Positions 1 to 64,000 of a stretch of 64,000 bases of DNA are shown here, one piece after another. The stretch comes from Malachius bipustulatus (taxonomy: Eukaryota > Arthropoda > Insecta > Coleoptera > Melyridae). The first letter of the stretch is position 1, and the number at the start of each line of letters is the position of its first letter. The notes under the pieces are model-generated. The model ran no database searches. It worked only from the letters and a program-made list of their open reading frames with translations, and was not told the DNA's origin. The DNA lies in contig OU342630.1 of the NCBI GenBank assembly GCA_910589415.1, positions 87,168,186 to 87,232,185 of the forward strand, read 5' to 3'. The position numbers and the translations under genes are program-made.

Positions 1-91
1 TCATTCTATTGCAAAAAAACTGCATATCTCCATCTCACTCATTTAAATAATTACGTAATTATTTAGGAAATTATCGTTTGTGAATACGGGC
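1..91. repeat. Partial short TIR element (right half) cut by window edge
   Basis: The segment ends in TTTGTGAATACGGGC and shares the phrase AAACTGCATATCTCCATC with the element at 8304-8451, so it is the right half of another copy of that non-coding repeat. No coding capacity is seen. Confidence 0.7.
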
Positions 92-646
92 ATCAGTCTA
101 TTAAGGCATTTTGGAGAATGGCGAAATGAAATGGCGAAAATGAAATCACAAATAAAGTCTGATGTATTGAAAAAATATTATTTGTCCACGATCCACGACT
201 GTTTAATTAATAATACGTTCAATTAGCATTAGTTTCCTAATGTAAGTATATCATCAACTATCATTATTCACTAGCGATTAATGGTACACTAATCACTAGT
301 GATTAATGAAATTTGTTTTCTTTTCCATAGTTACCACTATGGATTTATTTATTTATTTTATTTGCACAACAAATGACTACAAGACGTCAAATATACTATT
401 GTTGTTAGACATACAAACGTGAAAATCTTTAACGAAAATCAATTCTTTAAGCAACTTTTCCTAAAAAAGTCAAAAATATACGAGATATACAGCCTTCTAA
501 ATTTTTTAAAAGTAATATTACATCCTTGATATGAAAATTTTCAACTAATCAAACTGATTTCAATAAAAAAAAAACAATTAATATGGACAAAATGAGCTTA
601 TTTTTGCGGTATGATAAAGTTTACACTTAATTTACTTAAAAACTAT
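92..646. other. AT-rich DNA, nothing recognised
   Basis: Low-complexity AT-rich sequence. A short repeated phrase (CACTAGCGATTAATG and AATCACTAGTGATTAATG, about 270-310) is the only local structure noticed. Confidence 0.5.
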
Positions 647-1507
647 TATACAGGGTGAATTATAAAAAACGCCCCAAGCGATAACTCCGTTAATTTTGAA
701 GATATGACAAAACTTTTTGAAACAAAGTGGCGTAGTTTATCATCATCTATATGTTGAGATAAACGTCCGATCAACACAACTTCCTGTTTAACCGGAAGTA
801 ACATCAACTTCAGGTTTTTAAATAGAACACCCTGTAAAACTTTATATTTTTTAAATGTCCGAAGAAATCTAATACAGGTGGTTTTCACCATTGGAATTTA
901 GATTGAGCGGTTTATGAGTTATAAACAAGTGAAAATCGAAAATTTTCAACTTCAAAGCAGCGTAAAACTAGAACGGCTCAAGATATCTAAAAACGGTTTA
1001 CATGTCCCTATCTTAACTTTTGACATAGTATCCTACTATGTGGTTTAAATTTTAATACAGGGTGATGAAAAATCGGATAATTTTCATCACCCTGTATTAA
1101 AATTTACTCCACATATAGTGGGATAAAACATGAAAAGTTAGGATAGGGACATGTAAACCGTTTTTAGATATCTTGAGCCGTTCTAGTTCTACACTGCTTT
1201 GAAGTTGAAAATTTTCGATCTTCACTTGTTTATAACTCATAAACCGCTCAATCTAAATTCCAATGGTGAAAACCACCTGTATTAGATTTCTTCGGACATT
1301 TAAAAAATATAAAGTTTTACAGGGTGTTCTATTTAAAAACCCGAAGTTGATGTTACTTCCGGTTAAACAGGAAGTTGTGTTGATCGAGCGTTTATCTCAA
1401 CATATAGATGATGATAAACTACGCCACTTTGTTCCAAAAAGCTTTGTCATATCTTCAAAATTAACGGAATTATCGCTTGGGGCGTTTTTTATAATTCACC
1501 CTGTATA
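647..1507. mobile_element. Foldback element A with CAGGGTG ends
   Basis: The interval starts TATACAGGGTGAATTAT and ends with the complement ATAATTCACCCTGTATA. The two arms (about 647-1070 and 1083-1507) are near-complete inverted copies around a short loop near 1076. Each arm also carries an inner CAGGGTGATGA motif (1058-1068 and its complement 1084-1094). The 81- and 97-codon ORFs in the arms encode almost the same peptide on opposite strands, as the palindrome requires, and show no domain. Shared internal phrases (GTTATAAACAAGTGAAAATCG, TTTACATGTCCCTAT) link it to the elements at 11930 and 32627. It is probably a non-autonomous DNA transposon. The superfamily was not assigned. Confidence 0.85.
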
Positions 1508-1729
1508 TGAAGAATTTCGAAATTGGTATGAAATTAAAATATTGAGAAATGTTTGAAAGAGAAAGTTATGCGGAGAAAACTGCAAAAAAAATTCCAACAC
1601 CCTCTATATTTTTTTCTAAGCGTTTCCGGACATATGTTTATGGGAAATTTTATTCCTTAAAACAGGTGATCTATAAACTGGTGTAGTCCTGCTATATAAA
1701 AAATGACTCACCCTGTATACATGTCAGCT
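1508..1729. repeat. Flanking repeat ending in CACCCTGTATA
   Basis: CACCCTCTATA near 1599 and CACCCTGTATA at 1719-1729 are further copies of the terminal motif of element A. This may be a fragment of a related element, or part of a longer element of which 647-1507 is the palindromic section. Confidence 0.35.
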
Positions 1730-4700
1730 TACGAGTCATTCGTGAAGTGGATAAGAATCGAGGCAGTGAACTCTAATTCCGAGTCAGTGATGTTAGTATA
1801 ATTTTTATTGTTATCTAGTAGTATAGTATTTTTTTTGTGGTGGACAAACCGTAGCATTCTGCTAGCATGTAATGGCTATTATTCATTCTTGTGATTTATG
1901 AAACTTTTTAAGAAACTCACCCTCGCGAATAATAGGCGTGAATTTATGCTCGTTGAAATTGTCAAAGTTAAGGTTATGACCAAAATAACGTCACAAATTC
2001 AAAACTTTATATCATCGATTTTCTCTAAAATGTCCCAACAGACTTAAAGTCTAACTACAGCACCCTAAGCAGCTTTCCAATCTTCCTAACAAATGATCCA
2101 ACTAACTCTCTAAAACATTTAAGAGGAATAATATTGACCTATAATATAAGTTCTATTTTGTCCAAAGAGTTTTAAATTCTTGCCCAGGATTAATATTCGT
2201 TTATACGATTATTTATTTATTAGTTACCTGTATCTAGTGCATTTCTTCATTTACTCGATGATCATGATTCCGGGAGAGAGAAATATATGTTCCGTTATTT
2301 TTGAATGTTGAAAGACTATAAATTTCAATTACCCACTCAGTTATCATTTATCACTTATCTCATCATTCTCATTAGATATCATACATCATTGTCATCTCGT
2401 TTATAATTGGAAGCGACCATTCTATTATGAATCGCTATGCATCAGTGACATCGTATGGGGGAGACAATCATCAGTGGAAAAACATTTTTACGAAAAACCT
2501 CCGAAAGCGAAACTAATATTTGCGTTTAGACAAATTTTATTGCAATGAGAGCAATATTTACCTTATTTCTTGCGTTATATTAATTTTCGATTTTTGGTAG
2601 TTTTGATTATTTTTATACTAAATAAAAAGGACATTTAGGTAAATTATTCAAACCTGTATTACTTTAATCTTAGTAATCGTTTATGAATATTTTTTGGCAT
2701 TAAGAAAAAAATGCGCTTCCTGAAAATTTTCAGTGTTGTGGGTGCCTACTAAAAATTCAGTTCAGTTACTTTGAAAGCGTGCATTTTCTTTCGTATGTCT
2801 TTTTCTACGCGCACCAACACTCGCTTTCAAAAATGTGTTCATCCTCAGATCAGAACCACAATTTTTTGTAAAGAAAGTCAAGATCACTAATCTCATATCA
2901 CACACAATCACCGTATATGAAGTATCAAAGAAGTGTAATGTTTATATAGTAACTGGTGAAAGTAGAGTCATTTGTTTGCCGCGTCTATAAGTGAATAACA
3001 TTTATTTTTTTCAAAGTATTTTTTTCATTTAATTTAGGTAGAAGTAAATAAAATTTGATTGTTGTCTTAGGAGAACAACTCATCTGCTCCTCACCGGTTT
3101 CTTTTGGGGCCCACCACCCTCGTGCCCTCCCAATGAGATAAATCTGGTTAGGGGTTGGGGTAGAAGTTTTGAGATTTGTCGTATCGCTACTTGGTAAATC
3201 AACTTCTGTGGAGGTTTTCACCTCCTGTCGTGTTTGGTAGCACTGGATTGTTTACCTAATGATATTCACCTGTTGATCGAGGCCAAGTCGTCTGCCCGTT
3301 CGGCACGAATGAGGAGACATCTCTTTCAGAGACTGGAGCATTCGCCTAATTGGCTAAGCCGTCCCGATCCGGATAAGCCTCCAAGCTTACACTGACCGTG
3401 TCACTAGCGACGCCGTTCTAGCCGTCATAAATTTTAAATTCATTTCTTCTTCGCTGCTTTCGCCGCTCCAACTCCACCAACTTTCTAAATAGCCCTATTC
3501 TGCCCCGAAAATATTCTTGAATGACTATTTCAGTGCTTTGATTCGATATATCATTATGTTTGCAAGCTGGAGTGTAAAACGGAAGAGTGGCAATGGTAAG
3601 GTCTCCATGTCGCTATGGATATTTATTTCTCTGAAATAAGTTCAGAAATACAGTTGAGTACGTTCAGTTTTTTTTTTTTTATAAGTACGTAAATCTATGG
3701 GAAGTGGAGACATGATCAAAAAGTTTTCTAATTGACGTTGGCCATAGAAATTAATTTTTTCCATGTCTTCAAAGTTTAATATGCCAAATTCTGCATCATT
3801 ATAAGTTTTATAGATTCGATCAAAGAGATAAAAAATATTTCCAAATCCATCTCCTTATGAGAAAGCTGCCTGTTGATAGCATAATGATGCGTGTAAATTT
3901 TTCGTAAATGCGTGTAGATTTGGTTATTCACGCTAAACGGAACTGACGATTATGGCCATGTCCCTTGATTTAGATAAAATTTTGTTTAAGTATACAGACC
4001 CGTTAAGGGGACATTTTAAAATTATATTCATAATGTACAGAGTGTCCCAAATTTATCATTGCTCGATCGGGAAGTGGTTCTCGATCACGAGATCCGGAAG
4101 AGGAGAGATCGTTAAGACAATGCTTACTAATCGTCTTAAAATTTACTTGCCTAGTATTCCTCGATTTAAGTATCCCAAAGTACGTCTAGACAACAATTCT
4201 GTTAGACTTAATTACGTCGCTCCCCTGTCTCATAGTCATACTCGTTTAGGAGAACGTCATTTAACTCAGCGATATGAACGTGTTAGTTGCTTTGTGAAAA
4301 TGAATGTTTTGGATACAGGGTTCTAAAATTTATCGTCTTTGAATGCTGCATCCCTCAGTTCTCAAACTTTTGAATTCAATATAAAAGCGGCGGCTACCGT
4401 CCAAGATACTTTGCAAGCCGACATTTATACTCGACATTTAAATGCTTTTAGACACCAAAGAAATGTCGATATATAAAAAATATGATCGATCATTGCTGCA
4501 ATGGTCGGTGCTCTTTAGAAATGCAACAAATTATGCCGCTAGCTAGTGAGAACCAAAATAGTTGAGCAGTAACTCCTCAGATCATGCGGAGCTTTAAATC
4601 CTTAAAAATATAAGTCATCATATCTATTTAATGTATCATAACATAACATAATAAACATAATAAAATCTTTAGGAACATTGACAACAAATCATTTTAGGAC

Positions 4701-5552
4701 ATTCCTTTATATGAATTTTTTCACCTATTAATGAATAATTCACTTATTAAAATCAGTGAGTAAACTTATAATAAGTTTTTTTTTAATATCAAAAGCATTT
4801 CTTTCAAACTGTGTAAAGGAGAAATCACTTCTCGCTCGTGAATATACATCATTAGATTTTTTATTCCTTATGCTTCCCTAGCTGATTAAAAAAAAAATAT
4901 AGCAAAGGAACACTAAATGGTATTTATAGTGGGTAATTATAATTATCATATTCATTAAATGCTTTTCTTTACTTTAACTCAAGTTCCATAGCTTTGTTTT
5001 TTGGTACTAAAATCTTGGACTTATTTAGGTCTAGCACATTGTCCTGATCACAGCAACGCCGGTTGGTAGCGGCTAAATTGCCCCGACCTTATTCTTTCTG
5101 GTGAGAGTCAGTTTAATACTCTTAATGGCGGCCCCTTTTCCTCATTCTTTTAGTGTGCTAAATTACTGCTATTCAATTTTCCAGCACTACAACCATTTCG
5201 TTCTTTGCCGTCCCGTTTCTATTTTGCTGCCTTATCTGCTACTGCTAGTTCCTGTTAATGAAATCTTCTTGTCTCACTAAAGTAGATCTATTTAGGTGTT
5301 TGGCTTGCTTTCTAAACTACGACCAGGCTAATCATGATCTTTCATTTCTATAATTTTACGTGCCTTACAATGAAAATAATGTTTATTAAAGGAAATCTGC
5401 AGGAAGTTGAATTTTTTTTTCTTTTTTTTTTGGTCATGATATCTTAGGCTGATATTCGTAGGTTTGGTTGAAAATTATTTATATTTTAAAAGAGCTGCTA
5501 GAAACGAGCTAAAAGTTTTCTGGTTATGGATGTTGTAATGTACATTTTGTAC
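1730..5552. other. No gene recognised
   Basis: Mostly AT-rich DNA. About 3060-3440 is richer in GC, but neither strand gives a recognisable protein. A 124-codon ORF at 3952-4326 (+) has no recognisable domain. It contains TACAGAGTGTCCCAAATTTA, which resembles a mobile-element end, so it is probably not a gene. Confidence 0.45.
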
Positions 5553-6163
5553 TTACTGGCTAAATGCCAGCGACCCGTAGACAACCGCGTTGCGCGCGTC
5601 GCATAAGTGAGTGATGGTGGCTTTTAGTTCGGTCAGTCGACGGCGGTGCAAACGCACCCGGCTGGAGCCCTCGAGTTTCGTCGACCTCGATTGTCGAATT
5701 TCGATCCTGTACGCCGATACCTGAGATCCTACTTTTAATTGTGGAATTCTTTTCTCTCCTGGAATCGCGAAAGGAAGACCGTCTCCGCCAAACACCTGTC
5801 GCAAATAATTCACCTAATGGCGTCTGGAATTTACCGTTCAAATATCAGAAACATCATCCACGTTTTTGACTTGCTTTTTCCTACGGAAGCACGTTTTTCG
5901 TACCGGAGCTCATTCTTTTCGTACCGAAGCACCTTGTTAGTACCTGAGATCATTTTTCCGACTGGACAAACCTTTTCTTCGTACCGAAGCGCACCAGATC
6001 CATTGGCACACACTTGTAGTACTGCCGGAGCTGCCGAATTTACCACCGTAGCAGCTAACTTACTAGCCTCCGAACCTGTGCAGTCCCCCCGGCTGAAACC
6101 CTCCATCTTCCAGCGGGAGAGAATCACCGAAGATAAGTGCCCTCGCTGATCGATTTTTATCAA
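5553..6163. other. GC-richer island with ORFs on both strands, unidentified
   Basis: Composition rises well above the flanks. Minus-strand ORFs (5553-5813, 5560-5841, 5831-6163) and a plus-strand ORF (5739-6149, 136 codons) overlap, and none shows a domain I recognise. Near-repeats of TTCGTACCGAAGC occur at about 5893-5995, giving a periodic F-x-Y-R-S pattern in the plus frame. On the minus strand a GTAAGT-like donor lies at the low-coordinate edge (about 5555). It could be a promoter or UTR region, or part of a mobile element. A protein-coding role is unproven. Confidence 0.3.
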
Positions 6164-7883
6164 ACCAATTCATTCGGCTGAACTGCACGCTCTTGTTTTA
6201 CTATTACCTGTTAACCATGCTCAAGAGTTTCATGTGATAACTACTGTGATTTTTTTTAATAAAGAGTACCTTGTTCTGCTGACCCGCTTGTTATTTGTGG
6301 ACCCTCTTAGACTGACAGCTCAATCCACGACCCTTGTTGTCTTTTATTTGTCTCATGCTCTCAACGGTTATTTTTCCCTTCTAGGGTAAAATAATTAGTT
6401 TCAATGTCTTTATATAAGAGTATTAGTTATTTATGAAACAAGTGCATAAAGTGGTGCATACCTACTTTTTTCACGACTGGGAAATTTGACCGCAGGCGAG
6501 TGCGTCAATCCTAGAAGTGAAAAAAAGGCGCTTTATGCATAATGTTGCATACAAAATTTTATCTACGAATGTGGGGCACAGTGTGGGTGGACTATGGACG
6601 GGAGATCTGTACCTTACCGATAGTGCGTTCGCTGATCTAATATTTTTCAAAAATAAAATGTACAAGTCGTTCAACTGGTTTTATGAAACTAAAATTATTT
6701 CTAACAATAGACATATCGAACAATAGATACGTCTGCCGATCTGAGAATAAACTTTGATGTCTCGCATTACGTTTCTTGCGCCGTCATGTTCAATTGTTTT
6801 TGAATGCGATTTCGTGATTGGCCTATTCAAATCAATCGATACATTTCAGGTTATGACTAGCGTGAAATGCGTTGGGCAAGTTTTTAAATGCAACCTTAAA
6901 TACATTGCTGAAATTATTCGATGTTTCCATGTGACGTCATCGATGCTTCCGTTGAATGCGAATTCTCGATGAATTTATGATGAATAATTATTGTAATAAA
7001 CAACGAAACCTAACCCCTTTTTATTTGTTGTTTGACATTCACAAATAAATAAAAAGGTCCTGTCTTCTGCAGGCGTCGGTGCAATTATTAAAACTATAAT
7101 ACAAAAATTGATTGCTCAGAATCCAAATAGTCATCAACATACATGCAGTCATTGAATGGAACAGGAGATCGGCCAGTTATGGACAGTTTACCATGTTTCA
7201 TTTCAGAGACAAGATTCTGTAATAACACATTAATAAATTACTTAATTAAAAATACAATAATGTACAATCTGTTATTGACTTCCAAGATTGACTTACTTGT
7301 ATGGCCGTTCTGCTAAGTCTAAAATGTGACTTGAAATCACCATCAGAATAGCGGCAAACGATTTTTGCTATATAATTGTTAATTTTATATGTTTAAGTAT
7401 ATCTACATTTATTCAAATTTAAGAAAAATAATAGGTCATCTTCGCTGTCTGTCTCTTCAGAAGATGATGGAGCTATGCCAAACCAACTTTTTAACTAATA
7501 AATACTCCATTTTTAATTTCTTGTGATTAAAAAAGTGTAAATGTCAAAATTTTCCAAATGTAACCTAACATAATTGACATTCATCAAGAATCCAGCGGAT
7601 TCATCGATCTCCAAGACCGATGGATCTGCTGGAGATAGATTGTTTCCAGCGCCGAAATAAAAAACTGGAACATTGCGGTGAATTAACGAACGGACTGCTG
7701 GGAGAACTGCTTAATGCGCATAGGCAATCGATGGATTTAAAAACTTGCCCGTTAAATAATGAACCGCTACGACACTTTATTTCACTCTTTTTTACTTTAT
7801 CCACTCTTCATGATCATCATAATATTGTATGAAGTAAGAATAATGTAAAAAAGTGAAAAATTACTCGTAGATAAAGTAGTTGA
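6164..7883. other. No gene recognised
   Basis: AT-rich sequence. AATAAA near 6260 follows the GC-rich island but cannot be tied to a transcript. Short ORFs at 6471-6674 and 6517-6726, and at 7601-7804 and 7620-7832, lie opposite one another and have no recognisable content. Confidence 0.4.
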
Positions 7884-7983
7884 GTGGATAATAAGGTCTT
7901 TGAAACACGCGCGAGGTTTCGATCTCGACGGCGAAGCCGGAGTGCTCGAAATAGAACGAGTGTTTTTAAGACCCGATATCCAC
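7884..7983. repeat. 100-bp palindromic element
   Basis: It starts GTGGATAATAAGGTCTT and ends AAGACCCGATATCCAC, imperfect inverted copies. The inner CGAGGTTTCGATCTCG segment is answered by CTCGAAATAGAACGAG. The left half recurs at about 31571-31615. It is a short non-coding hairpin repeat. Confidence 0.7.
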
Positions 7984-8303
7984 GATTATTTTACGATAGT
8001 TTTATTATTGGTACATTTTGAAATCATAAATAATTGTTGAATATTTTAATTAAAATCTGATGTTTTAATTGATACTACTGATTAGAACAATAATAAATAA
8101 AAAGCTGACATAAGGCATTTTTGTTAACCTACACGTTTCTCTGTTCATACGTTGATGTTGCTCATTGTAACTTTGTGTTTTAATTAACTTTAATTACAGC
8201 TGGAATTCTGCAGCAGCTAGACAGGCGTGTATTTAGATGAACATGATGAATCTTTGAAATCCATTTCTAACCATAAAACCGAAGCAAGAATTCTAGATTT
8301 TAC

Positions 8304-8451
8304 GCCCGTATTCACAAACGATAATTTCCTAACTAATTACTAATCAATCAATACCCATCTCACTCTAACTCATAAAAACTGCATATCTCCATCCCATTTA
8401 TTTAATTATTTTCGAGATATTACAGGACAGAAACGCTTTGTGAATACGGGC
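8304..8451. mobile_element. Short TIR element (GCCCGTATTCACAAA ends)
   Basis: The left end GCCCGTATTCACAAACG and the right end CGCTTTGTGAATACGGGC are inverted repeats, giving an element of 148 bp. It shares body sequence with window bases 1-91. A similar terminal pair bounds 34743-34917. It is MITE-like and non-coding. Confidence 0.75.
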
Positions 8452-10532
8452 ATTAGTCTTACTTATTTAGTATGCACCATAACGGGATTCTGCAGTTGCC
8501 AGATCCTCAAGATGTATGTGTACATGTAGTTATTATGTTTTAGGTTCTCAAAGAATTTTAAACTCGTTTTTTAAAAAACATGCATTTAGGCAGCTTGTTA
8601 AATATGATCTCGGGCTGTATTGCTTTGTTTGAAGTCTTGCTGTTTGTGTATTCATTTACAAAACAAAGATTACAGCGAACGTTTAATTTTTTCCAAATAA
8701 AGTTAGTGAAATTCATATTTTTTATTCCATCTGTAATTTTGTGGATTCCGTTTAGAAATAAAAACCACTTACTGGCAATAAAGCTATCATTTTCTATCCG
8801 AATGGCTCTGACATACAATCAATTTGCCGTACTACAGCACAGGAACGCAAACGGGATAAGTGCGGTGACCAGTGTTGTTAATCAAGGGAATGTTCGTCAA
8901 AAGGTCAATATGAATCCAATTTCGCAATGATCCCTTTTCGGCGACCGCACATAGTAGTCATCAGCCTACCGACTTCAAAAGGAAGGCTTTTTAGGCCATG
9001 TTTGGGCCTATTAAATTTCAAATTGCCTCCGATCCCTTTAAAGATTTAATAAATGTTAAAACCGAGCTGCCCCTCCTTTTCTGACCGCATTACACTCAAG
9101 GAAATAGCAGTCCTGAATTTGCTTTGAACTCCAGGCATAATTAATATAAAACGTGTTTGATGGGTTGAATATCCTATTTTTAGTGCTAACTTTACTGCTA
9201 GAGGCTAGAGTCTTTACCGTAAATTCTGTACGTAAAAAATAATATTTTTGTGTGTCTTTCAAGGTATATTTTTGTATGATATTGAACTGGAACATTTACC
9301 AATGATTATTATTCCATAATATCGACTGAGTTTTCATCATTTCACAGTTTTTAGATTGCATTTACTGAAACGTTCTGAGGATCTATTCTCTCTCGAACAA
9401 TAATTGCACAGAAGTAAATAAATACAATAGATGCTTTCAAATGGGAAAATGCTCCGAAATTTGATGGATCTCTCATTGTAGGTGTCGAAGTAGAAATAAA
9501 TAATGAAATAATATAACTTTTTTATGATTGCTAACCGATTTTCATTAAGTACCTAAATTGCTTGTTGACATTCATTATTTGCATTACATCAGGTTTTTCT
9601 GTTTTAATTGAGACAGATGAGTTTATTGGTAGTTTTCTTGCTCTACAGAGACCTATTTTGCTTCCACCAGATCACGGTTGAATATGGCTTTCACTATTTC
9701 ATAACATATTACTTCCTGAAAATTTTTATGGAAATTAGTTTTTCCATTGCTTACAGAATTTATCATTTTGTAAGACTTTATAGACCAGCAACCAGCAAGC
9801 GAATATAAAGATACATTTTTTTATGAGCAAAAAATGTCTCTACAAAGTCCCTCATTAATTCTTGCTTTCTCATTACGCTTTCTTTTCTCATTGCTTGCTC
9901 ATTGTTATCGAAAAATGTATTCCTATACTCTCCATGGTACAAAAAATACAAAAGAGATAATAAGATGGTACCTACGTGAAGACTTTATTTGCACAAATTA
10001 CATGAACGTGAAAACTGACCTTTAGGCTAATTTATGTCAATTTCAGAATTTTTTTTTAGTTCAGTCATAATTTACGGTAATTTTATTATTATTTTTTTAC
10101 TAAAATTGATATAATATAGAGAGAAGATCAAACAAAACGCTGAAAAATTACAAGTTTAAAGGGGAACCATTATTTATGGAATGTTTATAAGTCTGGAAAA
10201 AAAGTGGCACATCAAATTAAAGCCTCTTGAATCTACAATCATTATGTTAACATGGAAGATTTGATTGATATTCTGGAATATAGGAGGTTGGACATCCAAA
10301 AACATTTTTGTAATTTACATTGCATGCACGTGATTGTGGATAGTGGCTAAAAAGTAAGTATAGCACTCAAGACCAAATTACAAATTTGGAAAACCGTGGC
10401 TCTTACATAAAAAGATGAAGTGAAAGTTCCTTGTTTTGCAAAAATTTTAAAATATATTTTTTTTCTTTTTAAAAAGGTTTTTATACAAAACTTTTTTACT
10501 GTAAGCACCATACCGCATTATCTTTATGTCGT
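8452..10532. other. No gene recognised
   Basis: The longest frame is a 116-codon + ORF at 8580-8930, with a hydrophobic stretch but no recognisable family. It lies opposite an 86-codon frame. The remaining sequence is AT-rich without structure I could assign. Confidence 0.4.
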
Positions 10533-10710
10533 GTGATCAACAAAATTTTTCATCAACTAATGCCTTGGAAGAGAGAGATAGCTATTGCAGTCATGTCTGA
10601 GCTCATTGCACCTGAGCACACCTACCAATAGTTTACATTTTATCTGACAGACTGGCAGACATGCTTCATTTTTTCCAAGGCACTAGTTGATGAAAAATTT
10701 TGTGGATCAC
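10533..10710. repeat. Short TIR element with 35-bp ends
   Basis: The ends are inverted repeats of about 35 bp with few mismatches. The left starts GTGATCAACAAAATTTTTCA and the right ends TGAAAAATTTTGTGGATCAC. The interior of about 110 bp is non-coding. Confidence 0.75.
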
Positions 10711-10750
10711 CCGATACAATAGAACGAGAAAACTTTCTCAGCCATGAAAA

Positions 10751-11292
10751 TTTTTTTATAATAATGTTTGCCTCTAATACAAATATCTCCATATAAAGGT
10801 AAAATAAAAGGCAGCCATACCAGGTGTTGCATCGGAAGACCGTCCCTGGGAAATCCCGTGCAAATTTTAATACCCTCTCATATTATCTCTCCGATTAATT
10901 TTAGAGCAAAATTGTACCAGACTTTTTTGAAGGACCTTGTATGATGCACTCACGCGCAAAATATACGAATAAATTTCATTCAACGAATTAAGCGATATTT
11001 TGAAAAACATTTTCTGAAACAGCATTTTATTTTTCAAAATATCGCTTAATTCGCTGAATGAACATTATTGATATTTTGCGCGTGAGTCCATCATACAAGG
11101 CCCTTCAAAAAAGTGTTATTCATTTTATCTCTAAAATGAATCGGGGAAATAATATTACGGTTTATTAAAAGTGGCATGGGATTTCCTAAGGACGGTCCGC
11201 CGATACAAAACACGCGGTATGGCTGCGCCATTATTAGTTTCCTATGGAGAGAGAATTTGTTATACTAGAGGCAAACATTATTATAAAAAAAA
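10751..11292. mobile_element. 540-bp foldback element
   Basis: The arms (about 10751-11010 and 11038-11292) are inverted copies. The outer ends are TTATAATAATGTTTGCCTCTA and its complement, and the inner ends are AAAATATCGCTTAATTCG and its complement. The loop is only about 30 bp. Matching landmarks are TTGTATGATG and CATCATACAAGG, and GGACGGTC and GACCGTCC. No protein is encoded. Confidence 0.8.
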
Positions 11293-11929
11293 ATTGGAAT
11301 GTCATATAACATTATTTGTTAAATAAAACGAATTTTATTATACCAATTTTTATGAGTCGTTAAACGTACATTTTAAAGATAGAGTGTAGTTTTCCATTTT
11401 CGAAATACTCAAAAAACTGTTCGTCCACAATAACAACCACCACACTATAGCGACCAGCTTCATCCCGTATGTACCCCCAGGGATATTATGCGTGATATAT
11501 TCCATACTAAGCCAAACAAATAGCAGGAATTTTCAACTTTTAATTTCCGCCCGGCTAACGACTTTACTTTATACCTGTCTTGGGGGGATCGTGGCAGAAA
11601 TCACGCGTCGTATGCAGTTCTGCCGGAGGCTATTTCGGCGGCAGGCATTAGGCCTAAGCACCGCGCCTCCGAGCATCAATCTTCCCTCAGCTGCCCGAAG
11701 TTCCGGTTTCATTACTGGAGAGATCCGTCTTCTGGCTCGGCCCGGATCAACCTCATTGTCTTCTTCTGTGCTTGTTCCTCCGCCTCCGATTGTCCGTAAG
11801 CCGTCTCACCGATGGAGCTAGAAGGTCACTTCGTTTAATGTCAATTATTATTAACAGGCAATAAGAGAAAAATTAGCACATTTTAATTCCTTTTTGATTT
11901 TCGTAATGATAATTATAATTTTGGAAACT
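11293..11929. other. GC-richer stretch, no gene recognised
   Basis: About 11570-11820 is GC-rich inside AT-rich flanks, and a 109-codon + ORF (11492-11821) runs through it. The peptide is rich in S, P and R with no known domain. A conserved non-coding element or a UTR is as likely as coding sequence. Confidence 0.3.
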
Positions 11930-12813
11930 ATACAGGGTGTCCCAGCTTATTCGAAGCGGTCTCTGTAGGCCAAACGATTGATTTTTTCCAAAAATTTTTT
12001 GCAAATTCAAGTACAGGATCACAATGGCCATAATTTAAAATTATTTTGGAGTATACAGAGTGTCCCATATGACAGTGGCATATCAAAGGTATGTTTTTTT
12101 AAATGGAATGCTCCTATGTTATTGCATTTTTAGATTGTCTGAGAAGAGAAAATAAGATTTACTTTTACAGTTGGTGTTTAAATTCAGAAGTTTTTGAGTT
12201 ATAAACAAGTGAAAATCGTCATTTTTCAAGTTCAAGCCCCTGTACAACGAAAACGGCTAAAGATAGAGTAAAACGGCTTACATGTCCCTATTTTAACTTT
12301 CCATGTACTATCCTATGGTATAGAAACATTTGTACTTTCTTTGATTTTTTTATTTGTCGACGCGTGGAGAAATCTCAGAATTTTTCAAATTTTTTATCAC
12401 CCTGTATAAACATTTGATCTATATCATTGGATAGTACATGAAAAAGTAAAATAGGGACATGTAAGCCGTTTTTCTCTATCTTCAGCCGTTTTCGTTGTAC
12501 AGGGCTTTGAACTTGAAAAATGACGATTTTCACTTGTTTATAACTCAAAAACTTCTGAATTTAAACACCAACTGTAAAAGTAAATCTTATTTTCTCTTCT
12601 CAGACAATCTAAAAATGCAATAACATAGGAGCATTCCATTTAAAAAAACATAACTTTGATATGCCACTGTCATATGGGACACTCTGTATACTCCAAAATA
12701 ATTTTAAATTATGGCCATTGTGATCCTATACTTGAATTTTCAAAAAGTTTTTTGGAAAAAATCCATCGTTTGGCCTACAGAGACCGCTTCGAATAAGCTG
12801 GGAGACCCTGTAT
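11930..12813. mobile_element. Foldback element B (CAGGGTGTCCCAGC ends)
   Basis: The left end TACAGGGTGTCCCAGCTTAT and the right end ATAAGCTGGGAGACCCTGTA begin arms of over 400 bp that are inverted copies meeting near 12370. Inside, ACTTGTTTATAACTC and ACATGTAAGCCGTTTT pair with their complements. It is highly similar over its full length to 32627-33506, and its core resembles that of element A. No credible protein is encoded. Confidence 0.88.
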
Positions 12814-13168
12814 AATTACAAAAATGTAAATATGGATATCACAAAGGATATTGACTTAAGTTGCGGAGATAATCTTCATAGAAGCATATCAGTAGACAGA
12901 TCGTCTGCAAATAAAATATCTGAGTGTTCTTCATATGTATCTCCCTTTACTGCAGATTTTAAACATCTATACTTACATGGTTCTAAAAATCCATCTCTCA
13001 ATATGGGCAACTTTCTTATTTTGCCAGATACAGAGTCGGTTAAACGGGCAAGGTTGGCACAATTTGATGCTTATTAAGAATCGAGAACAAAATTTTTATT
13101 AATTTTAGCTATTAAGTACTGAAATATGCTGAGAAAGCTGAAAAGTGGAAATTTCTTATTTCATTTTT

Positions 13169-13261
13169 AAAGCCAACTAGATCCCAGAATTTTCATACTC
13201 AACTTGTGTTCTTCTTATGGCCGCCACATTGGTTTTTCATGTCATTCGGCAATAAAAATCT
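13169..13261. repeat. Dispersed repeat shared with 54.4 kb
   Basis: Phrases such as CTAGATCCCAGAATTTTCAT and CTTCTTATGGCCG recur in the same order at about 54440-54535 (CTAGATCCCAGAGTTTTCAT, TTCTTATGGCCG), so two diverged copies of one repeat are present. Confidence 0.65.
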
Positions 13262-13319
13262 TACGATTTTGTTTTTATTTATTTTATGAAGTTATTTTGA
13301 AATATGTAAAAAAAAAAAA

Positions 13320-13793
13320 CGAACGGCACTTTTTCATTCTACTTCCTTTGCTCTATAAGATGGTGCTTATAAAACTTCAGTCCATCGTTCAGTTTTTAAG
13401 AAATCACCATCAACTTTATCTGTTTATATGGCCTGTAAAAAAGTACATCCTGTACTAGATAGAATTTGCAATTACGAATTCAGCAATGCACAGAAAAAAT
13501 AATAATTGACATATTTAGTACAACTTGTCAATTATATTGTTTTGTCATCAGTGTCATAAGTTCGTCGCCTACTACACCAAAATCTAATTTAAAAAAAAAA
13601 CAAAAGAAACCATTTTTTTTCGTTTAATTTAACCAGCTTAATTCGTAATTGGAAACTAATACAGGGTGTACTTTTTTACGGCCCATATAAGAAAATAAAG
13701 TTGATGGTGATTTCTTTGAAACTAAACGTTGAACTGAAACCTTGTAACCGCCATCTTGTAGAGTTAAAAAGTAGGAATTTGAAAGTGTCTTCT
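13320..13793. repeat. Inverted duplication including TE ends and the spacer between them
   Basis: The left arm ends AAAAAAGTACATCCTGTA (about 13456) and the right arm starts TACAGGGTGTACTTTTTT (13664). Each continues outward for about 130 bp as the inverse of the other (CACCATCAACTTTAT against ATAAAGTTGATGGTG). The spacer is partly inverted too (CAATTACGAATTCAGC near 13470 against GCTTAATTCGTAATTG near 13640). Confidence 0.7.
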
Positions 13794-16295
13794 GGTTGTC
13801 TCAAAATAACATCGACCACTAAATTGGGCTACTTTTAGCTAATCTAACCGACCCTGTATCTCTCACGGTTTCCGAAATCCCCATTCTGTTCATTCTTACT
13901 CTGGGCACACTGTATATAAGAAAAAAGAAATTTAGCTCACCAATAGGATAGGTGTATTAAGGCCTCATTGGGCTCAATGTATTAATATTAATAAAACATT
14001 AAAACACCTATTCCTTATTAAAAACTTGAAACATTACCATGATAAAGTGTGCCTGCAATAGCCTCTGTTTAAATTGCCCCTGCTCTTCTCCATATACCTA
14101 GGTGGCATCACATATAATATGAAAGCTTTTAGGAGGTACCTGTGTACTATAGGTATTGTCTAGAGTTGGACTATAAGGTATACCTAATACTAACCTATTC
14201 AACCTAACAGTAAAAAAGAATAAATTAACTCAATTTGTCGCATATAATCTAATTTACTATTTGACGAGAACCAAAAACCGCAACAACAAATTGCGTTTCT
14301 ACTTTTATCCCATCTAATTTCATTATGGCAGCTCTAAAGGACCGCGGTATCTCCGCGCGTGGGGGAACCAAGCTACCGATCGAGACACATTCGCACGTTT
14401 TATCTCCTCTCGGGATCCGGGAATCGAATAACAACACCCGTGAACGGCAATCGATGGAAGTACAATACAAAGTAATTAAGTTTCCGTCAGCTGCAAATTC
14501 CGTTCTCTCATTTTCTGCGGTGAGTCGTCCATCAGTTCTTTGTTCGCATCCGCCGCTTTGCAGAGCTGGGCCAGCAACTGACCGACAGCCTGCTAGGGGA
14601 AGGCCGACGGAAACTCGGGGCGAAAGGGATGGACGGGATACCCTGTTACATTCCCGTTTCGCACGTCGGAATTAACTTTTTATACGCTTTATTTCCAAAC
14701 CAGCCGCACGCGGTTCTGCGTTATAACTTACACAGCGCATGAAAAACGCATTGTTTTCAATATTCAAATACATACCTACTCTCATTTCTTTTTCTTAATA
14801 ATATTTTTTGATTTGTTATCTGATCTCTAGAACGATTTAGACACTCTCGGAAAGCTTCTATAGAAAAGTTCTACCGGATTTAATAATTTCTGACGAATAA
14901 TTTCAAATAACTGATGACTGACTTTATAACTTTAGTCATCAAGCTGCCCGTTCGTTAAATATAAATATCGTTCGTGAACATATTTAGAATAAACTGACAT
15001 TCTTGTCTGATGTGTGGCATTGCCCTTTATTTATTTTTTTTTACTGTTTCTCGATCCTTGTTTTCATTAAACGGATGCTGTCTGCTTAATTAAAACTTTT
15101 CCAGAACAGTATAGCGTCAACCTAACTGGGGTACAAATTTATAGTAGGCAACAGCATTTGAAGAATTTAAAGAAAAGATGAAAATTGGATTAAAATTACC
15201 TAGGATCTACGAATTTAATAATAATTATTAAAAAGAGACCTACATAATTATTTTTATCAGGAAACTAACTTTGATTTCGGTGACTTCTTTAACAATAAAT
15301 ATATAACGATCACAATGTATAATATAAACAAGTAATTGACCTTTTTTTTTTGTTTCAGGTATGGTTACAAATTTCCCTATCTTTCGGTCCCGTTGGTAAG
15401 ACCAGATATAATAGTTAGGTAACTTTAATGAATTTTATTACACATTTAGAACTTGCGTCCGTAGCTATTATTATTGGAAACGTGAAAACTCATGGCATAC
15501 AAAACGACCATGATCGACTTTTCAATAGCTCTAGCGCTGTATTACTGCGACTTTACCTAGGTACATGTACAACCAAGACGGTAAAGCGTGCTACCCGGAA
15601 GGCAACCGAGCTTAATAAAGAAGTCTCCTCCACTCCAAAGCCGTTAATAAAGAACATGGCCTCAGGTTATTTCAGGCGGCATGAGCATTACGAATATGCA
15701 TAGCTTTTAATATGCTTTGCTTTGTCAAAGCTGCTCTCCCACTCTTATATCCGGTCTGTGTTTTCCACATTCAGAACGATGGGGATGTCCCGATCAATAA
15801 AACAATCAGCAATCGTTGTATTAGTTGAACTTGTGGTCTTTTATTTTGCAAGGTTTTACAAAAAAAGTTAATTTTTCATTTTGCAACATTTTTAAAACAG
15901 CAGTGTTTAAAAAAATCAACAGATATAGGTACAGAGAGGTTCATAAAAAACAGACAACCCTGTGTAGCAGCTTCATTTTTCTTTCGATTTAAAAGATTAA
16001 AAAATCTTACTCAATGGCTCAAAGCCTCCTACAAACTGACTGAATTGTGCCACTTTTTATATTAAAACGCCTCCAAGTAACGACTGTCAATTGATTTCCT
16101 TGAAAAGGAGAGTATGGTTTTATATTTTTTGTTTTTTTGATTCTGCAAGTTTTGATAAAATTTGAATAAGTTATTTTTTTCATAGTTATTTGTGATTAAA
16201 AGTAATCGTAGAATGGAAAAACAATTTACAATCGTTACTCTAAGCTGCTACAGTGTTGGCCGTTTTTATGAGCCTCGCATAGATCATAAATATTT
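13794..16295. other. No confirmed gene; one GC-rich island and one candidate microexon
   Basis: About 14325-14675 is GC-rich and open in the + frame for 116 codons, without a known domain. About 15359-15395 is a 37-bp segment between splice-like sites (listed separately). Otherwise the DNA is AT-rich. Confidence 0.35.
15359..15395 (+). other. Candidate 37-bp microexon between strong splice-like sites
   Basis: A long T tract ending TGTTTCAG lies directly upstream and GTAAGA directly downstream. One frame through the segment is open (12 codons plus one base). No family can be recognised from 12 residues. The arrangement may be chance in AT-rich intronic DNA. Confidence 0.2.
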
Positions 16296-16472
16296 GAACG
16301 ATCAAACGAACTTACCTGAAGTGAAGTTCGATCGTAATTATATGAGGCGTTCAGTCCGAATATATCACGATGTAGTACGCGCTTCTCCTACTACCATGCA
16401 CAAGGTTAAAAGATAAAAAGAAACAAATCCCGTCACCCCTACCCTCACCTGCCCGTCGAAGGGAACTCTCAT
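16296..16472 (-). repeat. DIRS 3' inverted terminal repeat with 40-bp terminal extension
   Basis: 16336-16472 is the inverse of 21452-21589, including GGCGTTCAGTCCGAATATAT and GGGAACTCTCAT. Outside it, 16296-16335 is absent from the other terminal repeat. It reappears as a perfect inverse at 16553-16592, inside the internal complementary region. Confidence 0.9.
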
Positions 16473-16519
16473 TTCGTTTGAAGATTGTTTTACGACTGGG
16501 CCAATGGGTACGGGTGGGT

Positions 16520-16635
16520 GTGATATATTCGGACTGAACGCCTCATATAATTACGATCGAACTTCACTTCAGGTAAGTTCGTTTGATCGTTCAATTATAT
16601 TTCGGCGTTCAGTCCGAATATATCACGATGTAGTT
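16520..16635 (-). repeat. DIRS internal complementary region
   Basis: It consists of the complement of the 3' terminus (TGATATATTCGGACTGAACG ...), then the 40-bp extension (16553-16592), then a copy of the element's 5' terminus (AATTATATTTCGGCGTTCAG ...). This is the sequence expected at the joined ends of a circular DIRS intermediate. In the accepted DIRS1 model such a region templates completion of the ends. Confidence 0.85.
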
Positions 16636-16911
16636 GTTGAAAGATGTGATGTGTCGTCGTAAAACCAACCCAAAAAATTCAACCCTTCTGAGCGGCCTGC
16701 TTTATTATAATAGACCCAATTATAGGTATATTCAAGAAGATGAAAATTAAAAGTTTTTTATTTCTTAAAAGAAATTAAATAGATAGCAAATCATATAAAC
16801 AAATTCTGATATAAACGATATTCAAGGTATCTAGTACTTGTACAAGTAAACATAATAAGTTTTCTATATAAATCATCAACTTAAGTTCTGCAAGATAAAA
16901 CTCAAAATGAA

Positions 16912-18192
16912 CTAATCACTTACTTCCTCGAGAACTGTTTGTAAAAATGTTACAGTACTCTTGACTGGTCTGTTATAAAACTTTGCAAAAGAATTGGACT
17001 GTTCTGTCCAGCCAGCTGCATTTTTGATAGTATCTAATGATAAACCTCTCCTCAGTGCTGCCGAGGTAGAGGCGTGTCTCGTCGAATGTGGTTTAAATAT
17101 TGACACGTCAACTCCTGCAGCTTGTAGTGTGTCTTTAACCCATCGACTTAGTGACTGTGTGGTGGCTGGACCATGCGGTTTTGCGTATGTCAAAAACAAG
17201 GGGCTGCAGTTCGGCGATCTTAAGTCCCGAGTTGTCTTCAGGTATATTTTAATTAAGGATGCAACACATAAATTTGGATTACCATCAAAAAAGGGTAGGT
17301 CCAAGTTAGGCTGTGATCTGTTTGGTGCAGAAGTTTTGATGAAATCTGAAATGAAGATCTTTATGCCAGAGTCTGATATTTGTATATTCTTGCACTTGAT
17401 AAGCGAAAGAGTTTGCATTCTTTGACCTGTTGCTAATGCTAGTAGGGTCACCAATTTTCGGGAAAGTTGTTTTAAGTTGTCGTTGGGCATTTTCTGCAAA
17501 TAACTAAGGACTGGTTGTGGGTCCCATGTGACATCGTACTTTGGCCGAGATGGCCTTAAGCGGAATATTCCTTTCAAAAATCTCTTCAGATACGGATCGG
17601 TGCCTATCTTATTTGATACAACCAAAGCCAAAGCTGCCCTATGGGAATTGAAGGAACCATACTTATTGTTTTTCGAATCCAATAATGTTTGAAAAAATGT
17701 TATGACCTGTGGCGTTTCTCCTTGAAATGGTGAGATATCACGGTTACTACAGAATTCCCACCACAGTTTTAATGAACTGTTATACTGCTTAATTGTAGAA
17801 ACAGCTAGAGATCCAATCATTGTTTCGACTGCATTATCCGGTATTCCTTTTCTCCTAAAGGCTTCCCTGATAACCTCGCGGCCACCAGGGTAAGGTTTTC
17901 CGATAAAGGGTGTTGGAGACTGCTGTAAGGAGAATACAATAAATAAGGTTCCGGTTTGAAGAACAAGGGTTCGCCAACAATTAGTTTGGTGAAAAGTGGA
18001 TACCATGGTTGGGCTTGCCAAAAAGGGACTACCAGAATACCAGCTGCCTTTTCGGCACAAATTTTTTGAAGTACCCGGAGTATCAATGAAAACGGAGGAA
18101 ACGCATAAAAGTAAAAGAAGGACCAGTTCACTGTGAATGCATCCACAGCTTCCGATTTTTGATCTCTTAGCCAAGAAATGTATCTGTGGCAC
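16912..18192 (-). CDS. DIRS tyrosine recombinase (integrase)
   Basis: Frame of 426 codons, open to 18192. The first codon of the open frame there is GTG, so the true start is unknown and could involve frameshifting or an internal ATG. The enzyme would catalyse site-specific recombination of the circular DNA copy into the genome. An N-terminal SAM-like domain probably covers about residues 115-215 (around AVSTIKQYNSSLKLWWEFC). The catalytic set is visible: R258 in ATGQRMQTLSL, H369-x-x-R372 in HSTRHAS, W395 in the usual H/W position, and Y406 in AKFYNRP. The frame ends about 40 residues past R372 of the active site, as usual for the family. It overlaps the RT-RNase H frame by 376 bp in a different frame, so residues 1 to about 100 may not be translated as recombinase. 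No stop or frameshift breaks the conserved domain. Confidence 0.92.
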   Translation of the reverse strand: MPQIHFLAKRSKIGSCGCIHSELVLLLLLCVSSVFIDTPGTSKNLCRKGSWYSGSPFLASPTMVSTFHQTNCWRTLVLQTGTLFIVFSLQQSPTPFIGKPYPGGREVIREAFRRKGIPDNAVETMIGSLAVSTIKQYNSSLKLWWEFCSNRDISPFQGETPQVITFFQTLLDSKNNKYGSFNSHRAALALVVSNKIGTDPYLKRFLKGIFRLRPSRPKYDVTWDPQPVLSYLQKMPNDNLKQLSRKLVTLLALATGQRMQTLSLIKCKNIQISDSGIKIFISDFIKTSAPNRSQPNLDLPFFDGNPNLCVASLIKIYLKTTRDLRSPNCSPLFLTYAKPHGPATTQSLSRWVKDTLQAAGVDVSIFKPHSTRHASTSAALRRGLSLDTIKNAAGWTEQSNSFAKFYNRPVKSTVTFLQTVLEEVSD

Positions 18193-19748
18193 TTATGATT
18201 TTCAGCCGAGGCGAACAGATCTATATCTGGATAACCAAAATTACCAACAATTTTCTCAAAGGCACTCTTACTCAGTGACCATTCCGTCTCGGGGAATAAC
18301 ATCCGCGAAGCTCGGTCAGCTTGCCAATTATCGCTAGAACTTACGTATGAAGCGAAGATCCACAGATCTCGCTCCTCACACCATTGCCAAATTAACCTCG
18401 CCAAGTCATTTAGTTTTGGAAACTGGATGCTGCCCATTTTGTTTACGTAGGCGAGGGCTGTGGTATTGTCTGTCCTTATTAGGATATTGACATTCCTTAG
18501 ATATCTCGCGAAACATTTCAAGCCGTAAAAAATGGCTTGGAGTTCCAGAAGGTTTATATGATTATCTTTATGTACATCCTTCCACCAACCATACGTACTT
18601 TCACCACCGCTAGACGCACCCCAGCCAGTTAGGCTAGCGTCGGTGTAAATCTCAAGCTGGAATTGATCTTTTCTAAATTCGTTTGACGTCCAATCGATAT
18701 GTGATTGCCACCAAAGTAAATCGGGAAGAATATCCTGCGAAAGTTTCATATTCGCGTCATAGTTTCCCGAACTTTTACATAGCGCAAGAAATTTCTCGCG
18801 TTCAAATCGCTTAGTATATAACCAGCCATATTTTACTGCTGGACAAGCTGACGTAAGGATACCTATGAATTGAGCCAACTTCCTAATTTGACAAAACTTC
18901 CGCCCTTTGAAGTAGTTGATCCAAGATTGAATCGTTTTCCGTTTTTCGTTCGGTAATTCGATCGACATTTTCTGAGAATCGAATATGAATCCCAAAAACT
19001 TACACCTTGTTTTGGGGGTAAGTACAGACTTTTCATAATTAATTAGAAATCCTAGCGATACTAGCAATTTAATTGTCAGTTTTACATAACGGGTACACTC
19101 TTCCTTTGAATTAGCTATAATTAAAAAATCGTCAAGATAATTTACGCATGAGACGCCTTTACAGCGTAAGTATCTCATTAGTGGGCTCATAAGTTTAGTA
19201 AAAGTGTACGGAGCGGATGCTAGTCCGAACGGCAGGCATGTAAACTCATATAATTTGTTGTTAAAGGAAAAACGTAAGTATTTCCTATCTTCCTTACTTA
19301 TCGGGAGCATATAATATGCTTCCGATAAGTCAATTGAAGCAGCATAGGAGCCCTTATGCATGAGTTTCATTGCTGTTCTGGCATCCTCCATCTTAAAGTG
19401 GGGGGCATCCACAAATACATTTAGTTCCTTAAGGTTTAAAATAAAACGTTTTTTGCCGTTAGATTTATCGGCCAAGAATATTCTAGAGAGGAACTGGCCA
19501 GGTTGAGAGTTGCACCTCTCTATGACACCTAATTTAGCCAACCGTTCCACTTCTTCGGAAATAAACTTGGTGTTCGAGAGTGAATGTTTACTTACTGGAT
19601 ACCGCCTTTGAATAAAGGTATTGGTAAAAGGAAGCTTGTATCCCTGCACCCAGTTTAATATTACTGGATTTGAAGTTATTTTCAACCACTCATCATAAAA
19701 GAATTGAAGGCGACCTGCATAATTTTTTAAAATACTCACCGGTTTCAC
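17817..19748 (-). CDS. DIRS reverse transcriptase-RNase H polyprotein
   Basis: 643 codons. RT spans about residues 60-265, with motif A at SIDLSEAYY (D140), the CLPFGLASAP box at 171-180 and the YLDD catalytic pair at 204-207. RNase H spans about 363-485, with the four acidic residues visible: D370 (YTDAS), E402 (LLELQA), D427 (RTDNTT) and D478 (NWQADRAS). Residues about 490-640 contain the aromatic segment YAFPPFSLILRVL found after RNase H in DIRS pol proteins. A Dam-like methyltransferase often occupies this position, but I could not confirm its motifs. The frame begins with GTG overlapping the gag stop (GTGA) and is open further upstream. A ribosomal frameshift or termination-reinitiation is therefore more likely than a free ATG start. 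Confidence 0.93.
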   Translation of the reverse strand: MKPVSILKNYAGRLQFFYDEWLKITSNPVILNWVQGYKLPFTNTFIQRRYPVSKHSLSNTKFISEEVERLAKLGVIERCNSQPGQFLSRIFLADKSNGKKRFILNLKELNVFVDAPHFKMEDARTAMKLMHKGSYAASIDLSEAYYMLPISKEDRKYLRFSFNNKLYEFTCLPFGLASAPYTFTKLMSPLMRYLRCKGVSCVNYLDDFLIIANSKEECTRYVKLTIKLLVSLGFLINYEKSVLTPKTRCKFLGFIFDSQKMSIELPNEKRKTIQSWINYFKGRKFCQIRKLAQFIGILTSACPAVKYGWLYTKRFEREKFLALCKSSGNYDANMKLSQDILPDLLWWQSHIDWTSNEFRKDQFQLEIYTDASLTGWGASSGGESTYGWWKDVHKDNHINLLELQAIFYGLKCFARYLRNVNILIRTDNTTALAYVNKMGSIQFPKLNDLARLIWQWCEERDLWIFASYVSSSDNWQADRASRMLFPETEWSLSKSAFEKIVGNFGYPDIDLFASAENHKCHRYISWLRDQKSEAVDAFTVNWSFFYFYAFPPFSLILRVLQKICAEKAAGILVVPFWQAQPWYPLFTKLIVGEPLFFKPEPYLLYSPYSSLQHPLSENLTLVAARLSGKPLGEKEYRIMQSKQ

Positions 19749-21277
19749 ACTCTCCTCCGATAGGAGTTCTTGTGACTGGGGGGTTTCTGGTTCTCCCTGG
19801 TATTCCCCCAGCGAGGTGTTCTCTGGGGCTGCCCTTTGGGTGGTCTCGTCTCGCTCCCTCGACGGACCGGGCGTTGAAAGTTTAACGGCGGGAAGGGTCT
19901 CTGTTGACTACTCCCCCCCCATTTGAATGATTTTCGAACTGGCAAAGAAGTACCAGGTTTTGGTAACCTTAAGTCCTTTCCCACTGTTTCCAGATTTTTC
20001 GCAGTTCGTATTTTCTCCCCCAAATCCGAACCGAATAAAAACTCGGACGGTAAACATTTATCTATCTGAGTTGTAACATTTTTGTTCAGCGAAGGATTTA
20101 TTAGATTCCTGCGTGTAACAGAAACCCGATGGAATAAATTTGATAAAATTCTCCCTGAATCTGACAGGTATGAAAGCAGCTCGCCGTTAATGTCGGCAGG
20201 CATACATTCGAAATTATTTAAAACCAAATTTAAGCCTTTACCAAGGGCGCAAATACCTTTTCCCAGCTGATTCTGAACCTCGACATAAGATCCATCCCTC
20301 GTAAGACATTGCTTGTCTAAAATAGTGGTGATTTCGGGATTCAATTTTGGGGGACTTAAATCTGTTAAGTTACCAGGTATTTCGTATTTATTCAAGAGAT
20401 CGGAAGTCTCTTCTTTTGGGAGACCATTCGCTAAAGTGTGGCGCCATCTAGGCGCTAAAGCATCATGTAAAAGAGATAAATTGGCCTTGCTTTTTTCCGG
20501 GTTGTCCCCTAGAATTTTTAAGGCATCGTCAGGCAGAACTTCGTCATTATCAATGATTAATACATCCTCAGGTTGATGTTCTCTAACATCGGCACCTTCT
20601 GTTACGATGTCGTTAGAATTAATGGATTCTGAATTATTATTAATAACAGAATTAGAATATGATTTCTTGGTATCTCTTATTACATCCGTCCGGTACTGGG
20701 ACCGGACCGGTGATCGAGAGCGAGAACGACGAGCCCGGCTGCACGCCCGGTGTCGATCTCCAGATAAATTGTATTTTCCAACGTCGACTGCATTTGTACT
20801 ATTCCCTGCTGCACGCATGAAATATGTCAACGTTGGTGACCGGTTACGAGTCTGGTCCGGAGAGTTGTGCGTAACCGTTGCAAGCGGTTCCCTGTTAATG
20901 TGATCCGTCGATGAGGATCGAGAAGGCCACCTGTGTCGTTGGTGGCGACGTTCATTTGCACTCGTCTGCTTGCTCTCCGCTGCACGGGGAGAGTGAGCTG
21001 GCGTAAGGGTCTCGCGTGAACGAGACCGAGACAGAGTTCGACTATGACCCGGAACAGGGTCCCGTCTGTGACGAGGAACGCTTCCCCGCCTTACACAGGG
21101 CGAAGAAGCAAGCCGTCTCTCTTTTCTCAATTGTTTTTCTAATTTCTCAACTCGCTCTATGAGTTTTAAAGATTCTGCATGAATCTTACTCTTGTTCTTG
21201 CTATGTTTACTAGAACCTCTACTAGGTGATGGCGAGTGACTTCTATCTCTCCTGTTATGTTTCCGTGATTTCCCCAT
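19745..21277 (-). CDS. DIRS gag-like protein
   Basis: 510 codons from an ATG at 21277. The N-terminal 110 or so residues are very basic and rich in S and R (MGKSRKHNRRDRSHSPSPSR, then many RSRS and HSP repeats), followed by a short coiled-coil-like ESLKLIERVEKLEKQLRK near residue 35-52. A globular region follows from about 230 to 430, and a basic proline/arginine tail ends in SYRRRV. This matches the usual layout of gag in DIRS elements, which is assumed to package the RNA. No zinc knuckle is seen. It is the first gene of the element, about 170 bp inside the 5' terminal repeat, and its stop overlaps the next frame in GTGA. Confidence 0.85.
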   Translation of the reverse strand: MGKSRKHNRRDRSHSPSPSRGSSKHSKNKSKIHAESLKLIERVEKLEKQLRKERRLASSPCVRRGSVPRHRRDPVPGHSRTLSRSRSRETLTPAHSPRAAESKQTSANERRHQRHRWPSRSSSTDHINREPLATVTHNSPDQTRNRSPTLTYFMRAAGNSTNAVDVGKYNLSGDRHRACSRARRSRSRSPVRSQYRTDVIRDTKKSYSNSVINNNSESINSNDIVTEGADVREHQPEDVLIIDNDEVLPDDALKILGDNPEKSKANLSLLHDALAPRWRHTLANGLPKEETSDLLNKYEIPGNLTDLSPPKLNPEITTILDKQCLTRDGSYVEVQNQLGKGICALGKGLNLVLNNFECMPADINGELLSYLSDSGRILSNLFHRVSVTRRNLINPSLNKNVTTQIDKCLPSEFLFGSDLGEKIRTAKNLETVGKDLRLPKPGTSLPVRKSFKWGGSSQQRPFPPLNFQRPVRRGSETRPPKGQPQRTPRWGNTRENQKPPSHKNSYRRRV

Positions 21278-21451
21278 TTTCTGAAGACAAATGCTAAATA
21301 GAAAATTAAGCCTGAAACAATGAGATTATTATGTCTACTTACAGCTTTGATATAAGTTGTTTGGCACTTGTTTTGCTACAAATTTCCTAAACACGTATAC
21401 ACTGTCTGCGTGAGCGACGTGCGACCTTGCACATGGAGCACAAGAAACACT

Positions 21452-21589
21452 ATGAGAGTTCCCTTCGACGGGCAGGTGAGGGTAGGGGTGACGGGATTTG
21501 TTTCTTTTTATCTTTTAACCTTGTGCATGGTAGTAGGAGAAGCGCGTACTACATCGTGATATATTCGGACTGAACGCCGAAATATAATT
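21452..21589 (-). repeat. DIRS 5' inverted terminal repeat
   Basis: Inverse copy of 16336-16472 with small differences at the extreme end (CCGAAATATAATT here, complement of AATTATATGAGG there). It lies directly upstream of gag on the minus strand and presumably holds the promoter. Confidence 0.9.
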
Positions 21590-21637
21590 TTATATTTTTT
21601 TTCAACAAAACTTTGTTTATTGCACAGTTTAATCAAT

Positions 21638-22064
21638 TATTTTACGCACAATTGAATCAAAATTGGTTGTTTACGTCTTAGTTACCATGGCGGAAACTAT
21701 GATTTTACGACTAGCGGGCCGTAAAGTAGAGAAAAAGTCCGGCGATTATGAAATAATGTATATGCTTTGTTGTTTGAACTGTTATCTTTATTTTATTAAT
21801 ACGTACATACTTTGGGATTATAAATATAATTAATTATTTGTAATATTAAAAACACAGTTGGAAACATTCTGGAAAGTAATTCCATTAACCAGAAGTCGCT
21901 TCTGAAGAATGTCTCCTCGCGAAATTAATACAAGTTGATTTATCGATTATATTAATTTTCCAGCGTCAAACGCTGCTGTCAAATTAATTTTAAACGAATG
22001 TCAAAAATTATTATTTTATATTAGGAATATTATTGTTATTGTTTTGATGCAATTGTGCGTAAAA
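21638..22064. mobile_element. TIR element of about 425 bp
   Basis: The left end TTTTACGCACAATTGAATCA and the right end TGATGCAATTGTGCGTAAAA are inverted repeats with one mismatch. The interior contains no open frame of note. It sits 50 bp right of the DIRS element. Confidence 0.65.
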
Positions 22065-22068
22065 CGTT

Positions 22069-22188
22069 GTACGTACCTCTGCCCGAAGGAAAGATTACGC
22101 CCTTAGTCGAATAAAGGCCCTCCGCTGCGCGTCGGGCCTCAAACTTCGTCCGCGGGCGTAATCTTCTTCCTTCGGCCCTCTGTACGTA
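22069..22188. repeat. GC-rich 120-bp palindrome
   Basis: GTACGTACCTCTGCCCGAAGG at the left pairs with CCTTCGGCCCTCTGTACGT at the right. Inside, GATTACGCCC pairs with GGGCGTAATC and GGCCCTCCGC faces GCGTCGGGCC. It abuts the right end of the TIR element at 21638-22064. Confidence 0.7.
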
Positions 22189-22773
22189 AATAACTATTTG
22201 ATATTAACTTTGACAGAAATTTATTTGGAGTTTCTCAACATAATGAAATTTGAAGTTAGCGCAAGCTGCATATTAAGACAAGGCAATTGGTTATTTACGA
22301 ATTTCGTTTCATTTTTTTCTACTGTTGCGTAATGTATTCATATGAACACCCTGTAGAACGTCAATAATATTATTAAAGTCCAATCCTTCTTTCTGCAATC
22401 TTGTATTTTGCTTAATTAAAATTTTGTTGCTTACTACTCTATTTTTTTAAGTAGAACTTTTTTTACGACATCGTTTTTGAAACAAAATAAAGGTTAAGTA
22501 ATACCGGTGAAGTCATGTTTACCGCGGTAAGTAGGACTTTGTACCTAACCATAGTAACGTTGGTTACAGCAAACGTTGTCACCAAAACTAATATCTACCT
22601 AACTACTTTAGTAAAGTCAGGATTTTGAATTGCGGGGCCACCGTGCATAGGTTCGGTTCTTAAATGGCTGCAAAAGGCTTACTGGCTGAAAAAGGATGAC
22701 TACAAAAGGTTTATGAGTACATTGCTTAACTCCTCGCTTAACTCATAGAATTGAAAATTTCGAAACGTGCAAC
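22189..22773. other. AT-rich DNA, nothing recognised
   Basis: One isolated ACACCCTGTAGAACG motif near 22345 resembles the end of a CAGGGTG element but has no partner nearby. Confidence 0.4.
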
Positions 22774-22938
22774 TTACACAGGCTGTCCCAAAATGAAGGG
22801 GGCAAACTTCAAACGTGAATATTTACTAAGTTTAAGACAAAAAGTCTTAATTAACCTACTTCCTAAATTGAGTATTAACGATGTTGCAAAGTGTTATAAT
22901 GTTCCATGAAAATGGCTTTTTTGTATAACTACAAAACA

Positions 22939-23088
22939 GCTTCTTATTTTGAAATCGTAATTGATTCCGGGCTGTTGCACCGTGGTCCATGGAGATTTGC
23001 TTCGTTGGTTGGAGCAAATGTTGGCCGAAGCAAATCTTCGTGGACCACGGCACAACATCCCTCAATCAATTACGATTTCAATAGAAGC
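22939..23088. repeat. 150-bp palindrome
   Basis: Arms of about 65 bp (22939-23004 and 23026-23088) share GAAATCGTAATTGATT, CCGTGGTCCA and AGATTTGCTTCG with their complements, around a 21-bp loop. Confidence 0.8.
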
Positions 23089-23179
23089 CGACCGTGAAAT
23101 CTATACACACATCAATTAGCTTCAAATTTTTTTTATGAAATTTTTCGTGTTATTTTCTGTTAATCAGTTCAATAATATA

Positions 23180-23192
23180 GTTACCTGTGTGT
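23180..23192 (+). repeat. Target-site duplication, left copy
   Basis: GTTACCTGTGTGT here matches 23515-23527 exactly. The two copies bracket the ribozyme-bearing insert. Confidence 0.6.
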
Positions 23193-23514
23193 TTTATAAT
23201 TATTTTTATTGAACCACTTATTTGATTATATAATATATTTGATGAATTTTATTGGGATTTAGGTTCTAATTTAAATTTGCCACTAAAGATTCTTTACAGA
23301 ATAGATACAACTTCCAAATTTCGTATAGCATGTGTGGTTTAGAGCTGACTGATATGATATGCTGATGAGTCCATAATAAGGACGAAACGGTACCGTCCAT
23401 CTCTTCAGTCTTCTCCTCGCATGCTGTACGAAAGTTTTTCTAATTTGTTCTGTAAAGAATCTTTAGTGGCAAATTTAAATTAGAACCTAAATCCCAATAA
23501 AATTCATCAAATAT
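23193..23514 (+). mobile_element. Hammerhead-bearing hairpin element of about 320 bp
   Basis: The arms 23236-23301 and 23448-23513 are perfect inverse copies over about 66 bp (TATTTGATGAATTTTATTGG ... TCTTTACAGAA). Inward they continue as a less perfect helix into the ribozyme. The outer left segment 23193-23235 is AT-rich and reads as an A-rich tail on the minus strand (AATAAAAATAATTATAAA). A 13-bp direct repeat flanks the unit. Together this suggests a small retroposed or hairpin element. No protein is encoded. Confidence 0.65.
23317..23440 (+). ncRNA. Type I hammerhead ribozyme
   Basis: All core elements are in order. CTGATGA is at 23362-23368. Stem II is GTCC/GGAC (23369-23372 with 23380-23383), closed by a 7-nt ATAATAA loop. 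GAAA is at 23384-23387. Stem III is very short: A87-U96, C88-G95 and G89-C94 (last digits of the coordinates), with a GTAC loop. The cleavage triplet GTC is at 23395-23397. Stem I starts ATG/CAT, has an internal loop (TATGAT facing CTCT) placed where natural type I ribozymes make their tertiary contact, continues GACTGA/TCAGTC, and then CGTATAGCATG/CATGCTGTACG. Very short stem III is known from hammerheads in animal satellites and Penelope-like retroelements. Cleavage activity is inferred, not shown. Confidence 0.9.
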
Positions 23515-23527
23515 GTTACCTGTGTGT
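23515..23527 (+). repeat. Target-site duplication, right copy
   Basis: GTTACCTGTGTGT, identical to 23180-23192. Bases from 23518 are also the left terminus of the next inverted-repeat element. Confidence 0.55.
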
Positions 23528-24072
23528 AACTTGAACCAGGGGCGTACGATAGATAGGGGTCCAGCTTGTCTACCTCCAATTTTTACGCCACTGGAAAATT
23601 TTGCTTTTGACAAATTTTTTAAAATATCTTCAAAATCTCGACCTATTTTCTACATAAAGTCGATAAGGTTTGTTATGTAAAATCTCAACAGTTTTTGAGA
23701 TACATATGTGTCTACAAGTTATAGGTATCTTTCGTCAATGTCTTTCAACTATTGGAAAAATTGACAAATTTGACGTGGTGCTACTTCTTCCTCAGACTCA
23801 TCGACCACTAAAAATTCGGCCATGCAAATATTACTGATCTTTTGCCTATCCGTTTAGCCACAATAGACCCTGGTCGCAGTGGAGGAGCCGTAACTCGTAA
23901 CCGACCCACTCACTAAGCAACTAAACTAATAATTACTTATTCAATTGTACATACATAATCTCAAAAACTGTTGAGAATTTACCTAACAAACCTCATGCCC
24001 ATTTTGTAACAAACATTACACAAGTTGGACCACTATCTACCCTACGTCCCTGGTTAAAGTTACACACAGGTG
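23518..24072. mobile_element. Inverted-repeat element with ACCTGTGTGTAACTT ends
   Basis: The left arm starts ACCTGTGTGTAACTTGAACC. The inverse of the right end is ACCTGTGTGTAACTTTAACC. Alignment resumes internally (AGGTTTGTTATGTAAA against AGGTTTGTTAGGTAAA, and TCTCAACAGTTTTTGAGAT). The left arm is longer because of a gap in the right. The hammerhead element appears to have inserted into its left tip. Confidence 0.7.
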
Positions 24073-24292
24073 CTGTATTGCTGTATTATTAGACTAGTTA
24101 ATAAAAAGACGACAAAAAGAAACATAAAATTTTTTTTGGAGTTATAGATACAATTTTTTAAAGTTTAACACCCTGGTAACTTCGTTACTACCCATTTTGG
24201 AGAATATAGGTTCATTAGGGACTATTTGTCTTAAAATTCAGTAAGCATTCTACCTTAGAAGTTTGTCCCCTTTATTCTGGGACAACTTGTAA

Positions 24293-27200
24293 ATTATTCA
24301 AGTATAGGTAAAATCGACTTTACTGTAACTTTCCGTTGATTAAATGATGCTCCACAATAGAAATGTAATAGACCAGAATAGACATCCGCATAATTTTTAA
24401 TATCGCTCATACTTTATTCGAATCGAAGGACCATTTCACTTGCATTTTGCTTGCTCGGAGACTATAACTTTTCTCCCCGTCTTCGAGAAGTATACGGCGG
24501 ACGCGCTTCGTCCTGGGAGCTGCTGAATATCAATCAGATTACCTCCGGTGGCATCCGAGGTGGCGAAGTGTGCTCTCGTTATCGTCGGGACTCCCCTGCC
24601 GGATGTCAGGTCCATTCTGCACCGCCATGAATCCCCCTGCATGTCTTGGCCGTATCCCAGTCCCAGTTGAGGCACGGGAGTCGTCGCCGGACAAATCCAA
24701 TTTGTCGGTCATTGTTTTCCGGGACGCTTGGACAGGGTGAGCGTCAGTGGTCTTATTTACTTGGATGGAATTACATTTATGCAAGTAAGGCCGTTGTTGC
24801 CATGTGAATATGTTATCTATTAAGAATTCTCTTCACTTGTTATTAGACTAAAAGCTAAAAATTAAAATGCTTATTTTTCAAGGAATTTAGAAGTACCAGA
24901 CTTTCTTTTAATACTAAATTTTTTAAATTTTAGTTTTCCGTGAATAGATATGAATTTCTATCTTACCTACATCTTGCTATAATATTTTTAACTCTTAACT
25001 ACTTACCTACCATTTCAAAACACAGAAAATAAAGCAAATTATAATATTTAAGTACATTTTTTTTCTGCTGCTTGATTTCGTTATCTCGCATAGTTTTTAA
25101 TAAAAAATAAATTCTAAACTCCACGCGCAATCCACATTTTTTCCTATTTTTTTTTATTAACGCTACTACCAAAAGTATTGATTCGAGTTTACGTTCTCAT
25201 ACAAAGTATGCTACACGCGTGACACAAGTATTAGGACACAGCTTACTTTCGAGGCTGATTGTACCGATGCTAAAAGTTTTATTGCTTTCTAGGATACCCC
25301 GGGAGTAGCTACTGAGTGTCGGTCAGTTCGATCGGTGTTCACACAACTCCCAAATCCTGTTAGGAGAAGAATCCCCGGACCGAATCACATCTGATTGATG
25401 AATTCGCGCCGACTTCTCCAGAGACCTGCAGCCGCGGACCCGCTCGTCGCCCGCAAACACAATTATCGGGAAAATCACCGGACAAAGTTGTTCGGACATG
25501 GCACTTCCCCTGGTCCGGACGAGGGTATATAGAGAATCTATATCCGAGCTGCTCTAGGCGGAAAATAGAAAGGGTTGTTAACTAGGAAAGGAGTGGAGGT
25601 CGAACACGTGATCCGGAAACTCTGGTGTACTTCATAAACTTGCTGCAGTGATATTAAAATGGGTCTTAATTTCGAATATGTTGCAGAAGTATTGCTGTAA
25701 TAGATACATTGTCACTATAGCTATAAAAAAAAAAGAATGCGGGCCTTACTGGCGTAATAAATCAATAAGACGATAAAATGTTTTCTTGTACCTAGGACTT
25801 AAAATGTTTCTAATAAAAAATTTAAATTAACATTACTTCACAAGTCGTGTAATGTCAGATATTACAGTACTAGCCTTGTAATAATTATACTAGCAATACT
25901 TCCAGTTAACGAAAAATGCCGAGGTGGCTTCATTATAAAAGGGACTTGTAAACTTCTTCAATGATTTCTATTATTGACACCTATTATTATCGTATCGAGT
26001 TTTTCTGCTTTGCAGAGGCAACTTTTTGAGAATATTTTTGTTTTCCGTTCTGCACACAAAAGAACGGAACTGGGAAGTGCGCATTTACAGAACAGTCAAT
26101 TAACATCTCCCGAATTATTTTTTCATGTATGTACTTTGCCACTTCCATGACAGACAACCATGACATTCTTATAGTTGAAAGTAATAATACCCGAAACAAT
26201 AGTTATTTGCTTCACTTTTAGTACCGGGTACGCCTGTCTCGTGGCTCATTAGAGCCAGTCGGTAGACAATTAGTGGTTCATCTGCATTTAATCACCAAGC
26301 GATTGTGTGTTGCACTCGAATGCAACGGGTATTATTCAATTTGGAACTGTCTGGTGCAGCGAGCTCGCGCCCGCCACCTCCGCCGCCGGCTGGGAACGGT
26401 TTTTACCCAGCTCGAAATTGACTTTTCTTCGGGATATTTGCATAGGAGAGCGCTAATGGTGTTTTAGCTGAACTGCGGTTTTTACCACATACTAGCTGCA
26501 ATATATCCAAGCGACAAATTAGACGGTGCACTTGTGCAGTCCGCTGGGGATAGTTTCATGGATATAAGTGAAACTAGGTCACTAACTGGTTGTTAATTGT
26601 TAATATGTAAATCGATTTTTAGATAAAAAGTCGTCTCGGTTTCAGATTAGCTATAGTACAAAATGCCGAAACTTCATCTTTTTTCTTTCTTCTCTTCTCC
26701 TACTGCCATTCAGTTAAGCTTCATTCCATTTTCATTATGGATTAGTGGAATTTTAAACAAACCAAACAGAAATAAAACGAACAAACTACATCCATAAAAA
26801 CTCTTTCAGCTCTCTCAATATTAATTTGCAGACTTTTATTGCCACCACTGCGATAAAGTCGGTCACTATATAAGAACCCACTAATGAATTAAACAGGGTG
26901 TATGGTGAATAAGTGCATGCGTTTCTCTGAAGCACAGCTGCAGAGTGTTAAAATAATGAAAAAAACGTCTTGAAAAAATAAATAGAAATAATCGACATCG
27001 CAAAAAAATCCAAGCTTTCGTTGATTTTCGTAAATCAGCCGGTAAAAAGAACGTTTTTCAACAATATCAAAGGCTACCAATCCATGAGTCTATAATTCCC
27101 TAATGTTATTCTTCAATGTGAAGTTACAAAATTTAATATGCAGTAGTTGTTCAATAACAATGTTGTCTGCCATCATCAGTACAGTTGTAACACCTCTCTC

Positions 27201-30200
27201 TGTAACTAATATGCTTCGGAGGAAGAGACCTTCTGAGCACACTTGAAGCATTTATAGATTGCCATTTATGACATTTGCCCAAATATTTGCAGCAATCTCT
27301 GTAAAAAAATTGTTGGTATTTGATGAGGCTTTACTTCTGCATAAATGTAACATTTGCCTTGTCTAAATAGGAATCCCACGCTACAGCCCATTGTAAGTTG
27401 TATCAACCAACGACATAAATTAATCCTTGACTGAATTTCCTTGATGGTCACATGTTGTGTGTACTCTGCAACGAGAGAAACATTCAAATCTTGAGCGATC
27501 TCTCGTGAACCTCCGCTCCGGATTTCCATCGAAAACGTCGTATATACTCCTCAGTCACATTGTTACGATTGGGTTTACTTCCTTCATGCCCTATAGTAAA
27601 ACACTGCAAATAACAAGAAGTCGTCGAGAAATTGAAAGAAAAGTTATTGAATTTGATTTGTCAGTTTGTCGCACAGTTTTGTATTCGTGAGAAATCTGCT
27701 AGTTTTCAAACAAAAAACGATGCGCAAAGTAGTGTTTTGTACAGTGGTCGTAGGAAAATTATTTGCCGAACTTTCACAATCTGTCATTTTACGGTTTTTC
27801 AGATTCAATCTCAAATATGATTTTTTTACCATAGCTTGCCTAAATTTTCAATTGTACATTTTTCCATACCTTGTCTCTGAGTGGGGATGACGTTCAAACT
27901 TCGGTGTGGTATTGCCAACTAAACAAAAACAAAAACTGTCAAAATTCATATCAGATATCTATTCATTTCAATGATAAATGGTCCATCTCGGACACGAAAC
28001 CAATTTTCCGGACATTATTTGAGTGTAATCCGGCCGCTCCACAATTATTTCATCACATCAAGGCAATGCCGAGCATTACCGCTAAAATACGTAGTCTGGA
28101 ACTAACAGGACGCCAACTGTGAAATATGTTCCGAACCACATAAATCACTTTAATTCGCGAATGAAATATAGATACTGGGCGTGCTTAAGATTTTTATACA
28201 TTTTCATTGTGTGGAAGTTGATGTTGGCCGTAAACCCTTTGAATGTAATTAATTATAACCATAAATAACACTTTGCGTCGTAAATATGAGGGAGAGCAGT
28301 AGCTGCTTCTCCGGGATGCTGAAACGGTGGAGCGCCAGGCACAGTCCTGTAAGGAGTTTCAGGAGCGGAACAGATTGAGCTAGAGCTCGGATGAAAACTC
28401 CGACAATGATGGCACCTAATCACGATCGGGCGTCTGCCAACAAACCACCAGCGGTTTAATTACTTCTCAACTTTACCGCAGCTATTGGCTCGATTAATTG
28501 TAAACTGGTGTCGGATAACAGAAATGCACAAATACATCACAGATTGTCCAATATGTATGCCCACTTTATTTGTTCTTATTATAATGTATTCCACGTTAAT
28601 TTAATGGGGCTTTAGCCTCCTAATCTTAGATATACGTAATTATATTCCTTCAATCTACTAAATTCTACTGAACTTCTAAATAGAAGCCACAACAATTTCG
28701 CATGCAAATTTCTGTGATATGTCAATGTACCTAAATCTTAATAACAAAATATTAATGTTCGATTGAAGTTTGATAAGAAAAATCAACTATTAAAGTTATA
28801 AAATTGAGAGGTAAAGTTATTTGTGCAGGTATCAACTATAATTTCGCATCCCAAGAGACTTATTATTGTCGCCGAGAGTGCGCATATGTCTATACTTACA
28901 TACACAAAGCGCGGCTTATTTCGCGGCCTAAACTTGAGTCGGCGGCTGCCAATGAGTTTTACCTCCTGTCTTAAATGACAACTTTCTTCAAAGAAATCGC
29001 ACCTAAATTAATTTCTATGACAATAATTTATTTTGAATTGAATATCATATTTTACTACTCATGAGTAGAGGAATAATGGGAGGGGTACACCTTTACCTTA
29101 TTTATTAAACCGAAAAACAATTTCAAAGATGAAAGTAAAAGTGTTGTAAAGACAATTTCACTCATACGTTGTTACGCCCGTATTGATTTATGAAATGTCG
29201 CTGTTTGCTGTCGGATATTTTGCTTCGAGGTTGCAAGTGGATAAATTTATCAATAATTCTACTTGCTCATATGTTGCTATGGCAATAGCCTAATTCCTAT
29301 TACTAAATGTCACAATAAATTTTAATATTTAGGAATATTTTGTATAGAAGAAGAAAGCTTATTATCGTCCTACCGGGGTTTGAACAACCCGGGTCCTTCT
29401 TACCATAAAATACAAAAATTGTGTTTTTAACAATAAAATTTGTCCTTTTAAATACATTTTGGGTATTGTTTACTGTAAAATAAAGTTGAGTATTATCTTG
29501 TTAGTCGATGGAATTGCCTCAACAAATACCATTCGAACGTAGATGGAGGAGTGTTGAATTTAGTTAAATTTAAATTTAATTTTTAAATTTAGCTCTATAA
29601 ATTTACGATGCAAGTATTCGAGATCAACTGCATAATAATATCCAGCTAAATCAATAATAATTGTACTTAATGTCGTATTATTCTTATCATACTTCCCAGG
29701 ATCGCTGTAGAGTAAACTCAACAAAATTGTTATAGTAATATTAAATTTTTCAAATGCCTAAGTGGGCATATATTTTAAAGAAAACCTAGATCCAGATGAA
29801 ATAGCGTCATTGGAATCTCGAAGGATGTGGAAAATGTTGCTGGATTTCCAGCCGACTTAGACTCTCAGGCTCGCTCTCTGGTCACTTTTTCATGAATAAT
29901 TCAAGATATTTTAAACCTTGAACCTCCTCTGTTTTTTTTTTTACCTTTTTTTGCTACTGTATAATATAATGATAGCTCCAAATGTCTTTATAAGTTAACT
30001 GTGTCATTTATTTTTTGTTTGTTTCATTTTTAGAGAGGTATTGTAAATTAGCTTAATGGACCTGAACATTAACACAAGGCTAGTTTGTATAATAAATATC
30101 AACGATAATTAAGAAATACTGTAATTACTCTTATTACTAGCTTCTCGAGGAGTCACTTTTGTCAAACATTATTTCTAATATTGTTCTTTTTTTTTGTTTA

Positions 30201-30866
30201 TTTTCACAATAAAAATTATCATAATAAATTTCAAAATTAACACAAAAACAAATTCATACAGTAGCCCGAGAAAACTTTTTAGGGCGTTGACACTTTTTGC
30301 ATCAATATTCCTCAACTAGTTCAGTTTATTGTTTCTAAGTTGAGCATATTCATCTCACGAGAGGCATTCGACCAATTTATAACGTAGGTTGCAGATGCGC
30401 GTTAACCTCCGGCTGGAAAGGGATGATTTTCCATAATATTATTACAAGCGGGGTGCTTACGGAAAAACTCCTTACAGTCGTTACGAGTAGGCAGCCTCCT
30501 TCACCATTAATAGCTATCCCGATCCATCATCTAGTCATGGATATTCATGCTGTGAATTCTCAACGCTTAAGGGAAATAATATTGAGGATACACTGTTGCC
30601 AGTTACGCTGCTGTGAAGAAAAAAAATGGTCTAAAATTTTATACCATGAAACCGATATTCAATCATGAGAAAGAATAATATTTGCACGCCATCTGATGAC
30701 AAAAACTGCTGCGGCAACACCGATTAATCAATTAAGTCACTCCTTGACTACTGTCATCTTAGTGATTCGCACAACAAAGTAGCTTTTCTGTTAAGTTTCA
30801 CTAGCAGTGCTCGTGTGATGGAACATGCTAGTTTTGTTTATGTTGTAGACTAATTCAGGTTTGATT
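24293..30866. other. No gene confirmed; two GC-rich islands
   Basis: About 24430-24780 and 25250-25570 are GC-rich. The first is open in two minus frames (79 and 81 codons) without a recognised domain. The second has TATATAG at about 25528 after a GC-rich stretch and could be a promoter or enhancer. A CAGGGTGTATGG motif at 26895 may be a solitary element end. Several short opposing ORFs at 27.3-28.1 kb show no domain. The rest is AT-rich. Confidence 0.35.
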
Positions 30867-30886
30867 TTGTTGTTGTTGTTGTTGTT
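30867..30886 (+). repeat. (TTG)n microsatellite
   Basis: About six to seven TTG units followed by a short G run. Confidence 0.85.
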
Positions 30887-31477
30887 GGGGGAGACTGGAG
30901 TAAATTTAGAACCCTTTATATTTCGAAAAATAAACATCACATTATAAGCTCGCACCAAAGGAAATATTGTTTACCTTTTAAAGCTTAACAATTTGTTGCA
31001 CACATATCGTATGCTTTTTGAACCTCGACGTATTATTATAAATAATGTTATTAGAACATGTCCTCAAGATACATGTGACAAGCCTTGGCGTATAGGAAGT
31101 AGCCACTCACGTGAAAGAATGGAAGCAATTACATCGGGGCTTGACAGACTTCTTACCTACGAAGCGAACCCTAAGCCCGGTTTTCTAGGCGGTCTTCCGG
31201 ATGCTGCAATTCGCCTCGAGAGGCAATACGAGTCAATACGGAAGCTGAAGTGTGAATGAAGTTATCCACATCAATCCAAACTCCCAATAGTGCATGGGTC
31301 TAACCAGAATTTACCTTATTTACCTGACTCGTCAGTTTCCGTACAGCCCCGAATTGACTCGGGGGGAGTTGCCGCGTCTGGCAAACCGCATCGAAAACCG
31401 GACCGTGGGAAAACGATCTAAACTAGTTCTGACCCGCTAGGGCCACACAATATAATACTCATTCTTCACCCTTTTTA

Positions 31478-31499
31478 CTCTCTCTCTTTCTCTCTCTCA
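31478..31499 (+). repeat. CT-rich microsatellite
   Basis: An imperfect (CT)n tract of about 22 bp, following a GC-richer segment of about 31060-31440 in which no gene was recognised. Confidence 0.75.
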
Positions 31500-31570
31500 C
31501 TTTGTGGTTTCAAGAAATAAATTTATACCTAAAATATTGCAGGTCAGGTAAGGTCAGGTATATTAAAGTA

Positions 31571-31615
31571 TGAGTGGATATTGAGGTCTTTAAAACACGT
31601 GCGAGTTTTCGATTT
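31571..31615 (+). repeat. Half copy of the 7884-7983 palindrome
   Basis: TGAGTGGATATTGAGGTCTT and AAACACGTGCGAG match the left half of the 7884 element. The right half is missing. Confidence 0.6.
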
Positions 31616-31720
31616 TTTGGAAACGAAAAGGCTCCAGCTTTTGTACAGGTGTTTACATTAATAATAGTTACTTTTAAGGCTCTAAATCAATGTTCTGAAA
31701 TATGTGAGTGGTGGAGATTT

Positions 31721-32025
31721 TAGGGTTGCGTAAAACCTTTACCCCCATAACTTTTATGCCACTCGGAAAATTTGCGTTTTGACAGCAAATTCGTTTTCGA
31801 GAAAAACGGAATTTTATTATCAAAAGCGTACAAAATTCAATAGAGCAAAACAGTTATTTTCAAAATTATGTATGTAATGGATAAAAACTGAAAAAAGCTT
31901 TCCCTCCTAGAGCTTTTGACCAAGAGTACCTTATTTGCGTAAAAAACATTGGCGCTTTGGAATTTGGTGTCAAAACGCCAATTTTTCGAGTTATGGGGGT
32001 TAAAATTTTACGCACGCAACCCTAA
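31721..32025. repeat. Foldback repeat of about 305 bp
   Basis: TAGGGTTGCGTAAAACCTTT and CCCCATAACTTTT at the left face ACGCACGCAACCCTA and GAGTTATGGGGGTT at the right. The arms are about 60-80 bp, with TTGCGTTTTGACA answered by TGTCAAAACGCCAA. No coding capacity. Confidence 0.75.
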
Positions 32026-32626
32026 ATTTCTTTTATAACACCTGCATTTCGAAAACGATGCGTTTGCAGACCCATGTTAATATGAACTTTTTTCTTGAAA
32101 TAAGTCGTTGAATCACCTGCTTAATTTTGTACATGTTGGTAGTTAACACTATAATTTTTAAATTTTCTAACTATCAGAGTTTGTCACAGTTTCAGTATCC
32201 TAGGCAATGGCCGCCTTATACAACACATCAGTGTTCATGTGTCCAAACACAACGTAAGATGGATCATGCACATTTACCGCACAGATTACCGTTGCCCGGC
32301 TAGCAGTAAAAACGATCCCGGTAAACTAAACTAAGGTAATGAAACCGCCCGGCTTGGAGGGTGCATTTGTCTTATGCGGATACATCCTAGCCTCCAGCTC
32401 TGCAAAACATACAAGTGTCTTGCATACAAATACAAAACGCGCCCAACTCGAGCTGCTCCTCCTACGCTTACGAGAGGAGGATTATGGACGCCTGCTTACA
32501 GTGGGAACTAATTTAGTATGCAGCTTTGTCTTTACAAATACCACGTTTCTACAGTGTATAGTAAAACCTTATATTAATTTGAGAAATAATTTTTCTGCTT
32601 CAGTGACCATAATAATCATAATATAT
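32026..32626. other. No gene recognised
   Basis: A 108-codon + ORF (32339-32665) runs into the left end of the next mobile element. Its peptide has no recognisable domain, and overlapping a transposon terminus argues against a gene. Confidence 0.4.
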
Positions 32627-33506
32627 ATACAGGGTGTCCCAGCTTATTCGAAGCGGTCTCTGTAGGCCAAACGATGGATTTTTTTCAAAAAATTTTTGCT
32701 AATTCAAGTACAGGATCACAATGGCCATAATTTGAAATTATTTTGGAGTACAGAGTGTTCCATATGAGAGTGGCATATCAAAGTTATGTTTTTTTAAATG
32801 GAATGCTCCTATGTTATTGCATTTTTAGATTGTCTGAGAAGAGGAAATAAGATTGGCTTTTACATTTGGCGTTTAAATTCAGAAGTTTTTGTGTTAAAAA
32901 CAAGTGAAAATCGTCATTTTTCAAGTTCAAGGCCCTGTACAACGAAAACGGTTCAAGATAGAGAAAAACGGCTTACATGTCCCTATTTTACTTTTCTATG
33001 TACTATTCTATGGTATAGAAACATTTGTACTTTCTTTGATTTTTTTATTTGGCGACGCGTGGAGAAATCTCAGAATTTTTCAAATTTTTTATCACCCTGT
33101 ATAAACATTTTATCTACATTATAGGATAGCACATGAAAAGTTAAAATAGGGACATGTAAGCCGTTTTTCTCTATCTTGAACCGTTTTCGTTGTAAAGGGC
33201 CTTGAACTTGAAAAATGACGATTTTCACTTGTTTATAACTCAAAAACTACTGAATTTAAACACCAACTGTAAAAGCCAATCTTATTTTCTCTTCTCAGAT
33301 AATCTAAAACTGCAATAACATGGGAGCATTCCATTTAAAAAAACATAACTTTGATATGTCACTGTCATATGGAACACTCTGTATACTCCAAAATAATTTT
33401 AAATTATGGCCATTGTGATTCTGTACTTGAATTTTCAAAAAGTTTTTTGAAAAAGTCCATCGTTTGGTCCACAGAGACCGCTTCGAATGAGCTGGGACAC
33501 CTGTAT
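32627..33506. mobile_element. Foldback element C, second copy of the 11930 family
   Basis: The left end TATACAGGGTGTCCCAGCTT and the right end AGCTGGGACACCTGTATA (one C lost from CACCCTG) enclose inverse arms of over 400 bp meeting near 33070. It aligns along its length with 11930-12813, so both derive from one family. The 108- and 93-codon ORFs inside are products of the palindrome. Confidence 0.88.
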
Positions 33507-34136
33507 AATACAAAATCGTGTGGTGCAAATGTTCCCATGTAGGTATTTTGTCAACAGAAAAATTAGCTTTGTTCCAATACACCATTTTGATTGATTTAGA
33601 ATTTTCAAAAACATTCTAGGTATACAATTTGTTCTGTCGGTGAATGAAAATTACGTGTACTTTTCCGTAACAGAACTTGATTTTCATCGCTTGGCAGTAC
33701 TGTACCTGTTCTCCCTGTTCTCCCCTTCTCGAACATCTATCTAGACGGGTTGCATGTGGGATTGCGGTTTGTTATAATGGATGCGGATTAAATTGGTTTA
33801 GTTACGTACGAAAGCGATCTCAAGTCAAAGGCATTGTGTTGAAAGGTCTCTATGCAATGCCATACATATACTTGTTTACTATTTTTAATCTTCAAAGATA
33901 AGCTACTCGTCTACTAGCTAAATCGCTTACGGAGTACCATGCTAGACTGTTATAGAAAGGTAATGTAAACCTCAAACACAAAAACGCTTTATATTTTTAT
34001 TATTTTGTGTATGGTGTTTTCTTGATTTTTTATCTTTTTTCAAAAGTTGTCTAAAAAATGAGTTGAGTATTCAGTCTGCGTTTAAGTTTGAATATTGCGT
34101 ATAGAAAGGAACTCCCTAATTAATTGTTTATGCACT
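33507..34136. other. No gene recognised
   Basis: AT-rich with a 74-codon + ORF (33677-33901) lacking any recognised domain. Confidence 0.4.
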
Positions 34137-34407
34137 TATACAGGGTGTATCATAAATATACCGACAAGCTTTTATTTTTTCGACATTTTCTCAATAAATA
34201 CGAATTTGCAATAAAACATTGGGGTTGATGTTTAAAATTTTACACTACATACTTCCCCGCAAGGGGTGAGGGGTGCAGGATGGTTTTGTGTTCAAACGAT
34301 GTCCCTCATTGAACAAAAGAACTTCTGTAAAAAACATTTTTCCGAACAGTATGCTTACTTTTCGGGATATTTTTGCATATTTCAGGTTATAACAATCACC
34401 CTGTATA
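34137..34407. mobile_element. Short CAGGGTG-ended element, not palindromic inside
   Basis: It starts TATACAGGGTGTATCA and ends ATCACCCTGTATA, about 270 bp. Only the terminal 11 or so bases are inverted repeats. The interior is non-coding. Confidence 0.65.
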
Positions 34408-34742
34408 TGTATATGTATGTATAAATAACACTATTGCGTCCTTAGTACAATTTGAAAAAGTTTGTGCAAGTAGCAATTTGTAATGTACTGGGTATACTAT
34501 GGCCTATGGCTATTATTTTACGGACACTACTAGATAGAGATAATCAAGTTTACCATACCTTATCTACAATTACTGCAGAAATTTGAATTTCATTAATAGA
34601 TTACTGTCATCAAATTCACACTTTCCTATTTCCTGTTAATTTAATCTTTTCAAACTACGTCTTGTCAACTACTCCAACTAGGCATACATCGCTCTATTAA
34701 AAAAGTAATTTTATTAGGTATGTTTGTATGCAATATATTAAT

Positions 34743-34917
34743 GCCGGTATTCATAAAGAAGGCTTGTCTTCGCTTGTTTTTTGAATTCTGATCCCTAACT
34801 CGTTACAAGTTCAAAAGGATGGAGCTTGACAGAATGTTTGGCCAATCAATTATCAGAATAAAAAAAAGAATAATACAATAAAATAAATATCAATGAGAGT
34901 TCTTTGTGAATACCGAT
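34743..34917. mobile_element. Short TIR element just upstream of the KLF exon
   Basis: The left end CCGGTATTCATAAAGAA and the right end TTCTTTGTGAATACCGATT are inverted repeats, with an A-rich interior. The ends resemble those of 8304-8451. It stops 46 bp before the KLF exon, leaving room for branch point and polypyrimidine tract. Confidence 0.65.
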
Positions 34918-34941
34918 TTGTAAATTTTAATCAAATATTAA

Positions 34942-35139
<198 letters not shown>

Positions 35140-35638
35140 GAGAGAGGACCATCGCCGTCGCGATGCCGCCGCCACCGTCGCCGCCGCCGCGTCACTGCCA
35201 GTTACCGCCAGAGCTAGTGTACTGTACATACCACTACCTGATACGGTTATGTTAGATAATGTATGGGTGCCGACGGATCGGGACTCTGCTTCTTCCAGAA
35301 AGAAGGAACAAACAAAAACACATACCGATACACGGTTACACACACATAAAGTTAAACTTAAGCGCGCTATTAAAATAGTAGACGACGGGAGGGTGAAAGC
35401 CTCCCAGTGATGTTCATTAAAATACGAGACGGAGGACAAAAATGTGGAGGAAATGTGATCCGACATTGTTTGATTTAATCATGGGTGCAAGGAAAATTGT
35501 TGTTGGCCTCTTGATATTCTTTAAATTTGATATGAATACATTATATGTACAATACCCGACACGTTCTTGAGAATCATATCTTTTAATAACTCATTTCTTT
35601 CCAAATAGGATCTTTTTTTAATTATGCAATGTAATAAA
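35140..35638 (+). other. Proximal 3' UTR of the KLF gene with a poly(A) signal
   Basis: Downstream of the stop are (GCC)-rich runs near 35160-35200 and then AT-rich DNA. AATAAA at 35633-35638 is the first good polyadenylation signal. The true end may be further downstream. The 149-codon minus ORF covering the exon is a shadow. Confidence 0.5.
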
Positions 35639-37468
35639 TAACATGTAAAAATCTTCAGGAATTCTTTAAGTCACAAAAAGTTAGATCATGTTCACCTATT
35701 TGTTTTTCTGAGCAAGTCGAAAGTAGTTTGGAGAATACAGTAAATAGAATTTGTACATCTATTAGAATATAACTGTGTTACTTCTCGTATACCTACTACA
35801 ACTTTTGTTATGCTGAAAAGTTGGATACTGAGACGACCTTTTTCAAACTATGATGGTGAGTTTTAATAATTTTAATAAGCTTTGCTCGATGAAGCGTTGC
35901 TTCTTGCAGTCGTTCTTATTAGAACGAACCGACTATGTCGCAGACACTTATTTTCAATTTGTCTTCTGCATCCATTTTGAGCACCTGTTCTGTTTTAAGT
36001 TTTATTATCAAAATGAACCACACATTATCAAAATCGCAAATAACCGTAAAATAAGTCGTAAAATAAACTATTTCGAGATATGAGTCCAACCTCCCTGGAC
36101 CATTTAACAAATTCAGAAAAGTTCTTTTCAGAACTGGGAGTCATTCAGGTTTTTACTTTTAGCAGGGTCTTATTCGACGCCCTGTATAGCGAAAAACGGA
36201 GGGGGAGGACCTGAACCTAAATCCGTGTCCAGCTTGTCCTGGGGGGTATATTTGGGGTAAAAATTTCGAATATTTGCAGTTTGTTGAAATATAAGTGATT
36301 AAATCTGTGGAATGATGCCAATTCCGTCACTAAGAGCTTAGTTTGTTCTCTGTTAGCTTCACAAATTTACGATAATACTCACTACTCTTCACTCTCGTGT
36401 GCAGAATACGAAACGGTGAACATGACGATAGATATGTATAAATAAATGATTTCCACGCACTTCCACATATTTTGTATAAAGTTAGAAAATAAAATATAGA
36501 TACATACAATGTTGCCAAATCCTGTGCATTTCATCCTCTGATCTCGTTCATTCCTGTGATCGACATCGCCGGCTAGAGCCGAACACCTACAGAGCATTTA
36601 TTACTGTAGATGTAACATAATAATAGACCATTCTCTCGTCAAGTCTTCTTCATCTGATCTTCTCATTCTCCTTATGAGTACGAGTACTGACAACAAGAAA
36701 TCCGGGCGCAACTCCTCAACCAGCAACCAATTTATACCCTGACACCCACGAGCTTTGAGAGTCTCTCTATTTACAGTGGTTCTGGAACTGTAACTTAGCA
36801 CTAATAAGGAAAAAGAAAAGTAACATAATCCACGTATAAATATTCATTGTCTACTTTTGTAGGTGAAGTTTATTTTATTTTGGGACCATATCCTTCTTTA
36901 ATGGCATAAATTAGGTGTTGTAGACGGAAGAGGGTAAGTTGCTGTGAAAGTAAGGCTGATTTCACACTTCAAACAGTAATCAACATGTAAGCAAGCAATT
37001 TAAAAAACAATATTATTATTACTTCTATTATTACTTTTTTAAGAGCGTATACAAGATAGACCATTTTTGCATCAGAACATTTCAAAGCACTTCTTTTTGT
37101 GCTATGCTTCAAGCATTCCTTCGCGCAATAGTTTATTTATTTATTTTACTCATTGGTAAGAGAATATTATATTTTTCAATGAGCACAATCATGGCTATTA
37201 TTCATGAGGATTGGACTCGTCCAAGTGTATAATAGCCATCATCCGGATGTAAAAGATACTATTTTCTCTTTGCCGATTTGAAAAATGTTCAAACAACTTT
37301 TCATGATAATAGAACACTTTCAAACAATAATTTCACAATGTTCTTGTTTCTCCGTTGTCTAACTTAAATTGTATAATACTTTTTTAGACTTTTGTGGTAA
37401 TAGATTTTTGGAAGTTTCTTTGACAATTCAATCTGAAATTCAATTCGGTTAAAATCAATTCATTATAA
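35639..37468. other. No gene recognised
   Basis: AT-rich DNA that may be distal 3' UTR or intergenic. An ACGCCCTGTATAGCG motif near 36178 resembles a CAGGGTG element end without a partner. Confidence 0.35.
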
Positions 37469-37968
37469 TGATCAGTAACTCGCGCAGTCCGAATACAGAG
37501 CGATATAGAGCCCATCAAAATTAAGGATATTCTGCAAAAAAAAATTAATCCAGCGGTTGGTTTTCAAGTTACAGAGTTTCCCTCATCCGAGTTTAAAGGT
37601 AATTTTTTCAATAACCGTGATAAAGATTAATTAAAAATTCAGGTTACTGTAATGTCTGGAACGGATACCATAAAATTATCAATTTTTTTTTCCACAAAAC
37701 CTAAATTTACAGAGGAATTGAGAATGTGAATTGATAGCATACCTAAATCTGAACGAAATTTGAAGTTTGGCAACCGCCTAAACGCAACTTAGAATATAAA
37801 ATAATCAAATCCCTTCATTGCTATGGAAATAAAAATAATAACCATCTAACCCGAATAATGGTCATATCTGTGGAAGAAAAGAACTTACAACACTGCAGTA
37901 AAAAAATTTACCACTCTTAAAAAGTGAAGTTTACCGCAGCATGCTCCGAGTGCGCGAGTTACTGATCA
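37469..37968. mobile_element. 500-bp element with 18-bp perfect TIRs
   Basis: TGATCAGTAACTCGCGCA (37469-37486) and its exact complement TGCGCGAGTTACTGATCA (37951-37968). The interior is AT-rich without a long ORF. CACCCTGTATT overlaps and follows the right end. Confidence 0.8.
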
Positions 37969-38280
37969 CCCTGTATTGATCACTGCTGTTGCTTTAAATT
38001 TCATTTTGTTAATTTTCAAAATTAATTTTGTTATTTTATCAAGTACTCCCACACCGCGACAAGTTATAACAACATGTTTCATCGTTGGCGCTCACTCAAA
38101 AACGGCCAACTCAAAATGTGGCCAGGTTTTTTTGCTTACTCAGTTGGATCAGTCTGGAAAGAGCTATAGTTGCATGGCAATGACAAGCTGTGATTGGCCT
38201 TTACGCGTGTGTAATGAAACTGTCTTGCTGTGATTGGTCCCTTTCCGCGCATAATGGATTTTCCCACACAATATGGATAA

Positions 38281-39202
38281 TGTATAAGGTGTCTCAGAGT
38301 ACTTTGCATTTTTTTCTAATTTTGCTCAGCAATCAATAATTAACTTAGGCCTACATTTTTAACGGAAATTCATTTATAAAAAATTATATCATCGAGATGT
38401 CGCCCATTTCACCACTGACACTCTTCCAAGCGATACTTTAGATTGGGAGTAATGGTTTCAATTCCAATGCTGAATAAAATTTTTGGGGACGTTATTATAA
38501 ACTCGACTCTTAAGATAGCCTCACAAAAAAAAATTTGAACGATGTCTGGACTTCTTGGGGGCCAGTTAATGTCGCCTTTTTTAATATCAATTTATCCGGA
38601 AACGGTTCTCTTACAGCTTAGCTTCTATTCCAGTATTTGATGTGTGGCTAGTAGCTTCATCTTGCTGAAACCACAAGTCCTCATCAAATTCTTTGAAATC
38701 AGGGCCAAAAAACTCGCGGATCATAACCTGTCAGATTTGACCGTTAATGTTTGTCGGTTGTTATTTAAAAAAAAGTGAGGGATAAGTTGGCAAGCGTCAG
38801 TCGTAAAGGGTAATCAGTTTAAGATCTTCCTTCAAGATACGAAAAATCTGCGTGAGATCTTGGGAAACTGCATCAAGAACACAGTCAATGTTTTGATTAG
38901 TGTGCACATTTCGGTGGAATCGACATTTTCGCGGGACTTGATTTTCTGTACCCAGGACTTGATAAGATTGGTACTAGATGTTTAATTGACGTCGTGAAGA
39001 GCATAACGGGCACGAAAGCGAGGCCGAACTGTGATTTAGGAATGATTTAATTAAAGCAAAATTCGAACAAAAAACGCCTGCTGTTGGACATCAAACCGAT
39101 CTATTTTGACATTTGTCAATTCTGGCATTAAATTTCCAAAGCTTTCTTTACCCGGTGCAAAAAACGCATTTTTATAATCAACACTCTGAGACACCTTGTA
39201 CA
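38281..39202 (-). mobile_element. Decayed mariner/Tc-like element with TIRs
   Basis: The left end TGTATAAGGTGTCTCAGAGT and the inverse of the right end TGTACAAGGTGTCTCAGAGT differ at one base, giving a 20-bp TIR. The interior holds a broken transposase on the minus strand. The length of about 920 bp is below the 1.2-1.4 kb usual for full elements. Confidence 0.8.
38380..39100 (-). pseudogene. Transposase relic (IS630/Tc1/mariner superfamily)
   Basis: Minus-strand fragments, interrupted by stops and frame changes, read WFQQDEATSHTS (the DDE-region WFQQDGA box) and then GDINWPPRSPDI (the usual NWPPRSPDL box). A C-terminal tail follows that resembles the RLxxCxxxNGGHFE region of this family. 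Further upstream, a stretch near 38830-38900 resembles the helix-turn-helix segment (FRILKEDLKL). The LDFFLWG that normally follows SPDL is not seen, and internal stops exclude function. Confidence 0.75.
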
Positions 39203-42200
39203 TCATCCTGAACTAAAATTAGCAACATAATGAAAGGTTTATACTTGTTAAATTGCTTGTTTGCTGGGAAATTTTATACCACTTTGGACAATAAAACCTA
39301 CCAACTTTTTTTGTTATCCAGTGCCATTAAATATGGAGTACGGTTCCAAAATTAAATAAATAATTTTCTAATTTTATGTAGTGGTAAGTATAGTTGTGAT
39401 AGGTAGTACTTTCTTTGTTTCCATGGGTCTGGTTAAAGTTTGAGAGCCACTGTTCTTTTATATTGCGACGCATCACTCTGAGCAACTGACAGGGGCTTTT
39501 CTAAACATATATAGAGAGAAAAACAGTGAGAGCTCTTTGCAGTGAGTAAAGTTATACTCACTTGGTTGGGCCCTTAAATGGAAAATATGACAGTCCGGTT
39601 TATTTTTCTCGTTAACGCTAATCCCTGCTTATCAAATATGACAGTAGTATGGGAGTGTTTCAGACGTTCTGTAAGCTAATAAACTTTATTTGAAATTTGA
39701 AAAAGGGGTACTTATTTATATTTGAAATCTGACATGTTTAATTTACATGGTTTAAAGTATAAGCAGTTCAACGTCTTTTTACTTTTTTGTTTTCAAGAAA
39801 TTCAAAAATGGATACAATGTCTACGCGAAAATTTGCCATTATATTATTGTAATTATCACATACCTATTATTTCGTTTGAAAACACCACCAAATATTGTGC
39901 CATATTATTATAATAATTATTATTCTCTTTATACTTCAATTGTAAATATAGTGAATTTTTATTTTATACTGTTGATAATTATTATTATTTTAGTTTTATT
40001 ATAAATTTGGAATGTATTAGGTATACGATTCTGGTTTATTTAGATCTCATAAAGAGTCAAAATTTTAAATTGAAAGTAAAAATTTTACCCATTTTTTTAT
40101 TAAGTATATAGTTTTTATATTTGTTAATATGTGTATAATATGATTGTTGTTTAATTTGTTGTTTTATTATATAAATTTTATTATATGATAATATTATTCT
40201 TAATCTTATTTTATATGGCTTATTTTAGCTAGGCAATTACATTTTGATATATCGATCAAATTTCCATGTCATATTTTCCATTTAGGATCTACTTTTGGAG
40301 AAGTTTATTCTGAAGTGTGGATTTCGATAATATACATCGTTTTATTCCCAGTTTTTTTCATTTTATTGTTAAACATTTACAATCTGGATTGACTTAGGTA
40401 CGAAAAATTATCATTACGATATGTTACTACTGAATTGAACATTAAATTTCGTTTGGAGGACTTACCTTTTTAGACAAAATAGGTAGTATGTTGCATTTAA
40501 TAATTGAACTTTTTTCTGAATGAATTAAACAACATTACCTAGTGCAATGAAATTTACAATAAATTTTTTCTACTACTATTATACGTACTAATGAAAAACG
40601 TAACTGTGATCGAAAAGTTTTACGTTTTATATAAATGAAAAGTGTAGGAGTTTCTTAATTATTATTAAAAACGCAGCCATTATTATTGGCACTACACTGT
40701 TTTGTTCTGTATTAGTGCAATTGATTTTGATGCGTAGGTAAAATGTATTAAATATAGAGAAGTAATTGTGACATATCAATTTCATAAACACTTTTGAATG
40801 CATTTTCAATTCAAATGGCGAAATGAAGACTTCTATCGATTCCTTTTTTTCCAAATCACTATTTTGTGCTTATATTCTAACATCTTTATTAACATCAATA
40901 GAAACGAATTCAAATCGCTCTGTTTCTGTAATTATAATTTTAACAGTATTTTAATGATATATTCCAATTTGAGTAATAGTGATAATTCAAATAAACCTTT
41001 GTGCAATAACTTAAGCCAAATTGTATCGAAATGTATTTTTGAAAGAAGATACCGAAAGGTTTATAGATGAATCTATGTAGTGTATTATATTATAGGAAAA
41101 TATACATTTTAAAAATATATTTAAATATAAGGAAAACTTGTGATATTACAGAAATGATTGAAAATACAGGAGAATTTTTGAGGAGTTAAGAACAGACGAC
41201 TTTTAGACTTGACGATATTGTAGTCTTTCTAGGTGTAGTCATAATTAGGTTTAGTTAGTCTGTACGAATGTGTCAAAGTATTAACTGAAGACTGTGCCAG
41301 GCGCACACCGCCGGTTACTAGGCTAAATGTCACTGTTTGTAATAAAAAAATCAAAAAAAGTAATGTAGTTCGAACAAAAATTTCATAAAGCTGAAAAAGT
41401 ATTAATAAGTATAATTATATTTTTTGAGAAAGTGACCTTGGATGAAATTACTTTTTTCAAAAATGCAACGAGAGGCCATGTACAATCAGCAAAATTTTCT
41501 GTTAGTACATGGTTTATTATTACGTCGAGGTTCTTTTTAAGAATAATTTTCAGCCATTACGGTTAAAATAGTTTTCACTTTTCTTCACTAATTATTTATC
41601 GAATCAAAAGCTTCACATTACTAATCATTATTGAAATCATTATTACAATTTTTTACAAAAATACGTAATTTTACGAAGTTTATAACGAATATTGTTATGT
41701 GATTTTTGGTTGAAATTTTTCTATTGAAAGTTAATTTTTATTAATGTTGCTTGGCTGAAAATTAGAAAAGTTATTACTCCTTCCTTTTATGGGCGCCTGC
41801 CCTTTTCAACGCATTCCTTCTTGACTAACTTTTTATTTAAATACTCCTCGACGTGAGAACAACAAAATAGGGTGATTGCTATGTGGCCAAGACACTTGTA
41901 TAATAGATTTTTAGCGTTAAAAATGAGCATTTTGTACAGCTGCATGCTTCGTTATAATTAATTATATTCATCCAACATTTTACTAATAAATTGTGAGTGA
42001 TTGCTGAGAGTGAATGATTCTTGTATATTGTCTTCTAATGTTCATGTGGAGGCTGCAAGTGTACCTTTTGTTCTTCCGGGCACTACAAATGTAGATTAGA
42101 TGTCAGAGTAATATATTATTAATTAATTAGTTTTAACAAGTTTTTTACCTGCTGGATGCGAATGTTGATGTTTTCATTATATTTGCCCTTTTTAGATAAA

Positions 42201-43229
42201 TTAAAAGCCTGTTCCGTTGCTTTTTGTCAAGCTATAAGACTTGTTTGTCAAATCCTCGCATACTTCCAAACAAATGATCCGCATTGACATATACAGGAAT
42301 TGATTTTGTACGTTTTTACTGTAGCAATTACCGGAAAGCATTACCATAATATTATGAAACATTTAACCGATTTGATGAACAAGTTTTCCCTAATTTTATT
42401 AGAGGTGACATTATGTGCTCCCTGCCTAAATGTAAATCTTTCATGTACATGTCGTCTCCATAAGGTTTTGTAAATGAATCGTCGGAATCAACGAAATTCG
42501 AAAAATGCTGGCGTCGTTATTTTATATAAATTGTATTTATGTGTTGATAATTGTAGCCTAATGTTGTTATATTTCTTACCAAAGACGCTGAAATTTTTCG
42601 AAAGGTAAAGGTTCGTCTAATATGTTTGGAGAATGTTATAGGAACTATGTAATTTGAATTCACGGTGTTAATTACTTATACTCCCTATTTTATTTTATTC
42701 AGCTATCACAATATTTAATGAAATTGGACTGGCAGCTAACGCAACAGCGTCTAGCTCCTGACTCATAAAAAATGCACCACAGTTGACTTTGCCTTACGCA
42801 CAAGTCGCACCACAAACCACAAAAAGTTAAATTTGTTCATGAATAGCGATAATGGTTAAAGTATCTCGCATACTTACAGTTTAGTTTTTTTTTTTCAAAT
42901 GAAGTTTTCCTTGTTTTAAAGTGATACTATTTCTCTCTTCTATGATCTCGTCAAGTCTCTTTTAAACTTCACTTGGATAAATTCAATCAAGTACCTAACA
43001 CAATTATAATAGTTTGAACGCAACGCAGTAATAGATACTGCACGATTTTTATGGGTCGTGAGCGCGATGCTATAGCTAACGCTGTCGTAGCAGCCCTTAT
43101 TGTATTTTGCAAAAAAAAAAAATGATTTGACCATCGGGTTTGCGTGTATTATTATATAATACACCAAGAAAATGATCATGTGGCCTAAAAACACCAATTT
43201 TATGTTTTCATTTTATTTAATAACAAAGG
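39203..43229. other. Very AT-rich DNA, no gene recognised
   Basis: Extremely AT-rich with several AATAAA and TGTAAATA-like sequences. ORFs of 63-90 codons are of the size expected by chance. It could be distal 3' UTR of the upstream KLF gene or intergenic DNA. Confidence 0.35.
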
Positions 43230-43545
43230 TCTGGATGGAAAACTGGACTCTGTTGTGAGAGAAATAAAGAAAATAAAAAAGGAGAACAAGAATTTAAAGG
43301 AAAAGGTAATTAAACAAGAAGAGAGAATACAAAACTTAGAAAGCGAGCTAAGAAAGAACAACCTGTAATAAAGGGAATAATAAACGGAGAAGACGAAAAT
43401 GGGAACGAGACGGGAGACAAAGCTAGTGCAGTAATACAAAAAAATAGGAGTCGACATTGATGCAAAAGGGGGAAGTAGATGAAATAAGGCGCATAGGAAA
43501 ATACATGCCACAACAAAAACGGCCAATACTGTTTAAACTCACTAT
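43230..43545 (+). pseudogene. Non-LTR retrotransposon 5' fragment, coiled-coil ORF1-like
   Basis: The + strand reads a charged coiled coil (DGKLDSVVREIKKIKKENKN ... ERIQNLESELRKNN), then a stop. After a frame change comes EVDEIRRIGKYMPQQKRPIL. This coiled coil followed by EIRRIGK and RPI is typical of the region ahead of endonuclease-RT in insect L1/RTE-like retrotransposons. The frame is broken. The minus-strand ORFs of 85-108 codons here are shadows. Confidence 0.7.
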
Positions 43546-43915
43546 AGTACTTACTATTGGTGTTCAAAAACAGGGTTACCTGGAAAGTTTTCCGGGAGTT
43601 TTGAAAATTGGTGATTTTATGTAAGTTAAGATTTTGACGTGCTCTTTAATTAACTAATTTTTACTTTGCCACCTCGTATCTTAACCGTTCGCGCAGTAAT
43701 ATTGGAAAAATAGCACCTAAAACAGTTTTTTTTACAATATCTTCTTTCCCACTCATTTTACGATCAAAATAGTTTTGTAATAAATTAAACTAGTGATAAT
43801 TTCCTATTATTTCCAATTATTTATGTAGTGGCCCCCTTCCCCCTTACATTGTAAGAAACATCTGTCGACAGAGCTCATATATTCTGCCTCAAATATTCTG
43901 AAAAAAAAGCAAGAA
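43546..43915. other. Unassigned sequence inside the broken retrotransposon
   Basis: AT-rich and not recognisable as RT or endonuclease. It separates the ORF1-like fragment from the Cys-rich fragment. Confidence 0.4.
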
Positions 43916-44143
43916 TTGACTAATTTCTGTCACCACGCTCGAGCCCCCAGATCCGGAAACCTTGTTAAAACTTATTTCTTGCAAATGCAAAAAGGGAGTC
44001 GGGGAGCCTGTGGATGCAGAAAGGCTGGATTAAAGTGCTCCGTTATATGCACGAATTGCAATGGTACTTGTGATAATTCTCAAATTCTACTGCAAGAAAT
44101 CGATGAAGAGGAAGAAACAGACTATTTTCGAGTAAACATATGA
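43916..44143 (+). pseudogene. Cys-rich fragment (CXC-like motif)
   Basis: 75 codons. Residues about 30-52 read GACGCRKAGLKCSVICTNCN followed by GTCDN, a spaced cysteine cluster like the C-x-C-R-K-x-G-L-x-C ... C-x-x-C unit found in many uncharacterised insect TE-associated proteins and loosely resembling CRC/CXC domains. An acidic tail follows, and acidic coding-like sequence continues in another frame to about 44270. It is probably the C-terminal end of a protein from a different mobile element or a captured gene. Function unknown. Confidence 0.5.
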
Positions 44144-44359
44144 CGAGATCGAGGAACCAGAGGATAACAACGAAGCTTATGATTCCATCGCGGATGACGT
44201 GGAAGACATTTTTATATGTGACATTTCGCTCGGTACTGAAGACGATGAACTCGCAAAATCTGGCCCATCAAGAACAGCGACAGAAGTCCTGGGAATAGTT
44301 TGGGGGAAAATGGAGAAAGACAGACATGGAAACCAATAGTTATTCTACAAGGTGCTAAA

Positions 44360-44940
44360 AACAAAACTTACAAACAGCAATAAAATTGGGAGGTACTACT
44401 ATAGAACAAACGAAGTGTTTCAAATACCTTGTGGTAACCTTACAAAAAGGTGGGAAAAATTACGCTGAAATAAACAACAGAGTGGAAAGCGCAACGAAAT
44501 TGTACTACGCACTCATTTGGCAGAAAGGGATATCGAAAAAAAAACTTACAGGCTACAAAACAATAGTCAAGTCCGTGTTAACTTATGGATGATAAACCTG
44601 GCCACTCACAAAGCAACAGAAAAGCAGACTAGGAGCAATTGAAATAATAGGATCGGAATTGGAGGTGGAATCCATAACAGACAGTATAGAGAGGAAGCAA
44701 CAAAAGTGGTTTGGGCATTTGATGCGAATGAAAAAAAGTAGACGGACAAAGATGATATGGCAGGCAAAAACTACAAAGAAACAAAGGAAGAGGTGGGACG
44801 AAGTAATTGCTGAAAACCTAAGAAAGAAAGACAAAACTTGAACAGAGGGGATGAACATGGCACAGAATAGGAAGATATGGAAGGACTTTGTATATTCGTA
44901 GAACCGAACACACACGGATATGTTAAGATTGTGGACTATA
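44360..44940 (+). pseudogene. Non-LTR retrotransposon 3' fragment (end of RT ORF)
   Basis: Two + frames read QTKCFKYLVVTLQKGGK, then AEINNRVESATKLYYAL and SVLTYG, then a stop. After it come IERKQQKWFGHLMRMKK and RWDEVIAENLRKK. This is the standard C-terminal region of endonuclease-reverse transcriptases of insect non-LTR elements (KYLG ... INNRI ... LTYG ... R..WWGHL.RM). Stops interrupt the frame and the catalytic RT core is missing. Together with 43230-43545 it looks like one element that lost its middle. Confidence 0.8.
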
Positions 44941-45440
44941 ATATAATGTCGATATGATGTATTTGTAGTTGATAAGCCGTCAATAATTTTTGTAGATGAT
45001 GAGACGATAAAGATGTATATACCATGGTAAATGGATACTTTTTCTGATAATATTTTGAGATAAAAGCTGATTTTATCGGTTTAATGTGATAGTTGTAATA
45101 CAATAATTATAATGAGGAGAGTTTTATCCACCGTAAATAATTTGGAAGCTAAATTATATGCAAGAAGTTCCATGGCTTAGAATTTTTGCGAGAAGAGTTT
45201 TAGTAATCGAATAAAAGAACTGGTTACACAAGATCATTAACAATTAAATGCTCTACGATAATGGATGAATACTCATATCTATAATCACAGTTACATTAAA
45301 AATCGAACATTTGGACCATGGTTTGTTGGGTAACTTATACCCAGTTGGGGTCATGTAAATGGTTGACTTTCTAAACCAGCCCTTCCAGTTACCAAGTTTA
45401 TTAAAAAAAAAAAAAACATAAAAACCATTTATTTTTTAAA
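44941..45440. other. AT-rich DNA, no gene recognised
   Basis: Nothing recognised apart from an A run near 45400. Confidence 0.4.
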
Positions 45441-45673
45441 CAGGGTTTGATTAAATGGGGCGGGTGTTCAACGTGTACGTGCATTTTTATTATCAAATAA
45501 TGGATTTTGAATGACAGCATTTACATCTGACGGTAACGGGTCGCTTGTCATCTCGTCCCTGTTAGATGTAAATGCAGCCATTCAAAAACCATGTAATAAA
45601 TAAAATGAACGTCCACTTTGAACACCCGGCCCGCGATCGTTGAAGTTTGTCATAGAGCTTATAGAGCACCCTG
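45441..45673. mobile_element. Foldback element of about 233 bp
   Basis: It starts CAGGGTTTGATT and ends CACCCTG. Inverse arms of about 65 bp (about 45461-45531 and 45565-45628) share GGGTGTTCAACGTG against CACTTTGAACACCC and GCATTTACATCT against AGATGTAAATGC, around a GTAACGGGTCGC loop region. Confidence 0.75.
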
Positions 45674-48600
45674 TATAGGTAGAATGATTAAAAAAGTTTC
45701 ATTTAACCAGCTACTGATTGTAAATTTACTGAAGTCTTGGTGAAGAAAAAATGTATTCAAAGTTTTAGGAGTACTTATTATTTTACAATTTTTTATCAAA
45801 ATTGAAAACTTAATAAAATGGTAGGTGCAGAAAACACAAAATTTTAGTCCATTAAATATGGGTTATTGTTTGGCAAGTCTGACATTTTTTTGCTCAATTA
45901 AAAAATCCATTTTTCGAAAAAATTCTAACCAAATGTAATACCAGTGATGGTGAATGTATTTCTGGCCTCAATTGTTTCATCAAGATGGATAATCTTCCAT
46001 GCAAGTCGTGCATATAGTTTCCGCGTGTTCCGTGTAACTTCATGCTCCAGTTTAGACGTGCTCTTGTTTAGAAACTGCGATTCTGGCGATTTATAATAAT
46101 TATTGAGCTCCTTGTTGTCTTTAGTTCGTACACTCGCCGGCTTAAGGCTGCGCAGGGCCATTAAATTAAGATGGTATAGTTACGTGCTGGATTGGTGTTC
46201 AATTAAAAGTTTTTATTGTCAAAGGGAAGTTGATCTTCCCCTAGAGCTCGGGTACGTTCCATACCAATTATTAAATTGTGTATTTGTAAATGTATTTTAA
46301 ATATAATTGAATTTTAGAGGATCGAATTTGTAAATATATAGGATGCAAATGAAATTTCCAATATCTATTTAAATTTAAATTTTGTAATATTTCCATTTTG
46401 TATTTCTTATAAAAAGGTGATAAAACTTTTGTAGTATGTAAATATTTATTTGAAGAATATTAAATCTATATGTAATTATTATATTATATGTAACATAATA
46501 TACTCGCCCCATAAATAAATCGAACAGCTTTCTGTCCGGATTATTATGGATCGTTTATATGAATTATATTTAATATATTTGTTTTATTGTGAAAGAATTA
46601 TAAATGTTCGTCATCCAGACAAATAGTCGGCGAGTTTTCGTACGCTAGCTTGTATTTCCGCTCAGTGCAAATAAACGTACGTTCCTGTTAAAACCTAATC
46701 GGCTTTTATTTATTATCCCATTCGTTGTGTTGCAGGTGCTAATAGTCACCTGGATGCGTCATATATCAACTTTGTGACAATCAGTAATACACCGATGATA
46801 CGAAACATACTACGGGATGAAAAGTTGTCTCTGGGGATCAAAAAAAAAAACCTCTTAATAACATGACGGCTTTTAGTTTGCTGACCAGACTTGCTAGCAG
46901 ATAAGGAAAAATAGTCAACCATTTGAATTGTCCTCAACTTGCTAAAATATTTCCTTATAATCTTTATTGCTTTCAAAAGAATTTTTCTCTATTTAGAACG
47001 ATTAAGAATATTTCACACCTGGATGATTCAGAGCAATGAATCTTGTAATTGCAATACCTAATAGGTTTTCATTCATGGATGTAAGACATAATCTTCCATT
47101 TAAGCCATGCGTTAATTTCGCTCTGACACAACTTTTCAAATCGACTGCCAATAGCTGATTACTGCAACAAAAGATGTGGCTTAAATCATCTATTAATAAA
47201 ACAAGTGGCCCAAATTTGAGCCCTGGGGTACACCAGAGAACCTCGCTGCATTGGGTCTTAACTGAGTTATGGCCACGATAAGTACCTAACATATTCATTT
47301 CTGTTCAAGAGGTATAAGGTAAAAGCAATGTTAATATGATAATAGAATAATAATATGTTAATAGAATATGATAATCTCTATAATATGTAAGTAAATACTG
47401 TGATCACTAATGTGGGAACGAAAATACCTAGACAATGGGTTCAATCCCGTGACAATTCAGAGCTATAATAATCAGAATGTCAAGTAATCAATAATCGGTC
47501 AACTCCGTATCGGTAAGCCGAACGTCATTTTTTTTTGCGCGTGTTAAATACTAAAGACGTTTTAAAATAATTCCAGCCGGAACGAACCTGAAGACGATCC
47601 CTAGACAACCTGCAACCCTATATAAAGAATAAAGTTTAAAGTTCAAGTTCATATAGTTATTGATTTCAACATATTCTTTTTTTTGTCCTTGTTTAAATAA
47701 ATCTACTTACGTAGGTAGGTACCAATTTACCTACAAAAAAAAAGTTAAATTTAAAGCCTAAGATTTTTTTTGTGAATTCACAAGGTAAACATTGACCTGG
47801 CTTATGTTGAAAGGGGATTAAGTTGGCAAAAAAGTAAAATGATTGAAATTTCGAAACCTTAGAACTCGGAATAAATTAATAAATGGAACAATCGTTCTTT
47901 TCAATGCATAAAAATGTGACCCTTCTAAGGAAATACGAAAGCAGCATAAAAAGCATGTTATGTTTGGGATAACAATGCAATAAAGGAGAAAAATGGAAAA
48001 CGGATTGCACTATTATTGAATATAATCGAGAACTCGGTCCACGGACCATCTAGGAGGATATTATTACTGGCAAACAGAAATAATGAAAACCCATAACAAC
48101 GTTGATTGTCTGAACAAACGTAATTCCCTTGGACTCTCGCTGCTCGCCAATGTAATTTAAAATACTTCGCCGTTTGATAGGGGACCGAAAATGATTGATT
48201 CTGGAAAGTTTATTAAAGCCCAGTTTCATCTTTTATGTGATTATGGACTTATTTTTATCAGGCTTCAATTTAATCGCTGGGATCGATGAAAATTTCGTGG
48301 AAGGAATATAATAATACTCGTATTTCTCCAATTTAGATTTTTACGTCCGAAGCAGGCATACTCGTAGAATCGTTGATTTTTCGTCATTAACATTTTCAGA
48401 CATGTAAATGAATATTAACATTATTAATTGAAAAACGTAGTTCATCACTATGTCAGTTTTACAGATTCGATCTCAAAAATTACATTTTTTAAAAGCCCGT
48501 TTAAATATTGTTTTCATTTTCTCACAAGAAATCACTTTCATTATGGATCTCAACAAAGTGTATAAATAAATCTTAAAAAACGTTGTTGTAACTTATTTGT

Positions 48601-49312
48601 GAGATTAAAATTTTGCAATATGATTTTATGATGCATATATGGTGCTTTAATGTATAATAATAATTGATTAAAAGTGCATCTGGCTTCAACGGATTATGTT
48701 CAGTAGTCGAGTAAAATTGAGCTCATCACTTGCCTTGCGAACTTAGCTTTCATAGCAGGATTATTTTGAAACACGATTAAAATTTTATGCTCCTTGACTT
48801 GATAGCTTTGTAGCTTCTTAACGATGAGACCTACTTTGTGAGATGACAATATGAAATTTATCCACGATAACTTCCATAATATGGACCTAGTGTAACAATA
48901 TGTACAAAATACCCATTTAATGGCCCCACCAACAGAGTTCATTTCTTCTCTAGTACCACCTGAAATAACAGCATTCTTCTCTCGTTGGAATGAGAATAAC
49001 TTTTCAGGGTCTTGTTTTCTTTGTCTACTGTAGGGAAATCTTTATTGATAAACGAAGACAATTGGATGAAATTAAATTTCTCAATGCATTGTTCTAAAGG
49101 CTTTATTGTTTATGCAGAGTTTTAGCAACACAATGGGTGAGTATCCGATAAGTTACAACTTTACAGACCAAGTTCTACCCTAATTGTCACTCGTAAATAA
49201 TTATGCACAGGTACCTAGAGGCCGAAATACTTGAATTCTGTCTATTCATCGTTAAATTAAGTAAGAATCGTAATTTTTCCAAAATTACTTTTTACGACTT
49301 TTGCACGATTAT
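45674..49312. other. No gene recognised
   Basis: AT-rich. A possible splice acceptor at about 46733 (CGTTGTGTTGCAG) precedes an open stretch of about 42 codons with no recognised domain. Short minus ORFs at 46746-46976, 47002-47298 and 48700-48942 have no recognisable content. Confidence 0.35.
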
Positions 49313-50110
49313 ACAGGGCATCCGGTAAGTACCTCCTATTTTTCTCAGCAGCATACGGGGGAGGTCAAAAAAATTAAGTCTGTGATAAAAAAATTTATAA
49401 AGTGTCCCTAAACGGAGCCCGAAAAGAACCCAGCGATTTACTTTTTTTGATCTAACTTCTGAATAGAATTCGATGAAATTTTGTATTATTTTGTAATGGC
49501 TACCAAGAGTCATCCAACCATGCATACTTACAGTAGACTTTTAGGTCGTCAGGAAAGTCACGAAACTTAGTAACTCATTATGTAGGTATCAACAATAACA
49601 ACTTGATTTTTACTTGTTTGTGTTTATCATTTAAACTTTTGTGTTTTTTGCTTTTTTTACTTTAATACGGAGTGTTTTTCTCGTAAAAAGCGTATTATTT
49701 CCAAAACTGGCAGTTTTATTGAAATAAATTAAGAACACTGTTTTTAAAGTAGAATTACTAGAGTATTGAAAGAATTTAGTTTTCAGCTCTGTATAAAGTA
49801 ACTAACACCTGTCAAAACTTTGACCCAACGAATGTTGTGCGCAAGTCCGTTCCTGACGTTCCTGGCAAGGTATCTACTCTAATAAAATGACAATGACTTT
49901 TTATGGCCTCTATAAAATATTAAAATTTCATCGAAGTATATAGGCCGGTTCAAAAATTGCAGCTAAAAAAAATCGTTGGGTGGCCTTTTGGAGTCTGTAT
50001 CTTCGTTTGGGGACACTTTTGGAAAAAATGTTTATGACATACTAGGTTGTTTTGATCTCCCCTTTATACCCTCGAAAAATTAGGAGGTAGGTACTTACCG
50101 GACATCCGTA
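49313..50110. mobile_element. 800-bp element with long diverged TIRs
   Basis: The left end ACAGGGCATCCGGTAAGTAC CTCCTA and the right end TAGGAGG TAGGTACTTACCGGACATC are inverted. The arms extend about 170-190 bp (CAGCGATTTAC against TAAAAAAAATCGTTGG, CGATGAAATTTTG against AAAATTTCATCG). The middle of about 440 bp has no long ORF. Confidence 0.7.
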
Positions 50111-52973
50111 GTCCGTACCTACCTGCAAAATGTCAAATAATGATTTCTGTACATCTGTAACAAAATAAAACAAAATGTAACAAAACAGTTACACTCAAAG
50201 TCAAAAAAGTGTACAACAATCTATTGTGGCAATCCATTTGACTCTAATGCCTTTTGTGTACCTATTGTGAAGTTCCTCTACCGGTGTAATACCACCTAAG
50301 TTGCATCACAGCCTCAAAACACTGGACTTACGTAGCAATTTGTACTTAACACTGCAGAAGGCTACAATCATAAATACGGTACACATAAGGAAATATTAGG
50401 AAATTTAAGAACGCCGGCATATAGAGCAAAGACTAGACACATCCATCATAATCCCTGTATCTTGGCCTTGAACCGATGCAGGGTGTCAACACCGGGTCTA
50501 ATACCGGAGCCGCTACAGGCATGGAATAATAGCAATAATTTACTAAATATTGTTAAACTTCAGTTTATTGTTTACTGCGTTGAATCTACTTCAAGGAATT
50601 TATAAAATTTAAGTTTTTTTTTATTTTTCAAGATTTTTTAAAGCAAAAAACTGCTATACATGTTCAGAAAATGCATTAGTAGAAGCTCTTAGCTGAAGCT
50701 GTCCTGGCCTCGTTTCGTTCGTCCATGTATCCAAATTATGCCCTTGTAGCACAATAAACTTCCTATTGAAAAACAATTTTTTTTCTAAGTCGTTCTCAAA
50801 GTGTGTAACCACCGTGTCATAATAATCCCTATAATAATCTGCGATGTCAGCTACAGACGTGGACTACGAGGGCAGCGAATGAATTAACCCATTAGTGCGT
50901 TGCTTCCTTATCGCACCTCCGCTCCTGTATAGGCCCGGGGGTGGTAATATTGATGGCCAACAATCATTATACACTCGATGCGCGCTGTGCGCAACCGATA
51001 ACGTACGTGAAAAATGCCCGTCATGTGAGTGAATGCTGTTCGCGATTCGCGAAGCTTTGGAGAAACAGAGCGAAGACGAATCGTTGAAAAAAGGGGCGAG
51101 TATTTGAGGAACGTCTGCAAAACACTTGGAAAATGGGTCGTGTAAATTAAAGTAAGTGTTTATACGCTTATAATAAAATTTCTCGCTAGTTTCATCTGGA
51201 AAATAAAAATAACTTTATGGGTAAATATGTATATGGTCCAATATCAGATAAAAATAATTCATCTTCTCCATTTCTCACTGACACTCTAAGATATAGGGTG
51301 AGCGACGAAAAATTGACTGGCCTGCCAGTAGACTCTGACTTTTGTAACGCATGTCAACTGTTAACTTCATCTATGGAACTTGTTAACTCCTTTCTAAGGA
51401 AAGAGAGGAGACGCGTAACTGTTTATGCAATAGTGTGACCCATATGACACCAGACCAACAACTTGTCAGAATATTTGTAAATTAATTTAATGTCTTCCTG
51501 GTTTCTGGTTGCAATAACTGCTTCAAAGTATCTAATTTTCACTTTTTAAGAGAATTAAATGTATAGGTATCAATATTTTTAAAAGGTAATGTCGATTTTT
51601 TGATACCAAAAAATGCCGGATAATCGATTTACAATCACACTTTCTGCAACGGTTCATAAATATGCATTATGCGTCCCTTTCTATTTCCTTGTCTATGCTT
51701 AACTTGGAATTCAGTTTAATTTTATGCCAGAACTGACAGACATCTTGATGATGGATCCACTGTATTTTCTATAGTCATGACTCGTGATCCTTAATCAAAC
51801 AAAAAATTCTGAAAAAATTTTATCGAAGAATTTTTTCAGGAACTGTTAGTGTAAGTATCACATCAAAAAACCACAAAAAAATTATGGGAGGTGCCGCATC
51901 CCTACCTCCTAAAAACGACTCCTTTGGTGCTAAAAAAAACTAATTTTGCTATAATAACTCGTTAAGTTTTGAAGACATGAAAAATTACTTAGTATAAAAA
52001 AGAAACCTTGAACTTTATTCAAAAAATAAAAAAAAGTCTAGTAATAATATTTTTGTATAATATGTATATGCCGTCGAGAAAATTCCTGTTGAAGTTTCAA
52101 TTATAAATAAATTTTTTCTTTATTTGAAATTATGGAATTTTTAGCACATGGCCCTTCGAACATCGAATTGAGCAAGCTAGTAAGAAAAATTGGAAGGGAA
52201 AATAAAAAAGTTCATGCGGACGTAAAATACCTCCATTCATTGCCTTTTTTAGTAGTTGTTAATATTTATTAGCATATAAAAATATCATGGTTATGTAGTT
52301 GTCACTTGATTTTTTGCGTATTTTCTAGTTTTCTATTTTTCCTGCAACGCAGGCCCATAAAAACTACACTATAAGTTAATAGAAAAATATTTTCTTTTAT
52401 TCAAGGTAGTACTTTGAAAGAAGGAAAGTTGTAAATAAATAATGTTTACACCTATTTTAAGGTGAATTACCAGCTTGGAATTAAATTAAATTGGACTGAA
52501 ATAATAAAACTTCAAAACAGGTAATTTCATAAAGCAGCTTAACTTAACCCCAGGAAGAAAATCCAAAAACTTGTCGTTTTTAATCTAATGACGTGGTCTT
52601 TCCTGATTGGCCTGCGCAGGTACTGTAAATTACCACAACACAAGCACACGATTGCTTGCGCCAGCGCCAGGCCTTTAACAGTTGTTAAAAGTTGTGTTGT
52701 GGCTTTTGAGTTCGAAATTGTGAAAAGCACTATTTTGTTTAAATCGATTACCCAGTTAACGCTAATAAATTGAAGGCAATGCAATAAGTCTTAGTAAAAA
52801 ATTTAAATTATTAAAAAGTTAATAAAATAAAATATAAAAAGTTTAAATATAAAAAGTAAATAAAATAAAAATAAAAAAATAATATAAAGTTAATAAAAAA
52901 ATTGATATTATTTTTCTTTATTATTTTTAAGCTTTTAATTTTTGTATAATTATTTCTTTGTTTTAATTTTCAG
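50111..52973. other. No gene recognised
   Basis: About 50880-51090 is GC-richer with a 70-codon minus ORF and no recognised domain. The rest is AT-rich. Confidence 0.35.
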
Positions 52974-53123
52974 CCAATTACCACTGAGATAACCATGCCT
53001 GGCAAAGTCAGAAGCTGGCTGCAAAAGAAAATGCAGGAGCTCAAGTCGAGCTCCCCGGGATCAGAAAAAATCAGAAAAATAAATTGCGTTCAAAAAGGGA
53101 AAAATCCAACATGGCGGTCATAA
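52974..53123 (+). other. Candidate terminal exon or small ORF
   Basis: It follows a good acceptor (TTGTTTTAATTTTCAG). An ATG in fair context at 52995 opens 42 codons (MPGKVRSWLQKKMQELKSSS ... TAA at 53121), basic and helix-prone with coding-like composition. The frame is also open upstream of the ATG to the AG. No donor site is seen before the stop. I do not recognise the peptide. It could be a host exon or part of a repeat, since ATGGCGGTC-type sequence follows. Confidence 0.25.
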
Positions 53124-56100
53124 GAAAAACGAAAGTTGTTGGTTGCGGAATAACAAAAGATGATTGAGATCTGTCATACACGCTATCTTATTCGTCTTAA
53201 AAAAGTGTCCGGATAATGTCACATTTTGACAGCTGTCAAATTAACCGTTTCTGATTTACTTGCGAAAAACAAAATCCGTCAGTTTCGGTTTTCGGCCGAT
53301 ATTTCCAAAACCAAATGACCGATCGTAAATTTGAAACCGGTTCTCGAATGCACAAAGTTTCCCCTAAAACTTTCCCCATTTAACCTTTGCTGTAGCTGTA
53401 ATAGGAGCCGAGATCCCTGTATAGAGACACGAATCTGGGACACATTGTATACAAGTTGTAGGCAGATTTTTGAGCTTTTGAAATCTCTCTTCTGTAAAAT
53501 TTAATAAAAAACCCAATCGCGATTGTCTTTGGTACAATCAGCGATGACTTTTAACGCTCAAAAAGTATTTCTCATTTGCTCAAGTTCATTGGTAAACCAT
53601 TTTACTGGATTGCCATCATTTTTTTTTTTGCATTTTACTATGAGAAAATTATCAGATATACATATAGCTATGAAAAAGCCAAAATAGTTTGTGAAAAAGC
53701 TCATTGACGTCTCTTGAATCATCATAAAATGGTTCCCAGGTCAAACTTGACAAGCATTGAAGCAAGCCGGATATCCGCCTCACTCGTTCTTCTCCTGAAT
53801 CTCACTTCATCTCATCTCCTACTTTCGCTGAGCACCGTATCATAGTATACTGAGTTATGATCAGACAGGGCAGCCTCAATAACCCCCGACTCGTATAAAC
53901 CCTGCTGCAAGTCTGTGAAAATATTATCGATGCAATTTTCCCCTCTTTTTGTAATTTTTGTTGCTTCATATATCGTCTATGAAGACCACATTGACTGAAA
54001 AGCATTAGAATATCCCTAGTTATAAATTAATTTTTATTCAATCTTATATTAAAGTCGCCAACAACAGTCCGGGTCTGCTATGTAACTTAGGACTAGATCA
54101 AAACTTGCGTTATAAAATGATTAATGTCACCATTATTTGACGATGACCTATAATACAGGGTTAGAACTATTTAAAGGGCCACTACAGGGATATCCTAAAC
54201 CATTGAAGATACGAGGTCGGTTTAATTAGAGAAAAGTTGCGCTATTTTGTGGCCATCTCGAATCCGTCAAAACATGCAAGCTATCTGTTACCGTTCCTGA
54301 AATATCCTGAAAAAAACTGAAAAATTGAGAAATCTTATTTTTGCCATATATCTTTCTTATAATTGGAAATTAATAAATAATTTCTCGTAGGCTTACATAA
54401 GCCGTTATGAGCTATTCATCTGACATTTCAAAAATTTTCAAAGCCGACTAGATCCCAGAGTTTTCATAGTCAACTTTTATTTTTCTTATGGCCGTCGTAT
54501 TATTATTTTATGTCGTTCGACAAGAAAAAAATAATGGAAATCAAAAACTATAAAATGTGGATAAGTTATAATTAGATAAAAGTTTTACCTGCTGTATCTC
54601 TATCTCCTTAAGCCAGTGTTCGAATACGACCACGCAGCTTAAAATAAGGACATAAACTAAATAATAAATCCAGCTCATCAGTTTTAGGGAACGGTCCTTG
54701 GATATTAAAATGAAATATTCCGAGGTTATTATTATCATCAATGTTTACATCTCCTTTTTTGAAACAAAGTTTCCAGTCTTTCCTAAGGCTATCCAGTCTT
54801 TATTAATCATGTGCTTTTACAAAATAAGTGACTACTTCAAGTAGTAAAAGCTCTTGATAATGAAACTTTATTTATATGAGTGGAAGCATTTACTCAAATA
54901 ACTGCAAGATAAGAACTTATTTTTAACTCATAAAATATAACCCACATTAAAAAATATATAAGTTCTGTATGAAAGTATTTTCTTTTGGTTCAAGATAGTA
55001 TAGTTTGATGCAGGGAAAGTTAAAAATAAAAATGTTGGCGTTTTGCCAAATTTTTTATGATTGATTACCTAATTGTATGAGATATAATATCAGATTGTTT
55101 AGTACGTAATTTTTTCGACAAAATTCGCTTGGGAATAAAGTTTAGGTATAGTTGCGAATGAGTTTTATTCGTTCTAGAAATGAATAAATTGGGTGGAATT
55201 TTGTTTCTAGGAATTTTAAGGTTTCCTTTTAAAATATCACAGATACCGACTGTAGAGTCTTTACGTGATAAATTTTAGCTAGACATTATCTAGAGACATG
55301 TCTAAAGAGAAAATCCCGCATAAATCAAGACATTTATGCCAATAGGGGCAAATTTATCAAGAAAAATTCCAAATCCTAGTTATTAGGATTAAGTAAAAAA
55401 TATGTTCTCGAATCAAGTACGAATTCGTATTCAGTTCAGATCTGTATTCGGAAATCTCCGACAAATCTTTATTTACGGCTACAACTTAAAAGTGCGGGGT
55501 GAATAGTTGAAAACTGGCTTCTCTAAAATCCCATTATCCTTAGAGAGGTCCTTGTTTTCAGGACGAAATATCGCTTTGGCATCTCTCTAAAAGGATCGAC
55601 AGACCAGAGCGTTTGTTTACTGCTTTTGTTCTTTGTTTTTGGGATGCGTCGATTGACATAAGATGCATGTAAACTTTTTCAAGGTGTTAGATTCATTTGC
55701 TTTGTTTACTTATTTAAACCGTGACCTTAAGTCTTCAGTTAAGTGAACATGCTTTAGAATTACATTACTGTATTTAGAGAACGTTCCTGACGTATCCTTT
55801 AACTAGAGTCCATCTACACGTCTTGTGAAAAGTCAACGGCTGTAACATAAAATAAACTACTGAACTAGGGCCTCGAATAACATTCACTGTGTCGATTTGA
55901 TACGGGCTAGACAGAAAAGGTGAGGCGTAAATCAAAATCCAAGTACCACATATTTCTGTTTATGGTAAAATGTTTATCATCCTCTCGAAGGACCCTGAAT
56001 GTCATAATCAACATAACGTTGGACCTACGTCCTCAATATCCTCGTATTCTTTTCATCCCATACTGGCAAGGACTTTTACGATTTTTTCATTATCATTGCT

Positions 56101-56459
56101 TCCACTTTTATAGGTTCGTATGCTATGCCGAAACATAAAGTTTCCTTTATTTAATTTCCTTGTACAAACTGAGCAATAAATACAGATAATACCCAAGTAA
56201 GCAACGAGATTTTAATCGAGAAGTACAACATTGCTGTACATACTGAAAGGTTCAGAATGAGATACTTGCATTACCAAACAATTAAATTTCGTGTAGTTCA
56301 AAGTTCAAACTGTAATCCTTCGAGAAAATATAGGCTGTTTGGGAAAAACACTCCAATGTCTGCAGTGATACTCTACATGTAAAAAAAACTCAGATGTTGA
56401 TTCGATTTTCATCTGTTTTCATTTTTTTTCAAGCAATCCCGTCATGAATAATTGTATTC
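53124..56459. other. No gene recognised; one dispersed repeat
   Basis: About 54440-54535 is the second copy of the repeat at 13169-13261. TACAGGGTTAGAAC at about 54154 may be an associated element end. The remaining DNA is AT-rich with short chance ORFs. Confidence 0.4.
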
Positions 56460-57309
56460 AGGTATTCACAGAATAACGGAGGGACTGCGGGAACGGGAAA
56501 TGAACGATCCGAGTACAGAACGTGATTATGCAGAGGGATTGAATTTGAAAACGAGCAAGAATTGCATTATCCAATATTTAATATTTTACAGTAGGTATTA
56601 CTTTTAGGTAGTCAATTTCAGTCAGCTTTGACTGAAGAGTTGGAAACATAAAAGCAAAGCCTCCGATCTTCAATATTTATATACAACGCCATTTTAAAGA
56701 TCATTATTGCAAGAACAATTATTGCTGATTTAAAATGATCTACGAATTCTATAGGCTGGACTGCTGGAGTTTACCGCCCAAACTTCTGATGAATGTAACA
56801 CCAATAAACGCGGGGCGCCTGGGGTACCTTGGGGCGAACTGCTGTACTATTTCTCCAAATAAATATGAGACGATTGTGGAGGTTGAGAGGAGTGTCCGTA
56901 TTCTGACAGAAACAATTCTCTGCTCATAAGAAACCCTGTCCTGTTAGGAGGATCGGTTCGTGCGGGAAGACCCCTTGGTGGTACTGGTATCCCGCACATG
57001 AACTGCCGAAAAAAGAGACATGAAACTATTTAATAGAAAAGGGAATCTTGGACGCTTTTTCAGTGGATCGAATCCACTACAGTAGCGGTCCGGCTGAGAA
57101 AGATGATCTCCAAGGACTAAACTCATCAAATAGGTACCATGAAAAGCCAAAATGTTCCCTGACTCAAAGTTGTCTTCAGCCAAATCTTTCCAACTGATAT
57201 GAATCGTATACATTCTTGTTGAGAAAAAGTTCTTCAGAAACTCATCGAACGACACATTAGAGAAAAATTAAAAAGGCATCCTCTAAACCGAAACCAACCG
57301 AATAAGTAT
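56460..57309. other. Region upstream of the non-LTR relic
   Basis: 56461-56540 (TATTCACAGAATAACGGAGG ... TGCAGAGGGA) resembles the 3' tail of the relic at 58950-59020. It may be the 3' end of a second copy. ORFs at 56735-56929 (+) and 56944-57255 (-) have no recognised domain. Confidence 0.4.
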
Positions 57310-58935
57310 ATGTTCCGAAGCTGTTCCGCATGCCGTGGTATGCGGGATAGAGCGACCCTTGGACTACAAGATATCCACTCTGGGCGCGTCGCGTTTATCG
57401 GCATAGAAGAAGCGTACAGAACAACCTTCACAAGGATCACACAAAATCTCAAGTGGCAAGTGGCATGGTGTCTCGTCTTGGGGGTGTACTGTCGCCCCTC
57501 TTATGATGGAATATTGTGGTGGACGATCTGCTGCGGGGATCGAACTAAGAGGGTTTCCCTACAATCGGATATGCGAACGATCTTTCCATTCTGATAACTG
57601 GTAATCAAGAGGGCGTTTTATGTGAACTTATGCAAAATGCTCTGGTAACCATCACAAACTGGTGTAACGAACACTCACTCTCAGTAAATCCACTCAAGGA
57701 TGAATCCAATCCTATGGCATCAGGAAAAGAAATCTTAACAAACTAAAATTACCAAAAGTATCTGGTACGCAACTTCAGGCTACAGACATGGTAAAATTAT
57801 CTTTGAGTGGTCGTCGAACAAAAGTTAAGCTGGAACAAACACATTGAAACCAAAGCAGAAAAAGCACGCATGGCACTTTGGCAGTGTCGTAGAGTGATGA
57901 TGAAGACATGGGTCCGGAGTCTGTCACCCAAAATCTCTCTGTGGATATGCTCTGTTATATGTAAGACCAATGCTATGCTATGCCTTACTTGTCTGGTGTC
58001 CCAAAACAAGATCAGTCACAAAGAAAAGCATAATTAGAGCGTGTCCAAAGACTGGTATGCCTCTCCATAAACGTGTTATGAACACCACTCCAATCAGCGT
58101 AATAGACGCTGCACTGATCGTCGCCTCTACACTTAAGTATAGGTAGAAGTAGGTAATGGCAACGGAATCTGCACACAGATTACAACAAGGAGGATTATGG
58201 AAAAATATAGGAAAACTGGTAGAACACACTCGCATCCTAAGGGAATCACAGTTGAAGGAACCTGTGCTTCTTGCATGCGCAGTTAGTATCCCTCCAATAT
58301 ATCGAACGAATATGAGCTATGAAGTACTTTCAACTCAACAGGAGGAGGGTGCCAAATTTAATGCATAAGAATTCTATCGATGCAGATGAAGGGTATCAAC
58401 TAGCAGATCAGTTGACTCGACGGGGATCAAAATTAAACCCCAAGGACCCTGAATCATTTGTTTCTTTGCCACAAACTGCTATATTGCCCTAATCAAAGAT
58501 ATAACATATCAAGAAGATGTAAGATATGGCAAAACCCACAGAGATCCCTCCAAGGCAGGTTAACAATTACTAACCCTGACCCGAAACGGGCTAAATATCT
58601 CCTGCAGCTATCAACAACAAGCCCAAGATCTTAACTATTTCGGGCTAAATATACAAACACCTTCATACAATACAATTCGGATAACACAGGACCAAAAGTG
58701 CAGAGAATGTGGAGAAGAAGACGAAACTGCAGAACATGTGCTCTGCCATTGTCCAGCGTTTCGTCAATATCTACAATCCATATTGGGGCAAGTCTGGTCT
58801 GACTCGTCCTTCTTTTTTTTATTATATCCGAGCAATCGAATGGTTGGGTAAGTGGCTGTCCAATCGAGAGGAAATACAAAAGTCCCAATGGAGGCCTAGG
58901 TGCCTGTGAGAAATCACCCTCTTTGCAATAATCCA
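57310..58935 (+). pseudogene. Jockey-like non-LTR retrotransposon relic (RT C-terminal half)
   Basis: The + strand, across several frames, reads VAFIGIEEAY (RT motif A, normally with the catalytic Asp), VLSPL, and then IGYANDLSILITGN (motif C, normally YADD). WCNEHSLSVNP follows, then KLSWNKHIETKAEKARMALW, RVQRLVCLSI and NTTPISVIDAAL. It ends with the Cys/His cluster CRECGEEDETAEHVLCHC at 58690-58740. This order is standard for insect Jockey/CR1-type pol proteins. At least three frameshifts and several stops, plus substituted catalytic acids in motifs A and C, make it non-functional. The 85- and 105-codon minus ORFs here are shadows. Confidence 0.88.
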
Positions 58936-61694
58936 GATCTAGATCCAATGGTGTTCACAGATCAACGCGGGGACTACGGGAGCGCTAACGGAGCGATTCT
59001 ATTGTGCAGAGGGACATGCATGAAAATAAATTCACGCAGTCTCGCGTTGTTTAAATGAAATAAGATATTTTTTCTACCCTGAAAGAAAGGTCTAACTGTA
59101 GCTTGCAGGCAATTCGTACCTAGGTAATATTCACTCTTAAACTTGGAAATATTTATTTCTCGGTAAGTTATGTGTCACACATTATAGTACTGCACTTTTT
59201 CTTTTTGTTTAATTGCTATTTTTTATCCTTATCCACCTTGAAAAACCATCAGACTAAGCTTAACATATCATAAACTCTAGTTTTTTAATCTGGGTTTGAT
59301 CCCACCTCCTTACTTTACTACAGGATTAAGAAAAATAGTATATCTGCACCATATAGGTACCATTATTATAGCTGGACCATCCTACTGGCAAGTTAATACT
59401 AATGATGTGACATCGACAAGAACCCAGCAGAACAATGCACGGATATAAATGAAATAACATGGCAGCATTGTTTGCGAGAATCAGTGTTCGGTCTGGGCAT
59501 GAGATTCGCAATCATCCGGCGGGCCCTGACAATAGCCGGATATTAGATTAACACAGAAAGGGCCTGAATTTAAAGTAGCCGACCCCCAATTACACCACCA
59601 AAGGAACATCTACAAAAGAGAAGGATAACACTGTCAAACATGGAGTTTTAATTGAGCGCAGTGTTCTATTTAGAGAAGTACAATGTTATATTTATTATTT
59701 ATAATTTTTAAGAATAATCTAAAACTATGTGCTCTTTGATTCATAATCACTTTAGTCAATTAGACAGGCGAGAAAATATTTAGATCACGAAGCCGAAGAT
59801 CCAGAACTAATATTTAAGAATAACTGCATGGTTATGTGATTGGTCCTTTTACCTCTCAAATTCTCTCATATATGTACCTACATGGTGATTCCGCGATGAC
59901 GGAGTGTTGTGGAGGATGTAATAATTGAAAAAACTGTAAATTTAAAACAAAATTTATTTCTGGAAAATTATTTCTAAACTTGTTCGTTAAGGGTATCTGT
60001 ATTACCGACACTGGCGCTTACTATAGGGTAGCGCATTTTAAATGGCACAAAAATGAGAGAATAAAGTTGGGAATGTTCCAAAAATATACACAATTTGATA
60101 TTAAATCAGCTGATTTAGTAAAATTGGGAAATTTTTTCCTTCTTAGAGGATGTTTCAAAATAATAAAAAAAGATGGATTATAAATAATACCTACAATGCT
60201 GTTTTAAAGAATTCTACTGTATGAAACACGTGTAACATTGATAATATCCATCATTATAAAGTAGAATTATTTTAAACAGTAGTGTTCTATTTATCATCCA
60301 TCAAAATGCAGAGGTTCTACGAAGTAAGGGTTGAAAAAATAAAATTTAATAAAAAATGCGTTTCCAGCTGTTCGCCTTGCCTAAAAAATATTTTTAATAT
60401 TTCAAAGTTATTACTTATTGTAGTTTTCTGTCAATATTTATACAGGGTCTTCGGTCTACATAACAAAATCGAGTACTCAAATCTTATCTTCATCGTTGTT
60501 TATTATTCATCACACCCGGCAGGAGGCATCACATCCGGCAGGAGGCAGGAGGCAGGAGGTAAGGGTCAACACATCCGCCCACGCGAGGACGATCCTATCG
60601 GCTCAGCTCGCCTGATAGGTTGGTGGGCTGCGATCAGCGCTCGGAGAAGCGGTTGAGTTGTTCCCCGGTCACCTTGTAATTCTTTAGTACGCAAATGAAA
60701 ACTCAAGCTCAATAAATAAGAGATTACTATAACAATAAGCGAACATAACACACATGAAGTTTATGGGAATGATTTGCACTGCTTTTTGTCTTCAGAGTCG
60801 TCCAGTTTTACTCTAACTCCCTATTAAAAAATATGTCACTGATCTTCTTGAGCAGGCTTAAGTCGGAACGGACATGGCAAAGCAGAATAAATGGTTTAAT
60901 ACGGAAGGTTTGTAGGTTTGTAGAATACAACATTTAACAAAATGCTGTATTGATTGGGGTGAAAATTGCAGAAAGGGTGAAATTTGCAGAAAGTCAACAG
61001 ACGAAAGCTATAACATTCCTGCTTGGCTTGCTTCGAATGAAATAAAATACAATGCTTCCTTCATCAATCGATGATCCATCTACCAAGCCAACTATAATAA
61101 GGGCCTGATTTTGATTCAAATTACTACATCTTCTAGACATATATTATACCATTCATTCAGAGAAGTTATCCGATAGATTTTGTCAAGTCTAGTTGAGATT
61201 ATCTATTCATCTCGGGGCATAATAGCGTTTGAATTATCTAGGAGTACATCCAATTAACTACAACAAGTAACAATAATTAGAGTGTACTGGCAGACATGAA
61301 CTTAGAAACGCGGGTTAGGAGGTTTATATGGATCTCGTAATGTCTGCAAGCCGGAGTCGAGCGCACAACTAACTCAATTTGAAGTTTGCACTACAGCTTC
61401 TTAAGATGCAGAAATTAATATCGGATAATCATATTATTGTACACATATTTAAATGGCATTTTCGTGTACTGTTCGACTGACGCAGGGTGAGAAACAGATT
61501 TATTTAGATTTATTTTCTAGCTCTGAAAATACAATTTACTATAGTTAGGTACCTACCTACAGGTACCTGTTTGACAAAATTGTTTGATCAAAAGGGTTTA
61601 ACTCGCAGGAGAAGTAGGACTATCCGGCGCTTGCATTGAGGAGTTTCACTGACGAGGAATAAATACTGCTGCGGACCGTTATGGCACTCATGTG
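58936..61694. other. No gene recognised
   Basis: The 3' untranslated tail of the relic runs to about 59030. A 67-codon (59980-60183) and a 124-codon (60282-60656) + ORF have no recognised domain, and the second ends in a simple repeat. The rest is AT-rich. Confidence 0.4.
60518..60560 (+). repeat. Short tandem repeat (GGCAGGA unit)
   Basis: GGCAGGAGGCATCACATCC occurs once and restarts 19 bp later, running into GGCAGGAGGCAGGAGGCAGG, a 7-bp tandem. Confidence 0.75.
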
Positions 61695-61885
61695 TGGAGT
61701 GGACTTTTAAGTTCTAGAAGCGTTGGAGGTTTATGTCTGTGGTGAGGGTTTTGTTGGAGGCGATCTCTCTAGCTTTCTTATCTGAGAGTTCATCTCCTTG
61801 TATGCCAACGTGGGATGGTGTCCAGGCGACCATGACTGTTTTGTGTATATTGGCGAGCGTTGTGTGTTTATATTATACGAGCTTT
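61695..61885 (-). pseudogene. Non-LTR retrotransposon RNase H fragment
   Basis: The minus strand reads VAWTPSHVGIQGDELSDKKA followed by REIASN, the C-terminal RNase H box W-x-P-(S/G)-H-x-G-x-x-G-N-E-x-A-D of insect non-LTR elements. A stop follows 20 or so residues later. No other part of the element is recognised nearby. The plus ORF 61733-61942 is its shadow. Confidence 0.8.
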
Positions 61886-62559
61886 GAAAATTTTCGCATT
61901 GTACTTAGCAATGGAAACGAGTCATTTTTCATGAGTTTATAGCACTTTGGATGCGATAATAATGCGATTAATTTAATTTTATATTCTACTTTAATAATAA
62001 TTTTAATAAAATTTTAATGCTATTTTATATTAAAATATATATTAATTTTTTATTAAAAGCTGTATTTAGAATTTGTTCTGAATCGTCATTTTTAGTGAAA
62101 ATGTTACATTATACTGCTGTTATTTGATTTAAACAGCAGATAGCTCTTTCCGAATGAGGCATTTCAATGTAATAACAAGTTGAATGTGAGCTCTCAGCAT
62201 CCATTTCCTTTACAGAGAAGTGAGCTACAAAGAAGGCGACTGATGAACCGAGGAGATATTTAATTACATTGTAGCCGAGCGACAGGAATATAAATCTGAA
62301 TTGCATTTCCGAGATTTTCATAAAATTTCACGAGCGATCGAGCGTGTGACACTACCTGGCTCGTATGTAACTTTGCCGATCCGAAATGCTAGACTTGATT
62401 TGATTTTTATTTCTATATGTGATCAATGTTGCGAAGTAATTCGAGGTATTCAAGAACTGAATTCGCTTTCTTCCGCAGAAGATCTGTTTTAAATATATTT
62501 TTAAAAAGTCTCTATTGTGAATTTGCGTCTATACAAAACGTTTGTGAAGCTCTGTTACA

Positions 62560-62823
62560 TTTAAGCTGTTTCAGAAGGAAAGAGAAATATTTAAGGGGGC
62601 AATAGTTTGGGTCATTATAAGTAAAAAAGTTCATATAAACAGTGTTCATTGAAAAAAAACATTTATTGATATTTTCATATGAAACTAGACACTCTAAACT
62701 TTGTAACTGAATATTTATTTAACCGGTGAGAATTGGACACTATAGAAGCTTTACTACTTACTTAATTTTAATGAGTCATTACTATTGCCCCCTTAATAAG
62801 TATTTCTTCTGAAACAGCGTGTA
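62560..62823. mobile_element. TIR element of about 264 bp
   Basis: The left end AGCTGTTTCAGAAGGAAAGA and the right end TTTCTTCTGAAACAGC are inverted. AAGGGGGCAATAGT near 62594 pairs with ACTATTGCCCCCTT near 62781, giving arms of about 55 bp. Interior AT-rich, non-coding. Confidence 0.8.
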
Positions 62824-64000
62824 TAATAATATAAATTTTTTATAATATGCAATATAATCTAAAACTAATATAATAAATACAGCCTCCGGCAGAATGAGGT
62901 ATCTACAATTTTAAATTTAGTTTTATCTCCTGCAGCCTGGCCCAAAAGTTCTGCATCACCCTGTAGAGGGGAGGGGGACAAGAAGGAAAAGATAGGTAAG
63001 AGAGTCGATAAGTAACGGTGCAAGATAAGAGGTAACAAAATTTTTAGACACGATTCTTTTCTTTCTCACACACACACAGCAAAGTAGAGAGTTCAAATTA
63101 GGCGCCAAATTCCTGATTGAAAAGAGTGGTGATTTAAATAGATATAAAGGTAATAGTAGAGTGGGATGCCAGATGCTTTATTTATTTAGAATTTTGATGT
63201 TTCCTAAATGATATCCTAAGCTATAAAAAAGTATCAAAAAATTTTACTTATGCCCGGTTTCACCAACAGCAAATAAATCTCTAAATAACTATTGAATGAA
63301 TAAGTTTTATTCTCTAGTTAAATCTATTCTTGTTTCACCAACGTGTTTGACAGCTCAGTTAGTTATTCATAAAATAGGCAGATTTTAGTACAATCTCCAC
63401 CATAAATTGTACATCGATGCATGAAATTGCAGTAATATGTCACCTTAAACTTTAAATAAAATCTTAATTCGTGTTGTGTATAGTTTAATGATTTATTCGT
63501 TCCTAAGTGCGCTTCGCGTGGATAGATGCATGTATACCTATTATAATTATCAAATGATTTATTGTGTATAAACTTTTTAAGAGGATGAACAAAAATGGAG
63601 AGTGAAAATGAAGCGAAAACTCAGTTTTTCCCAAGTCACTCCCTGCTACTTGCATGTGTGCTTTTTGGAAAGCAAGCCGAAAGACTAAAGAATGAATATG
63701 AAGCAATGCTGATTTTCCCTCTTGTTCAAGTGTGCAAGGTTTCTTCTGGCTGGGACGCTTTCTTGCCTCATGCTGTTCATCTGATGACTCGAGAGAAAAC
63801 GATGAAGATGTTGAAAGGCTAGTTCGAAAAATAACTGATTATGATAGCAGTGTTTGATAATTTAATTATTATAAACTTTGTAGGTAGTAATTATTGTTGA
63901 TTAAATAAAAAACAAGGTTTTTGTGTTTTTTCACCTTTGATTGATCAATCACTCGCATCAAATACACTAGGATTAAGTTTATAGATTATTTTCTCATAAT
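62824..64000. other. No gene confirmed
   Basis: GCATCACCCTGTAGAGG near 62953 is a lone element-end-like motif, and (CA)5 lies near 63068. A 75-codon + ORF (63595-63822) from an ATG has charged ends and continues in another frame as an acidic Ser-rich stretch (CCSSDDSRENDEDVERLVRK). This could be an N-terminal fragment of an insect mobile-element protein, but is unproven. Confidence 0.35.

Follow-up and report, generated by a model that had tools for sequence, protein, structure and literature searches.

The window, that is, the whole stretch of 64,000 nucleotides from Malachius bipustulatus that was analysed, carries at 23193-23514 a single 322-bp insertion bracketed by a 13-bp direct repeat, its target-site duplication (TSD). 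The insertion is made of two pieces of a 571-573-bp repeat unit that is present elsewhere in the genome, and positions within this unit are given on a ruler (M) corresponding to a real copy, L011:2631-3201, in which the L numbers denote individual loci. Its features are the following:

23180-23192, no strand: left TSD copy, GTTACCTGTGTGT, 13 bp, direct repeat of 23515-23527
23193-23301, minus strand: left half, M571 to M463, the unit's 3' end in antisense
23193-23234, minus strand: 42-nt tail, M571 to M530, left end only
23235-23301, minus strand: left arm, 67 bp, reverse complement of the right arm
23298-23301, no strand: head-to-head junction, 4-nt microhomology AGAA
23298-23514, plus strand: right half, sense unit piece M313 to M529, tail-less end
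23362-23397, plus strand: type I hammerhead core, predicted cleavage after 23397
23448-23514, plus strand: right arm, 67 bp
23515-23527, no strand: right TSD copy, 13 bp
23518-24071, no strand: MITE-like element, hit by the insertion in its left terminal repeat

When the two flanks are joined, they yield a terminal repeat that resembles, apart from a few mismatches, the one at the right end of the MITE-like element (23518-24071), and therefore the 322 bp represent an insertion into this element. The two halves are truncated at M463 and M313, with a 4-nt overlap, and it is because of these truncation points that the ribozyme is found in the right half only and that the arms (23235-23301 and 23448-23514) measure 67 bp. 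An earlier note on this DNA had described identical inverted arms of 66 bp; their identity was borne out, with zero mismatches over 67 bp each rather than 66, and is due to both arms having been copied from the same 3' region of the unit. The direct repeat at 23180-23192 and 23515-23527 had been absent from that note, as had the 42 extra bases found at the left end only.

A complete hammerhead core had also been described, and it was found at 23362-23397, with cleavage predicted after 23397 as had been proposed. The suggested covariance search with the Rfam Hammerhead_1 model gave a match at 23359-23400 on the plus strand with 25.3 bits (E-value of 5.4e-4 when 411 bases were searched and of 0.085 when the whole window was searched); however, this score lies under the gathering score of 34, and the default Rfam scan listed no match. 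The L011 unit, with 28.1 bits, likewise falls below this threshold, and the ribozyme pattern had no match in IMG/VR. The imperfect pairing between arm and core observed in the window is native to the repeat unit present elsewhere in the genome, a point likewise missing from the earlier note.

Copies of the unit, their ends and their junctions

The 544-Mb assembly (52 contigs) contains 479 exact copies of the 35-nt core, 219 forward and 260 reverse, and none of the reversed control, so that the other genomic copies to be looked for were indeed present. The previous claim of a mobile element is supported as well. A search with the 322-bp sequence, in which the best 40 of 1622 candidates were scored, listed 28 other loci, all of which were inspected; with the window they form a similarity-ranked set of 29 insertions, which are among the most similar copies. 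Since this ranking is biased towards the truncation points of the window, the clustering of truncation points was not interpreted, and 13 further places, the first unread one per block of eight among 100 listed core matches, were added by rule in order to reduce the bias.

All 29 insertions are built from one 571-573-bp unit, often repeated in tandem (for example, in L011 and L028). The unit contains the core at M377-412, a 3' tail at about M530-571 and a TATA-like box at M231, and it is non-coding, with 32% GC and a longest stop-free stretch of 68 aa. A reverse transcriptase or GIY-YIG endonuclease frame was sought in the unit and none was found; therefore, the unit is not itself a Penelope-like element (PLE). 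At least one core is present in each of the 29 insertions, and the hammerhead motifs are identical in 59 of 60 cases, an identity that is not independent proof of function, since the loci were picked by similarity.

Two-sided structures, composed of two 5'-truncated copies placed head to head, antisense on the left and sense on the right, account for 26 of the 29 ranked insertions, and on both sides the unit's 3' end faces outward; the three others (L057, L059 and L063) are one-sided. The first 100 core matches (of 479) form 71 clusters, 53 of them with a single core; neighbours within 2.5 kb in this set were head to head in 16 cases, tail to tail in none and in tandem in 13. Arm lengths and ends vary among copies, and no terminal inverted repeat is constant among them. 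The 26 loci with clear bounds are the 29 less L009, L018 and L022, and in 24 of them TSDs of 11-17 bp (mean 13.5) were identified. A GC content of 14% in the TSDs, versus 35% in the window, indicates AT-rich targets, and random pairs of places shared a 10-mer in 3 of 2000 trials. No TSD of at least 10 bp was found in L025 and L059, nor one of at least 9 bp by a wider search in L009, L018 and L022, whose bounds are unclear, and the TSD of L013 lies inside a short repeated sequence and is of uncertain length. It was also observed that L009:1298-1830 and L018:3470-4001 share more than 500 bp with 92% identity beyond the same tail point, perhaps owing to another element at the same spot or to a common source that included the flank.

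In all 26 two-sided ranked loci, exactly one outer end carries the 3' tail of about 40 nt, and in the TSD table the tailed ends fall at M567-574 and the tail-less ends at M525-537. The ends of L009, L018, L022 and L025 were taken from BLAST, with the tail visible to M568 in L009 and L018 and to M556 in L022, and the tailed end of L013, which abuts an A-run, was assigned by separate reading and not by script. An apparent absence of the tail in L018 and L022 was rejected, since TA-flanked insertions lie within it, and the tail of L058, to judge from a split match, is probably interrupted by an insertion as well. The rule-picked places gave the same picture: each of the six two-sided ones with both ends visible (L072, L073, L076, L079, L081 and L083) has one tail, five with a TSD of 9-15 bp assigned by script and L073 with one further out, recognized by eye. 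One-sided copies were always tail-less in the ranked set (3/3), but this generalization was abandoned because, among the rule-picked ones, L071 is tailed (L074 and L078 are tail-less); four rule-picked places (L075, L077, L080 and L082) were left unclassed.

Head-to-head junctions were mapped in 20 of the first 21 loci, L019 being left out, and all 20 differ from one another and have unequal truncation points, up to about 390 nt apart in L021 (M493/M103). Overlaps of 1-4 nt were observed at seven junctions, some of which are expected by chance, and filler of 1-32 nt at 11, that of L028 being a copy of adjacent sequence; the L017 junction has an overlap of 14 nt and the L018 junction one of 0. 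A single end among the 40 mapped, in L013, falls within one base at M413, directly downstream of the predicted cleavage site, and its tie to the predicted cleavage is only suggestive.

The raw difference rates were 0.43% within an insertion and 1.8% between insertions, in alignments that included some running past junctions. An initial claim of identity among the units of an insertion went too far, since the cleaned table revealed differences. Units within a single cDNA differ at family-recurrent variants in L013 (M416) and L020 (M506), and therefore the template of these two cDNAs was no single homogeneous circle, unless gene conversion or template switching followed. The halves differ at recurrent variants in L021, L025 and L058, and variants private to the insertion occur in both halves of L016, L023, L024 and L062, which points to a common source of the halves. 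Out of 52 private-variant calls at sites covered by at least two pieces, 10 were common to all pieces (three of them being L011's own reference letters) and 42 were not; many of the latter are single changes or part of one deletion (L060), a pattern to be expected from later mutations or from errors in copying.

Relation to Penelope-like elements and retrozymes

The genome is rich in head-to-head PLE arrays, with at least 150 matches in a GIY-YIG search (150 of 775 candidates scored) and open frames of up to 921 aa; among the listed matches, many frames measure 823-855 aa and stand in tandem arrays of about 3.3 kb. Neighbouring listed matches within 8 kb were oriented minus-plus in 23 cases, plus-minus in 2, plus-plus in 33 and minus-minus in 14, which corresponds to 23 head-to-head versus 2 tail-to-tail and 47 tandem arrangements. 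Four of the seven head-to-head pairs examined resolve (L031/L032, L066, L069 and L070), and in all four just one of the two ends bears a tail, some 30-40 nt long; the ends of L065, L067 and L068 do not resolve. A clean TSD, of 13 bp, is found in L066, and AT repeats obscure those of the other resolved pairs. A large head-to-head PLE array was also noticed outside the window, in G000:C11 (84009 bases), in which endonuclease matches recur about every 3.3 kb, first 6 on the minus strand and then at least 18 on the plus strand. About 12 kb to the right of the window, an endonuclease match at G000:C1:87243893-87244006 falls within an open frame of 498 aa; a hammerhead-like motif lies downstream of it, and its 3' region is unlike the unit.

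As described in the available parts of PMC3846280, PLEs may have inverted pseudo-LTRs (pLTRs), of which one optionally carries a 31-bp tail, and TSDs of 8-10 bp, which contradicts the assumption of the earlier note that direct repeats are the rule for these elements. PMC11167929, likewise available in part, reports that both strands are cut and extended and that reverse transcription begins at two neighbouring internal sites that flank the tail, the start sites of the one PLE studied in vitro not differing between strands. This anatomy and this biochemistry agree in kind with the insertions described here, in which inverted 3' ends with TSDs and one tail occur in 26/26 ranked and 6/6 rule-picked two-sided loci. 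Tandem units, a hammerhead and a tail of about 30-40 nt optional at one of the inverted head-to-head 3' ends are further common traits (PMC3846280 and PMC11167929, in part). In contrast to PLEs, the element has no reverse transcriptase or endonuclease frame, its hammerhead is fuller, with a short stem III, than the minimal type described for them in the accessible sources, and among 18 stretches taken from PLE loci, which sample part of the PLE families of this genome, none showed clear similarity to it, the highest z against simple shuffles being 3.3 (L049).

The element also resembles the metazoan non-LTR retrozymes, which are presented in the available portions of PMC7229834 and PMC7761336 as low-GC, non-coding tandem repeats with type I hammerheads and TSDs of more than 4 bp that co-exist with PLEs. 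Expression as linear and circular RNA is a further trait of retrozymes. The complete core is predicted to be of this type, the unit is low in GC (32%) and its stop-free stretches do not go beyond 68 aa, and 24 of the 26 clear-bounded loci have TSDs that exceed 4 bp. It differs in its size, since the reported unit is 150-450 bp versus 571-573 bp here, and in its head-to-head single-tail insertions, for which no counterpart was met in those portions. In the same papers, as far as available, mobilisation of retrozymes by PLEs is considered a likely possibility, with PLEs as strong candidate agents because of their co-occurrence with retrozymes and the hammerheads common to both.

Mode of insertion and competing readings

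The unit, its head-to-head orientation, two start zones, truncations, one tail, TSDs and varied junctions are seen in the DNA. The window feature is, with good probability, a single insertion of a retroelement of retrozyme type, non-autonomous and non-coding, with a PLE-type reverse transcriptase/endonuclease acting in trans. Such a protein would act on the unit RNA and cut both strands of an AT-rich target about 13 bp apart, and each cut 3' end would then prime cDNA synthesis at an internal position of the RNA, at M567-574 for the tailed end and at M525-537 for the tail-less end. Both cDNAs would usually stop early, their free ends would be joined via microhomology or short filler, and repair would create the TSD; the hairpin arms would correspond to the stretch covered by both cDNAs. 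The hairpin is thus explained because two partial copies were inserted head to head, and the PLE protein as agent, the order of the steps and the joining pathway are what we infer.

Several observations stand against this explanation. The top score of the unit against the PLE-locus stretches (z of 3.3) reveals no clear kinship, L025 and L059 have no TSD of at least 10 bp, in L009, L018 and L022, with their unclear bounds, the search was likewise negative, L062 has equal truncation points, three of the seven PLE pairs do not resolve, and the Rfam score is under the curated cut-off. Moreover, the TSDs of 11-17 bp are longer than the 8-10 bp published for PLEs (PMC3846280, in part), and the available part of PMC11167929 gives no strand difference in start sites in vitro.

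A broader proposal, which we advance tentatively and at slightly less than even chances, is that metazoan retrozymes are PLE parasites and that PLE-type integration employs two different reverse transcription start sites, one per cut end, leaving exactly one tail in a two-sided insertion. The template could be multi-unit RNA not cut by the ribozyme, because individual cDNAs contain units that differ in recurrent variants, and the ribozyme would then act elsewhere than in making a template circle. Retrozymes with tandem type I hammerheads and inverted PLE ends with a tail are already known; no description of their combination was found in the literature searched, with subscription papers mostly outside the search. 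The family carries a detailed PLE-like insertion signature at many independent sites, which constitutes structural evidence for the mobilisation of retrozymes by PLEs, and it documents, in nature, where copying started, which strand was used and how the ends were joined. It also offers a testable rule, a single tail in every two-sided insertion, which, in the available part of PMC11167929, is not seen as a strand difference in vitro for the one PLE studied.

It is rather unlikely that the insertions arose by LINE-type target-primed reverse transcription with twin priming, the ribozyme element being a LINE parasite and its likeness to PLEs convergent. LINE twin priming gives inverted insertions with a TSD and with microhomology at the inversion point, traits also observed here, and TSDs of 11-17 bp fit LINEs too. 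However, the two pieces joined by twin priming usually come from different parts of the RNA, whereas the two cDNAs here both begin within one 3' region, each at its own fixed zone, and their sequences overlap. LINEs are named beside PLEs as possible agents in the available text of PMC7229834. The PLE pairs of this genome have the same one-tail ends.

Self-priming, in which the antisense strand would fold back and copy itself into a head-to-head repeat, is a still more improbable source, although it is discussed for PLE inverted repeats and palindromes (PMC3846280, in part). In its simple form it was rejected because of the unequal truncation points at 20/20 mapped junctions (about 390 nt apart in L021, M493/M103), which often contain filler, and the outer ends begin at two different zones. 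A near-symmetric palindrome at L062:767-1757, with truncation points at M65/M65, is the single two-sided copy explained equally well by self-priming.

The earlier note had read the palindrome as one giant type I hammerhead and as a small mobile hairpin, that is, as a foldback element in which the hairpin itself is the mobile unit, and this is now very improbable. A complete core does lie between perfect arms, and three other loci match insertion positions 1-322 at 98%; however, these three and 25 more have different junctions or larger structures composed of the 571-573-bp repeat, which is the mobile unit. The giant-hammerhead reading is contradicted by the arms, which are two oppositely oriented occurrences of the unit's 3' end, and by the junction, which varies between insertions, as does the arm length, with no constant terminal inverted repeat. 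The foldback MITEs of this genome, with TACAGGGTG ends and a TA duplication, likewise have long inverted arms and a small size, but assignment to a foldback DNA transposon or MITE was rejected, since in the element described here ends and arm lengths vary and the TSDs are of 11-17 bp. Assemblers can produce false inverted repeats, but an assembly artefact or palindrome formation at the DNA level is equally improbable given the independent palindromes at many loci, each with its own TSD, and the empty site reconstructed inside the MITE.

Other elements in the window

Further long foldbacks are present elsewhere in the window. A hairpin at 22943-23087, about 100 bp to the left of the insertion, has 62-nt arms with 85% complementarity and no clear TSD. 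Among at least 120 relatives of the window's reverse transcriptase, the only four listed with a species name come from three beetles, which tentatively suggests a beetle host. Three related long foldback elements occupy 647-1507, 11907-12825 and 32604-33501, the first of which has TATACAGGGTG / CACCCTGTATA ends, which we take to be like those of Tc1/mariner-type MITEs. The segment 16290-21589 looks like a DIRS-type retrotransposon, with a reverse transcriptase frame at 17817-19748 on the minus strand, a frame resembling a tyrosine recombinase (putative) at 16912-18192 on the same strand, and split inverted repeats at 16346-16479 / 21445-21578 and 16593-16634 / 21548-21589.
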